From positions 1,302,001 to 1,366,000 of the forward strand of contig NC_006513.1 in the NCBI RefSeq assembly GCF_000025965.1: a DNA stretch of 64,000 nt. Reading direction: 5' to 3'. Source of the stretch: Aromatoleum aromaticum EbN1. GTDB lineage: Bacteria; Pseudomonadota; Gammaproteobacteria; Burkholderiales; Rhodocyclaceae. This document shows positions 1 through 64,000 of this stretch, in pieces (the first letter of the stretch is position 1; each line of letters starts with the position of its first letter). Below the pieces are notes generated by a model, which had not been told where the DNA came from, made no database searches, and was given only the letters and a program-made list of their open reading frames with translations. The position numbers and the translations under genes were made by a program.

Positions 1-644
1 GCATGGCGCCGCTCCGGTCCGACATAGGCTGCCCGGCGCTGCAACTCGGTCCGCACATCGTCGGCCTCGGAACCTGCTTCCAACAGCCCGGCGAGCAGAC
101 CGCTCATCCGACCGGCTGCCATGCTCGCGCCGCCCGCGCGATCAGGCCGCTGCGGATCGCAGAACGGATGCGTCCCGAAATCGGCGGAACTGGTCGCGAG
201 CCAGGACACTTCCCCGGGCGCGCAGCGCGCGTCGCCGCTCACTGCGAGGCACTCCTCCAGCGCGGCCGGAAACGCGACACCTCCGCGAGCCGGAGCCGAA
301 GCGACCAGGACGACACCGGTTCGCGCCGCAGCGCGACAGGCATTCGCGAGGCGGGTGCTCGGGCTCGCCGTCCCGAAACTCATGTTGATGATCTGCACCC
401 CTTGGTCGACGAGCCAGTGCATGCCCTCGACAACTGCATCGATGGACGCCTCGCGAGTTCGCCCGAAGACCTGCGCAACCACCAATTCTGCGGAACTGCA
501 GTGCTGCAGAATGCAGCTCGCTATCTGGCCGCCGTGCCCGATCGAGTCGCCCGCAGCAGTCAGCACACGTGTCGCCACGACCGCTGCCGCAGGTGCACCG
601 CCGACACCGCTGTCGATCAGGCCAACGCGCACGCGCTTCAGCAT
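1..644 (-). CDS. qhpE: Subtilisin-like serine protease of the amine dehydrogenase operon (QhpE), C-terminus beyond window
   Basis: S8-family protease expected to remove the leader peptide of the amine dehydrogenase gamma subunit after its cross-links form. My translation from ATG at 644 shows the catalytic triad: Asp11 in LIDSG, His37 in IGHGGQIA and Ser174 in GGASMAAG. NMSFG near residue 87 matches the substrate-binding strand of subtilases. There is no signal peptide, which fits a cytoplasmic maturase. The start overlaps the end of qhpF by 7 nt (ATGCTGA), so the two are translationally coupled. Where subtilisin has its oxyanion-hole Asn, this protein reads VASAPARGG with no Asn. The frame stays open to position 1, so the end is missing. 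Family assignment follows from motifs and operon position. Confidence 0.9.
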   Translation of the reverse strand, partial: MLKRVRVGLIDSGVGGAPAAAVVATRVLTAAGDSIGHGGQIASCILQHCSSAELVVAQVFGRTREASIDAVVEGMHWLVDQGVQIINMSFGTASPSTRLANACRAAARTGVVLVASAPARGGVAFPAALEECLAVSGDARCAPGEVSWLATSSADFGTHPFCDPQRPDRAGGASMAAGRMSGLLAGLLEAGSEADDVRTELQRRAAYVGPERRH

Positions 645-2365
645 GAGCCCACCGTCTGGAAATCGATGACGAGGTCGAACGCATCGCATGCCAGTTCCCG
701 ATGGCTGACCACGATTCGCATTGCGCCCGGCAGTAGTGCGCCGCTTGCGTGCAGAAAGCGCTGCTCGAGGTCTGCGTCGAGCGAAGACGTCCCCTCGTCG
801 ATGACGAGCACTGCCGGCTTCAGCAGCAGTGCGCGCGCAAGGGCGACGCGTTGTTTCTCGCCGCCCGACAAGGCCGCCCCTCGAGCGCCGACTTGAGCGT
901 CGAGACCATCGGGCAGGCGTCGAACGAAATCGAGGACTCCCGCAGCGAGCGCCACCCGCTCCATGTCCTCCTGTGTGGCGTCCGGGCAGGCATAACGGAT
1001 GTTCTCCACGATCGATCCGGCAAAGAGCACCGGCTCCTGCGCGACAACGACCACATGTCGACGCAGCACGGAAATATCGACGTCGCAAAGATCGATCCCC
1101 CCGATCGAGATCGAACCGGATTCGGGATCGAAATGCCGGTGCAAAAGGTCGATGAATGTGGACTTCCCGCTGCCCGACGCACCACGGAACCACACCTTTG
1201 CGCCGGCCGGGATCGTGAAGTTCAAGCCCGACAACACTTCGCGCTGCGAGTCCGGATAGGAGAACACCAGGTCACGCACGACGAGCTCACCGGCGGGCAG
1301 CTTCTCCGCGTTCCCGGACATTGCAGCAACGGCCGGGCGCAGGCAGCGTATTTCCTCGACGCGGCCGAGTCCCACCTTCACGCGTTGCCACTGCAGGTAA
1401 AGACCCATCAGCCCGTGCAGGGGCGCGCTTGCCCTTTGAACGTAGGTCGCGAACGCAACCAGGGTCCCCAGCGTCAAGGCGTCTCCGCCTATCATCGCCA
1501 GGCTACCGCCGACGAAGATGCCGATCACGGCCAGTGACAACACGAGATTCGGAAACGCGCCGCCGAAATATCCGAACACCTGCAATGCAAGCATCCGGCC
1601 GCGCACCTCGTCGTGCAGGCCTTGCAGCCGTTCGAGCTCGCGCGCTTCGGCCATGTGCGTCTGGATGCAGCGTACCGCGGCGAGCTTTTCGACCAGGAAG
1701 CTCGACACGTCCACCCCGGCGTCACGCGCTCTGAGCGAAAGGCTTTCGATGCGGGGCTTCACCCATGACAGCACGACGCTGTTGACTGCGATGAGCACCG
1801 CGAGGAACAGCGCAAGGCGGGGACTGAGCAGGCCGAGCAAGGCCACGGTGCCGATCAGTGTGAGCGTCGAGTTGATCGCGGAGAGAACGGCGTCCACGGC
1901 GAAGCGCTGCACCTCGCCCAGATCACCTTCGAGTCTTGCGAGAAGATCGCCTTGGCGGGTTCGCGAAAAGAACATCGGCGAAAGGCTGAGTACATGCGCG
2001 AACAGGGATTCGCGCATGCGGTGCAGCATTCGTGCCGAAGCCGCAACGTGAATGCGGCGACAGCCGAAACCAATGGCCAGAGCGGTCAGCGCCAACCCCA
2101 CCATCAATGCGCCAATCTCCAGGACCCCCGCACGGTCACGCGCGAGGATTCCGTCGTCGATCAGCGCCTTGGTGAGGTAAGGCTGGCCCAGACCGGCCGC
2201 GACGGCCAGCAATGAGAGCAGAAGCACTGCCGCGAACGCAGGCAGTTCAGGACGGATGAATTTCCATAGCCAACGGTACAGCGCACTGAGGCGCTCCCGC
2301 TCTCCCTGAGCGGTCAGCCCGGAAGTTGGCGTCGCGCCGGCAACCCGAAGTGCTTCTGCGCTCAT
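638..2365 (-). CDS. qhpF: ABC transporter, fused membrane and ATPase domains (QhpF)
   Basis: Homodimer-type ABC exporter of 575 residues. The N-terminal half (about 35-320) is a six-helix transmembrane domain. The ATPase half has Walker A GASGSGKST, signature LSGGEKQR, Walker B VLVIDEG with the catalytic Glu, and the switch His in VVSHR. In QHNDH operons this protein is thought to carry the processed gamma subunit into the periplasm. Here it sits 6 nt after qhpB and overlaps qhpE. The substrate is inferred from context; the sequence alone says only exporter. Confidence 0.9.
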   Translation of the reverse strand: MSAEALRVAGATPTSGLTAQGERERLSALYRWLWKFIRPELPAFAAVLLLSLLAVAAGLGQPYLTKALIDDGILARDRAGVLEIGALMVGLALTALAIGFGCRRIHVAASARMLHRMRESLFAHVLSLSPMFFSRTRQGDLLARLEGDLGEVQRFAVDAVLSAINSTLTLIGTVALLGLLSPRLALFLAVLIAVNSVVLSWVKPRIESLSLRARDAGVDVSSFLVEKLAAVRCIQTHMAEARELERLQGLHDEVRGRMLALQVFGYFGGAFPNLVLSLAVIGIFVGGSLAMIGGDALTLGTLVAFATYVQRASAPLHGLMGLYLQWQRVKVGLGRVEEIRCLRPAVAAMSGNAEKLPAGELVVRDLVFSYPDSQREVLSGLNFTIPAGAKVWFRGASGSGKSTFIDLLHRHFDPESGSISIGGIDLCDVDISVLRRHVVVVAQEPVLFAGSIVENIRYACPDATQEDMERVALAAGVLDFVRRLPDGLDAQVGARGAALSGGEKQRVALARALLLKPAVLVIDEGTSSLDADLEQRFLHASGALLPGAMRIVVSHRELACDAFDLVIDFQTVGSC

Positions 2366-2371
2366 ATCGGA

Positions 2372-3481
2372 TCAACGAGAAACGATGCGCAGGGAGGTCA
2401 GGACCTGGTCGCCGCCACCCGGGGTCCGGATGTTGCCGATGCGCTTGAGCGATTTGCTGTCATAGACGGCGATGTCGCCCTGCGTCCCGCCGATGTAAAG
2501 CTCGGAACCGTCGCTCGACACGTTCACGTTGTAGTAGGTGTGATCGAGATCGACCCGGTCCATCTTGCCGGTGTTCATGTCCGTCCGCGTCAGCTGCGTA
2601 TAGACCGTGTACACCTCGTTGCGCCGGACCGGATTGACGGCTGACGAGAACAGCACGACCGACGCGTTCTCGAACTCCTTGTAGGTGACCGTGTCATTTT
2701 CGAGGTCGAGCGCCCAGATGCCGGCACGCAGCGCTGCGGGATCGCCGGCCGGCTTGTCGGTGCTCGCGACGTAGAAGGGGGTGGCGAAGACGTTCGTCTG
2801 CTCCCACTGCGGCCAGATCGCCAGCGTGTCGGGCTCACCGCGATCGGGGCGCTGCCAACTGCGCCACGGGTGGGTGCCCTTGACTGCCCCCGTCTGCGGA
2901 TCGAGCTTCAGCATGTCCCAGCTGAACGCGTACAGCGTGTCGCCCTTGCCGGAATACGCGAGAGTCGATACCCGGCGCGGCGTCGGCAACTTCCGCACCG
3001 GCTTCGCGTCGGTGCCGGCGTCGGTGCGATAGACGGCGATGTACGGGTCGAGCGCCTTGTATTCGCCGGGGAGCAGCTGCGTGGGGTTCACGAAGACCGC
3101 GAGCTCCTTGCCGTCCGGGCTCAGATCCATCGCATAGGGGGCCTTGCCGCGGATGTCGCCTCCCGACAACTCGGCGCGGAACATCTCCTTGCCGGACTCG
3201 AGGTCGATGCCGGACACCGTTTCCCAGCGGTTATGGATGACATAGGCAACCTTGCCGTCCCTGGACGGGACGAGGGTGATCGGGCTGTTGCCCATCGATG
3301 TGTTCGGAATCTTGTGCGTCGCGACGACCTTGCGTTCCTTGGCGTCCGCGACGAACACCAGGTTGGGTCGCGCTGCGGTGACCAGGTAATCCTTGGTGGC
3401 AAGGGCGCCGGCCGAATACAGCGCGAGTGATGCCGCGATGGCGCTTGCGGCGCCGACAGCGGTCAATTTCTTCAATGTCAT
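2372..3481 (-). CDS. qhpB: Quinohemoprotein amine dehydrogenase beta subunit
   Basis: Beta subunit of the periplasmic amine dehydrogenase, a seven-bladed beta-propeller that packs on the gamma subunit. I place the start at 3481 because a strong GGAGGAG site lies just upstream and the product then begins with a typical signal peptide (MTLKKLTAV through AGALA, cleavage before TKDYLV); the longer open frame upstream overlaps qhpC. The 369-residue product shows repeated propeller-blade strands such as DLSPDGKELAVF and NVSSDGSELYIGG. It lies 41 nt after qhpC and 6 nt before qhpF. Family identity rests on operon context and blade repeats together. Confidence 0.9.
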   Translation of the reverse strand: MTLKKLTAVGAASAIAASLALYSAGALATKDYLVTAARPNLVFVADAKERKVVATHKIPNTSMGNSPITLVPSRDGKVAYVIHNRWETVSGIDLESGKEMFRAELSGGDIRGKAPYAMDLSPDGKELAVFVNPTQLLPGEYKALDPYIAVYRTDAGTDAKPVRKLPTPRRVSTLAYSGKGDTLYAFSWDMLKLDPQTGAVKGTHPWRSWQRPDRGEPDTLAIWPQWEQTNVFATPFYVASTDKPAGDPAALRAGIWALDLENDTVTYKEFENASVVLFSSAVNPVRRNEVYTVYTQLTRTDMNTGKMDRVDLDHTYYNVNVSSDGSELYIGGTQGDIAVYDSKSLKRIGNIRTPGGGDQVLTSLRIVSR

Positions 3482-3522
3482 GATCTGATGTCTCCTCCGG
3501 TTCTTCGTTATGGCTCGGCGCG

Positions 3523-3843
3523 TCATTTCGGAAACACGCTTTGCAGCGCCTGCCAGTCGCGTGCCGCATCGTCGCGACCGGTACTCCAATCCGGGTAGTT
3601 GTGCAGGGTGTCCGGCACCTGCGCGGGCCACCAACACGGATCTGAACATCCATACAGATCGGCCTCCATCGGCTGACAAAGGCCGGCAACACCGAGGAAG
3701 GGATCCAGTTCCCAGCCGGGGTCGAACGTCGTTGCACATCCGGCGACGGCGGCGGACATTGCAACGACTTTTTCGACGGCCTCTTCACTCGGGGCGGTTT
3801 CGATCTGGTGGGCCTTGCGGTTGAGCGGCTTGATGCGGTTCAT
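3523..3843 (-). CDS. qhpC: Quinohemoprotein amine dehydrogenase gamma subunit, CTQ precursor
   Basis: Small catalytic subunit carrying the peptide-derived cofactor cysteine tryptophylquinone. All residues needed for the known cross-links are present: thioether pairs Cys36-Glu45, Cys56-Asp62 and Cys70-Asp78, and the CTQ pair Cys66-Trp72 within [13 protein letters not shown]. The pairing follows the known Pseudomonas/Paracoccus enzyme by alignment of spacing. Residues 1 to about 28 form a leader that is not a Sec signal peptide; it would be cut by QhpE, leaving a mature chain of about 78 residues. The start codon overlaps the stop of the radical SAM gene (ATGA), coupling substrate and maturase synthesis. 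Trp72 needs two added oxygens to become the quinone. Confidence 0.96.
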
Positions 3844-5282
3844 AGTTCAGAGCTCCGGTTGGCGACGTGGCGATGAAGGAATGCAGGGTTCTTTTCCAGG
3901 ATTTCGAGATACGCTTCGATCCCGAAATCGACCCATTCCCTCAGCAGTTCGCAGTAGTGATAGACGGGCGAATGCGGGTCACTGAAATTGGCGTAGGACT
4001 CGTGGTAGCAGCCGCCCGAACAGAGGTTGCGGATGCGGCAGGTCGAACATCCGCGCTCGGAACGATCCAGCGCATGCTCGAGGAATGCGCCGAGCTCCGC
4101 CTTTGCGATGCCGGAGGCGACGTTGCCGAAAGTCGGCAATTCGGAGCCGGTGAAGCGGTGGCACAGGTTCAGTTCCCCTTTGTGATCGACAGCGAGCAGT
4201 CCCACGCCCGCCCCGCACGGCAACGCCTTGCGGCGTCCCTCGTAGAGGTCGCTGAGCAGCTGGTGCATGTTCGAAAAACCGATGTTCTCGCCGGCGATGG
4301 CGGCCTCGACGTACGTCCGTCCCAGCGCCTTCATCGACTCGAACACCCCGCGCAGTTCGTCCCCCACGAGGTTGAACGTGGTGACCGGATTGCTCGTGAC
4401 CGGCGCAAAACCGACTTCAGCGAATCCGATTTCGTCCTTCAGGTGGTGATGAATCAGCGCGACATCGGAGTAGCCTGCTGTCAGCGTGACCCGCGCACCC
4501 ACCGGACGCGACGTGTAACGCGACAGCAGCATCCGGGTCTTGGCCGCGACGACCTCGTAGGTGCCCTTTCCGCCGATCGTCTTGCGTCGCTTGTCATGGA
4601 TTGCCTGCGGACCGTCCATGCTGATCGAGATGCCGAAGCGGTGCTCGTTGAAGTAGTCGACGATCTCCTCGGTGAGCAGCGTGGCGTTCGTCGTCAGGGA
4701 GAGATCGAGCCCTTTGCCCTCCTCCCGGCAACGCTGCTCGGCGTATGCGGTGACGGCACGGATGACCGGCATGTTCGTCAGCGGCTCCCCGCCGAAGAAC
4801 ACGACATTCACGCGGTCACGCTTCGCTCCCTCGCGCAACAGCAGCTCGACGCCCTGCTTCGCGGTTTCCAGGCTCAGCTTGTCGCCCTTCGACGGCGTGG
4901 TCAGGTCCTCCTTGTAGCAATACGTGCAGCTCAGATTGCAGCCGGTATTCACGTTCAGCACGATCGTGCTGAGCGGGAACTCGGTGACACTGATGCCCGG
5001 TCCGTGGTCAGGCACCGCGGGATCACTCCGCAACACACCAAGCGACTTGAGATCCTCGACGGCGTCGGCGACCAGCTCGGGCGACTCCCGCTCGAGGAAG
5101 CGCTGCTGCAGCTCCTCGAAACTCACCGTCGAGCGCGGCCGTACGAAGTCCAGGACTTCACGCGTCACCTCGTCGAGATCGAAAATTCCCGTGCTCGGCA
5201 CGTGCAGCAGGACGCGACGCCCCTTCACCGCAAGGTCGTGGAACGAATGCGTATCCACGTAAAGCAAGTTGGCTTCAGACAT
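3840..5282 (-). CDS. qhpD: Radical SAM thioether-forming maturase (QhpD)
   Basis: SPASM-type radical SAM enzyme (480 residues) that makes the Cys-to-Asp/Glu thioether bonds in the gamma subunit. The SAM-binding cluster motif is C115-x3-C119-x2-C122 in [11 protein letters not shown], followed by FFGGEPL. The C-terminal SPASM region holds further cysteines: [32 protein letters not shown] and YHYC, giving ligands for two auxiliary Fe-S clusters. Residues 1-95 resemble a PqqD-like peptide-recognition domain fused to the N-terminus. It acts in the cytoplasm before export. Neighbours are qhpA 25 nt upstream and qhpC overlapping downstream. Confidence 0.95.
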
Positions 5283-5307
5283 GGCTTTCTCCTTCGATGC
5301 CTCGGTT

Positions 5308-6924
5308 TCAACGGATCGGAGGATCGTTGAAGCGCTGCACGGTCACGATCAACGGGGCCGATGCCTTCACCGTGCGGTTGCCGTCCTTGACGGCGGCAAT
5401 GACCTTGAGCTCGCCGGCGTTGTTGGTCTTGTACTTGCGCTCGGGATTGGGGCCGGCGGCGTTGGGAACGAAAAGCCCGTTCTCCTCGATCCGTCCCGCG
5501 TACTTCGTGTCCTGCATCTGCGCGGCAACCTCGTGAAGGTTGTCGACCGACCAGGTCGCCGGAACCACACCCAGTTGAACATCGTCGGCGTTGCCCGACT
5601 TGCCATCAGGACCTGCGGCAAAAGCAATCGCCTCCAGTTGTACCGGCACCTTTGGAATCGGTCCGCCGCCACCGCCAACACGCGCCATCGGGTGTTCGGG
5701 CGTGATCTTCACGTAGTCGATCTGCTGGTAGATCTTCAGCGCATCGCCCGTCCCGGCCGAGCCGACCTTGACTGCACGCGATCCGCTCGCAGCGTCCTTC
5801 GCCACCTCCACTTCGACGACGACCCGGTCGGCTGACCGTTCGAGCACTTTCGCGACCTTCACGCCGTTGCCGAGATCGACCTCGCCATCGAGCCCGACAC
5901 CATTGATTGCGATGCGGGCACGGCTACCGGCGCGCAGCATCTGCGGTTGCACCGACAGCACCGAAGGCTTCGCCCCCTTGTCGGCCCGCACCGCCCGCAT
6001 CGTTCCACCGATCGAATCGTTGTTCGCCTCGAACCACCGGCCACTGAGCTCGTTTCCGCCCGCCCCCAAGCTCATGACGTGATTGACTTCGCGATCGCCC
6101 TGCTTGACGGAGGCGCGCCATTCGTGGCCCGTATAGACGATCGCCGTACCCTTGGCCGTGTCGGAAGTGCCGTTCTCGTAGCGCATTACCATGTCCACGG
6201 AGTAGCGGTCGTCACCGGTTCGGGCGATCGTCGCTGTCCCCTCGTAGGCACCCATGCCTGGGCGGTGGCCGACCAGGCGCCACGTCCCGCTCGCGTCGGC
6301 AGGCTTCTGCGCTTTCCATTGCGTCCAACTGGCCGAGTCAAAGCCGTATTGCTCCGCCAGCGCCTTCACCGTGTCCCCGGTGGCGATGTCGAACCAGTTG
6401 CGGTCGCGTCCGCCAGCCTGGATCTCGATCGCGGGGAACTGACCGACGTGGAAGTGCACGAGCTTGCGCCAATCGTCTTCCGTGCGTCGCTGTACTGCGA
6501 TGCGGCCGTAGGAATGGCAACGGGCACAGGTGTCGCCGACCAGCTTGTTTTCGGGATGTTCGACGACGCTCGGCGTGCGGTCGACGATGTATCGGTGCGC
6601 GGCCGTCTCGTCCGGCGCGAGGCCGTACGTATTCGCGAGATACTTGACGATCGCGCCGCGCTCGTCGTCGGTGAGTTTCACGCCGTGCGCATAGGACATC
6701 CGCGCTACCGTCATGTCCCACCCCTCCGGGGTGCGCCGGCTGTCGCTGATCCGATCCCACTTGCCTTCGCCGCTCGCGGTGTGACACGCGGCGCACTTGC
6801 TATTGACGAGCGCCTCGCCCGATGCCGTCGCTAGTGCGGCGCCTGAAACGAGCGGCGCCACAACCCCGACGAGCGCGAGCAATGCGCGACGGGGCGACTT
6901 CTTGATGGCTGCATTTCTTCCCAT
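5308..6924 (-). CDS. qhpA: Quinohemoprotein amine dehydrogenase alpha subunit, diheme
   Basis: Diheme cytochrome c subunit that takes electrons from CTQ and passes them to periplasmic carriers. The start at 6924 is set by a strong GGAGGAGG site. The product (538 residues) starts with a twin-basic signal peptide (KKSPRR, hydrophobic stretch, cleavage after ALA near residue 32). Two heme-binding motifs follow: CAACH at 44-48 and CARCH at 133-137, then beta-rich domains typical of the family. First gene of the operon. The substrate amine cannot be read from sequence; family members oxidise primary amines such as phenylethylamine, benzylamine or butylamine to aldehydes. Confidence 0.95.
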   Translation of the reverse strand: MGRNAAIKKSPRRALLALVGVVAPLVSGAALATASGEALVNSKCAACHTASGEGKWDRISDSRRTPEGWDMTVARMSYAHGVKLTDDERGAIVKYLANTYGLAPDETAAHRYIVDRTPSVVEHPENKLVGDTCARCHSYGRIAVQRRTEDDWRKLVHFHVGQFPAIEIQAGGRDRNWFDIATGDTVKALAEQYGFDSASWTQWKAQKPADASGTWRLVGHRPGMGAYEGTATIARTGDDRYSVDMVMRYENGTSDTAKGTAIVYTGHEWRASVKQGDREVNHVMSLGAGGNELSGRWFEANNDSIGGTMRAVRADKGAKPSVLSVQPQMLRAGSRARIAINGVGLDGEVDLGNGVKVAKVLERSADRVVVEVEVAKDAASGSRAVKVGSAGTGDALKIYQQIDYVKITPEHPMARVGGGGGPIPKVPVQLEAIAFAAGPDGKSGNADDVQLGVVPATWSVDNLHEVAAQMQDTKYAGRIEENGLFVPNAAGPNPERKYKTNNAGELKVIAAVKDGNRTVKASAPLIVTVQRFNDPPIR

Positions 6925-7023
6925 TGGGTACCTCCTCCGAGAGTTGCTGTGGGTGCGGCCCCCTGCAGCAAGACGCATTCGGCTCGCACGACGGGACGTT
7001 TCTGGTGGATCCGTCGTCAGGCA

Positions 7024-7100
7024 ACTTTAGGAGCGCGAGCGGTACTGGAGTTATCGCGAATCGGCCACAATCGGCCCTGGAACTATCAAGAATCGGCCAC
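7024..7100 (-). promoter_or_regulatory. Putative QhpR operator pair and promoter of the qhp operon
   Basis: Two direct copies of a 23-bp element read on the minus strand at 7100-7078 and 7068-7046, start-to-start 32 bp, 19 of 23 bases identical. Shared core: GTGGCCGATTC, two variable bases, GATA, ending in TCCA. The proximal copy ends 122 nt before the qhpA start codon. A possible -10 (TAAAGT, 7029-7024) lies 16 nt beyond it, so the box would overlap the -35 position as in AraC-type activation. The same element recurs at 8740-8793 before the U32 genes. Binding by QhpR is inferred. Confidence 0.7.
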
Positions 7101-7532
7101 TCGTGAGACGGACCGGGCATATCCGCTTTCCCAGGACAATGGGGAGCGGCGCAGCGGTCGCCTCACGTATGCAGACGCCGATTCATGCGAATGGAAAATG
7201 GATCACGAGGCGAGCAGCGCCAGTTCTTCGTCGATGAACAGGCGGCGCGAATGCGTCAGGAAGGTCAGCCTCTCGGCCCCTCGAGCGACAACCTGCCATC
7301 GTGGCGTTCGACGACGTCGATGACGAGAGGCGTGCGCTGCCGGGACTCGTATTGCGCCCGGCCCATGCAGAAACGGCTTCCGGCGATGTCCCGGGTGAGG
7401 ATGCCCGAGGAGCCGGCGGGGACTTCGGCGCGGGTAGCAGCCGGGCTCGCTGCGGTCACACCCAGCCGCGGCCGAACTGGTGGAACATCATCGGCCGTGC
7501 TTTGCAACAGGCACCGCGCCCGTCGTCAATCG
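7101..7532. other. Gene-poor stretch between qhpR and the qhp promoter; possible gene remnant
   Basis: No convincing gene. On the minus strand the reading ending in a stop at 7203-7205 gives a protein-like tail (GAERLTFLTHSRR followed by LFIDEELALLAS), while a different frame between 7507 and 7265 gives another coding-like stretch (LVIDVVERHDG). The two would need a frameshift to join and no start or ribosome site is seen, so this may be a decayed gene or chance. I do not recognise the family. Confidence 0.3.
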
Positions 7533-8561
7533 TCAGTGATGTGAGTGGGACTCTGCACGCGTTGCCGAAGAGACTTTCCGCATCGTTGTCGAAGGAGTCT
7601 CGCCGAACAGCGATTTGTAGTACGACGAAAACATCCCCATGTGCCAGAAGCCCCATTTGCAGGCAATGCTGCTGACGGAATCGGTGGGGCCGGCGCGGAG
7701 CAGTTCCTTGCGGACACCGTGAAGTCTGACGTATCGGAGAAAGGTCGCGACGTTGATGCCGAGGACGTTCACGAAGGCATGGTGCAATCCGCGCCGACTC
7801 ATCTTCAGGTAGGAGCTCAACTCTGCAACGGTCGGCGGGTTCTCCCTGTTGACAACGATATAGCTTCGGGCACGCTCGACGATTGCGCGCTGGACGGCGT
7901 GAGTAGTGCGTGGTGATTCGTTCAGCGGGGACTTGGCCTGCAGGGCGTTCCGCGAAGCACTCATCACGGTTTCAGCGACGCTCTTTGCCGACGCCTGATG
8001 CTCGAAAATCTCCGGCGTCGCGGCTACCGAAGCGAGCACTGTACCGAGCGTCACCCGATAGGACTGGGCAACGTCGGCCGGCAGGCCCGCGGCGTTTGAC
8101 GGTGCGATCAGGCGCGATACGTCGACACCCGCCGTGTCGCGCACGAAGGCGTCGAACGCAGTGCAGTCGATCACGGTGACGAGGATGGTCGACTCGCGCG
8201 GCGTCCGGAAGTGAAGTTCTTCGTTCGGCCGCAAGGTGATCAACGAGTCACGCTCGAGATGCCGACCCTGCCAGTATCCGTTTTCGGTCACGCTGACTGG
8301 CACCCCGACGGTGTAACTGTTGCAGCGAGGGTTCGCCTTCTCATCGACGCACTGGTAGATCGTTTCCTTGAAGACCTGGATCGGTCCGACCGAGATTTCG
8401 ACTATTTCTCCCGAAAACGCTCCTTTGGAGAGTTGAAGGTAATCCTGTGACCAGTCGCGAAGGCTTGCCGCATGCTGGCAAGGATCGTCGGTGGAGATGA
8501 TGGAAATCCGTTCGTTTCGCCTGCGCGGCGTGTCCCGGTCCTGAGTCAGGCCAGAGCTCAT
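7533..8561 (-). CDS. qhpR: AraC-family transcriptional regulator of the amine locus (QhpR)
   Basis: 342-residue AraC/XylS-type regulator. The start at 8561 is chosen because AGGAGA lies about 9 nt upstream. The N-terminal two thirds resemble the cupin-like sensing domain of AraC_binding_2 proteins. The C-terminal hundred residues carry two helix-turn-helix motifs: VAELSSYLKMSRRGLHHAF and VSSIACKWGFWHMGMFSSY, ending in LFGETPS, the usual AraC signature. It lies between the two repeated-element pairs and is transcribed toward the qhp operon; the aldehyde/U32 operon is divergent. Regulators at this position in other QHNDH loci activate qhp genes on amines. A direct target is not shown by sequence. 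Confidence 0.88.
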   Translation of the reverse strand: MSSGLTQDRDTPRRRNERISIISTDDPCQHAASLRDWSQDYLQLSKGAFSGEIVEISVGPIQVFKETIYQCVDEKANPRCNSYTVGVPVSVTENGYWQGRHLERDSLITLRPNEELHFRTPRESTILVTVIDCTAFDAFVRDTAGVDVSRLIAPSNAAGLPADVAQSYRVTLGTVLASVAATPEIFEHQASAKSVAETVMSASRNALQAKSPLNESPRTTHAVQRAIVERARSYIVVNRENPPTVAELSSYLKMSRRGLHHAFVNVLGINVATFLRYVRLHGVRKELLRAGPTDSVSSIACKWGFWHMGMFSSYYKSLFGETPSTTMRKVSSATRAESHSHH

Positions 8562-8739
8562 TGTAGTTTTGTCTCCTGTTGTGCTGCCGCATGAAGGCGG
8601 CCTCCACATGGCTCCGATCGGGACAAGCTGAGGGGGCTCGACCGGATGCCCGGAAAGGGGGTGGTTACACCACCAGCTGTCTATAGCTTAGGAAGTACGC
8701 CGGGGTGGAACAAGAGTTTGCAGCGGAGCGACGAGCGGT

Positions 8740-8814
8740 TGGGCCGATTCTTGATAGCCCTACGACGAACGTGGCCGTTTCACGATACCTCCTGTTTTTG
8801 CCGGCACTTAGCAT
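8740..8814 (+). promoter_or_regulatory. Putative QhpR operator pair and promoter of the U32-aldB operon
   Basis: Two direct copies of the element also found upstream of qhpA: 8740-8762 (core GGCCGATTCTTGATAG, identical to one qhp copy) and 8771-8793 (more diverged), start-to-start 31 bp. A possible -10, TAGCAT at 8809-8814, lies 15 nt beyond the proximal copy, against 16 nt at qhpA. The proximal copy ends 132 nt before the start codon at 8926, again as at qhpA. The rest of the 8562-8925 intergenic stretch shows no gene. Confidence 0.68.
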
Positions 8815-8925
8815 TCTCCCCACAGCTTCGCTCGGCGTCCCGCGGCACAGCCGCCGGGCCACCTGAATCGCCGATCGAACGATGCGCTGATCGGGGCGGC
8901 GTCGATAGGCAAAACTGGAGGAGTC

Positions 8926-9822
8926 ATGTGCGTGCAAGGAAGACACATCGCAGAGCCGGAGTGCGCGCCTGCCGTCGGGCAACCCGAGAGGGCCGTCACG
9001 TTTGCCAGCCCCGCGTCGTTAGTCGGTGGAAAAGGCCCTGACCTCTGGCTGAAGACGCTGGGGGATCGGAAGCTCGCCGATTGGCTTGCCGCTTATACGC
9101 CGACTCACGTTTATCTCGGCAGCGAATTCTGCGAACACCTGATTCCGACCCCTGTCGCCCTGCGCAAAGGGGTGGCGATTGCACGCGACCTCGGGTGCAT
9201 GGTTTCACTGCTTGCGCCGATTGCGGCCCCGAAGGATCTTCGGACCCTTGGCAATCTCCTGCCGTCGCTTCCCGATGAGTCGGAAGTGATTGTGAGCGAC
9301 TGGGGGACCGCTTACTTCGTCAGGGAACGTTTTCCCGGCCTGCGCCTGATTGCCGGCCGGGTCCTTTGTCGCATGCAGAGGGATCCTCGGATTCCCGCAG
9401 CGCATTCCGCCCTGGCAGCTTCCTTCGATCCCAGGCCCTTGGGGGCGATGCTTGCGCGCCTCGGCTTCGTGCGCATGGAGCTCGATGTGCCGCTCACCGA
9501 CCCGCACGCTGCGTTTTCGTCGCTGCCGCTGCCGGCCAGTGTCCATGTGCCTTTCAGCTGTGTGGCGAAAGGGCGGATGTGCCGAATCGGCTCGACTGCG
9601 ATGAGAGGGGCGGAACGATTTGCCGTGGGGAGCCGGTGCCGGAAGGAATGTCTGCGGGTGAGCGCGAAGCTTGAGCGGCCGGGCGCAGGCGACCAGCGCG
9701 AGGTCTATCAGCTGGGCAATTCGATCATCAGCAGGATATCGGACGCGATGCTTGCGGCAGTCATGAATGCGGTCGAGTCCGGAGCCGTTTCGCGACTCGT
9801 CATTCCGGGGGATGCACCATGA
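8926..9822 (+). CDS. U32-family Fe-S protein resembling UbiV
   Basis: 298-residue member of the peptidase U32 superfamily. Despite the name, characterised relatives (UbiU/UbiV, RlhA, TrhP) support oxygen-independent hydroxylations rather than proteolysis. Similarity to UbiV is visible by eye: THVYLGSEFC (C69) corresponds to the UbiV segment with its first cluster Cys, and CVAKGRMC plus SRCRKEC (C212, C219, C238, C242) to the later cluster cysteines; the VYQLGNSI segment near the end also matches. A [4Fe-4S] cluster is therefore likely. A strong GGAGGAG site fixes the start. It overlaps the next U32 gene by ATGA, as expected for partners of a heterodimer. It is probably not housekeeping UbiV, because no ubiT is nearby and it shares operators with qhp. 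Substrate unknown. Confidence 0.82.
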   Translation: MCVQGRHIAEPECAPAVGQPERAVTFASPASLVGGKGPDLWLKTLGDRKLADWLAAYTPTHVYLGSEFCEHLIPTPVALRKGVAIARDLGCMVSLLAPIAAPKDLRTLGNLLPSLPDESEVIVSDWGTAYFVRERFPGLRLIAGRVLCRMQRDPRIPAAHSALAASFDPRPLGAMLARLGFVRMELDVPLTDPHAAFSSLPLPASVHVPFSCVAKGRMCRIGSTAMRGAERFAVGSRCRKECLRVSAKLERPGAGDQREVYQLGNSIISRISDAMLAAVMNAVESGAVSRLVIPGDAP

Positions 9823-10832
9823 GAATCGTGGCGCCGATATCGAGAGTCGAAGAGGTGGCGCTCCTCGCGCGCGAAGGGGCGCACGAGCTCTACTGCGGAT
9901 TCGTGCCGGAGGAGTGGGTGGGACAATTCCAGGTGCCGGATGCGAACCGTCGCCCCTCTGGAAATCTCCGCACTCCGGCCGAACTCGCTGCGGCGATAGG
10001 CTTGGCCCATGAGAATGGCTGCTCCCTTTCCCTCGTGCTCAACGCCCAGGTTTATACGGACGACCAGTTGGACGCAGCCATCGAGATCGCCTGGCTCTTT
10101 GTCGGGCTCGGAGGCGACGCCCTGATCATATCGGACCTCGGATTGATCGGCGTGCTCTCGCAATATCTGCCGCTGGGGAAGATTCACGTCAGTTCGGTCG
10201 CGACCTGCCGCAACGGCAGCGCGGCACAGCTCTGCAGGGAGCTTGGCGCCTCCCGACTGATCCTGCCGCGCGATGTCACGATCAGCGAGGCCTGCGAGAT
10301 CGCCGCAGAGGTGCCCGATCTGGAGATCGAGGCATTCATCCTCAATGACGCCTGCGTGTTCGAGGAGGGGGCATGCAGCACCGTTCATCTTCCCCAAACC
10401 TTGGGCGGCCCGATTTGTCTCGATCGCTACGTGAGCGAATACCGGCCGCGGGGCATACGGGAGCTGTCGGCACCGCTGCTCGAGAGCCTTCAGGAGAATG
10501 ATCGCGAATACCGGCAGTGGCTTTGGTATCGGTTCTCGTGCGGATTCAGGACGAACGAGCAGGGCATGCCATTCGGTCCGTGCGGCCTATGTGCGCTGTC
10601 AGGCTTCCTCAAGGGCGGGATTGCGGCCGTGAAGATTGCCGGCAGGGAAGCGCCGACCGCCCGAAAGATCGCCAGCGTCCGGATGGTGAAGGCCGTCCTG
10701 GACCGTGTCGAGGCTGGAGAGGACGGGGAGAAATTGATGGGCTTTGCACAGGAACTGCGCCCGTCGGTGGAGCACTGCAGAAAAGGGTACATGTGCTATT
10801 ACCCCGAGGTGCTCCGAGAGCGGGGTTCCTGA
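9819..10832 (+). CDS. U32-family Fe-S protein resembling UbiU
   Basis: 337-residue U32 protein, translationally coupled to the UbiV-like gene. The core has the TIM-barrel-like start ([19 protein letters not shown]), then [10 protein letters not shown] and [10 protein letters not shown], and the cluster signature C179-VFEEGA-C186, then C200 and C255/C258 (GPCGLC); UbiU has CIMSEGRC with two more cysteines in the same order. The later [12 protein letters not shown] matches the conserved UbiU segment around IEGRQRSP. The likely role is catalytic half of an O2-independent hydroxylase with the upstream protein. Being in an amine dehydrogenase regulon, a role in CTQ formation or in aromatic substrate modification is conceivable, but nothing in the sequence proves it. 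Confidence 0.83.
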
Positions 10833-10885
10833 GCTGCCCACAAGAATCAGGTCGGCATCGCTTGCGGGATGACCGGTCGCTCAAC

Positions 10886-10900
10886 TGGACGATTCGTCCA
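10886..10900. repeat. Short palindrome upstream of aldB
   Basis: TGGACGA, one base, TCGTCCA forms a perfect 7-bp inverted repeat 28 nt before the aldehyde dehydrogenase start codon. It could be a small operator or a hairpin that tunes aldB translation within the U32-aldB transcript. It may equally be chance. Confidence 0.35.
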
Positions 10901-10927
10901 ATCACCGCTGCAACAGGAGACAAAGCA

Positions 10928-12448
<1,521 letters not shown>

Positions 12449-12570
12449 TCACAGAAGCCGAGGTCGGACTCGGTTGCTTCCGGCGTAACGCCGACCGGGT
12501 GCGCGGTCCCGGGTCCGGCGTCGCTCCGGTATCTTCTCTCGCTCTCATCCGCTCACCGCGGAAGAGTTTC

Positions 12571-12597
12571 ACGGACGGCCTTGGCCGTCCGTTTTTT
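12571..12597 (+). terminator. Intrinsic terminator after aldB
   Basis: Perfect 10-bp inverted repeat ACGGACGGCC / GGCCGTCCGT around a TT, running into a row of six T. It closes the plus-strand U32-aldB transcript 122 nt after the aldB stop. The facing glmS gene ends at 12666. Confidence 0.92.
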
Positions 12598-12665
12598 CAC
12601 CGCGTGGCTGCTGCCGGTGCGGCCAAGGTAGGTCACTCAAGGTCCGGGAAGATGTCCTCCCGGGG

Positions 12666-14492
12666 TCACTCCACCGTCACCGACTTCGCCAGGTTCCTCG
12701 GTTTATCGACGTCCGTGCCCTTGACGAGCGCCGCGTGGTACGACAGCAGCTGCAGCGACACGACGTGCAGCACCGGCGACAGCATACCGTAGTGCTCGGG
12801 CATCGGCAGGATGTGCACGCCCTCGGATTCGGCTATCTCGCTGCCGGCGTCGGCGAAGACGTAGAGTTCGCCGCCGCGCGCGCGGACTTCCTGCAGGTTC
12901 GACTTGAGCTTTTCGAGCAGCTCGTCGGCCGGAGCGATCGCGATCACCGGCATGTCGCGGTCGACTAGCGCGAGCGGTCCGTGCTTGAGCTCGCCGGCGG
13001 CGTAGGCTTCGGCATGGATGTACGAGATTTCCTTGAGCTTCAGCGCGCCTTCCATCGCGATCGGCCAGTGGCGGCCGCGGCCGAGGAACAGCGCGTGGTG
13101 CTTCGCGGCGAAGCGTTGCGCCCAGGCTTCGATCTGCGGCTCGAGTTCGAGCACTTTCTGCACCGCGACCGGCAGGTGGCGCAGCGCAATGAGGTAGCGC
13201 CCCTCCTCGGCTTCGGGCAGGCGGCCGGCGAGCTTCGCGAGCGCAAGCGTCAACAGCGCGAGCGCGGCGAGCTGCGTCGTGAAGGCTTTCGTCGACGCGA
13301 CGCCGATCTCGGGGCCGGCACGTGTGATGAAGCGCAACGCCGCTTCGCGCACGATCGCGGATTCGGGTACGTTGCAGATCGCGAGCGTGCGCGTCATGCC
13401 GAGACTCTTCGCGTGCTTCAGCGCGGCGAGCGTGTCGGCCGTTTCGCCCGACTGCGAGATCACGACGACGAGCGTGTCGGGGTCGGGGACCGAATCGCGG
13501 TAACGGTATTCGCTCGCGATCTCGACCGTGCACGGCACTTTCGCGACCGATTCCAGCCAATAGCGCGCGACGAGGCCGGCGTGGTAGCTCGTGCCGCACG
13601 CGAGCACCAGCACGCGGCGCACGCCGCCGAACACGTCCGCGGCCTGACTGCCGAACAACTGCGGGCTGATCGAGCCGCCACCGGCGATGAGCTCGAGCGT
13701 GCTCGCGAGCGCCTGCGGCTGTTCGAAAATTTCCTTCTGCATGTAGTGGCGGTACTGGCCGAGCTCGACCGCGTCGGCCGACAGGCTCGACACATGCACA
13801 TCGCGCTCGACCGGCGTACCGTCGGGCCGGACGATGCGGTAGGCATCGACGCGCAGCTCGGCGAGGTCGCCGTCTTCGAGGTAAATCACGTTGCGCGTGA
13901 CCTGCAGCAGCGCCGCAGTGTCGGAGGCGGCATACATGCCGTCCTCGCCGACGCCCAGCAGCAACGGCGAGCCGCGTCGCGCGACGATCACGCGCTCGGG
14001 CTCGGCTTCGGCGATCACGCCGATCGCGTAGGCGCCGACCAGCTCGTTCGTCGCCAGACGCACCGCTTCGAAGAGGTCCGCGCCCGATTCGAGCTTGGCG
14101 TGGACCAGATGCGCGATCGCTTCGGTGTCGGTCTCGGACTCGAAACGGTAGCCGCGCATCTCGAGCGCCTCCTTGATCGCCTCGAAGTTCTCGATGATGC
14201 CGTTATGCACGACCGCGAGCCCGCCGGAGATATGCGGATGCGCGTTGCGCTCCGACGGCCCGCCGTGCGTCGCCCAGCGCGTATGCGCGATGCCGAGGCT
14301 GGCGCGCAGCTCCTTCGCTTCGGCGAGCGCCGCGAGCTCGGCGACGCGCCCGGTCGAGCGCAGCCGCTTCAATCCGCCGGCGAGCACCGCCAGGCCGGCC
14401 GAGTCGTAGCCGCGGTACTCGAGCTTGCGCAGGCCTTCGAGGAGGACCGGGACGACGTTGCCGGTCGCGATCGCAGTGACGATGCCGCACAT
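12666..14492 (-). CDS. glmS: Glutamine-fructose-6-phosphate aminotransferase (isomerizing)
   Basis: Makes glucosamine-6-phosphate for cell wall and LPS synthesis. The start MCGIVTA puts the nucleophilic Cys at position 2, as required after Met removal. N-terminal glutamine amidotransferase domain (about 1-220), then two SIS sugar-isomerase domains ([25 protein letters not shown]), ending in the family signature KSVTVE. 608 residues, the usual length. It begins 2 nt after the glmU stop, so the two are one operon. A longer open frame running upstream through glmU in another phase is not the real N-terminus. Confidence 0.97.
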
Positions 14493-14494
14493 GA

Positions 14495-15862
14495 TTATTC
14501 TCCCGCCTTTTTCTTGACTGGCCGCTTCCAGCCCGGAATGCTGATCTGTCTTGCGCGCGACACCGTGAGCTGGTCTTCGGGGGCGTCTTTCGTCAGGGTC
14601 GTGCCGGCCCCCAGTGTCGCGCCGCGCCCGACCCGGACTGGTGCGACGAGCTGGGTGTCGGAGCCGATGAAGACGTCGTCGCCGATCGTCGTGCGGTACT
14701 TGTTCGCGCCATCGTAGTTGCAGGTGATCGTGCCCGCACCGACATTCACGCGCCGGCCGATGTCGGCGTCGCCGATGTAGGCGAGATGGTTCGCCTTCGA
14801 GTCGTCGGCGATCGCGCTGTTCTTCACTTCGACGAAGTTGCCCAGATGCACGCCGTCGCCGAGCGTCGTGCCCGGGCGCGTGCGGGCATACGGCCCGATG
14901 ACGCAGTCGCGGCCCGTCGTCGTGTCCTCGACATGCGAGAACGGCGCGAGACGCGTGCCGGCACCGATGCGGGCGTTGCGGATCACGCAGTTCGCGCCGA
15001 TACGCACGTCGTCGGCGATCTCGACGCGGCCTTCGAACACGCAGTTGACGTCGATCTCGACGTCTCGGCCGCACAGGAGCTCGCCGCGCACGTCGATGCG
15101 CGACGGGTCGAACAGCGTGACGCCGTCTTCCATCAGCCGCGTCGCGATGTTGCGCTGGTGGAGGCGTTCGAGTTCGGCGAGCTGCGCCTTGCTGTTGACG
15201 CCGAGCGTCTCCCATATCGCGTCGGGCTGCACCGTCGTGACTTCGACGCCTTCGGCGACCGCCATGCCGATGATGTCGGTGAGGTAGTACTCGCGCTGCG
15301 CGTTGTCGTTGCCAAGGCGCGCGAGCCAGTCGCGCAGACGCGCGACCGGGGCGACGAGGATGCCGGTGTTGACTTCGCGCACGCGGCGCTCGTCGGCGCT
15401 CGCGTCCTTTTCCTCGACGATGCGCACGACGCGGCCGGCGCCATCGCGCAGGATGCGGCCGTAGCCGGACGGATCCGCGAGCTCGACCGTCAACAGCGCA
15501 AGGCGCTCGCCGCCCGCAGCGGCTTCGAGCCGGCGCAGCGTCGGCACGCCGATCAGCGGCACGTCGCCATACAGCACCAGCGCCATGTCGCCGTCGGTCA
15601 GATGCGGCAACGCCTGCAGCACTGCGTGGCCGGTGCCGAGCTGCGGCTGCTGCAATGCCCACTGCACGGCAGCATGCTGCAGCCGCGCCCGCACCGCTTC
15701 GCCGCCGTGCCCATGGACGACACAGATGCGTCGCGCCTCCAGCGCCTGCGCTGCCGCAATCACGTGCTCCAGCATCGGCCGGCCGGCAATCGGCTGCAGC
15801 ACCTTGGGCAATGCCGATCGCATCCGTTTGCCCTGCCCTGCGGCGAGAATCACGACTTCCAT
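14495..15862 (-). CDS. glmU: Bifunctional N-acetylglucosamine-1-phosphate uridyltransferase / glucosamine-1-phosphate acetyltransferase
   Basis: 455 residues. The N-terminal pyrophosphorylase domain begins [12 protein letters not shown] with the nucleotide-binding GxGxRM-like loop and YGDVPLI; the C-terminal half is a left-handed beta-helix acetyltransferase with hexapeptide repeats ([29 protein letters not shown]). It produces UDP-GlcNAc. I take the ATG at 15862, preceded by CCGGAG; an upstream in-frame ATG is possible but adds a non-conserved tail. It forms an operon with glmS and is divergent from the MaoC-Pta gene. Confidence 0.96.
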
Positions 15863-16057
15863 GAACACTCCGGTAACCATCGAAAACCGCGCGGATTCTA
15901 TCATGCGGCCCCCATCCGGCCCGGTTACCATCTGCATCGTCGAAGCCGACTGCGGCATTTTTGCGCACCGCACAAAAAATAATCGCGAATGCCGCATGCC
16001 GCCTGAACGCGCCCGTTAGAATTCCGCTTTTGCACCGCCCGAAAGGCAGGACCGATC

Positions 16058-17470
16058 ATGATGCAAATCGCCACCCAGTTCATCCAGAACCGCGTCTTCG
16101 ACGAAATCCAGGTAGGCGATCGCGCGGAGCTGGTGCGCACGTTGCGCCCGGATGACATCCATCTGTTCGCGATCATGTCGGGCGACGTCAATCCGACCCA
16201 CGTCGATACCGAATACGCGCGCTCCAGCCAGTTCCGCGAAGTCGTCGGCCACAGCATGTGGGGCAGCACGCTGATCTCGACCGTGCTCGGCACCGAGTTC
16301 CCCGGACCGGGCACCGTCTATGTTTCGCAAGGGCTGAATTTCTGGCGCCCGATCACGATCGGCGACACCTTGACGATCACCGTGACATGTCGCGAGAAAT
16401 TCGAGCATAACCACCACATCGTCTTCGACTGCCTCGCGCTGAACCAGGAAGGGCTGAAAGTCATCGATGGCATCGCCGAAGTCCAGGCGCCGACCGAAAA
16501 AGTCAAGCGCCCGCGGATCACGCTGCCGGAAGTGACGATTTCCGACCGCGAACTGCGCTACGGACACCTGTTGTCGATCACCGCCGGCATGGCGCCGATC
16601 CCGATCGCAGTGGCCCATCCGTGCGACCCGGAATCGCTGCGCGGACCGCTGCAAGCGGCCGCCGCAGGGCTCGTGGTGCCTGTGCTGGTGGGCCCCGAGG
16701 CAAAGATCCACGCCGTCGCGGAACAGGAAGGGCTGGACCTGAAAGGCTTTCGCATCGTCAATGTCCCGCACAGCCACGCCGCCGCCGAAACGGCCGTCGC
16801 CCTCGCGCGCGACGGCGTCGTAGAGGCACTGATGAAAGGCTCGCTGCATACCGACGAGCTGATGAGCGCAGTCCTGTCGAAAGTCGGCGGCCTGCGCACC
16901 GCGCGCCGCGTCAGCCACGTCTTCATGGCCGACGTGCCGACCTACCCGCGCCCGCTCCTGATCACCGATGCGGCAATCAACATCGAGCCGACTCTCGAAG
17001 ACAAGGCCGATATCATCCAGAACGCAATCGACCTCGCGCAGGTGCTCGGGCTCGTGGAGCCGAAAGTCGCGATCCTCTCGGCGGTCGAGACCGTGACCTC
17101 GAAACTGCGCTCGACGATCGACGCCGCGGCGCTGTGCAAGATGGCCGACCGTGGCCAGATCCGCGGCGGCCTGCTCGACGGGCCGCTCGCGTTCGACAAC
17201 GCGATATCGCTCATCGCCGCCAAGACCAAGGGCATCAACTCGCTGGTCGCCGGCAGCGCCGACATCCTCGTCGTGCCCGACCTCGAATCCGGCAACATGG
17301 TCGCGAAGCAGCTCGAATACCTCGCGGACGCGCTGATGGCCGGCGTGGTGCTCGGCGCGCGCGTACCGATCGTGCTGACGAGCCGCGCCGACACCGCCAA
17401 GACGCGCACCGCGTCGTGCGCGATCGTGCAACTGATGGCGCACAAGAAGCGCGAGGCGAGGCTCGTATGA
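16058..17470 (+). CDS. MaoC-like hydratase fused to phosphate acetyl/butyryltransferase
   Basis: 470-residue fusion. Residues about 1-165 are a hot-dog fold MaoC/R-hydratase domain (FAIMSGDVNPTHVD, GHSMWG carry the catalytic Asp/His pair). Residues about 175-470 are a PTA/PTB domain (GSLHTDELMSAV, TDAAINIEP, GLLDGPLAFDNA, GSADILVVPDLE). The second half converts acyl-CoA and phosphate to acyl phosphate; the first may hydrate enoyl-CoAs or act as an acyl-CoA binding module. Its stop overlaps the ackA start (ATGA), so acyl phosphate is passed to the kinase. Annotated in other genomes as bifunctional enoyl-CoA hydratase/phosphate acetyltransferase. Confidence 0.92.
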   Translation: MMQIATQFIQNRVFDEIQVGDRAELVRTLRPDDIHLFAIMSGDVNPTHVDTEYARSSQFREVVGHSMWGSTLISTVLGTEFPGPGTVYVSQGLNFWRPITIGDTLTITVTCREKFEHNHHIVFDCLALNQEGLKVIDGIAEVQAPTEKVKRPRITLPEVTISDRELRYGHLLSITAGMAPIPIAVAHPCDPESLRGPLQAAAAGLVVPVLVGPEAKIHAVAEQEGLDLKGFRIVNVPHSHAAAETAVALARDGVVEALMKGSLHTDELMSAVLSKVGGLRTARRVSHVFMADVPTYPRPLLITDAAINIEPTLEDKADIIQNAIDLAQVLGLVEPKVAILSAVETVTSKLRSTIDAAALCKMADRGQIRGGLLDGPLAFDNAISLIAAKTKGINSLVAGSADILVVPDLESGNMVAKQLEYLADALMAGVVLGARVPIVLTSRADTAKTRTASCAIVQLMAHKKREARLV

Positions 17471-18651
17471 AAGCGATCCTGATCATCAACGCGGGCTCGA
17501 GCAGCGTCAAGTTCGCGCTGTACGCGACCCAACCCGAACTGGCCGCGAAACCGGCGCTGTGGGGGCAGATCGAGGGGATCGGCGCAACGCCGATGCTGTC
17601 CGCACAGGACGCCGCCGGCCTTCGCTACCGCGAGCCGGTGCATACTGCGGGCGGGCAGGCCGAGCAACATCGCGACGCCCTCAATCACCTGTTTGCCTGG
17701 CTCGCCGCGAACAACCCGGCGCTCGACATCGTCGCAGCCGGGCATCGCATCGTGCATGGCGGCGAACTCCACAGCGCGCCGGTGCGGCTGGACGAGCTCG
17801 TGCTGCGCGAGCTCGACGGCTTCGTGCCGCTCGCGCCGCTGCACCAGCCGCACAACCTGCGCGCGGTGCGCGCCGTGGCCGTGATGCTGCCCGGCATCCC
17901 GCAGGTCGGCTGCTTCGACACCGCCTTCCATCGCTCGCAGCCGCCGCTCGCGCAGGCGTTCGCGCTGCCGCGCGCGATCACCGCCCGCGGCGTCAAGCGC
18001 TACGGTTTCCACGGCCTGTCGTACGACTATGTCGCCCGGCAGCTGCCCGAAGTCCTCGGCGCGCGGGCGAGCGGCGCAGTGCTGATCGCACATCTGGGCA
18101 ACGGCGCGTCGATGTGCGCGCTGCGCGACGGCAAGAGCGTCGCCTCGACGATGGGCTTCACCACCGTCGACGGCCTGATGATGGGCACGCGCACCGGCAG
18201 CCTCGACCCCGGCGTGCTGCTGTACCTGATGGAACAGCAGGACATGGACGCGAAGGCGCTGACGAACCTGCTGTACAAGGAATCCGGGCTGCTCGGCGTG
18301 TCCGGCATCAGCCAGGACATGCGCACGCTGCTGGCGTCCCCGGCGCGCGAAGCGAAAGAAGCGGTCGACCTGTTCTGCTACCGCATCGCGCGCGAGATCG
18401 GCTCGCTCGCAGCGGCGGCAGGCGGGCTCGACGCGCTGGTATTCACCGGCGGCATCGGCGAACACGCCGCGCCGGTGCGCGCGCAGGTCGCCGAACTGTC
18501 GGCCTGGCTCGGCGTGAAAATCGACGCGCAGGCGAACGCCGCCCACGCCACCCGCATCGACGCCGCGGACAGCCGCGTCGCAGTCGCGGTGGTGCCGACG
18601 AACGAGGAACGGATGATCGCGCGCTACACCGCCGAGGTGCTGAAGCTGTAA
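17467..18651 (+). CDS. ackA: Acetate (short-chain fatty acid) kinase
   Basis: 394 residues with the ASKHA-fold signatures of acetate kinase: INAGSSSVKF at the N-terminus, FDTAFHRS, KRYGFHG, HLGNGAS, TMGFTTVDGLMMGTR and FTGGIGEHA. It transfers phosphate between acyl phosphate and ADP. Coupled by ATGA to the MaoC-Pta fusion; followed by a hairpin terminator. Substrate chain length is not certain because the partner is not a classic Pta. Confidence 0.95.
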   Translation: MKAILIINAGSSSVKFALYATQPELAAKPALWGQIEGIGATPMLSAQDAAGLRYREPVHTAGGQAEQHRDALNHLFAWLAANNPALDIVAAGHRIVHGGELHSAPVRLDELVLRELDGFVPLAPLHQPHNLRAVRAVAVMLPGIPQVGCFDTAFHRSQPPLAQAFALPRAITARGVKRYGFHGLSYDYVARQLPEVLGARASGAVLIAHLGNGASMCALRDGKSVASTMGFTTVDGLMMGTRTGSLDPGVLLYLMEQQDMDAKALTNLLYKESGLLGVSGISQDMRTLLASPAREAKEAVDLFCYRIAREIGSLAAAAGGLDALVFTGGIGEHAAPVRAQVAELSAWLGVKIDAQANAAHATRIDAADSRVAVAVVPTNEERMIARYTAEVLKL

Positions 18652-18691
18652 GCGGCGCCGGCCGCCAGCGGCCTCCAGCCACCCAAACGAC

Positions 18692-18717
18692 AGGGGCGAC
18701 CCGCACATCGCCCCTTT
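18692..18717 (+). terminator. Probable terminator after ackA
   Basis: AGGGGCGA, eight bases of loop, TCGCCCCT, then TT: an 8-bp perfect stem with a short T run, 41 nt after the ackA stop. Confidence 0.65.
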
Positions 18718-18722
18718 CATCA

Positions 18723-18815
18723 CCGCCCGCGGGCGGTCCGCGTCGTTCAGCGTGGAAGGACGCTCTGACCCATGAGGAACTGGTCGACTTCGCGGGCGCA
18801 TTGACGGCCTTCGCG
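18723..18815. repeat. Downstream copy of a 93-bp tandem duplication of the gltD 3' end
   Basis: Matches 18851-18943 over 93 bp with a single mismatch (18730 against 18858), offset 128 bp. The copy contains the last 22 gltD codons and the gltD stop codon, so here it is an untranslated vestige. A 35-bp insert between the copies holds a GC-rich hairpin. Confidence 0.95.
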
Positions 18816-18874
18816 CCCTGCGGGCCGGTCGGCCCGCATTCGTCCACTCCCCGCCCGTGGGCGGTCCGCGTCGT

Positions 18875-20338
<1,464 letters not shown>

Positions 20339-20341
20339 TTT

Positions 20342-25027
<4,686 letters not shown>

Positions 25028-25129
25028 CTCGTTGTTCCTCGACACGACACGTTTGCCGGACAAAACCGGCGTTCATCGGGCGACGGACGGCGCCGCATGC
25101 AAAAAACGCACCAAAACTGTGCAGACGTC

Positions 25130-25162
25130 AAAAAAAGCCGGGTGCACTCGCACACCGGCTTT
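25130..25162 (-). terminator. Intrinsic terminator of the pil-aro-dgt transcript
   Basis: On the minus strand AAAGCCGG ... CCGGCTTT with GTG/CAC pairing inside the loop, followed by a run of seven T. It lies 116 nt after the dgt stop and 103 nt before the gltB start, separating the two transcripts. Confidence 0.85.
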
Positions 25163-25277
25163 GTTCAGCCCGTGCGCACGCACACGGCCGCTACGTACCA
25201 TCCAGCGGGCTAAAGAATATACCTGCCTGAAACTCGTGATTCAAGAGTTTTTTGCGCTGCGGTAAGACTATGATGAT

Positions 25278-26402
25278 TCAATGAATTTCGCCTACGGCGA
25301 AGAGCCGGCGATGCTCCTTCATTGCATAGCGATCCGTCATGCCGGCGATGTAGTCGGCGATCGCGCGCGGCTGGTCGGCCCGGGCGCGGAGCTGGTACTG
25401 CGGCGGCAGCAGCCGGACGTCGCTCATGAATGCGTCGAACAGGTCGCGCACGATGCGCCGCGCCTTGTCGGTCATCCGCAGCACCTGGTAGTGCAGATAG
25501 AGCTGGTCGCGGAGAAAAGCCTTCAGCTCCCGAAGCTGCGGCAACAGCGCGTCGGAGTACGCGACGAGGGGCGGCGCCCGGTACACGTCGGCGAGAGTGA
25601 CGATGCCGGCGGCAGCGATGTTCGAGCGGGTCTTGTCGATCAGGTCGAGCGCCATCGCGTTGATCATGCGGCGGATCGTCTCGTGGACCAGCTTGCGCCC
25701 GGCGAGCCCCGGCCACTGCGCTTCGACTTCCCGCCGGCGGGTCGCGAAGATCGCGACCGCGTCGAGGTCGGCGAGCGAGATCAGGCCCGAACGCAGGCCG
25801 TCATCGACGTCGTGGTTGTTGTACGCGATTTCGTCGGCGAGGTTCGCGAGCTGCGCTTCGAGCGAAGGCTGGGTGCCTTCGAGGAAGCGCCGCCCGAGCT
25901 CGCCGAGCTGCGCGGCATTGGCCCGTGAACAGTGCTTGAGGATGCCTTCGCGCGTTTCGTGGGTGAGGTTGAGCCCGTCGAATGCCGCATAGTGCTCCTC
26001 GAGCACGTCGACGGTGCGCAGCGACTGGAGATTGTGCTCAAACCCGCCGTATGCCTTCATGCACGCGTTGAGCGCGTCCTGTCCGGCGTGACCGAAAGGG
26101 GTGTGCCCGAGATCGTGCGCGAGAGCGATGGCTTCGGCGAGATCCTCGTTGAGCGCCAGCACGCGGGCGATCGTGCGCGTGATCTGCGCGACTTCGATGC
26201 TGTGCGTGAGCCGCGTGCGAAAGAGGTCGCCTTCGTGATTGACGAACACCTGCGTCTTGTATTCCAGCCGGCGAAAAGCCGTGCAGTGAACGATGCGGTC
26301 GCGGTCGCGCTGGAACTCGCTGCGTATGCCCGGCGACGGCTCGGCGTGGACGCGTCCGCGCGAATTGCTTTCGCTGACCGCATAGGACGCGAGTGCGATC
26401 AC
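25278..26402 (-). CDS. dgt: Deoxyguanosinetriphosphate triphosphohydrolase-like protein
   Basis: HD-domain dNTPase of 374 residues. [14 protein letters not shown], the HD pair in [14 protein letters not shown] and the later [13 protein letters not shown] are the metal-binding family motifs. Start taken as GTG at 26402, which overlaps the aroB stop (GTGA); the longer open frame upstream lies inside aroB in another phase. Hydrolyses dNTPs to nucleoside and triphosphate. Last gene of the pil-aro series, then a terminator. Confidence 0.9.
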
Positions 26403-27481
26403 CCGCAACGCGCCTCGATCGACGCGCCGATCACGTCCGGCGCCGCGCCTGCATGAAGCACCGCCTTGCCGATCGAGCGCAGCAGGACCAGGCGCAGGCG
26501 TCCCTCCTCGACTTTCTTGTCGTTCGCCATCAGCTCGAGATAGGTCGCGACCGGCAACGGCGGCCCGAGCACCGGCAGCCCGGCGCGCACGTGCAGCGCT
26601 TCGATGCGCGCAACGTCGGCAGCGCTCAGCCAGCCCAGCCTGCGCGACAGCTCCGCAGCCATCATCGTGCCGGCGGCGACGGCTTCGCCGTGCAGCCAGT
26701 TGCCGTACCCCATGCCGGTCTCGATCGCATGCCCGAACGTGTGGCCGAGATTGAGCAGCGCGCGCTCGCCCTGTTCGGTCTCGTCCGCCGCGACGACTTC
26801 GGCCTTGTTCGCGCACGAACGCTCGATCGCGAACGCGAGCGCTTCGGGTTCGCGCGCGAGCACGCGCTCGATGTGCGCTTCGAGCCAGTCGAACAGTGCC
26901 GGGTCGCGGATCAGCCCATACTTGATCACTTCGGCGAGGCCGGCTTTCAGCTCGCGGTCCGGCAGCGTGTCGAGTGTTGCGGTGTCCGCGAGCACGACGC
27001 GGGGCTGATAGAACGCCCCGATCATGTTCTTGCCGAGCGGGTGGTTGATCGCGGTCTTGCCGCCGACCGACGAATCGACCTGCGACAGCAGCGTTGTCGG
27101 AACCTGGATGAACGGCATGCCGCGCTGGTAGGTCGCCGCCGCGAATCCGGCCATGTCGCCGACCACGCCCCCGCCCAGCGCGATCAGCGTCGTCGAGCGT
27201 TCGCAGCGCGTCGCCAGCAGCATGTCGAAGACGAGATTGAGGGTCTGCCAGTTCTTGTGCGACTCGCCATCGGGAAGGGTAACGACGTCCACCCTGACGC
27301 CGTCCGCCTCGAGCGCGCGCTGCAGCCGCGCCAGGTAAAGCGGACCGACGACGTCGTTCGTGACGATCGCGACCCGCGCAGTCCTGAGGAAAGGCCGGAT
27401 CAGGCCGGCGTTGTCGAGCACGCCCGGTCCGATATGGATCGGGTAGGCACGGTCCCCGAGGGCGACGTTCAGTGTTCGCAT
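26399..27481 (-). CDS. aroB: 3-dehydroquinate synthase
   Basis: 360 residues, standard length. NAD-binding [31 protein letters not shown] and metal-binding HTFGHAIE are visible. Second step of the shikimate pathway. Overlaps aroK by 13 nt and dgt by 4 nt. Confidence 0.96.
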
Positions 27482-27999
27482 GTTTTCTTGTGGAAATTCT
27501 GGATCGCTTTCTCGACCTGCCTGACCATTCCGCCCGGGTTGCCGCGCCCGCCATCGACGATGATGTCGGCGACTTCACGATACAGCGGATCCCGTTCGCG
27601 ATACAGGCTCTCGATGCGCTCGCGCGGGTTCGACACCTGCAGCAGCGGCCGGTTGCGGTCGTTGCGCGTGCGTTCCCACAGCACTTGCGTCGGCACGTTC
27701 AGGTATACGACGATGCCGCGCGCCGCCAGAACGGCACGGTTCGCCGGATCGAGCACGACTCCGCCGCCGGTCGCCAGGACCAGTCCCGTCTCATGGGTGA
27801 GTTCGTCGAGGAGCTGGCTCTCGCGACGCCGGAAGCCCGCTTCTCCCTCGATTTCGAAGATGGTCGGGACCTTCACGCCGGTGCGAGCCTCGATTTCGTG
27901 GTCGCAGTCCACAAAGCGCATCTGATGCCGCTTCGCATACTCGCGTCCTACTGTGGTCTTTCCGGCACCCATCATGCCCACGAGAACGACTAACACCAA
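27469..27999 (-). CDS. aroK: Shikimate kinase
   Basis: P-loop kinase (GMMGAGKTT) with DCDHEIE and ATGGGVV shikimate-binding motifs; about 176 residues. No ATG fits before the P-loop strand; TTG at 27999 or GTG at 27996 is the likely start, so the N-terminus is uncertain by a few residues. Lies 56 nt after pilQ, as in many proteobacteria. Confidence 0.94.
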
Positions 28000-28055
28000 A
28001 CCAGCATCCGGTACGTTGCGGGATCGGGCCCGCGCCCAGTGACGAGCACGCGAGC

Positions 28056-30221
28056 CTAACGCAGCGTCAATGAGTCCGCAACTATCCGCGGCGTGATGAA
28101 AATCAGCAGCTCGGAGCGTTTTGAATTCTTGATCGTATTGCGGAACAGTGCGCCGACAAGCGGGACTTCGCCGAGAAGAGGAATCCGGGTAACCGAATCG
28201 GTTTCCTCTTCTTCATAGATACCGCCGATGACGACAGTGCCACCGTTCTCGACGAGCACTTCGGTTTGAATGTTCTTCGTCACAACTGTCGGAGTGCCCT
28301 CTACACTACGCGCGAAGTCAGGACGGTCCTTGTTCACGAGCACGAATAGCTGCACCCGCCCTTCGGGCGTGATCTGCGGTTTGACCTTCAGCGAAAGCAC
28401 TGCCTTCTCGAACTTTATGCTCGCAGCACCCGAACTCGTCTTCTCCGGATACGGAATCTTTGTGCCTTGTTCGATCACTGCTTCAACCTGATTTGCAGTC
28501 AGCACCCGCGGGCTGGAAACGATTCGTCCGCGCCCGTCCGACTCAAGAGCTGACAACTCCAAGTTCAGGAAGCGGGTTGCGGTGTTGTTCCACAACACTG
28601 CCGACAGCACGCCCGATCCACCTGGCGCGGGGAGGTTCACGTTCAGCCCGCCGGGCACTGTTGCGACCTGTGCGTCGGTCGCCGCGACCGTTTGCCCAGC
28701 ATTGAACCCTGTATTTTCCAATCCTCCGCCGACCGTCGCGCGCCTGATCGGCCGGCCGTTCGCGTCAAAGCCGACGGTCCTGCCGCCGACACCGCCGACG
28801 CCGAGGCGCACGCCGAGGTCGCGCGCAAAGTCCTTGTTTGCCTCGACGATCCGCGCCTCGATCATGACCTGGCGCGGCAGCAGGTCGATTTCTCCGACGA
28901 GCCGCCGGATGGCATCGAGGCGCGACACGACGTCGGTGACGAACAGCTTGTTGCTGCGCTCGTCCATCACGACGCTGCCGCGCTTGGACAGCATCGTCTG
29001 GTCCTTGCTCTTCAGGAAATCGAAAATCTCTTTCGCCTTGTGGTAATTGATCTGGAAGCTCTCGGTCTGGACCGGCTCGAGGTCGCCGATCTGGGCCTGC
29101 GCTTCGAGCTGCAGCTTCTCGCGCATCGCGAGCTCTTCGCTGGGCGCGATCCAGATCACGTTGCCCGTCTTGCGCATGTCCAGGCCTTTCGCCTGCAGGA
29201 TGATGTCGAGCGCCTGGTCCCACGGCACGTCCTTCAGGCGCAGCGTGAGGTTGCCCTGGACGGAGTCGCTGGTGATGATGTTGAAGTTCGTGAAGTCCGC
29301 GATGACCTGCAGCACCGACCGGACGTCGATGTTCTGGAAATTCAGCGACAGCTTCTCGCCGCTGTACTGGCCGCGGCTGCCCTGGACCAGCTTGTTCGGG
29401 TCCTCGACGACACGCCGCACTTCGAGGACGAACTGGTTGTCGCTCTGGTACGCGTTGTGCTCCCACAAGCCGGTCGGCGCGACCAGCAGCCTGACGTTGT
29501 CGCCCTGGGGCTGGGCGGTCATCGACGTGACCGGAGTGGCGAAGTCGGTGACGTCCGAACGCCGCCGCAGATGTTCGGGCAAGGACGTCCCGAGGAACTC
29601 GACGACGAGGTTTTCGCCTTGCCGGCGGATGTCGATGCCCGTCTCCGGACTCGACAGCTGCACGGCGATGCGCGCTTCGCCGTCCTTGCCGCGACGGAAC
29701 GTAATGTCCCTGATGCTCCGCGTTTCAGCTGCGGCATCCTGCGCTTTCGGCGCCGCGAAGTTCGCCAGCGCCTGCGACACCGGCGTCGAGGCCACCGCAT
29801 CGGGCGCGATCGGCGACAGCGTGATGATGACGTTGCGCCCTTCGACGCGCGCCTCGTACGGCGTCGCACGGGTCAGGTTGAGGACGAGCCGCGTGCGGCC
29901 GCCCGCCTGGACGATGTTCGCGCTGCGCAGGTCCCCCTGGCCGATGTCCTGCTGCGTGCGCCCGAGTCCGTTCGCCGTGCCGCGAAAGTCGAACGCGATG
30001 CGCGGCGGAGTCGCGACGCTGAAACTCGGCGGCGGGCTCGCCGGCGGTTCCTTGAGAGTAAGCCGGACATAGACGCTGCCGCCCTGCCGGGAAACCTCCA
30101 TGTCCTCGATCCGGTTCGACATCTCGGCCACCGCTGTCGGTGCCTGGGCAAACGCCATCGGGACGGCCCCCACCAGCGCCAGCACTGCGTAAAACAGCGC
30201 CATCATGCTCTTGCGTTTCAT
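28056..30221 (-). CDS. pilQ: Type IV pilus secretin PilQ
   Basis: 721-residue outer membrane secretin. Signal peptide (1 to about 25, ending AFA), two AMIN domains (about 35-240) that hold the protein near peptidoglycan, secretin N domains with LNFQNIDVRSVLQVIADF, and the C-terminal secretin core (VEAVIEQGTKIPYPEKTS, GGIYEEEETDSVTRIPLLG, LLIFITPRIV). It forms the pore for the pilus. Start overlaps the pilP stop (ATGA). Confidence 0.97.
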   Translation of the reverse strand: MKRKSMMALFYAVLALVGAVPMAFAQAPTAVAEMSNRIEDMEVSRQGGSVYVRLTLKEPPASPPPSFSVATPPRIAFDFRGTANGLGRTQQDIGQGDLRSANIVQAGGRTRLVLNLTRATPYEARVEGRNVIITLSPIAPDAVASTPVSQALANFAAPKAQDAAAETRSIRDITFRRGKDGEARIAVQLSSPETGIDIRRQGENLVVEFLGTSLPEHLRRRSDVTDFATPVTSMTAQPQGDNVRLLVAPTGLWEHNAYQSDNQFVLEVRRVVEDPNKLVQGSRGQYSGEKLSLNFQNIDVRSVLQVIADFTNFNIITSDSVQGNLTLRLKDVPWDQALDIILQAKGLDMRKTGNVIWIAPSEELAMREKLQLEAQAQIGDLEPVQTESFQINYHKAKEIFDFLKSKDQTMLSKRGSVVMDERSNKLFVTDVVSRLDAIRRLVGEIDLLPRQVMIEARIVEANKDFARDLGVRLGVGGVGGRTVGFDANGRPIRRATVGGGLENTGFNAGQTVAATDAQVATVPGGLNVNLPAPGGSGVLSAVLWNNTATRFLNLELSALESDGRGRIVSSPRVLTANQVEAVIEQGTKIPYPEKTSSGAASIKFEKAVLSLKVKPQITPEGRVQLFVLVNKDRPDFARSVEGTPTVVTKNIQTEVLVENGGTVVIGGIYEEEETDSVTRIPLLGEVPLVGALFRNTIKNSKRSELLIFITPRIVADSLTLR

Positions 30222-30733
30222 CGTTTCGCCTCCTGGCGCTCCTGCAACAGCAACTTGCTGGTGCGTTCCACCCAGTCGCCATCCAAGTCTTCAACGAGTT
30301 CTTTCAGGGTGAGGTCAGCATCGGAAATGCCGCTCACCACACCGAAGTTCTGCCCCACGTAGTTGCCGACCCTGACCTGGTAGAGACTCTTGTCGACCCG
30401 CACCAGCGCGTGCACCCGCTCGCCCTGCCGCATCACGCCGACGAGCTCGAGCGACTCGAGCGGAAATGCCTCGAGCGGTTCGCGCCGGCGGTTCAGGTCC
30501 GGTCCGCTGCCGGGCCCGCTTTTCGTTTCGGGCTCGAGCCGTTCCAGGGCAAACGGTGGTGTCCTGTCGGCCACGGTATATTCGACGACGGGAAAGGGCC
30601 TGACTTCGGGAAGCGGCTTGACCGAGCCGCGCATCCCTTTTTCCTGCTCCGTCATCCAGCTCCGGATGTCTTCCTGGTCGCTCGAACAGGCCGCGAGCAT
30701 CGCCGCGCAGGCGAGAATCAGAAGGCGCTTCAT
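30218..30733 (-). CDS. pilP: Type IV pilus lipoprotein PilP
   Basis: 171 residues with a lipoprotein signal and lipobox LAAC (Cys16). The C-terminal HR-like domain (ESLELVGVMRQGERVHALV, YQVRVGNYVGQNFGVV) binds the secretin. Links PilN/PilO to PilQ. Seven nt separate it from pilO. Confidence 0.95.
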   Translation of the reverse strand: MKRLLILACAAMLAACSSDQEDIRSWMTEQEKGMRGSVKPLPEVRPFPVVEYTVADRTPPFALERLEPETKSGPGSGPDLNRRREPLEAFPLESLELVGVMRQGERVHALVRVDKSLYQVRVGNYVGQNFGVVSGISDADLTLKELVEDLDGDWVERTSKLLLQERQEAKR

Positions 30734-30740
30734 AGGCTTC

Positions 30741-31412
30741 TCACTTGCGTCCCTTGGCGCTCTCGGCAGCCTTGGCCTGCTGCCGCTGCCGGGCGAGCTC
30801 CTCCTCGTCCAGGTAGCGGTAGGTCGTCGCCCGGGCGTCGAGCTTGAGCGTTCCGTCCTTCTGCCCCTCGATCGCGATATTGTTCAGCGTGACGATGCGG
30901 GGCATGCCCGCCACGTCCTCGGCGAACGTCCCCAGGTCGTGATAGGCGCCGACGATGCGGACTTCGATCGGCATCTCGGCGTAGAAGTCCTTGACCACTT
31001 CGGCACCGGGCTTGAACAGCTCGAACTGCAGCCCGCGCCCGAGTCCGGCCTGGTTGATGTCGGAGAGCAGCGAGTCCATTTCCGCGCGGTTCGGCAGCTG
31101 CTTGAGGAGCGCGCCGAACTGGCGATCGGTTTCCTCGAGCTGAAGCTTGTAGGCGTCGAGATTGACGGCCAGCTTCTTCTTCGAGACCCAGCTCTGCCGC
31201 AGCTCGGCCTCCTCGGCTTCGCGCGTCTCGAGCAGCGCGGCCTGGTCGCGCCAGTCGAACCACCAGGCTGCCGCAACCGTCGCGACCAGCAGCGCGATGA
31301 AGACCGCGACGCGCGGCGCGAGCGGCCACGCACCGGGATCGTTCGGGTCGAGCCCGCGGAAGTCCTGGGACAGGCGTTCGAAGTCGATTTGCCGCAGCCT
31401 GTCGAGTTTCAC
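30741..31412 (-). CDS. pilO: Type IV pilus inner membrane protein PilO
   Basis: 223 residues, one transmembrane helix near 30-50 (VAVFIALLVATVAAAWWF), a coiled-coil stretch, then a ferredoxin-like periplasmic domain. Dimerises with PilN. Overlaps pilN by ATGA. Confidence 0.95.
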   Translation of the reverse strand: MKLDRLRQIDFERLSQDFRGLDPNDPGAWPLAPRVAVFIALLVATVAAAWWFDWRDQAALLETREAEEAELRQSWVSKKKLAVNLDAYKLQLEETDRQFGALLKQLPNRAEMDSLLSDINQAGLGRGLQFELFKPGAEVVKDFYAEMPIEVRIVGAYHDLGTFAEDVAGMPRIVTLNNIAIEGQKDGTLKLDARATTYRYLDEEELARQRQQAKAAESAKGRK

Positions 31413-31981
31413 GGCTTCGCCCTCTTGTCTTCTTCGGTCGACGGGCTTTCGATGCCGATGTTGAGCGCGAACTCGCTGACGCGCCGATTGTTCAGCGTGG
31501 CCGATTTCACTTCGACCAGCCCCGGCTGCTCGAGAAACGGCGACCCGTCGAGATTGCGCATCAGGTGCGAGACACGCGAGTTCGACTGTGCATACCCGAA
31601 CAGCGCGATCTTCGGCCCGTTCTGCTTGATCGATTTCAGATACACGCCCTCCGGCATGTGCACGGCGAGTTCGTTCAGGAGGTGCACGGATTGCGCGCGC
31701 GTGCCCTGCAGCGACTCGATTACCTGCTTGCGCGCGACGAGCGCGTCGATCTGCTCGCGCAGGCGCTTGATCTCGGCGATTTCAGCATCGAGTTTCTTGA
31801 TTTCCGCGCTGAAGAAAGCGTTCCTTTGCTCCTGGCGCTCGACGCGATCGACCATCACGACATGCACCAGCAGGCCGATTGCCAGGCCCGCGCTGACCAT
31901 CAGGGCGGAGAAGACGTAGAACTGCTGGCGCCGCTCGCGGCGCTTCGACTCGCGGTGCGGCAGCAGATTGATTCGAATCAT
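31409..31981 (-). CDS. pilN: Type IV pilus inner membrane protein PilN
   Basis: 190 residues from ATG at 31981. MIRINLLPHRESK is the conserved cytoplasmic peptide that docks on PilM; one transmembrane helix follows, then coiled coil and a small periplasmic domain. Overlaps pilM and pilO by ATGA on each side. Confidence 0.95.
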   Translation of the reverse strand: MIRINLLPHRESKRRERRQQFYVFSALMVSAGLAIGLLVHVVMVDRVERQEQRNAFFSAEIKKLDAEIAEIKRLREQIDALVARKQVIESLQGTRAQSVHLLNELAVHMPEGVYLKSIKQNGPKIALFGYAQSNSRVSHLMRNLDGSPFLEQPGLVEVKSATLNNRRVSEFALNIGIESPSTEEDKRAKP

Positions 31982-33054
31982 GGATCGAATCTCCGAAGCG
32001 CCAGTCCGCATGCGACCATCAGCGACGGGGCATCGGCAAGCAGGTTCCTGGCCCTCACGCGCGGCGACAGCGACATGGCGGCGAAGGGATTGGCGACGGT
32101 GGTGTCGACCTGGGTTCTGCCGCTCACGACTTCCGGCAGTCCCGCAATGACGGCACAGCCGCCCGCGAGCACGATCTGGTCGATCTGGTTGTACTGGGTC
32201 GATGTGAAGAAGAATTGCAGCGCGCGCGAGACTTCGAGCGCGAGGCTGTCCATGAACGGGCGCAGCAGGTTGCGCTCGTAATCTTCCGGCAGCCCGCCGG
32301 CGCGCTTCGCGGCTTCGGCGTCCTCCGGGCTCATGCCGTACTGCCTGGCGATCTCCTGCGTGAGCTGGTTGCCGCCGAATGCCTGCTCGCGGAAATAGAT
32401 CTGCTGGCTGTTGCGCAGCACCGTGACGTTCATGACGTTGGCGCCGATGTCGACGACCGCGACGATCAGGTTCGCCGCGCCTCCGGGCAGCTGTCGGGCG
32501 ACGAACTCGAAAGCCGCTTCGGCGGCAAAGGATTCGACGTCCACAACCACCGCCTTGAGGCCCGACGCCTCGACGACCGCGACGCGGTCCTCGACTTTTT
32601 CCTTGCGCGACGCGGCGATCAGCACCTCGACTTCGTCGGCGTTGGCCGGCGACGGGCCGACCGTCTGGAAGTCGAGATTGACTTCGTCGAGCGCGAAAGG
32701 GATGTACTGGTTCGCCTCGGACTCGACGTGGATCTCCATTTCCTGGTCCCGCAGCCCGGCCGGCAGGATCATTTTCTTCGTGATCACCGCGGACGCCGGC
32801 AGCGCGACCGCGACCTGCCTGACGCCGGAACCCATGCGGCGCAACGCGCGGCGGATCGACTCGCTGACGCCATCGATGCTGTTGATGTTGCCGTCGACGA
32901 CCGCGTCGCGGGGCAGCGATTCGATCGCGTAGCGCTCGATCCGGTAGCCTTCCTTCTCGCCTCCCGACAGCTCGACCATTTTCACGGATGAAGATGAGAT
33001 ATCGAGCCCAGCCAACTGGCGCACCTTAGGACGAAACAGGGATAGGTCGATCAC
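31978..33054 (-). CDS. pilM: Type IV pilus assembly actin-like ATPase PilM
   Basis: 358 residues with actin-like phosphate loops (GLDISSSSVKMVEL, VVDIGANVMNVTV, LAGGCAVIAGL). Start is GTG at 33054. First gene of the pilMNOPQ operon; divergent from the penicillin-binding protein gene with 180 nt between starts. Confidence 0.96.
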   Translation of the reverse strand: MIDLSLFRPKVRQLAGLDISSSSVKMVELSGGEKEGYRIERYAIESLPRDAVVDGNINSIDGVSESIRRALRRMGSGVRQVAVALPASAVITKKMILPAGLRDQEMEIHVESEANQYIPFALDEVNLDFQTVGPSPANADEVEVLIAASRKEKVEDRVAVVEASGLKAVVVDVESFAAEAAFEFVARQLPGGAANLIVAVVDIGANVMNVTVLRNSQQIYFREQAFGGNQLTQEIARQYGMSPEDAEAAKRAGGLPEDYERNLLRPFMDSLALEVSRALQFFFTSTQYNQIDQIVLAGGCAVIAGLPEVVSGRTQVDTTVANPFAAMSLSPRVRARNLLADAPSLMVACGLALRRFDP

Positions 33055-33234
33055 AAGGAAAAGCCTTGAATTTCTTTAGGTTACGCACGGTCGCCGAACA
33101 GATTCCGGGATGCTAGCAACAAGGGGGGAAGGTGTAAAGAAGTGTAACCCGGAAGAGGGTGCAAGGGCGGCCGGAACCGGCTGCCAGGCGTGCGATCGTA
33201 TAATCGCTTCCCCACACCCTAATCTGGACTTTCG

Positions 33235-35607
33235 ATGCGTTGGGTTTTCTACCCCGTTGCTGCGCTGATCGTTTTGGTCGTTCTCGGCGTCGCAACCCTG
33301 GGGGCGATGTCTGCACTGGCCTGGCCGAACCTTCCGTCGCTGCGCGCGCTGACCGATTACCGCCCCAAGATCCCGCTCAGAGTGTACACGGCGGACGGCC
33401 ACATTCTCGGTGAATTCGGCGAGGAACGGCGCGCAGTCGTGCGCATCGACGCCGTCCCGATGCAACTCAAGCAGGCAATCCTCGCGGCCGAGGACGAGCG
33501 CTTCTACGAGCATCCGGGGATTGACGTGATCGGCATCGCTCGGGCAGCGCTGGCGAACGTGGTATCGGGCGGGCGCGGCCAGGGTGCTTCGACGATCACG
33601 ATGCAGGTCGCGCGCAACTTTTTCCTTTCGCGTGAAAAGACCTACAACCGCAAGCTGTACGAGATCCTGCTCGCGCTGAAGATCGAGCGCAGCCTGACCA
33701 AGGACCAGATTCTCGAGCTCTACATCAACCAGATCTACCTCGGACAGCGAGCCTACGGCTTCTCGACCGCGTCCAGGACGTACTTCGGCAAGTCGCTGCA
33801 GGAGCTCACGCTTCCCGAGTCGGCGATGCTCGCCGGGCTGCCGAAAGCGCCTTCCGCGTATAACCCGATCGCCAACCTGCGTCGCGCCACCCTGCGCCAG
33901 CAGTATGTGCTGCGCCGCATGGTCGAAGCCGGCCACATCGACAACGAGACCTATGAAAAGGCCCGCGACACTCCGCTGCAGATCACGACTGCGCGCTCGA
34001 CGACGAACCCGATGCGCGGCGATTACGTGGCCGAGATGGCCCGGCAGATCGCCGTCGAGCAGTTCGGCGACGAGGCCTACCACGCCGGCATCCGCATCAT
34101 CACGACGGTGATGCACGAGGATCAGCTCGCGGCGCAGCGCGCGGTGCGCCAGGGCGTGCTCGATTACGATCGCCGTCGCGGCTACCGCGGCCCTGAAGGC
34201 TTCGTCGATCTCACCGGGATCGCAGCCGACGACGAGGAGCGCCTCGACGAGTTGCTGTCGGAGTTCGAGGAGTACGACGACCTGCTCCCGGCGCTGGTTC
34301 TCGAAGCTTCGCCGAAGCGCGTCCGCGTCTATCACCACGGCGAAACGATCACGATCAGCGGCAACGGACTGCGTTTCGCGGCGCCGATGCTCAACCAGCG
34401 CGCGCCCCAGAGCAGGCGGATTCGCGCGGGCGCCGTCGTTCGCATCCGCGACAACGGCGAGAAAGGCTGGGAAATCCTGCAGGTGCCCGAAGTCCAGGCG
34501 GCGCTGGTGTCGCTCGACGCGAACACCGGTGCGGTCCGGGCGCTGATCGGTGGCTTCGACTTCGACCACAGCAAGTTCAACCACGTGACCCAGGCGCTGC
34601 GCCAGCCGGGCTCGAGCTTCAAGCCGTTCATCTATTCGGCGGCGCTCGAACGGGGGTTTTCGCCGAGCAGTGTCGAAGACGACGCGCCGCTCTTCTTCCC
34701 CGCCGGCGTCACCGGCAGCAAGGCCTGGGAACCGCGGAACTACGATGGCAAATACAACGGGCCGATGACGCTGCGCGACGGCCTGGTGCGCTCGAAGAAC
34801 ATGATATCGATCCGCCTGCTGCAGTCGATCACGCCGCACTATGCGCAGGACTACATCACGCGCTTCGGCTTCGACGCGCAGCGCCATCCGCCATACCTGA
34901 CCATGGCTCTCGGCGCAGGCAGCGTGACGCCCTGGGAAATGGCAGGAGCCTATGCGGTGTTCGCCAATGGCGGTTACCGCATCGATCCGTACATCGTGAA
35001 GGAGATCATCGACGGCGACGGCCGCGTAGTGGCAAAAGTCGATCCTCCGGTCGCCGGCGAAAGCGCCCCGCGCGTCATCGATCCGCGCAATGCGTGGCTG
35101 ATGAATTCGATGCTGCAGGACGTGATCCGGCGCGGCACCGGCACCCGCGCCCTGGCGCTCAAGCGCGGCGATCTCGCCGGCAAGACCGGCACCACGAACG
35201 ATTACGTCGATGCGTGGTTCACCGGCTACAACCCCGACCTCGTCGCCGTAAGCTGGATGGGCTACGACCAGCCGCGCAATCTCGGCCGAGGCGAAACCGG
35301 CGGTTCCGCCGCCCTGCCGATATGGGTGAACTACATGCGGACGGCGCTCAAGGGAGTCCCGGAAAAGGCTCTCGCGCGGCCCGACGGACTGCTCGCGATC
35401 CAGCTGCAAGGCAGCGGCCGCGAAGAGTACATCTACCGCGAGAACCTGCCGTCCCAGCCGCTGGAGGTTCCGACGCTGCCCGTCGGGCTCTTCCCGCCGA
35501 CCGAAGCGCCCGACGAGGCAGTGCCAGTGCCGCTCGCCTCGCCGGTCGAACCCATCTACGCTCCCGCGCCGGTCGTCGAACGCACGCCGACGCCGGTGAA
35601 GCGCTGA
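33235..35607 (+). CDS. mrcA: Penicillin-binding protein 1A, bifunctional
   Basis: 790 residues. N-terminal membrane anchor (about 5-30), glycosyltransferase 51 domain (AAEDERFYEHPG, GASTITMQVARNFF, IYLGQRAYGF), then transpeptidase domain with SxxK in GSSFKPF, SxN in RSKNMIS and KTG in AGKTGTTND. Makes and cross-links peptidoglycan strands. Divergent from pilM, as in many gamma- and betaproteobacteria. Confidence 0.97.
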   Translation: MRWVFYPVAALIVLVVLGVATLGAMSALAWPNLPSLRALTDYRPKIPLRVYTADGHILGEFGEERRAVVRIDAVPMQLKQAILAAEDERFYEHPGIDVIGIARAALANVVSGGRGQGASTITMQVARNFFLSREKTYNRKLYEILLALKIERSLTKDQILELYINQIYLGQRAYGFSTASRTYFGKSLQELTLPESAMLAGLPKAPSAYNPIANLRRATLRQQYVLRRMVEAGHIDNETYEKARDTPLQITTARSTTNPMRGDYVAEMARQIAVEQFGDEAYHAGIRIITTVMHEDQLAAQRAVRQGVLDYDRRRGYRGPEGFVDLTGIAADDEERLDELLSEFEEYDDLLPALVLEASPKRVRVYHHGETITISGNGLRFAAPMLNQRAPQSRRIRAGAVVRIRDNGEKGWEILQVPEVQAALVSLDANTGAVRALIGGFDFDHSKFNHVTQALRQPGSSFKPFIYSAALERGFSPSSVEDDAPLFFPAGVTGSKAWEPRNYDGKYNGPMTLRDGLVRSKNMISIRLLQSITPHYAQDYITRFGFDAQRHPPYLTMALGAGSVTPWEMAGAYAVFANGGYRIDPYIVKEIIDGDGRVVAKVDPPVAGESAPRVIDPRNAWLMNSMLQDVIRRGTGTRALALKRGDLAGKTGTTNDYVDAWFTGYNPDLVAVSWMGYDQPRNLGRGETGGSAALPIWVNYMRTALKGVPEKALARPDGLLAIQLQGSGREEYIYRENLPSQPLEVPTLPVGLFPPTEAPDEAVPVPLASPVEPIYAPAPVVERTPTPVKR

Positions 35608-35629
35608 GCGGCCCGGGCCCTGTTCAGCC

Positions 35630-35953
35630 TCAGCCAGCCGAAAGGCTGACGGCGACTCCGGACTGCTGTCGCACCAGTTCGGACAGCATCGCGTACAGTT
35701 CCGCCCCGTCGCGCGTCGCCAGCCAGCGACCACTGTCGGGGCGGAAGTGGAAGCCTCCCGACTTCGCCGCGACCCAGATCTCGCGCGCCGCCGTATGGCG
35801 GTTGATGATCATCTTCGTGCCGTTCTCGAATTCGATCTCTAGCACACCGCCAGGCTTCGGTTCGATGTCGATGTCGGCGCCACAGCTTTCGAGGGCGGCT
35901 TCGATGCGCGCGAGTTCTGCATCGGCAAGAGCGTTGAATGCGGCTTCTTCCAT
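35630..35953 (-). CDS. cyaY: Frataxin-like iron-sulfur assembly protein CyaY
   Basis: 107 residues. The first helix is acidic (NALADAELARIEAALESCGAD) and the sheet carries VLEIEFENGTKMIINRH, EIWVAAKSGGFHF and WLATRDGAEL, matching CyaY. The start follows AAGGAGAG. Modulates iron delivery to Fe-S assembly. Divergent from lptM-lysA. Confidence 0.94.
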   Translation of the reverse strand: MEEAAFNALADAELARIEAALESCGADIDIEPKPGGVLEIEFENGTKMIINRHTAAREIWVAAKSGGFHFRPDSGRWLATRDGAELYAMLSELVRQQSGVAVSLSAG

Positions 35954-35999
35954 GATCTCTCCTTCTGTTAGGATTCCCGTTTTTCCGATCGGCGACACC

Positions 36000-36176
36000 A
36001 TGCGAGCGACTCTCATTGCGGCCGTGCTGGGCAGCACGCTGTTCCTGTCCGGGTGCGGCATCAAGGGGCCGCTGTACCTGCCCGGGATTCCGGTCGCACC
36101 GCCGCGTGCGGCACCCGCGATCGACGCCGATCATAGCAAAGCCAACGCCTCCCTCGCCCCGGCCGACTCGAAATGA
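36000..36176 (+). CDS. lptM: Small LPS-assembly lipoprotein LptM (YifL-like)
   Basis: 58-residue lipoprotein: short hydrophobic signal and lipobox LSGC (Cys19), then the family motif GIKGPLYLP. Stop overlaps the lysA start (AAATGA). LptM supports LptD maturation in E. coli; its position before lysA and opposite cyaY is conserved in many proteobacteria. Confidence 0.9.
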   Translation: MRATLIAAVLGSTLFLSGCGIKGPLYLPGIPVAPPRAAPAIDADHSKANASLAPADSK

Positions 36177-37435
36177 ATTCCGACTTTCCCATTCCCACGC
36201 TGCGCCCCGGCTCCGCCGGGCTGCAGATCGAAGACGTTCCGCTCGCGGCGATCGCCGAACGCTTCGGCACACCGACTTACGTTTATTCGCGCGCGGCGCT
36301 CGAGCAGGCTTTCGACGCGTACCGTGACGCGCTCGCCGGACGTCGTGCGCTGGTGTGCTACGCCGTCAAGGCGAACTCCAACCTCGGCGTGCTCGCAGTG
36401 TTCGCTAAACTCGGGGCCGGGTTCGACATCGTTTCGGGCGGCGAGTTGTCGCGCGTGCTGGCGGCGGGCGGCGATCCGGGCAAAGTGGTGTTTTCCGGCG
36501 TCGGCAAGAGCGCCGGTGAAATGCGCCAGGCGCTCGCGGCCGGCATCCGCTGCTTCAACGTCGAATCCGAGGCCGAGCTGGAGCGGCTCGACATGCTCGC
36601 GGGCGAGCTCGGAACGCGGGCGCCGATCGCGCTGCGCGTGAACCCGGACGTCGACCCGAAGACCCACCCTTACATTTCCACCGGGCTGAAGAACAACAAG
36701 TTCGGTGTCGCGTTCGACACCGCGCTCGCGTTGTACCGGCGCGCCGCGGGAATGGCGAATGTCCGGATCAGCGGCATCGCCTGCCACATCGGGTCGCAGC
36801 TGCTCGATTCCGGGCCGATCGCCGAAGCGGCCGAAAAAGTGCTGGGACTCGTCGATGAGCTCGCAGCGGAAGGGATCCACCTCGACCACATCGATCTCGG
36901 CGGAGGCCTCGGCATTCGTTACCGCGACGAGGCGCCCCCGTCGGTCGCAGCCTATCTCGCGCCGCTGCTGCGCCTGCTCGACGGCCGCAGCGAGGAGCTC
37001 TGCTTCGAACCGGGCCGCTCGCTGATCGGCAACGCCGGGCTGCTGCTGACTCGCATCGAATACCTGAAGCCGGGCGCGGAGCGCAATTTCGCGATCGTCG
37101 ACGCGGCGATGAACGACCTCGCGCGCCCGGCCCTGTACGACGCCTATCACGAAGCGGTCGCGGTGGCTCCGCGCGACGTGCCGGAACGCAATTACGAGAT
37201 CGTCGGGCCGATCTGCGAGAGCGGGGATTTCCTCGCGCACGACCGCCCGCTGGCCGTCGCGGCCGGCGACCTGGTCGCGCTGCTGTCGGCCGGCGCGTAC
37301 GGCATGGCGATGAGCTCGAACTACAACACGCGCCCGCGCGCCGCCGAAGTCATCGTCGACGGCTCCCGCATGCATCTCGTGCGACAGCGCGAAACAGTGG
37401 AGTCGCTCTACGCGCTGGAGTCGCCGCTACCCTGA
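36173..37435 (+). CDS. lysA: Diaminopimelate decarboxylase
   Basis: 420-residue PLP enzyme: CYAVKANSN carries the PLP lysine, GGGLGIRY the phosphate loop, GPICESGDFLA the catalytic cysteine loop. Last step of lysine synthesis. Overlaps the convergent small gene by 9 nt. Confidence 0.97.
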   Translation: MNSDFPIPTLRPGSAGLQIEDVPLAAIAERFGTPTYVYSRAALEQAFDAYRDALAGRRALVCYAVKANSNLGVLAVFAKLGAGFDIVSGGELSRVLAAGGDPGKVVFSGVGKSAGEMRQALAAGIRCFNVESEAELERLDMLAGELGTRAPIALRVNPDVDPKTHPYISTGLKNNKFGVAFDTALALYRRAAGMANVRISGIACHIGSQLLDSGPIAEAAEKVLGLVDELAAEGIHLDHIDLGGGLGIRYRDEAPPSVAAYLAPLLRLLDGRSEELCFEPGRSLIGNAGLLLTRIEYLKPGAERNFAIVDAAMNDLARPALYDAYHEAVAVAPRDVPERNYEIVGPICESGDFLAHDRPLAVAAGDLVALLSAGAYGMAMSSNYNTRPRAAEVIVDGSRMHLVRQRETVESLYALESPLP

Positions 37436-37765
37436 AAGAGGGCCGCGCCCGGACTCTTCGATCAGCGCCCGGCCGAACGCTTTCCAGGCTGGCCCGCCAT
37501 GCGTGTGCAGGCCCGTTTCGGCACTCTCCGCCATCGTGCGCAGCATCAGCACGCCGAACGCGAACAGCTCGCCCCGCGCCTTGAGCTGCGGGTCCGGATC
37601 GCGCAACAGCGCGTTGGTGTGCTCGGCGCCGCCTTCCAGCGCCTCGCGCGCGAGCCGGCGCATCGCTGCCGCGTCCGCCCAGTCGAGCCCGAGCAGGATG
37701 CCGCGCTTCAGGATCTCGCGCTCGAGCTCGATCGCATCGCGCTCGAAGTGCTCGAAGCCGCTCAT
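37427..37765 (-). CDS. Hypothetical 112-residue protein
   Basis: Start ATG at 37765 (MSGFEHFERD). Mostly helical and charged (IELEREILKRG, LRDPDPQLKARGELFAF); no family recognised, no signal peptide or membrane helix. It lies 51 nt after rmlD on the same strand and tail-to-tail with lysA. Codon choice resembles neighbours, so it looks real. Confidence 0.55.
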   Translation of the reverse strand: MSGFEHFERDAIELEREILKRGILLGLDWADAAAMRRLAREALEGGAEHTNALLRDPDPQLKARGELFAFGVLMLRTMAESAETGLHTHGGPAWKAFGRALIEESGRGPLSG

Positions 37766-37816
37766 CGCGCCGCTCTCCCGGAGACGCTTCCGTCCCCGCA
37801 CTCGCTTCCCCGTCGG

Positions 37817-38713
37817 TCACCGCCCCGCGAGTTCATCGAGGCAGCGCGCGAGCGCCTCGTCCCATCGCGGCATGACGATGCCGAACCGCGCCTGCAGCTT
37901 GCCCGCAGCGAGGCGCGAGTTGGCGGGTCGCGCGGCCGGCGTCGGATAGGCGGATGACGGAATCGGCGCCACGGCGGCGACTTTCAGGCCGATGCCGGGC
38001 AGCTGCGCTCGCGCGCCGGCGAAAATCGCCTCGGCAAAACCGTGCCAGCTGGTCTCTCCGCGGGACGCGAGATTGAACACGCCCGACGAGAAGCTGCGCT
38101 GCTGCCGCTCCGCCTGCGCCCGGGCGAGCGCAAGCGCCGTTGCATCGGCAATGTTGCGCGCCCAGGTCGGAGCGCCGATCTGATCGGCGACGACGTGCAG
38201 GCTGTCGCGCTCGGCGCCCAGGCGCAGCATCGTGCGCACGAAATTGCCCCCGCGCGCCGCGAACACCCAGGTCGTGCGGAAAATCAGGTGGTCACAGCCG
38301 CTTTCGCCGATCGCCAGTTCGCCGGCGAGCTTGCTGCGGCCATAGGCGTTGATCGGCGCAACCGGGTCGTCCTCGTCGTACGGCGCGGATTTCGTGCCGT
38401 CGAACACGTAGTCGGTCGAGTAATGCACCAGCAGCGCGCCCCTGCGCTTCGCGACGCGCGCGAGTTCGCCCGGCGCGACGCCGTTGATCAGCGTCGCCGC
38501 AGCTTCGTCGCTCTCGGCGCGGTCGACTGCGGTGTAGGCTGCGGCGTTGATGATGACGTCCGGCTCGAGTTCGTCCACCAGCGCTGCGAGCGCAGCCGGC
38601 CGCGACAGGTCGCAGCGGCTGCGGTCGAGCGCGATTACGTCGCCGAGCGGCATCAGGCTGCGCGCGAGCTCCCACCCGACCTGGCCGTTCGCGCCGGTCA
38701 CCAGCAGCTTCAC
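37817..38713 (-). CDS. rmlD: dTDP-4-dehydrorhamnose reductase
   Basis: 298 residues from GTG at 38713, which overlaps the rmlC stop (GTGA). NAD(P)-binding GANGQVGWEL, then HYSTDYVFDG and NAYGRSKLAGE (YxxxK). Last step of dTDP-L-rhamnose synthesis. A longer open frame upstream is another phase through rmlC. Confidence 0.96.
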   Translation of the reverse strand: MKLLVTGANGQVGWELARSLMPLGDVIALDRSRCDLSRPAALAALVDELEPDVIINAAAYTAVDRAESDEAAATLINGVAPGELARVAKRRGALLVHYSTDYVFDGTKSAPYDEDDPVAPINAYGRSKLAGELAIGESGCDHLIFRTTWVFAARGGNFVRTMLRLGAERDSLHVVADQIGAPTWARNIADATALALARAQAERQQRSFSSGVFNLASRGETSWHGFAEAIFAGARAQLPGIGLKVAAVAPIPSSAYPTPAARPANSRLAAGKLQARFGIVMPRWDEALARCLDELAGR

Positions 38714-39254
38714 TCGAACACCTCGCACGCCGCGAGCAGCTTGCCTTCGCGGTCCTTTCCGGACAGCAGCGGCGCGACGCCGAGCGGCCACTCGATGCCG
38801 ACTGCCGGGTCGTTCCACGCGAGGCAGCGTTCGTGCTCCGGCGCGTAATAGTCGGTCGTCTTGTAGAGGAAATCGGCCGATTCCGACAGCACGACGAAGC
38901 CGTGCGCGAAACCGGGCGGAATCCACAGCTGGCGGTGGTTGTCCTCGGACAGCTCGACGCCTGCCCAGCGTCCGAAGCTCGGCGACGCCCGCCGCAGGTC
39001 CACGGCGACGTCGAACACCGCGCCGCGCACGACCCGCACGAGCTTGCCCTGCGGCTGGCGGATCTGGTAGTGCAGGCCGCGCAGCACGCCGCGCGCCGAG
39101 CGCGAGTGGTTGTCCTGCACGAAAGTCTCGTCGAGGCCGGTCGCATCGCGGAAAGCCCGCGCGTTGAAACTCTCGAAGAAAAAGCCGCGTGCATCGCCGA
39201 ACACTTTCGGCTCGATCAGCAGCACGTCGGGAATCGAAGTGGGCGTTGCCTTCA

Positions 39255-39255
<1 letters not shown>
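38710..39255 (-). CDS. rmlC: dTDP-4-dehydrorhamnose 3,5-epimerase
   Basis: 181-residue cupin epimerase: FVQDNHSRSARGVLRGLHYQ and WIPPGFAHGFVVLSE are the catalytic and family motifs. Start at 39255 sits on the rmlA stop (TGATG). Confidence 0.96.
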
Positions 39256-40139
<884 letters not shown>

Positions 40140-40154
40140 CGCGTCAAATCCTTC

Positions 40155-41213
40155 CTATCGTTGGCCATAGTTGCGGTCGACCCACTCGCGGTACGCGCCG
40201 CTCTGCACGTGCGCGACCCAGTCCTGGTGTTCGAGGTACCACGCGATCGTCTTGCGGATGCCCGATTCGAACGTCTCGACGGGCCGCCAGCCGAGTTCGT
40301 GCTCGATCTTGCGCGCGTCGATCGCGTAGCGCCGGTCGTGTCCGGGCCGATCCGCGACATAGGTGATCAGACGCGCATGCGGGCCGGCGGCGTCGGGGCG
40401 CAGCTCGTCGAGCAGCGTGCACACCGTATGCACGATGTCGAGGTTCGGTTTTTCGTTCCAGCCGCCGACGTTGTAAGTCTCGCCTGCGCGCCCGCGCGCG
40501 AGCACTTCGCGGATCGCCGCGCAATGGTCGCCGACGTACAGCCAGTCGCGCACGTTCTGCCCGTCGCCATAGACGGGCAACGGCTTGCCGGCGAGCGCAT
40601 TGGCGATCATCAGCGGGATCAGCTTCTCGGGGAACTGGTATGGACCGTAGTTGTTCGAGCAGTTCGTCGTCACGACCGGCAGGCCGTAGGTGTGATGCCA
40701 GGCGCGCACGAGGTGGTCGGAAGCCGCCTTGCTCGCGGAATACGGGCTGTTCGGCTCGAAGCCTTTCGTCTCGGTGAAGGCCGGGTCGGCGGGGCCGAGC
40801 GAGCCGTACACTTCGTCGGTCGACACATGCAGGAAGCGGAACATCGCTTTCGCGTCGCCGTCGAGCCCGGACCAGTACGCGCGCGCCGCCTCGAGCAGGG
40901 TGAACGTGCCTTCGACATTGGTGCGGACGAATGCCGCCGGCCCGTGGATCGAGCGGTCGACGTGGCTCTCGGCAGCGAAATGCACGATCGCGCGCGGGTG
41001 ATGTTCGGCCAGCAGGCGGTCGAGCAGCGCGCGGTCGCAGATGTCGCCGTGGACGAACACGTGGCGCGCGTCGCCCGCCAGCGAAGCGAGGTTCTCGCGG
41101 TTGCCGGCGTAGGTCAGCGCATCGAGATTGACGACCGGTTCGTCGGTCTGGCCCAGCCAGTCGAGCACGAAGTTGGCACCGATGAAGCCGGCGCCGCCGG
41201 TTACCAGGATCAT
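40155..41213 (-). CDS. rmlB: dTDP-glucose 4,6-dehydratase
   Basis: 352-residue SDR enzyme: [45 protein letters not shown]. Leads the rmlBACD operon for rhamnose used in O-antigen or exopolysaccharide. Divergent from dacB. Confidence 0.97.
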
Positions 41214-41356
41214 GGAACTCCCCTATGGACGGAATCGTCGTCCGCGCGGCCAGCGTAGAATGTCGGGCCCGCGAACGATCAGGAGGCCGAATTGTATCCT
41301 GCCGACAAGCGGCACGCGCCGCGCCGGCCGTCAAAGCACCGCAATCCGGCGTTCCA

Positions 41357-42805
41357 ATGATGACAAAAGCATTGCTCCGCGTGCTCGGCGCGCTGTTCCT
41401 CGGCGGCTGGCTCGCCACCGCCCACCCTTCCCACCCTTCCCACCCTTCCGCGCTGCCGGAGCCGGTCGCGCAGGCCCTCGCTGCCGCGCACATTCCGCAA
41501 TCGGCCGTCGCGCTGTGGGTGCAGGCCGTCGACAGCGGCGAGCCGCAACTGCGAGTGAACGCCGAGCGGCCGATGAATCCGGCGTCCGTGATGAAGCTCG
41601 TCACCGCGTTCGCCGCGCTCGAGCGCTTCGGCCCGGCGCACGTGTGGACGACTCGCGTCGCGGCGACCGGGACCATCCGCGCCGGCGTGCTCGAAGGCGA
41701 CCTTTACCTGATCGGCGGCGCGGACCCGGTGCTGAGCGTCGAGCGGCTGTGGACGCTGCTGCGAAAGATCCGCGCGCTCGGCATCGAGACGATCCGCGGC
41801 GATCTGGTGCTCGACGGCTCGGCGCTGCGGCTGCCGCAGCACGACCCGGCGGCGTTCGATGATCGCGCGCTCCGCCCCTACAACAGTGGCGCCCACGGTC
41901 TGCTGGTGAATTTCAACACGCTGCAGCTGACGCTGCTGCCGGCGGGCAGGCCGGGCGAGCGGGTTACGGTCGCAGCCAGTCCGCCGCTGAAAGGACTCGA
42001 ACTCGACAACCGCATCGTCATCGCAGCGGGCGAGTGCGGCGTGTGGCACCGCGACCTCGACGCGGCGCTCGAAGCCGCGCCGGGCGGTCCACGGCTGGTG
42101 CTGCTCGGTAGCCTGCCGGCGAGTTGCGGCCAGCGCGACTGGGCGACAGCGCCACTGCCGCCGGAACGCTTCGGCGTCGCCGCCGTCGCCGCGCTGTGGG
42201 CGGAACTCGGCGGCAAGGTCGAAGGCATCGCGCGGCCGGGCACGGCGCCCGTCGAGGCCGCATTGCTGCTGACCGGTAGCTCCCCGCCGCTCGCGGACGT
42301 CGTGCGCGAGATGAACAAATGGTCGAGCAACGTGATCGCGCGCGAGCTGCTCGCGACCCTCGGCGCGACCGACGCGGCGTCCCCCGACATGGTCGCCGGT
42401 GGCGCCGCGCTCACGCGGGCGCTACTCGACGCGGCGGGCATCAGCACGGCCGGGCTGCTCGTCGAGAACGGCTCCGGCCTGTCGCGCAGCGAAAGCGTCA
42501 GCGCCCGCACCCTCGGTGAAATGCTGCTCGCCGCATGGCGACGGCCGTACATGCCGGAATTCGTCGCCGCGCTGCCGGTCGCCGGCCTCGACGGCACTGC
42601 GCGCGGCCGGCTCCACGACAGCCCGGCGCGCGGCCACGCGCATATCAAGACCGGCTCGATCAACGGCGTGCGCGCGATGGCCGGCTACGTGCTGGATCGC
42701 AACGGCCGCCGCCATGTCGTCGCGATGCTCGTCAACGATGCGGCGGCAGGCAGCAGCCAGGCGGCGCAGGACGCGCTGCTCGAATGGGTGTGGGACGCGC
42801 GCTGA
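41357..42805 (+). CDS. dacB: D-alanyl-D-alanine carboxypeptidase/endopeptidase (PBP4 type)
   Basis: 482-residue S13 enzyme. Motifs: SxxK in NPASVMKLV, SxN in WSSNVIA and KTG in HIKTGSING. Signal peptide ends near residue 22 (WLATA). Right after it is HPS three times, encoded by a 9-bp tandem repeat (41421-41450). Start at the first of two adjacent ATGs. Periplasmic peptidoglycan trimming. Confidence 0.93.
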   Translation: MMTKALLRVLGALFLGGWLATAHPSHPSHPSALPEPVAQALAAAHIPQSAVALWVQAVDSGEPQLRVNAERPMNPASVMKLVTAFAALERFGPAHVWTTRVAATGTIRAGVLEGDLYLIGGADPVLSVERLWTLLRKIRALGIETIRGDLVLDGSALRLPQHDPAAFDDRALRPYNSGAHGLLVNFNTLQLTLLPAGRPGERVTVAASPPLKGLELDNRIVIAAGECGVWHRDLDAALEAAPGGPRLVLLGSLPASCGQRDWATAPLPPERFGVAAVAALWAELGGKVEGIARPGTAPVEAALLLTGSSPPLADVVREMNKWSSNVIARELLATLGATDAASPDMVAGGAALTRALLDAAGISTAGLLVENGSGLSRSESVSARTLGEMLLAAWRRPYMPEFVAALPVAGLDGTARGRLHDSPARGHAHIKTGSINGVRAMAGYVLDRNGRRHVVAMLVNDAAAGSSQAAQDALLEWVWDAR

Positions 42806-42836
42806 GCCTCGCCTCCCCTGCCGCCGCCTCGTGCTG

Positions 42837-43259
42837 TCACCCCGGCGGCATCGGCATCATGCCGCGGTGCAGGAGGCTCCACCAGCCGCGCCCGACGCGG
42901 TAGACGACCCACAGCCCGGCGAGGGCGACGAGCGCCAGCGCGAGCGGGATGCCGATGATCGTGAACGCCAGCAGCAGGCCCGCGACGATCCACAGCGCCG
43001 CGAACCAGAACGTACGGATCTGCCAGCGGAAATGGCTTTCCAGCCAGGTGCCGCGGACTGCGCCGCGCTTGAGATAGTTCAGCACCACGGCCGCAATCGA
43101 CGGCACGCTGGCGACGAAGCTGCCGATGATCGTCGCGCTGCCGACGACTCCGGTGACGACCGCGAACGCGTGCAGCGCGTAGATCAGGTGCGTCAGCGTG
43201 ACGAGGTTGCCGAGATCGACAGTGCGGACGGGGCCGCCGTCAGGTGAATACTGGCTCAT
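42837..43259 (-). CDS. DUF4870-type small membrane protein
   Basis: 140 residues, start at 43259. Three or four hydrophobic segments (HLIYALHAFAVVTGVVG, TFWFAALWIVAGLLLAF, IIGIPLALALVALAGLW) and the final GRGWWSLLHR resemble DUF4870 proteins. Function unknown. Confidence 0.8.
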   Translation of the reverse strand: MSQYSPDGGPVRTVDLGNLVTLTHLIYALHAFAVVTGVVGSATIIGSFVASVPSIAAVVLNYLKRGAVRGTWLESHFRWQIRTFWFAALWIVAGLLLAFTIIGIPLALALVALAGLWVVYRVGRGWWSLLHRGMMPMPPG

Positions 43260-43342
43260 GCGGAATTCCTTTGCTGTTGAAGCGCATCGAAGATGCGACT
43301 GCCGGCGGCGCGCTCCGTTCGCGCAGCCCGCCGATTTGTCCG

Positions 43343-44833
43343 CTACAGGCCGAGCTCGTCCCACATCGCATCGACACGCGCCTTCACCACGTCGTCCATG
43401 ACGATCGGTCGACCCCATTCGCGCGTCGTCTCGCCGGGCCACTTGTTCGTCGCGTCCAGCCCCATCTTGCTGCCGAGGCTCGCAACCGGGCTCGCGAAGT
43501 CGAGGTAGTCGATCGGCGTGTTGTCGACGAGCACCGTGTCGCGCGTCGCGTCGACCCGCGTCGTCAGCGCCCAGATCACTTCCTTCCAGTCCCGGATCGC
43601 GACGTCGTCATCGACGACGATGATGAACTTCGTATACATGAACTGGCGCAGGAAGCTCCAGATGCCGAACATCACGCGTTTCGCATGGCCCGGGTACTGC
43701 TTCCGGATGCTGACCACTGCGAGCCGGTACGAACAGCCTTCGGGCGGCAGGTAGAAATCGACGATCTCCGGATACTGCCGCTGCAACAACGGGACGAACA
43801 CTTCGTTCAGCGCAAGGCCGAGCATCGCCGGCTCGTCGGGCGGCTTGCCGGTGTAGGTCGAGTGGTAGATCGGGTCCCGGCGCATCGTGATGCGGTCGAT
43901 CGTAAACACCGGGAACTCGGAGACCTCGTTGTAATAGCCGGTGTGGTCGCCGTACGGCCCTTCCGCTGCGGTGTCGCCCGGATGGATCACGCCTTCGAGC
44001 ACGATCTCGGCCGACGCCGGCACCTGCAGGTCGGAGCCCATGCACTTGACCAGTTCGGTTTTCGCGCCGCGCAGCAATCCGGCGAACTGGTATTCCGACA
44101 GCGAATCCGGCACTGGCGTCACCGCGCCGAGGATCGTTGCCGGATCGCAGCCGAGCACGACCGCGACCGGAAACGCTTCGCCCGAAGAGGCCTGTTGATG
44201 ATCGCGAAAATCCAGCGCGCCACCGCGATGCGCGAGCCAGCGCATGATCACCCGATCACGGCTGAGCACCTGCTGCCGGTAGATGCCGAGGTTCTGCCGC
44301 TTCTTGCCCGGCCCGCGCGTCACGACGAGGCCCCACGTGATCAGCGGCGCGACGTCGCCCGGCCAGCAATGCTGGATCGGCAACCGCGCCAGATCGACGT
44401 CCGCGCCCTCCCACACCACTTCCTGGCACGGCGCCGAACGCACCTCCTTCGGCGCCATGTTCAGCACCTGGCGGAACACCGGCAGCTTCTCCCACGCGTC
44501 CCTGAACCCTTTCGGCGGCTCGGGCTCCTTGAGGAACGCGAGCAGGCTGCCGACTTCGCGCAGCGGCGTCTGCCAATCGCCGTCCGCGAGCTCCTCGCCC
44601 ATGCCGAGCGCGACGCGCTGCGGCGTGCCGAACAGATTCGCGAGCACCGGCATCGCCTGCGCCACCCCGCGCGTCACCGGCTGCTCGAACAGCAGCGCCG
44701 GCCCTCCGGCACGCAAGACGCGGTCGGCGATCTCGGTCATCTCGAGATGCGTGTCGACGGGTGCGCTGATGCGCTTCAGTTCACCGCGCTCTTCGAGCTG
44801 GACGATGAAGTCGCGGAGGTCTTGGTATTTCAT
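43343..44833 (-). CDS. ubiD: UbiD-family 4-hydroxy-3-polyprenylbenzoate decarboxylase
   Basis: 496 residues, the length of E. coli UbiD, with [19 protein letters not shown] at the start, the prFMN-binding [16 protein letters not shown] region and [11 protein letters not shown]. Needs prenylated FMN made by UbiX. Acts in ubiquinone synthesis; related enzymes act on aromatic acids, but length and identity point to UbiD proper. Confidence 0.94.
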
Positions 44834-44894
44834 CCGGTTTTTTTACTCGCCAGTGCGCGTTTCGAGCACGAAATGCCTTCGCGATTCCATCGTT

Positions 44895-45125
44895 TCAGTG
44901 CCTACCGTTGTCGGCGTGGTCGTCGAGTCGATCAAGAATGGCGAGCGCCTGGCGGACATCGCCCTGTACGGCGAGCGCACGAAAGCGGTTTTCCGTGTCC
45001 CACGCGGCAAGCGCCTGCGCACTCATTTCCTCGACGAGCTTGTTCACGCTCAGTCCTCGGCTGCGCGCCAGCGACTTCAGCCGCTCGGCCGTGTCATCGG
45101 GCAGCCGGATCGTCAATGTACTCAT
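44895..45125 (-). CDS. Orphan ribbon-helix-helix antitoxin
   Basis: 76 residues from ATG at 45125: STLTIRLPDDTAERLKSLA is a ribbon-helix-helix DNA-binding start, followed by a helical tail for toxin binding. Its start overlaps the end of a PIN toxin remnant (ATGA). The partner is truncated, so this antitoxin is probably orphaned and without its own promoter. Confidence 0.75.
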   Translation of the reverse strand: MSTLTIRLPDDTAERLKSLARSRGLSVNKLVEEMSAQALAAWDTENRFRALAVQGDVRQALAILDRLDDHADNGRH

Positions 45126-45304
45126 CGCAATACCTCCAAACATTCGGCCGGCGTCATTACCCGCAACCCGCCCCACTTCAATTCACCTCGCCCGACATCC
45201 CGGATGTTGTGCGTCACGACCGCCGTGGCACCGCTCGCTGGAGCCAGCTCGATGAGGTGATTATCTGCCTTGTCAGACACATTGGGGTGCGAGCCGTAAT
45301 ACCG
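45122..45304 (-). pseudogene. 5'-truncated PIN-domain toxin remnant
   Basis: Open frame of about 60 codons ending at 45122 with SDKADNHLIELA, ATAVVTHNIRDV, GELKWGGLRVMTP and AECLEVLR, which matches the C-terminal half of PIN-family toxins of about 140-180 residues. A stop at 45305-45307 ends the frame upstream and the terminator of the next gene follows at once, so the first half is deleted. PIN domains cut RNA; this one lacks the first acidic residues. Confidence 0.8.
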
Positions 45305-45323
45305 TCACCCAACGCCTTAAACG

Positions 45324-45356
45324 AAAAACCCCGCCTTCCTGCGAAGAGCGGGGTTT
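45324..45356 (-). terminator. Terminator after the Ig-like lipoprotein gene
   Basis: Nine-bp perfect stem AAACCCCGC / GCGGGGTTT with a 13-base loop. On the minus strand it ends in five T and lies 54 nt after the stop at 45410. It works weakly in the other direction too. Confidence 0.85.
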
Positions 45357-45409
45357 CGGAATTGGCTCGTTAGCGCACGCGACAATAACGGCGCCAGCCC
45401 TGCCCGCCG

Positions 45410-47665
45410 TTAGGGCACATCACCGACCCTGAATTCAAACGAGCCGCCCGCGAACGCGTTGCCTGCGAGATCCTTCAGCGACGAAGTGATCACGACCCGG
45501 TAATATTTTTTGGCTTCAAGACTATTGGGACTGGTTGCATTTGGGTCCTTCGCGGCAAATGTAAATCGCCGGTCCGAATCCGCCACTAGGCTCGTTACCG
45601 ACGGCAGAACTTGGGTATTCTTGCCGTCGAAGTCGTCGATCTCATAGACTGCGAACGCCGCCGGGATCACCGTGTTCGCATCCATCGCCTCATTGAAAAG
45701 CACCGAGATGGTCGCGTTCGGGCTGACATCGCTGGCACCCTCGGCCGGAATGCTCGTCGTCAGCAGCGGCGGCGTATCGTCGACCGTCCCCCCGGTCCCG
45801 AACGGCACGACGATCTGAGCGAGTTGATTCCCGGCAAGATCGCGGATCGAGTTCGTCAGCACAATCTCGTATTGCGTGTTCGGCGCATACGGACCCGAGC
45901 AAAAGCCAAACTGACGAAGCAAAAAGGTCCTATCGTCAATCTTTATCGTATCGGCCATGGAGTGACCCGTCCCACCCTGCTGCCGCACGAACATCGACAC
46001 GTTAGTCACCGTCACCGGGTCAATCACCTCGGAGAAGCGCACGACGACGTCCGAGCAGCGATCGACGCTCGTCGCGTTGGCCGCCGGAATCGAGAACAAC
46101 AGCGTCGGCGCGGTCGTGTCGACGCCGGGGCCGGAGCCGGACGCGCCGTCGATTTCCAATTGCAGGTTCGATCGGACGGTCACGCCTGCGAGATCCGTCA
46201 CCGTGACGACGATCGGGAAGCCCCCCCCCGCAGTCGGCACACCGCTGATGATGCCGGTCCGCGTATCAATCGACAGACCTGCCGGCAGGCTCGTTGAAGA
46301 CCACGCGTACGGCGCGCCGCCGCCCTGCGCCGTGACCGCAGCCGCATAGAACACGTTTGCGACCCCCTTCGGCAGACTAGTCGTTTCGATTGTCAGCGGG
46401 CCGCCCGATGACACTACCGACAGAGAGAACTCGCTCATCTTGGACTGTGCGATCGTCGCCGAGTCGGTAACGCGAAGCGCGAAACGGAACGTGCCGCTGA
46501 CAGCCGGGGTTCCGCTCAACACGCCGTCCGACGATAACCGCAAACCCGCCGGAAGGCTGCTACCCGCAACGAGAGACCACGTATAGGGCGGCACGCCTCC
46601 GCTAGCAGTCAGCAGCGTCGTATAGGCGCGGGACTCGAAAGCACCCGGCAGATCCGTCGCCGTCGCGATCGCCAGCGGATCGGTACCCACCGACGCCACG
46701 ACAGAAACACTGAACATGTTCACGACGCGTTCCGTAATGCCGTTGTCGACGTTGTTGTCGAAGCGGTCCGTCACCACCTCGACCAACACGGCTCCCGTTG
46801 CGCCACCGCTGACCAACGTGAATTGCGCCTGGCCGTTCGTGGAACTCGACAACACCCACTTGCCGCTCGCGCCGCCCGCACGCAACAGCGCCGAGTTGTC
46901 GGCCAACCCCGCTGTGTCGACGATGGCAACATAGAGATTATGCGTACCGGACGCCGGGTCTGGCACGTGCTGACCAGCTTCGTCGAGGACTTCGGCCTGC
47001 ACGACGAGTTGTGTCGTGCCGCCGGAGTTCTGCGGCTGCAGGAAATTCGCGCCGGTCCGGTTGATGCGGATCTGCGACGCCTTGCCGGTCGCCTGGCCAA
47101 CCGCGACCTGGAACTGCTCGCGGATATAGGAGATCGGCGTGCCGGCAAAGCGGGCGCCAATTTCGATCTTGTCGTCGTTACAGGTGACAGTCGCAGTGTC
47201 CGGGTTCGGCACGGCGACTTCGATCGTTACGGTTCCGGCCTTGTCGGTCGAAGTCAGCAGCACGTTCCAGTTTCCCGACGACGAGCTGGTGAAAAACGTC
47301 GTGCTGCCGCTCGTGGCGCCAGCGAGCAGCGGCGGGACGAGGAAACCGGAGGCCGCGCCGCCGATGATGTTGAACTCGGCAGACCAGCAGTTGCCGCCTT
47401 CGGGGCCGCCGCCGGCCACGTAGTTGCTGCGCAGATTGATCGTCGATGTGTAGGGGCTGCCGATCGCCGCGGCATCGCCTGCGATGTTCAGCGGGAGTGA
47501 AGTACGGTCTGCCGAAAACGTCAGCTTCAGCGTCTCTGCCGGGTTGGGTACGAGAGGTGAATTGCCGCCGCCGTCGCTACCGCCTCCTCCACCTCCGCCG
47601 CCGCATGCCACCAGCAGCGACGTCGTGACGCCGAGCGCCAGACCCCTGAATATCCCTTTTGCCAT
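45410..47665 (-). CDS. Large surface lipoprotein with Ig-like domains
   Basis: 751 residues from ATG at 47665. Lipobox LVAC (Cys21) followed by eight Gly and a flexible linker. Two putative-Ig (He_PIG-like) domains near 320-500 (GVPPYTWSLVAGSSLPAGLR, APYAWSSTSLPAGLS) and two SbsA-type Ig domains near 525-751 (TAPTLLFSIPAANATSVD, PPLLTTSIPAEGASDVSP). Probably exposed at the cell surface or in the periplasm, with a role in adhesion or binding. No enzyme motif. Single-gene transcript with its own terminator. Confidence 0.8.
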   Translation of the reverse strand: MAKGIFRGLALGVTTSLLVACGGGGGGGGSDGGGNSPLVPNPAETLKLTFSADRTSLPLNIAGDAAAIGSPYTSTINLRSNYVAGGGPEGGNCWSAEFNIIGGAASGFLVPPLLAGATSGSTTFFTSSSSGNWNVLLTSTDKAGTVTIEVAVPNPDTATVTCNDDKIEIGARFAGTPISYIREQFQVAVGQATGKASQIRINRTGANFLQPQNSGGTTQLVVQAEVLDEAGQHVPDPASGTHNLYVAIVDTAGLADNSALLRAGGASGKWVLSSSTNGQAQFTLVSGGATGAVLVEVVTDRFDNNVDNGITERVVNMFSVSVVASVGTDPLAIATATDLPGAFESRAYTTLLTASGGVPPYTWSLVAGSSLPAGLRLSSDGVLSGTPAVSGTFRFALRVTDSATIAQSKMSEFSLSVVSSGGPLTIETTSLPKGVANVFYAAAVTAQGGGAPYAWSSTSLPAGLSIDTRTGIISGVPTAGGGFPIVVTVTDLAGVTVRSNLQLEIDGASGSGPGVDTTAPTLLFSIPAANATSVDRCSDVVVRFSEVIDPVTVTNVSMFVRQQGGTGHSMADTIKIDDRTFLLRQFGFCSGPYAPNTQYEIVLTNSIRDLAGNQLAQIVVPFGTGGTVDDTPPLLTTSIPAEGASDVSPNATISVLFNEAMDANTVIPAAFAVYEIDDFDGKNTQVLPSVTSLVADSDRRFTFAAKDPNATSPNSLEAKKYYRVVITSSLKDLAGNAFAGGSFEFRVGDVP

Positions 47666-47818
47666 TGAATGCACTGAACCCCCTTCGAGAAATTGCCCGC
47701 AGCCGACCTGTAACAAATCGTGAATCGGCCGGAATTGGACCGCATATTACCCACATTTGCAACCGCGATGGCGGCTGCATCATGGCATGCGCGGGCGATG
47801 CAGAACCGGGGGCGGGAT

Positions 47819-48634
47819 TCAGCGGTGGCGGTTGATGGCGTCGCGCGTGTCGAGGGCGGCGCGGCGGGCGGCGGCGGCGAAGTCGTGGTCCGCCCCGGCG
47901 TACAGGATCGCGCGCGACGAGTTGATCATCAGCCCGGTGCGGTCCGCGCTGCGGCCGGCCTCGACGGTCGCGGCAATGTCGCCACCTTGCGCGCCGATGC
48001 CGGGCACGAGCAGCGGCAGGTCGCCGACGAGCTCGCGCACGCGCGCGATCTCGTTCGGGAAAGTCGCGCCGACGACCAGGCTGCAATTGCCGCTTTGGTT
48101 CCACTCGTCGGCAACGAGACGGGCGACGCGCTCGAAGAGGCGCTCGCCGCCGCCGACGTCGAGGAACTGCAGGTCGCTGCCGCCGGGGTTCGACGTGCGG
48201 CACAGCAGGATCACGCCTTTGTCGGTGTATTCCAGATAGGGCTCGACCGAGTCGCGGCCCATGTATGGATTGACGGTGATCGCGTCGGCGCCGAAGCGCT
48301 CGAACGCCTCGACTGCGTACTGGCCGGCGGAGCTGCCGATGTCGCCGCGCTTCGCGTCGAGGATCACCGGCGTGCCGGGATGGCGCGCGTGGATGTGCGC
48401 GATCAGCGCTTCGAGCTGGTCCTCGGCGCGCTGCGCGGCGAAGTACGCGATCTGCGGCTTGAAGCAGCACACGAGATCAGCGGTCGCGTCGACGATCTCG
48501 CTGCAGAAGCGGAATATGGCGTCCGGCTGGCCGTGCAGATGCGCGGGGAAACGCGTCGGATCGGGGTCGAGGCCGACGCACAACAAGCTGTTGCGCGTGC
48601 GCCAGGCGGCCCGGAGGGCGGTCATGAAATGCAT
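47819..48634 (-). CDS. pyrF: Orotidine 5'-phosphate decarboxylase, type 2
   Basis: 271 residues from ATG at 48634 (or 48625). Catalytic [11 protein letters not shown] with Lys, and the long type-2 form with [15 protein letters not shown] and [10 protein letters not shown]. Last step of UMP synthesis. Confidence 0.95.
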
Positions 48635-48663
48635 GGAAGCGTCCAGAATGGTCCGGGCCGAAT

Positions 48664-48703
48664 GATAAGCCGGCCGGCGGCTACGGCGCACGGCCGGCTT
48701 ATC
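48664..48703. repeat. Long GC-rich hairpin upstream of pyrF
   Basis: GATAAGCCGGCC and GGCCGGCTTATC form a perfect 12-bp stem with a 16-base loop, between the small periplasmic protein gene and pyrF. There is no T run, so it may be a terminator without U tract, an RNA stabiliser, or a leader structure of pyrF. Confidence 0.6.
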
Positions 48704-48773
48704 GATGCGCTGCGCGGCGAAAGACGCCGGGTGCTGCGCAACACGGCCCCGTCTGGCGCCCGGTCCAACCCGA

Positions 48774-49025
48774 TCAGGTTTCGATCTTCAGGATTTTCTT
48801 CGCTTTCTCGAGGGTGTCGAGCGCTTCCTGGTGCTTGCCGGCTTTGTGCAGCGTTTCGCCTTCGGCGCGCAGCTGCTTAACTTCGGTCATCTGTTCGGCA
48901 GTGAGCGCCGGCGGTTTCGCCAGTGCTTCGTCGATCTTTTTCATCTCGACGGGACAGTGGAATGCGAACGCGCCGCCGGACAGCGCCATCGCCAGCAGGC
49001 CCGCAATCAGGCTCTTCTTCATCAT
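48774..49025 (-). CDS. Small periplasmic protein, unknown function
   Basis: 83 residues: signal peptide [21 protein letters not shown], then [20 protein letters not shown] and a helical hairpin rich in Lys and Glu with a TPR-like second half ([19 protein letters not shown]). Single Cys after the signal. Conserved-looking; function not known. Confidence 0.75.
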
Positions 49026-49097
49026 GGTCTCCTTGGGGATCCACGCGGTTTTCCGCGCCGTCATTCGACCGTGTGATCGCGGTCGGTTAACCCTAGA

Positions 49098-49985
49098 TCA
49101 GGCCGCGGGAAACGCAACGTAGTCGATGACGAGCGCGACGAACAGCACCGCGCCGACCCAGTTGTTGTGCAGGAAAGCCCTGAAGCAGCGCGCCCGGTCG
49201 CGGTCGCGGATCAGCGTGTAATGGTAGATCGCGATCGCCGCGGCGATCGCGATCCCGCCAAAGAACCAAGGCCCGCGCCCTGTCGCGATGCCGACGGCGG
49301 CGATCAGGCCGAACGCGACCGCATAGCACAGCATCACTGCGGCGACGTCGAAACGGCCGAACGTGATTGCAGAAGTCTTGATGCCGATTTTCAGATCATC
49401 GGGACGGTCCACCATCGCGTATTCGGTGTCGTACGCGACCGCCCAGAAGATGTTCGCGAGCAGCAGCAGCCACGCGATCGCCGGCACTTCGCCCTGCACC
49501 GCGGCGAACCCCATCGGGATGCCGAAACCGAACGCGATACCGAGGTAGGCTTGCGGAATCGCGAGGAAACGCTTCGTGTAGGGGTAGCTCGCGGCGAGGA
49601 ACAGCGCTGGCAGCGACAACCACCGCACCAGCGGATCGAGCGGCAGGATCAGCACGAACGACACCAGCGACAGCCCGGCTGCGAGCAGCAGCGCTTCGCG
49701 GACCGTCACCGCCCCGGTCGTCAGCGGCCGCGTCCGCGTGCGCTCGACGTGGCCGTCGAAGTCACGGTCGGCGTAGTCGTTGATGACGCAGCCGGCCGAA
49801 CGCATCAGCACGGTGCCGAGGGCGAAGATCACGATCAGGTGCAGCGGCGGAAACCCGTCGGCGGCGAGCCACAACGCCCACAGCGTCGGCCACATCAGCA
49901 GCAGGATGCCGATCGGCTTGTCGAGACGCATCAGCCGCAGGTACAGCGGCAGCCGGCTGGACAGCGTGGCGGGGGCAATCATCAT
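49098..49985 (-). CDS. ubiA: 4-hydroxybenzoate octaprenyltransferase
   Basis: 295-residue membrane prenyltransferase: first Asp-rich motif [20 protein letters not shown] region, second [19 protein letters not shown], and seven to nine membrane helices. Attaches the polyprenyl tail in ubiquinone synthesis. Start overlaps the ubiC stop (ATGA). Confidence 0.96.
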
Positions 49986-50539
49986 GTCGGCAACTCCAGA
50001 ATCGTGGGCAGAAACACTTCGCTGACCAGCAGCGTGCGGCCGCGCAGGCCGAACAGCGACCGGCGCGCCCACAGCGCGAGCGGCAGGCGACGCGGCGCGG
50101 CGGCAGCCGAAGCGCGATGATAGCGCGCGTCCCGGCGGTCGAGACAGGCGCAGGCCAACGGCTTGCGGCCGATGCGCGGGTCGGCGAACAACGCGGCGCC
50201 GAGCGGACGGGAGCCGAGTCCCTGGAACAGGATCCATGCTCCACGCACGTCGTGCCGCGGCAGGATGCTGCGCGCGAACACCACCGGGACGCCGTCGGCG
50301 ACGAGCAGCACTTCGCGCAGCCACGCGAGTTCGCCGCGGCGCAGCCCGAGCAGCGCGGCTTCGTCAGGGTGCGGGACGGCGAGGCGCTGCGCGAGCACGT
50401 TGACCGAAAACAGGCTGCAGCGACTGCGGATGCGCGCCGTCAGCGAACCCGGATCGGTGAGCCAGGGGCGCAGCCGCGCGGGCACCCGGGGGCGCGGCGG
50501 GCGTTTGAGCCAGGTTTCGGAGTGAGGTCGGATGCGCAT
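49982..50539 (-). CDS. ubiC: Chorismate lyase
   Basis: 185 residues from ATG at 50539. [20 protein letters not shown] and the final [10 protein letters not shown] with the conserved Glu match UbiC. Makes 4-hydroxybenzoate from chorismate. Operon with ubiA. Confidence 0.92.
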
Positions 50540-50654
50540 GAAAAGAACGCCGGCATGACGCCGCAGAGCCACGCATGATATCGGGAACGCCAGGCCGGGC
50601 CAATCACGGGCCGTGGGACCCGGCGGCGGGGCAGGACGGGGGCGAGCTGGCGCC

Positions 50655-52634
<1,980 letters not shown>

Positions 52635-52735
52635 ATCGAGCCTCGCAAGCCGGCCGGCCAGTTGCGGACCGACACCGGCCCATCCGGCCAGCGCCGGTCG
52701 CGTTGCAGCATCAGGAGGCGACGGACTTTCGCGGA

Positions 52736-53116
52736 TCAGCCAAGCACCAGTATCGCGTCGGCCTCGACGAGCGCGCCTTTCGGCAATTCCTTCACGCCGA
52801 CTGCGGCCCGGGCCGGATACGGTTCGGCGAAATAGCGCGCCATCACTTCGTTCACGTTGGCGAAGTTCGCAAGATCGGTGAGGTAGATCGTCAGCCGCGT
52901 CGCGTCGGCGAGCGAACCGCCGGCCGCTTCGGCGACCGCCTTGAGGTTCTCGAACACGCGCACGGTCTGCGCTTCAAAGCCCTCGGCCATCTGCATCGTC
53001 GCCGGGTCGAGGCCAATCTGGCCGGAGCAGTAAATGGTGCTGCCGGTCCGGACGGCCTGCGAATAGGGGCCGATCGCGGCGGGGGCGTTAGGGGTCGAAA
53101 CAATGCTGCGGCTCAT
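52736..53116 (-). CDS. ridA: RidA family imine/enamine deaminase
   Basis: 126 residues, trimeric barrel fold signatures: [31 protein letters not shown], and the active-site Arg in YPARAAVGV. Destroys reactive 2-aminoacrylate-like imines. Upstream of recG. Confidence 0.95.
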
Positions 53117-53428
53117 GGGCGGAATCCTTGATGGGTGAGCGTCGGGCGACTCACAATGAAATGATTGTAAGCCAGGTCGACCCGAAGGCCATATCCTGAG
53201 CCGCTCGCGGTTTCACGGAAGCTTCTGCTCGTTTCCCGGCCAGCAGCGTGCCAGCCTGCCCCAGGGTTTCGCGGATACCCAGCGCGGACTACCTCGCTCC
53301 CCGTACAGAGGGCCACCGGCGCTCCGGCTTGACGCGGGCGAGCGGGCGAGCTGCGGGGGACATGACGCGGGGACTGTCGCGGATAATGCGGCCCTCATCC
53401 CCCTGCAACGACGCAACTGCCGATTCAT
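53117..53428. other. Intergenic stretch between ridA and the DUF218 gene
   Basis: 312 nt between divergent genes. I see no gene, repeat or clear terminator; it should hold both promoters. Confidence 0.5.
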
Positions 53429-54205
53429 ATGACTTTCGACCCCGCGCTGATGCCACTCTTCTGGTTGAAGAAACTCGTTTCGGCCTTCATGCTGCCGCCG
53501 CTCGCCCCGCTGCTGCTCATCGGACTCGGCCTGCTGCTCATCCAGCGCTGGCGCCGCACCGGCCTGGCGCTCGCGTGGGCGGGGCTCGCCGCAGCGCTGC
53601 TGCTCGTCTGGCCCGCCACCGTCGGCTGGATGCTCGCCGGGCTGGAGACCGATCCGCCCCTGACGGCGACCTCCGCCCGCCCCGCCGAGGCGATCGTCAT
53701 CGTCGGCGGCGGCAAGCGGCGCCATGCGCCCGAATACGGCGGCGAAACCGTGAACCGGCTGACGCTCGAACGGCTGCGCTACGGCGCGCGCCTCGCGCAC
53801 GGACTGCGCCTGCCGGTGCTCGTCAGCGGCGGAGCGCCGACCGGCGAGCGCCCGGAAGGCGAGCTGATGAAGGCCGCGCTCGAAACGGACTTCGGCATTA
53901 TCCCGCGCTGGGTCGAGGCGAGCTCGCTCGACACCGGGCAGAACGCGGAATTTTCCGCGCCGCTGCTCAAAGCGGCCGGCGTGCGCCGTGTGCTGCTCGT
54001 CACGCACGCCGCGCACATGCGGCGCGCCCGGGCCGAGTTCGAGGCTCGCGGCATCGAGGTGATCGCCGCGCCGACCGCCTGGCTCGGCAGGCACGACGCG
54101 AACGACCAGGTGCTGACCGCGCTGCCGAGCGCGACCTCGGCCTATGCCGGCTGGTACGCGGCGCACGAATGGCTGGGGCTGCTCGCGCTGCGCTTGTCGC
54201 GCTGA
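53429..54205 (+). CDS. DUF218 / ElyC-YdcF family membrane protein
   Basis: 258 residues. Two N-terminal membrane helices (LMPLFWLKKLVSAFMLPPL, LALAWAGLAAALLLVWPA), then the DUF218 domain: AIVIVGGGKRRHAPEYGG, LVSGGAPTG, AHMRRARAEFEARG. E. coli ElyC supports envelope integrity and undecaprenyl carrier use. Exact role not shown here. Confidence 0.85.
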   Translation: MTFDPALMPLFWLKKLVSAFMLPPLAPLLLIGLGLLLIQRWRRTGLALAWAGLAAALLLVWPATVGWMLAGLETDPPLTATSARPAEAIVIVGGGKRRHAPEYGGETVNRLTLERLRYGARLAHGLRLPVLVSGGAPTGERPEGELMKAALETDFGIIPRWVEASSLDTGQNAEFSAPLLKAAGVRRVLLVTHAAHMRRARAEFEARGIEVIAAPTAWLGRHDANDQVLTALPSATSAYAGWYAAHEWLGLLALRLSR

Positions 54206-54339
54206 ACGCCATGGCGAGAATTGTGGCGTTCACGCACCAACTTCCGCAAACCCGCTCCCGCGAAGGCGGCTGCGAACCGGGCCCGGAAGTCGCGAATCCG
54301 CACGGCGAGTCGACGATGTTCTGTCCGCGAGCGTTGTCG

Positions 54340-54963
54340 TCAGGCCGCCCTGCCCCGCACCAGTGCGCTCGCGATCTCGGCAACATGGCGGCCCTGGAAT
54401 TTCGCCATCTCGATTTCGGTCTGGCTGGGCATGCGGCTGCCGTCGCCGCCGGCGATCGTCGCCGCCCCATACGGCGAGCCGCCGAGGATCTCGTCCATTC
54501 CCATCTGCCGCTTCTCGGTGTAAGGCAGGCCGACGAGGACCATGCCCTGGTGCAGCAGCGTGATGTGCGTCGACAGGATCGTGCTCTCCTGCCCGCCATG
54601 CTGCGTCGCGGTGCTGGTGAATACGCTGCCCACCTTGCCGACCAGGCTCCCCTTCATCCACAGCCCGCCCGTCTGGTCGAGGAAGTTGCGCATCTGCGCG
54701 CACATGTTGCCGAAGCGCGTCGGCGTGCCGAAGATGATCGCGTCGGCTTCGGGGAGCTGCTCGGTCTTCGCCACCGGCACGTGCGCGAACGCCTGCTGCG
54801 CCGTCTTCGCCCCGGATTTCTCGAGCACTTCGTCGGGCACCAGTTCGGGAACGCGGAACAGGCCGACTTCGGCCCCGGCAACGCTTCGCGCGCCTTCCGC
54901 GACCGCTTCCGCCATGCGGAAGATGTGACCGTACATGCTGTAGAAAATGATCTGAACTTTCAT
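54340..54963 (-). CDS. wrbA: NAD(P)H:quinone oxidoreductase, WrbA type
   Basis: 207-residue flavodoxin-like protein from ATG at 54963: [15 protein letters not shown] phosphate loop, [19 protein letters not shown] and TQHGGQEST are WrbA signatures. FMN-dependent two-electron quinone reduction. Confidence 0.94.
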
Positions 54964-55236
54964 GTCGCAGCGCTCCGTCATGGGAAAGACAGGATGGCAG
55001 GGCACTCCTGCCGTTAGGCCAGCGTAGTCAACGGATCGGCCACGTTCAACTGCGGCAATGACGGGGCCAGCGTGCCACCAGGGTTTCAGGCTGCCGATCG
55101 CACGAACCACACGCGGCAGGCATGGGTCTTCTACAGGGACTGGCACGAACGCGCGGAACACGCGCCACCCAGCAGCGCCGGCCCCGCGCCCCTATGGCCG
55201 CATTGCCGCATCGTCATCTCATGTCGAGGAGGGCAG

Positions 55237-56166
55237 ATGAACCCGAATGCATCGACATCCCCACACGACCCGCTGTCCGTCGAAACCGTCGTCGTGCCGC
55301 ACGCAAGCGATCTGGGCGGCGGCTTCAAGGTGATGCGCGCGCTGCCGTCGGTGCGGCGGCGCATGGTCGGGCCGTTCGTCTTTCTCGACCAGATGGGGCC
55401 GGTGGAGCTTGCCGCGGGCAGCGGCCTCGACGTCCGGCCGCATCCACACATCGGCCTCGCGACGGTGACTTATCTCTTCGACGGCGAGATCCTGCACCGC
55501 GACAGCCTGGGCAATGTGCAGCCGATCCGGCCGGGCGAGCTGAACTGGATGACTGCGGGACGCGGCATCGTGCATTCCGAACGCACACCGCCCGAACTGC
55601 GCCCGTCCGGCTCGCGCCTCGCCGGGCTGCAGGCGTGGGTCGCGTTGCCGGAGCGCGACGAGGACAGCGAACCCGCGTTCGCGCACCACGGCGCGGCGGA
55701 ACTGCCGGTCATCGACGCGCCGGGCCTGAGCGTCCGGCTGATCGCCGGCGAAGCTTTCGGCGCGCGCTCCCCGGTCGCGACGCATTCGCCGCTGTTCTAC
55801 GCCGACGTCACGCTCGCCCCGCCGGCGCGCCTGCAGGTGCCGATCGAGCACGCCGAGCGCGCGGCGTACATCGTCGCGGGTTCCGTCATCATCGACGGCG
55901 TGACGCATTCGGCAGGCCAGCTGCTGGTCCTGCGGCGCGGCGCCGAAGTCGTCATCACGGCGTCGTCGGCGACGCGGCTGATGCTGCTCGGCGGCGAACC
56001 GCTCGACGGGCCGCGCCACGTGTGGTGGAACTTCGTGTCGAGTTCGCGCGAGCGCATCGAGCAGGCGAAGGCCGACTGGCGCGCCGGCCGCTTCGCGCCG
56101 GTGCCGGGCGAGAGCGAACTCATCCCGCTGCCGGACAATCGCCCGCCCCCGGTGCGCTATCCCTGA
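55237..56166 (+). CDS. Pirin family protein
   Basis: 309 residues; GAGGAGGGC fixes the start. Two-cupin pirin with metal ligands His69, His71, His113 and Glu115 ([16 protein letters not shown]). Members act as quercetinases or redox co-regulators; substrate unknown. Followed at 41 nt by a small cupin. Confidence 0.9.
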
Positions 56167-56207
56167 TCCCGACCCCGAGCAGCCCGAATCGCGCAAGGAG
56201 CCCCGCA

Positions 56208-56651
56208 ATGTCCAGCGAACCCGACCGCCCAGCCGGAGCCTCCGCCGCCCCCCGCCCCGCCGCGGAACTCGTCGCCGTCCGCCCCGACCGCGAGGTCCTC
56301 ACCCACCAGCGCCTTCCGTACTTCCTCGGCATTTCCGCCGCGACCGCCGGCAGCAAGGGGCTGTCGATGCATATCGTCGTGATTCCGCCCGGAGGCGTCG
56401 CCCAGGCGCACAGCCACCAGGATTTCGAGACCGCGATCTACGTGCTCGAGGGGCGCGTCGAAACACGTTATGGGCCGGGCCTGCACCAGTCGGTCGTCAG
56501 TGAGGCCGGCGATTTCCTGTTCATCCCGCCCGACGTGCCGCATCAGGCGTTCAACCTCAGCAGCACCGAACCCGCCCGTGCGATTATCGCTCGCAACGAC
56601 GCCGACGAGCAGGAGCGCGTGCTGCCGTACGATCCTGCGGCAGACGGCTGA
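56208..56651 (+). CDS. Small cupin protein
   Basis: 147 residues with one cupin barrel: QAHSHQDFETAIYVLEG gives the metal-binding His/His/Glu set, and PPDVPHQAFNLS the last His. AAGGAG site upstream. Probably metal-dependent; function unknown, likely co-transcribed with the pirin. Confidence 0.85.
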   Translation: MSSEPDRPAGASAAPRPAAELVAVRPDREVLTHQRLPYFLGISAATAGSKGLSMHIVVIPPGGVAQAHSHQDFETAIYVLEGRVETRYGPGLHQSVVSEAGDFLFIPPDVPHQAFNLSSTEPARAIIARNDADEQERVLPYDPAADG

Positions 56652-56683
56652 GTGCGGGGCTGTCGCATTCCGGAAGACAGGCG

Positions 56684-57496
56684 ATGACAGACGAGGCGAC
56701 CCATCTGGTGCTCGGCGACGCTGCAGCGGGTGTGCTGCGCGACGCGATGACGGCAGGCATGCCGGCGGCGGCGCCGATCCTGCGCTTTCGAGACATCTAC
56801 TGCATCGGCCCCCTTGGCGCGCTCGGTACCGCTGACGGCCCGGCAAGCCGCGCACGTTACTGGGCTCAGCTGCTGCCCGACGCGCCGCCTGGGGTCACCG
56901 AATTCGACGAGGAGGAGACGCGTTACGCGCACGCGGCCGACGCTGCGCGCCACGGCACGGTGTTCATCTGGACCGGCGCGCACAGCTCGTCGCAATTGTG
57001 GCTACAGCGTCTGTGCGCGACGTTTTCGCCGCAGGCCGCGGATGTCCGCCTTGTCGAGGCCGTCGACCCGGGCGCTGCTTCGGGCGGCCGGCGCGCGGTG
57101 ACCCAGTTCGACCCGGGCGATCTTGGAGAACTGCTTGCGCGCATGCGCGCCCTCGATGGCGGGGAGATCGCGCGGCTCGCCGGCGAATGGCAGCGTAACC
57201 GCAGCGTCCCGTCCGGCGTGCGGCGCTGGACGGACGGTCGCATCACCCACCACGGCGACGACTTCTACGACGCTTTGCTGCTCACCCAGTGCGATGACGA
57301 CTGGCAAGCGGCCGATCAGGTGATCGGCGCGGCGCAGTGGGAATGCGACGAGTTCCTCGGCGACGTGTTCTTCGCGTGGCGACTACGTTGCCTCGCGACA
57401 AGCGGACGCCTGTTGTGGCGCAGCCCGGACGGATCGCTCGCCGAGGCCGTGGTCAGGCTGCCGGGATCGGGCGGCTCACAGGGGACGCTGCATTGA
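56684..57496 (+). CDS. DUF1835-like protein
   Basis: 270 residues. N-terminal THLVLGDAAAGVLRDAM, IYCIGPLG and FIWTGAHSSSQLWLQRL match DUF1835; the C-terminal part resembles DUF3658 (WDVFFAWRLR-like segments). No catalytic role known. 32 nt after the cupin gene. Confidence 0.8.
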   Translation: MTDEATHLVLGDAAAGVLRDAMTAGMPAAAPILRFRDIYCIGPLGALGTADGPASRARYWAQLLPDAPPGVTEFDEEETRYAHAADAARHGTVFIWTGAHSSSQLWLQRLCATFSPQAADVRLVEAVDPGAASGGRRAVTQFDPGDLGELLARMRALDGGEIARLAGEWQRNRSVPSGVRRWTDGRITHHGDDFYDALLLTQCDDDWQAADQVIGAAQWECDEFLGDVFFAWRLRCLATSGRLLWRSPDGSLAEAVVRLPGSGGSQGTLH

Positions 57497-57554
57497 CGCG
57501 CGCCGGCGGGCACCTACGACTTCACACCCAGGCGGTCGAACGCGACGAGGCGTT

Positions 57555-57830
57555 ATGGACGTCGGTCTACGGCCCGTGCTGCCGTTCGTCGTTCGGGCTT
57601 CGGTTCGTCAGGCTCCAAGGGTTGAGCCGCTATTCAGGAGTGCCAGGCGATCGGCACGTGGAGCGGCCGTCGCGGCCGGGGCGTACGTCACGGATTACTA
57701 CTTGGTACCCAAGCGCTTTACGCCGGGCTATGAAAAACGGCTGTCCGGGCAATCTCTGGCGCTGATATACGGCGCCCTTGCGCTGGGCCTGGCGGCCGGA
57801 GCCCTGCTGGGAAAGAGCGGCCGCGAATGA
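57555..57830 (+). CDS. Small membrane protein, N-terminus doubtful
   Basis: 91 residues. The last 50 (TDYYLVPKRFTPGYEKRL, then a membrane helix LALIYGALALGLAAGALLG) look like a conserved small membrane protein. The first 40 residues are Arg-rich and unlike a membrane N-terminus, so the start may be wrong or the 5' part degraded. Confidence 0.5.
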   Translation: MDVGLRPVLPFVVRASVRQAPRVEPLFRSARRSARGAAVAAGAYVTDYYLVPKRFTPGYEKRLSGQSLALIYGALALGLAAGALLGKSGRE

Positions 57831-57926
57831 AGCATTGCCGGTGGCAAATGACGGACACCAGGCCGGCGGCACCTCTATTACGGGGGACATGGGCGGCTTG
57901 CTTTGACGTTGCGACGAGACCGTAAA

Positions 57927-57944
57927 AAGACTAAATTAAGTCTT
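57927..57944. promoter_or_regulatory. Palindromic operator of the Phd/RelE pair
   Basis: AAGACT-AAATTA-AGTCTT, a perfect 6-bp inverted repeat in an AT-rich patch 25 nt before the antitoxin start codon. Such sites bind the antitoxin or complex for autoregulation. Confidence 0.65.
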
Positions 57945-57968
57945 CTTATTCGGTATCGGGGCACGTCC

Positions 57969-58244
57969 ATGCGCTACTCATCTCAAGTCAAACCCATCAG
58001 CTACCTCAAGGCCAACGCCGCCGAGGTGCTGGCGCAGCTTGCCGAGCAGCGGCAGCCCCTGGTCATCACGCAGAACGGGGAAGCCAAGGCCGTTCTGCAG
58101 GACGTCGCCTCGTTTGAGGAGACCCAGGAAACCCTGGCGCTGCTGAAGCTCCTGGCGCTCGGTAATCAGGACGTGGAAGCCGGTCGTGTCAAACCCGTGA
58201 CCGAGGTCGTAGCTCGCCTGCGCGGCAAGCGTGCAACAGGCTGA
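57969..58244 (+). CDS. Type II antitoxin, Phd/YefM-like
   Basis: 91 residues from ATG at 57969. VKPISYLKANAAEVLAQLAE and PLVITQNGEAKAVLQD match the Phd/YefM fold. The tail binds the toxin. Stop and toxin start overlap (TGATG). Confidence 0.88.
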   Translation: MRYSSQVKPISYLKANAAEVLAQLAEQRQPLVITQNGEAKAVLQDVASFEETQETLALLKLLALGNQDVEAGRVKPVTEVVARLRGKRATG

Positions 58245-58585
58245 TGGCCGGCACGCCGACCAGGTACGAAGTGCTGCTCACCCAGGGGGCAGAGCAGGAC
58301 CTGGAATCGATTCACGACTACATCACCGAGTTCGACTGCCTGGCGAACGCAAACTACGTGCTCGACCAGCTGCTGGAAGTCGTGGAAAGCCTCGCACAGT
58401 TCCCCGAGCGAGGCAGCTACCCGAAGGAGTTGGTGCCGCTGGGCATCAAGGAGTACCGGCAAACCGCGTTCAAGCCTTACCGGGTGATTTACCGCGTCAC
58501 GGGCAGCCAAGTCGTCGTTTACCTGATCGTCGACGGCCGCCGGGACATGCAGTCGGTGCTGGCTCGCCGATTGCTCGGCACGTGA
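58244..58585 (+). CDS. Type II toxin, RelE/ParE family
   Basis: 113 residues. YEVLLTQGAEQDLESIHDYI, FPERGSYPKELVPLG, YRQTAFKPYRVIYRV and the final DGRRDMQSVLARRLL are RelE/ParE features. Acts on ribosome-bound mRNA or gyrase; which is not decided by sequence. Full length and apparently intact. Confidence 0.88.
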   Translation: MAGTPTRYEVLLTQGAEQDLESIHDYITEFDCLANANYVLDQLLEVVESLAQFPERGSYPKELVPLGIKEYRQTAFKPYRVIYRVTGSQVVVYLIVDGRRDMQSVLARRLLGT

Positions 58586-58626
58586 AGCTGCAGCAACCCG
58601 CGCCGCTCGACCCGCGGCCGAACCCG

Positions 58627-59427
58627 TCACATCCCGCGGAACGCGGGCTTGCGCTTTTCGAGGAAAGCGGTGATGCCTTCGACGAAGTCGTCGGTGGCGC
58701 TGCAGCGGCCGAACGCTTCGGCTTCGCTCTCCAGTTGCGATTCGATCTGGGCGTCGTACGAGCTCGCGACGAGGCGCTTGATTTCGCCATAGGCTTCGCG
58801 CGGGCCTGCCTGCAGCCGGGCGACGAGCTTGTCGGTCTCGCCGTCGAGTTCGGCGGGCGGCAGCACGCGGTTGACGAGGCCGAGGCGCAACGCTTCGGCC
58901 GCATCGAAACGCTCGGCGAGCAGCAGCAGTTCCAGCGCCTTGCGGCTGCCGACGACGCGCGGCAGGAAATACGTCAGGCCGCCGTCGGCCGCGAGGCCGA
59001 TCGATGAATACGCGGTCGTGAATTTGGCGCTGTCGGCGCACAGCGCCAGATCGCAGCCGAGCATCAGCGACAGGCCGAAGCCGGCGCACGCGCCGCGAAC
59101 TTTCGCGATGACGGGCTGGTGCAGCGACTGGAGGATCTCGACGGCCGGGTTGATGTGCTTCTCGATGATCGCGCGGAAAGCCACCATGCGCGCCTGCGGG
59201 GCGAGGTGGAACTGCGTCGCGAAGTCCTTCAGGTCGCCTCCTGCCATGAAATGATCACCCGCGCCGACGATGACGACGACGTCGACATCTTTGAGATCGC
59301 GCAACTCCCGCACGACACCCAGCAGGTCCTGCATCATCTCGATCGACAAGGCGTTGAGCTGCGCAGGGCGGTTGAGCGTGAGCGTGGCGACGCGGTTCGA
59401 GACGTCGAGCAGTACGGTATCGGCCAT
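58627..59427 (-). CDS. Enoyl-CoA hydratase/isomerase
   Basis: 266-residue crotonase: AGDHFMAGGDLKDFA oxyanion loop and VRGACAGFGLSLMLGCDLA. Catalytic acidic residues at the usual positions are not clear, so hydratase or isomerase remains open. Third gene after the thiolase in the beta-oxidation block. Confidence 0.9.
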   Translation of the reverse strand: MADTVLLDVSNRVATLTLNRPAQLNALSIEMMQDLLGVVRELRDLKDVDVVVIVGAGDHFMAGGDLKDFATQFHLAPQARMVAFRAIIEKHINPAVEILQSLHQPVIAKVRGACAGFGLSLMLGCDLALCADSAKFTTAYSSIGLAADGGLTYFLPRVVGSRKALELLLLAERFDAAEALRLGLVNRVLPPAELDGETDKLVARLQAGPREAYGEIKRLVASSYDAQIESQLESEAEAFGRCSATDDFVEGITAFLEKRKPAFRGM

Positions 59428-59512
59428 CGGGTTGAATCTCCAGGACAGGCGCTCGCGGGCCGGGGGTTTCTGGCCGCGGCACGCGACATATCGGGTAAAA
59501 GGGGCGGAAAGT

Positions 59513-60712
<1,200 letters not shown>

Positions 60713-60724
60713 GTCGTCCCCCTC

Positions 60725-63118
60725 TCAGTTGCGCAGCGGCTTGCCCGTCTCGAGCAGGTGCGCGATGCGCTGCTGTGTTTTTTCGGTTTTCAGCAGCTCG
60801 ACGAACAGCGCACGCTCGACGTCGAGGATCCACTGCTCGCCGACCTGCGCGTTGGACTCGACTTCGCCGCCGCACAGCGCAGTCGCCGCCGCCTTCGCGA
60901 CCTTGTAGTCGTGTTCCGAGATGAAGCCGCCTTCGGCCATGTTGACGAGCATCAGCTCGCAGGTCGCGATGCCGTTGCGCCCCGCGACCGTCACCGCGCG
61001 GTTGACCAGCGGCGGGCGCCAGCCGGCCTCAAACATCGCCCGCGCGCGAGCAATCGCGACGTAGAGCAGTTCGCGCGCATGCATCACGACATCGTCCGAA
61101 GGTTGCGCGAAGCCGAGTTGCACCGCCTCGAGCGCGCTTTTCGCGACGGTTGCCATCGCGATCGTCTGGAAGCTCTGCTGGATGAACGGGAACACGTCGC
61201 GCCCCGCGGCGTGCTGCGCGCGCCGGTGCGCCTGCAGCGCGAATTCCTTGCTGCCGCCGCCGGCCGGAATCAGGCCGACGCCGGCTTCGACGAGCCCGAC
61301 GTAGCTCTCGAGCGCGAGCACGCGGTGCGCCGCATGCATCGCGAACTCGCAGCCGCCGCCGAGCGCCATCCCCTCGACTGCGGCGACGACCGGCACCTGC
61401 GCGTGGCGGATCGCCATCGACACCTGCTGGAACTTCGCGACCTTGCCATCCAGGAGCCCGAACTCGCCGGCCTTGCACGCTTCGGCGACCTGCTGCAGGT
61501 TTGCGCCGACTGCGAACGGCGCGTCGTGCCACAGCACGACGCCGTCGAGATCCGTCTCGGCGCGCGCAATCGCTTCGAGCATGCCGTCGATGACTTCGTC
61601 GCCGATCGCGTGCAGCTTCGCCTTGAACGACAGAATGCCGATGCGCGCGTCGACGTCCGGGCGCGTCCACAGCCGCACGCCGCTCGCGTCGTCGCCGTTC
61701 TCCCACAGCGTCTCGCCGCGGTCGGCCGGCGCTTCGCCGAGCAGCGCGTCGGGGTAGAGCTGGCGGCGATAGACCGGCAGCGTCGGGCGCGCCTTGAGGA
61801 CGTTGTCGCGTGCGGAATACGAGCCCGCCGCCTCATGCACACTCCCGCGCAGAAACACCCACGCCGGCAGCGGCTCTTTCGCCATTGCGCGGCCGGCGTC
61901 GATGTCCATCTGGATCGCTTTCGCGACGTCCGCCCAGCCCGCGGCCTGCCAGGTCTCGAACGGTCCGCGCGTCCAGCCGAAACCCCAGCGCATTGCCAGG
62001 TCGATGTCGCGCGCGCTGTCGGCGATCTCCTCGAGATGCACTGCGCAGTAATGGAACAGGTCGCGGAAGATCGCCCACAGGAACTGCGCCTCGGGCAGCC
62101 CGCTCGCGCCGAGCCACGCGAACTTCTCGGCCGTGTTCAGCGTTTGCAGCGCGGTCGCGACTTCCGACACGATATCGCCGCGGCTCGGGCGGTAGTCGCC
62201 CGTCTTCCGGTCGAGCACGAGGATCTTCTTGCCGTCCTTGCGGTAGATGCCGGCGCGCGTCTTCTGCCCGAGCGCACCTTTCGCGATCAGCGCCTGCAGC
62301 CAGTCCGGCTGCTTGAAGTACCCGTGCCACGGGTCATCAGGCAGCGTCTCGCCCATCGTGTCGATGACGTGCGCGAGCGTGTCGAGACCGACGACGTCCG
62401 CGGTGCGGTAAGTCGCGCTTTTCGGCCGGCCGATCAACGGGCCGGTCAGCGCGTCGACTTCGTCGAAGCCGAGGCCGAGCCGCGTGGTGTGGTGCATCAC
62501 CGCGAGGATCGAGAACACGCCGACCCGGTTCGCGACGAAGTTCGGCGTGTCCTTCGCACGCACGATCGACTTGCCGAGCCGCGTCACCAGCCACGCTTCG
62601 AGCGCGTCGAGCATCAATGGGTCGGTCGCGGGCGCCGGGATCAGCTCGACGAGCGCCATGTAGCGCGGCGGGTTGAAGAAATGCACGCCGCAGAAGCGCG
62701 ACCGCAGCGCTTCGGGCAGCCCTTCGGCAAGCGTCGCGATCGACAGGCCCGACGTGTTCGATGCGAAGATCGCGTCCGGTCGCAGATACGGCGCGGCTTT
62801 CGCGTACAGGTCGCGCTTCCATTCGAGCTTCTCGGCGATCGCCTCGATGACGAGATCGCAGTCACGCAGCCGTTCGAGGTCGCTGTCGTAGTTCGCGGCG
62901 TCGATATGGCTGGCGCGGACCGCAGCCGCGAGCGGCGCCGGGTCGAGCTTTGTCAGGCCGCCGATCGCGCGGTCGACGACGCGGTTCGGCGGACCGTCCT
63001 TCGCCGGCAGGTCGAACAGCACGACCGGCACATCGGCGTTCGCGCAATGCGCCGCGATCTGTGCCCCCATGACGCCGGCGCCGAGGACGGCGACCTTGCG
63101 GATGATCAGCTTGCTCAT
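60725..63118 (-). CDS. 3-hydroxyacyl-CoA dehydrogenase with enoyl-CoA hydratase domain
   Basis: 797 residues. N-terminal Rossmann domain (VAVLGAGVMGAQIAAHC), HCDH signature HFFNPPRYMALVE, C-terminal HCDH domain, then a crotonase domain from about residue 520 (VEGMALGGGCEFAM). Domain order is dehydrogenase first, unlike FadB/FadJ; it resembles FadN-like enzymes. Second and third steps of beta-oxidation. Confidence 0.94.
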   Translation of the reverse strand: MSKLIIRKVAVLGAGVMGAQIAAHCANADVPVVLFDLPAKDGPPNRVVDRAIGGLTKLDPAPLAAAVRASHIDAANYDSDLERLRDCDLVIEAIAEKLEWKRDLYAKAAPYLRPDAIFASNTSGLSIATLAEGLPEALRSRFCGVHFFNPPRYMALVELIPAPATDPLMLDALEAWLVTRLGKSIVRAKDTPNFVANRVGVFSILAVMHHTTRLGLGFDEVDALTGPLIGRPKSATYRTADVVGLDTLAHVIDTMGETLPDDPWHGYFKQPDWLQALIAKGALGQKTRAGIYRKDGKKILVLDRKTGDYRPSRGDIVSEVATALQTLNTAEKFAWLGASGLPEAQFLWAIFRDLFHYCAVHLEEIADSARDIDLAMRWGFGWTRGPFETWQAAGWADVAKAIQMDIDAGRAMAKEPLPAWVFLRGSVHEAAGSYSARDNVLKARPTLPVYRRQLYPDALLGEAPADRGETLWENGDDASGVRLWTRPDVDARIGILSFKAKLHAIGDEVIDGMLEAIARAETDLDGVVLWHDAPFAVGANLQQVAEACKAGEFGLLDGKVAKFQQVSMAIRHAQVPVVAAVEGMALGGGCEFAMHAAHRVLALESYVGLVEAGVGLIPAGGGSKEFALQAHRRAQHAAGRDVFPFIQQSFQTIAMATVAKSALEAVQLGFAQPSDDVVMHARELLYVAIARARAMFEAGWRPPLVNRAVTVAGRNGIATCELMLVNMAEGGFISEHDYKVAKAAATALCGGEVESNAQVGEQWILDVERALFVELLKTEKTQQRIAHLLETGKPLRN

Positions 63119-63269
63119 GCGAGTTCTCCAGATCCTGGCTCGCCCCGAATGACCGGCCCGGAACGGGCCGATGCACGAGGGGAAATCCCGCCATCGTTTC
63201 AGTGGAACCGGCCGGCCCGGGCCGGCACTGCGCGGGGGCGAAGCACACCCCCGGTGTTCGCCGCGGCGA

Positions 63270-64000
63270 TCAGAACGCCATCGAGTACTGCGCGCCGAAG
63301 AGCCAGACGTCGGTCTCGTATTCGCCGGTCACGCGCCCGCGTCCTGCCGCGCTCTGGTCGTTGTCGATCTTCGTGTCGCGCACGTAGAGATAAGCGCCGC
63401 CGACATCGAGCGTCGTCGTCTTCGTCGCTTTCCACTGCGCGCCGAGCGCATACCAGGTGCGATCGTTGTCCGGCAGCGCGACGAGCCGGCGGTCCCGGCT
63501 CCTCACCGGCGCCTGGTCGTAGGCGACGCCGAACTTCAGCTTCCATGCGTCGTTGAGCTTGTAGTTCGCGCCGAGCGCGACGCGCCAGCTGTCGCGATAA
63601 TCGGTGTCGAGCGTCTGCACCGTGACGCCCGACAGCGGCCCCGAGCGGCGGTCGATATCGACTTTCCTGATGCTGCTCCAGCCCGTCCACGACAGGTCGC
63701 CGAGCATTTCCCAGCGCTCGTCGATCTTCTGCGCGACGCTCATGATCAGCGTGTCGGGCAGATCGACATCGGCGCGGGCCTTGCCGTTGCTCGTCTGCGG
63801 CACCCGGCCCGCGAGCGTCCCCTTGAGCTTCAGGTCGCCTTCGAGCTCGTGCTCGATTCTCGATCGGTACGAGACACCGATTTTCATCGACGGCGACGGC
63901 GTGAACAGCACGCCGATGTTCCAGCCCCACGCATCGGAGTCGACGTCGAGCGTCGCGAATGTCGTGGCGAGGCCGGGCGCGACCGCGGCGATGCGCTCGT
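63270..64000 (-). CDS. FadL/OmpP1-type outer membrane transporter, N-terminus beyond window
   Basis: Last about 243 residues visible. Alternating beta strands (SMKIGVSYRSRIEH, WRVALGANYKLND, WKLKFGVAYDQAP, TWYALGAQWKATK) and the final aromatic residue (YSMAF stop) are outer-membrane barrel features. Reading upstream of 63911 stays open (DAWGWNIGVLFTP). Probably brings long-chain fatty acids or aromatics to the adjacent beta-oxidation genes. Confidence 0.85.
   Translation of the reverse strand, partial: ERIAAVAPGLATTFATLDVDSDAWGWNIGVLFTPSPSMKIGVSYRSRIEHELEGDLKLKGTLAGRVPQTSNGKARADVDLPDTLIMSVAQKIDERWEMLGDLSWTGWSSIRKVDIDRRSGPLSGVTVQTLDTDYRDSWRVALGANYKLNDAWKLKFGVAYDQAPVRSRDRRLVALPDNDRTWYALGAQWKATKTTTLDVGGAYLYVRDTKIDNDQSAAGRGRVTGEYETDVWLFGAQYSMAF

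Follow-up and report, generated by a model that had tools for sequence, protein, structure and literature searches.

A UbiUV-related U32 gene pair as a probable oxygen-independent counterpart of QhpG in the maturation of quinohemoprotein amine dehydrogenase

Ring hydroxylation without O2 requires the UbiU-UbiV heterodimer, which carries two [4Fe-4S] clusters (PMC6747719), and its genes are controlled by Fnr in E. coli (PMC10470549). TrhP and RlhA, which also belong to the U32 family, carry out a prephenate-linked, O2-independent hydroxylation on RNA; prephenate is described as the oxygen donor and the mechanism of U32 enzymes as open (PMC11574389).

In quinohemoprotein amine dehydrogenase (QHNDH), CTQ is built on the second residue of a Trp pair (Trp43 of Trp42-Trp43 in P. 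putida), and QhpG, an FAD protein, puts two oxygen atoms into this Trp that both come from O2 (PMC7876137). In Aromatoleum aromaticum EbN1, however, amine degradation without oxygen reportedly begins with QHNDHs (Schmitt et al. 2019, J Bacteriol, JB.00281-19, listed among the references of PMC11231019 and PMC10413684). CTQ needs two oxygens on Trp and QhpG takes them from O2, yet the EbN1 enzymes are reported to work anaerobically, and we describe here a pair of U32-type genes, the V-U pair, that is a concrete candidate answer. From comparative analyses of its sequence and genomic context, we consider it quite likely that this pair is an O2-independent peptidyl-Trp hydroxylase of QHNDH maturation, making CTQ instead of QhpG or beside it. 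The comparative case for such a counterpart is strong, while its chemistry is a prediction.

In the window, by which we mean the whole 64-kb stretch of EbN1 DNA that was analysed, the qhp operon lies on the minus strand as qhpE-F-B-C-D-A from position 1 (3' to 5'), together with a gene for an AraC-type regulator, and the V-like gene, the U-like gene and an ExaC-type aldehyde dehydrogenase gene are divergent from it (Table 1). A previous reading of this DNA, made from its sequence only, had described two overlapping genes in V-then-U order that are co-linear with aldB: both open reading frames were found (8926-10832), they overlap by 4 nt, and the gene downstream passes the ExaC model. The pair resembles UbiU-UbiV in that both consist of neighbouring U32-type genes with a set of Cys in each protein, but the order is V-U here and U-V-T in ubiUVT.

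Table 1. Positions of the genes and operator copies around the V-U pair in the window
Feature	Position	Strand	Basis and remarks
qhpE, subtilisin-like protease	1..641	-	Peptidase_S8 on L003:8998-9642; a few bases beyond the window edge
qhpF, ABC exporter	638..2365	-	ABC_membrane and ABC_tran; presumably qhpF, from its position
qhpB, beta subunit	2372..3481	-	TIGR03907, 523.9 bits
qhpC, gamma subunit precursor with the CTQ Trp and Cys	3523..3843	-	NF037958, 163.5 bits; conserved residues
qhpD, radical SAM cross-linking enzyme	3840..5282	-	TIGR03906, 828 bits (cut-off 453)
qhpA, QHNDH alpha subunit	5308..6978	-	TIGR03908, 814.9 bits
Operator before qhpA	7052..7066	+	TATCNNGAATCGGCC
Operator before qhpA	7084..7098	+	TATCNNGAATCGGCC; 32 bp from the copy at 7052
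AraC-family regulator	7533..8609	-	HTH_18; EutR 156 bits, below its cut-off of 319
Operator before the V-like gene	8742..8756	-	Exact TATCNNGAATCGGCC; perfect 16-nt inverted copy of 7083-7098
Second operator before the V-like gene	8773..8787	-	One mismatch to TATCNNGAATCGGCC; 31 bp from the first
V-like gene	8926..9822	+	ORF, 298 aa; UbiV-related; predicted Fe-S subunit of the V-U pair
U-like gene	9819..10832	+	ORF, 337 aa; UbiU-related; Peptidase_U32 family
ExaC/AldB-type aldehyde dehydrogenase	10928..12448	+	NCBIfam ExaC, 945.8 bits (cut-off 900); co-linear with the V-U pair

The V-U pair and the qhp operon had also been said to share a repeated operator, and this was borne out by tandem copies of TATCNNGAATCGGCC in front of both: at up to two mismatches, the 64 kb hold seven copies where 1.76 are expected, and none of 100 shuffled sequences held as many. 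The AraC-family regulator, encoded between the two operator pairs, is its probable reader. Of 143 loci, 10 contain exact copies, including two that overlap the window, and there was none in L004 or L010, the pieces with the second qhp operon of EbN1. Scans with an FNR-type box gave no hit at up to two mismatches in window positions 6900-8930, before the V-like gene, or ahead of the second qhpA (L010 8500-9400).

Since the window ends within the qhp operon, the sequence-only reading had cautioned that qhpG may lie just outside; extension past position 1 indeed located it about 2.1 kb beyond the window (G000:C1:1298535-1299866), as the sole QhpG match of the genome (405 bits to the NCBIfam QhpG model NF049967, cut-off 240; E 2.6e-44 to PDB 7ctq). 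A gene for a CcmF-like cytochrome c assembly protein directly precedes it (L003:6867-9059), and in nine survey loci (L013-L019, L021 and L022) qhpG likewise follows a ccmF-like match. EbN1 carries another qhp operon near 3.07 Mb (L004, G000:C1:3070000-3084000), ordered qhpA-D-C-B-F-E and followed by a V-like gene, whose start overlaps the qhpE stop, and a U-like gene; L004 has no qhpG. EbN1 thus shows both arrangements that had been proposed, the pair next to qhpG at the window locus and the pair in its place at the second operon. Between these two loci, the V-like proteins share 39% identity and the U-like proteins 50%. Both QHNDH enzymes of EbN1 reportedly carry CTQ after anoxic growth.

The distribution of the pair and of qhpG was then compared across genomes that encode QhpD. 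At the curated cut-off of the QhpD model (TIGR03906), qhpD was found in 37 of 249 genomes of the family to which EbN1 belongs and in 10 of 397 genomes of a phylum sample; as EbN1 belongs to both samples, the survey set comprises 46 genomes, in which QhpG and U-like proteins were sought by profile searches of whole genomes. QhpG was found without the pair in 23 of them, the pair without QhpG in 16, both in seven and neither in none, a complementary distribution of the kind that such a survey had been expected to reveal (Fisher p 4.9e-7, a statistic that ignores relatedness). Counted by genus, 13 have QhpG only, seven the pair only and two are mixed. U-like profile scores were bimodal, being either at least 531 bits or at most 138 bits, and a partial 138-bit match in G169 was not scored as a pair. 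Cases at contig edges (G169 and G103) and matches with one stop (G035, G641 and G103) were scored as QhpG, while a 108-bit match in G095 and second matches of about 100 bits in other genomes were not; G620, with qhpD below the cut-off, a 185-bit QhpG match and no pair, was excluded from the 46.

The pair also depends on qhpD: in the family sample it occurs in 23 of the 37 genomes with qhpD and in none of the 212 without (p 3.5e-23), so that it stands there only alongside qhpD, unlike UbiU-UbiV. The nine phylum-sample qhpD genomes other than EbN1 have QhpG and lack the pair, EbN1 itself being the only one of the 397 with a U-like protein.

When named genomes were scanned with the U-like alignment, 62 loci emerged, in genera that include Thauera, Aromatoleum, Sedimenticola, Magnetospirillum, Terasakiella, Herminiimonas and Motiliproteus as well as two Pseudomonas species. 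V-like and U-like genes stand together in 60 of these loci, the other two pieces beginning at or near the U-like gene, and at least two of qhpA, qhpB, qhpC and qhpD lie on 39 of the 62 pieces; some pieces with the pair hold none of these four (L084, L086, L117 and L138, for example), though their genomes carry qhpD. In 43 of the 46 genomes that were reached through the U-like protein alone, qhpD exceeds its cut-off, and the three pair genomes without it (G659, G660 and G682) are MAGs. These named genomes mostly omit repeats of sampled ones and partly overlap with the survey, so the two sets were not added. A QhpG match at E 1e-20 was found in 18 of the 46, counting split or weak ones such as that of G666 (about 109 bits, in two pieces), and in none of the other 28, among which are Sedimenticola selenatireducens, Magnetospirillum sp. 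SS-4 and Aromatoleum evansii, A. anaerobium, A. toluclasticum and A. buckelii.

On a single contig, Thauera sp. Sel9 (L082 and L092) has two distinct V-U pairs as well as two qhpD genes that flank qhpG. In three Aromatoleum genomes (G044, G192 and G137), the V-U pair lies in the qhp operon while qhpG stands apart, on pieces with no other qhp gene match (L144:6697-8100, L145:6194-7726 and L146:6139-7542).

How often the two have been exchanged was estimated on a quick QhpD tree of 75 rows out of 89 QhpD hits, which leaves aside identical rows, the truncated pieces L135 and L143 and those named loci that lack a genome label (mostly already sampled). The pair label needs 11 changes on this tree and QhpG 12. 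Among nine independent pairs of rows that differ in the V-U pair, QhpG differed in the opposite sense in a median of four, in the same sense in none and not at all in five (sign test p 0.125, not significant): the exchange is repeated and keeps a consistent direction, with no case that runs counter to it, but the number of independent pairs is insufficient for statistical significance. Gene order, for which the placement of qhpE was compared directly, points to the same slot: among 56 loci with qhpD and a V-like gene on the piece, qhpE lies between qhpF and the V-like gene in 45, and 41 of these, 15 of them from the survey, have no qhpG, which argues that G alone is exchanged. In the remaining 11, qhpE was either not found (7) or located elsewhere (4). 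We also considered whether a third gene family could be the actual hydroxylase and rejected this, since none recurs in more than 14 of the 31 loci that have the pair but no qhpG on the piece (L004 and L028 are among these loci, although their genomes do have qhpG elsewhere).

These data bear on what the pair does for QHNDH. It could be an accessory of maturation, for example by bringing electrons or Fe-S clusters to QhpD or by closing the final Cys-Trp bond, with another enzyme hydroxylating Trp in the strains that have the pair only. The dependence on qhpD fits any QHNDH-specific role, this one included, but the alternation with QhpG seen in the survey is not what one would expect of an accessory. 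No other family recurs often enough to supply the hydroxylase from these loci, although an unlinked enzyme could, and the closest characterised relatives of the pair work in hydroxylation. We thus regard an accessory role as unlikely, and presume that the pair acts on QhpC rather than at another QHNDH step. A second possibility is that the pair hydroxylates a small molecule of amine catabolism, such as an amine, an aldehyde or an aromatic acid, and merely shares the regulon, as its co-linearity with an aldehyde dehydrogenase gene and the common operator in the window might suggest. Elsewhere, however, the pair sits behind qhpE in the maturation operon, where qhpG is missing, and its other neighbours vary, so that this possibility appears decidedly improbable.

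The role as a peptidyl-Trp hydroxylase was further evaluated by comparing the two proteins with UbiU and UbiV. Membership of Peptidase_U32 (PF01136, gathering score 22.4) in Pfam holds for the U-like protein only, with 133.4 bits for the window protein and 152.9 bits for that of L004. The V-like protein of the window matches no Pfam or NCBIfam family, and 15 V-like members (set A2) gave one weak infC match (E 0.09) and otherwise none; since this family has no model in either collection, automated annotation likely leaves its members as hypothetical proteins. Against the UbiU model (NF047963, curated cut-off 440), the U-like proteins of the window and of L004 reach 67.2 and 84.5 bits, while the V-like proteins of both loci match neither the UbiV model (NF047965) nor any other NCBIfam model. 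In profile-profile comparisons, the HH probability was 99.7 for U-like versus UbiU and only 7.7 for V-like versus UbiV, a value that says little since UbiU and UbiV, both U32 proteins, reach just 2.9 against each other. In a quick tree that also includes one long TrhP row, the 67 U-like rows form a clade of their own, separate from the 19 UbiU rows (support 100 and 99). Searches of PDB sequences with the V-like and U-like queries gave no match for either, but the AF2 models (mean pLDDT 73.5 and 70.5) both had the U32 structure 5d88 as their top PDB match (E 5.2e-8 for U-like and 3.1e-4 for V-like), with modest TM-scores of 0.39/0.52 and 0.38/0.44. Stretches that bear Cys have pLDDT below 50, namely 180-206 in U-like and 216-227 and 229-247 in V-like.

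The sequence-only reading had attributed to the two proteins the cluster-cysteine patterns of UbiV and UbiU, a description that is only partly correct for the U-like protein. Cys 69, 219, 238 and 242 of V-like proteins are invariant in 67 of 67 sequences and coincide in alignment with the conserved Cys of canonical UbiV, likewise four, the spacing being C69, C219, X18, C238, X3, C242 where UbiV has CXnCX12CX3C, that is, X18 for X12. In U-like proteins, C179 and C186 form a CX6C that aligns with the CX6C of UbiU, but the spacing then departs from the UbiU pattern CX6CX16CX38C, with X13 to C200 (CX13C, not CX16C) and X54 to C255, followed by C258, C320 and C326. Cys 179, 186, 200, 255, 258, 320 and 326 are invariant in all 67 U-like sequences, and Cys 26 and 130 are kept in 65. 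The C-terminal quartet 255/258/320/326 is extra, as none of the Cys that 20 canonical UbiU share corresponds to it, and suggests a further cluster.

Given this distant homology to UbiU and UbiV, the pair might be a second ubiquinone set made of paralogues and used for growth on amines. The earlier reading had counted a ubiUVT set missing elsewhere in the genome as part of what would refute its proposal, but a canonical cluster was found there, with ubiU (558.9 bits, cut-off 440) and ubiV (382.2 bits, cut-off 275) together with a gene for an SCP2 protein, so that the V-U pair is not the ubiquinone set; a further U32 gene (C1:1658290, 152 bits to the UbiU model) is probably TrhP, by resemblance. 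Of 20 loci with canonical UbiU, 18 have a UbiT profile match beside it, against 0 of 115 pieces with qhp genes or the pair, which is what a substrate other than a lipid would lead one to expect. Together with U-like scores far below the UbiU cut-off and the lack of the pair in family genomes without qhpD, this makes a ubiquinone function even less plausible than a small-molecule substrate. Least probable of all is that the pair acts as a peptidase and trims the leader of QhpC, which the traditional name of the family, Peptidase_U32, would suggest, because the subtilisin-like qhpE is kept at both EbN1 loci and lies directly between qhpF and the V-like gene in most loci with the pair, and because the Cys set is the most conserved feature of the pair.

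We then considered how a peptidyl-Trp hydroxylase made of V-like and U-like proteins could act in CTQ formation. The alignment of QhpC has 83 rows, five of which are stray frames without CWW (three from pair-only and two from QhpG-only genomes). The conserved Cys, the Asp/Glu residues and CWW, which serve the cross-links and the cofactor, are intact in 34 of 34 full rows from 34 pair-only genomes; if CTQ is made there, something must dihydroxylate the Trp. W72 and W73 are both invariant in full QhpC rows, and the Trp that had been named as Trp72 corresponds, by the P. putida numbering, to W73 of the QhpC precursor and not to W72. In our model, QhpD would first make the thioether cross-links in QhpC, and the V-U pair would then add two hydroxyls to the CTQ-precursor Trp, the step that QhpG performs with FAD and O2. 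The V-like and U-like proteins most likely form a heterodimer of two U32-type barrels with [4Fe-4S] clusters, as UbiU and UbiV do, and the O2-free aromatic hydroxylation known for the latter is the chemistry to be expected. Prephenate or another organic molecule would serve as oxygen donor, in keeping with reports on UbiU-UbiV. The window locus, where the pair is coregulated with a qhp operon that has qhpG, would provide both an anoxic and an oxic route, whereas the second qhp operon of EbN1, like many other bacteria, has the pair where QhpG is missing.

The pair would thus share its step and its substrate with QhpG (PDB 7ctq), which it replaces mutually across genomes. Neither of its proteins matches the QhpG model NF049967 at the cut-off of 240, and the Pfam match of QhpG (FAD_binding_3) does not overlap with that of U-like (U32). 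With TrhP and RlhA, U-like shares the U32 family, but these act on RNA (PMC11574389) and the predicted substrate of the pair is a protein. It is fairly probable, although somewhat less so than the hydroxylase role itself, that a U32 heterodimer derived from UbiUV, perhaps with three clusters, hydroxylates a peptidyl Trp twice without O2 and with an organic donor, and that oxic and anoxic branches of tryptophylquinone formation have been repeatedly exchanged.

Canonical UbiU exceeds its cut-off in 23 of the 23 survey genomes with the pair versus 15 of the 23 with QhpG only (p 0.0038, again with relatedness ignored), which is consistent with a life without O2 for bacteria that have the pair. In the open literature, with subscription papers mostly outside the scope of the search, we found no paper that joins U32 proteins to quinohemoprotein or amine dehydrogenases, or UbiU to tryptophylquinone. 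If the pair acts as proposed, a protein would join RNA and quinone precursors as substrates of U32 hydroxylation, and this would explain how some bacteria make CTQ in airless places. It would also bring a role to the V-like family, which is absent from the models of Pfam and NCBIfam, and QhpC, QhpD, V and U would form a compact system for studying the U32 mechanism and its oxygen donor on a protein substrate with the help of mass spectrometry.

Another group of U32 proteins was also observed: a cluster of U32-like genes in L147 (G044:C1:4838000-4850000) scores 20-66 bits against the U-like profile, and tandem U32-like matches that resemble it occur in G137, G167 and G192.
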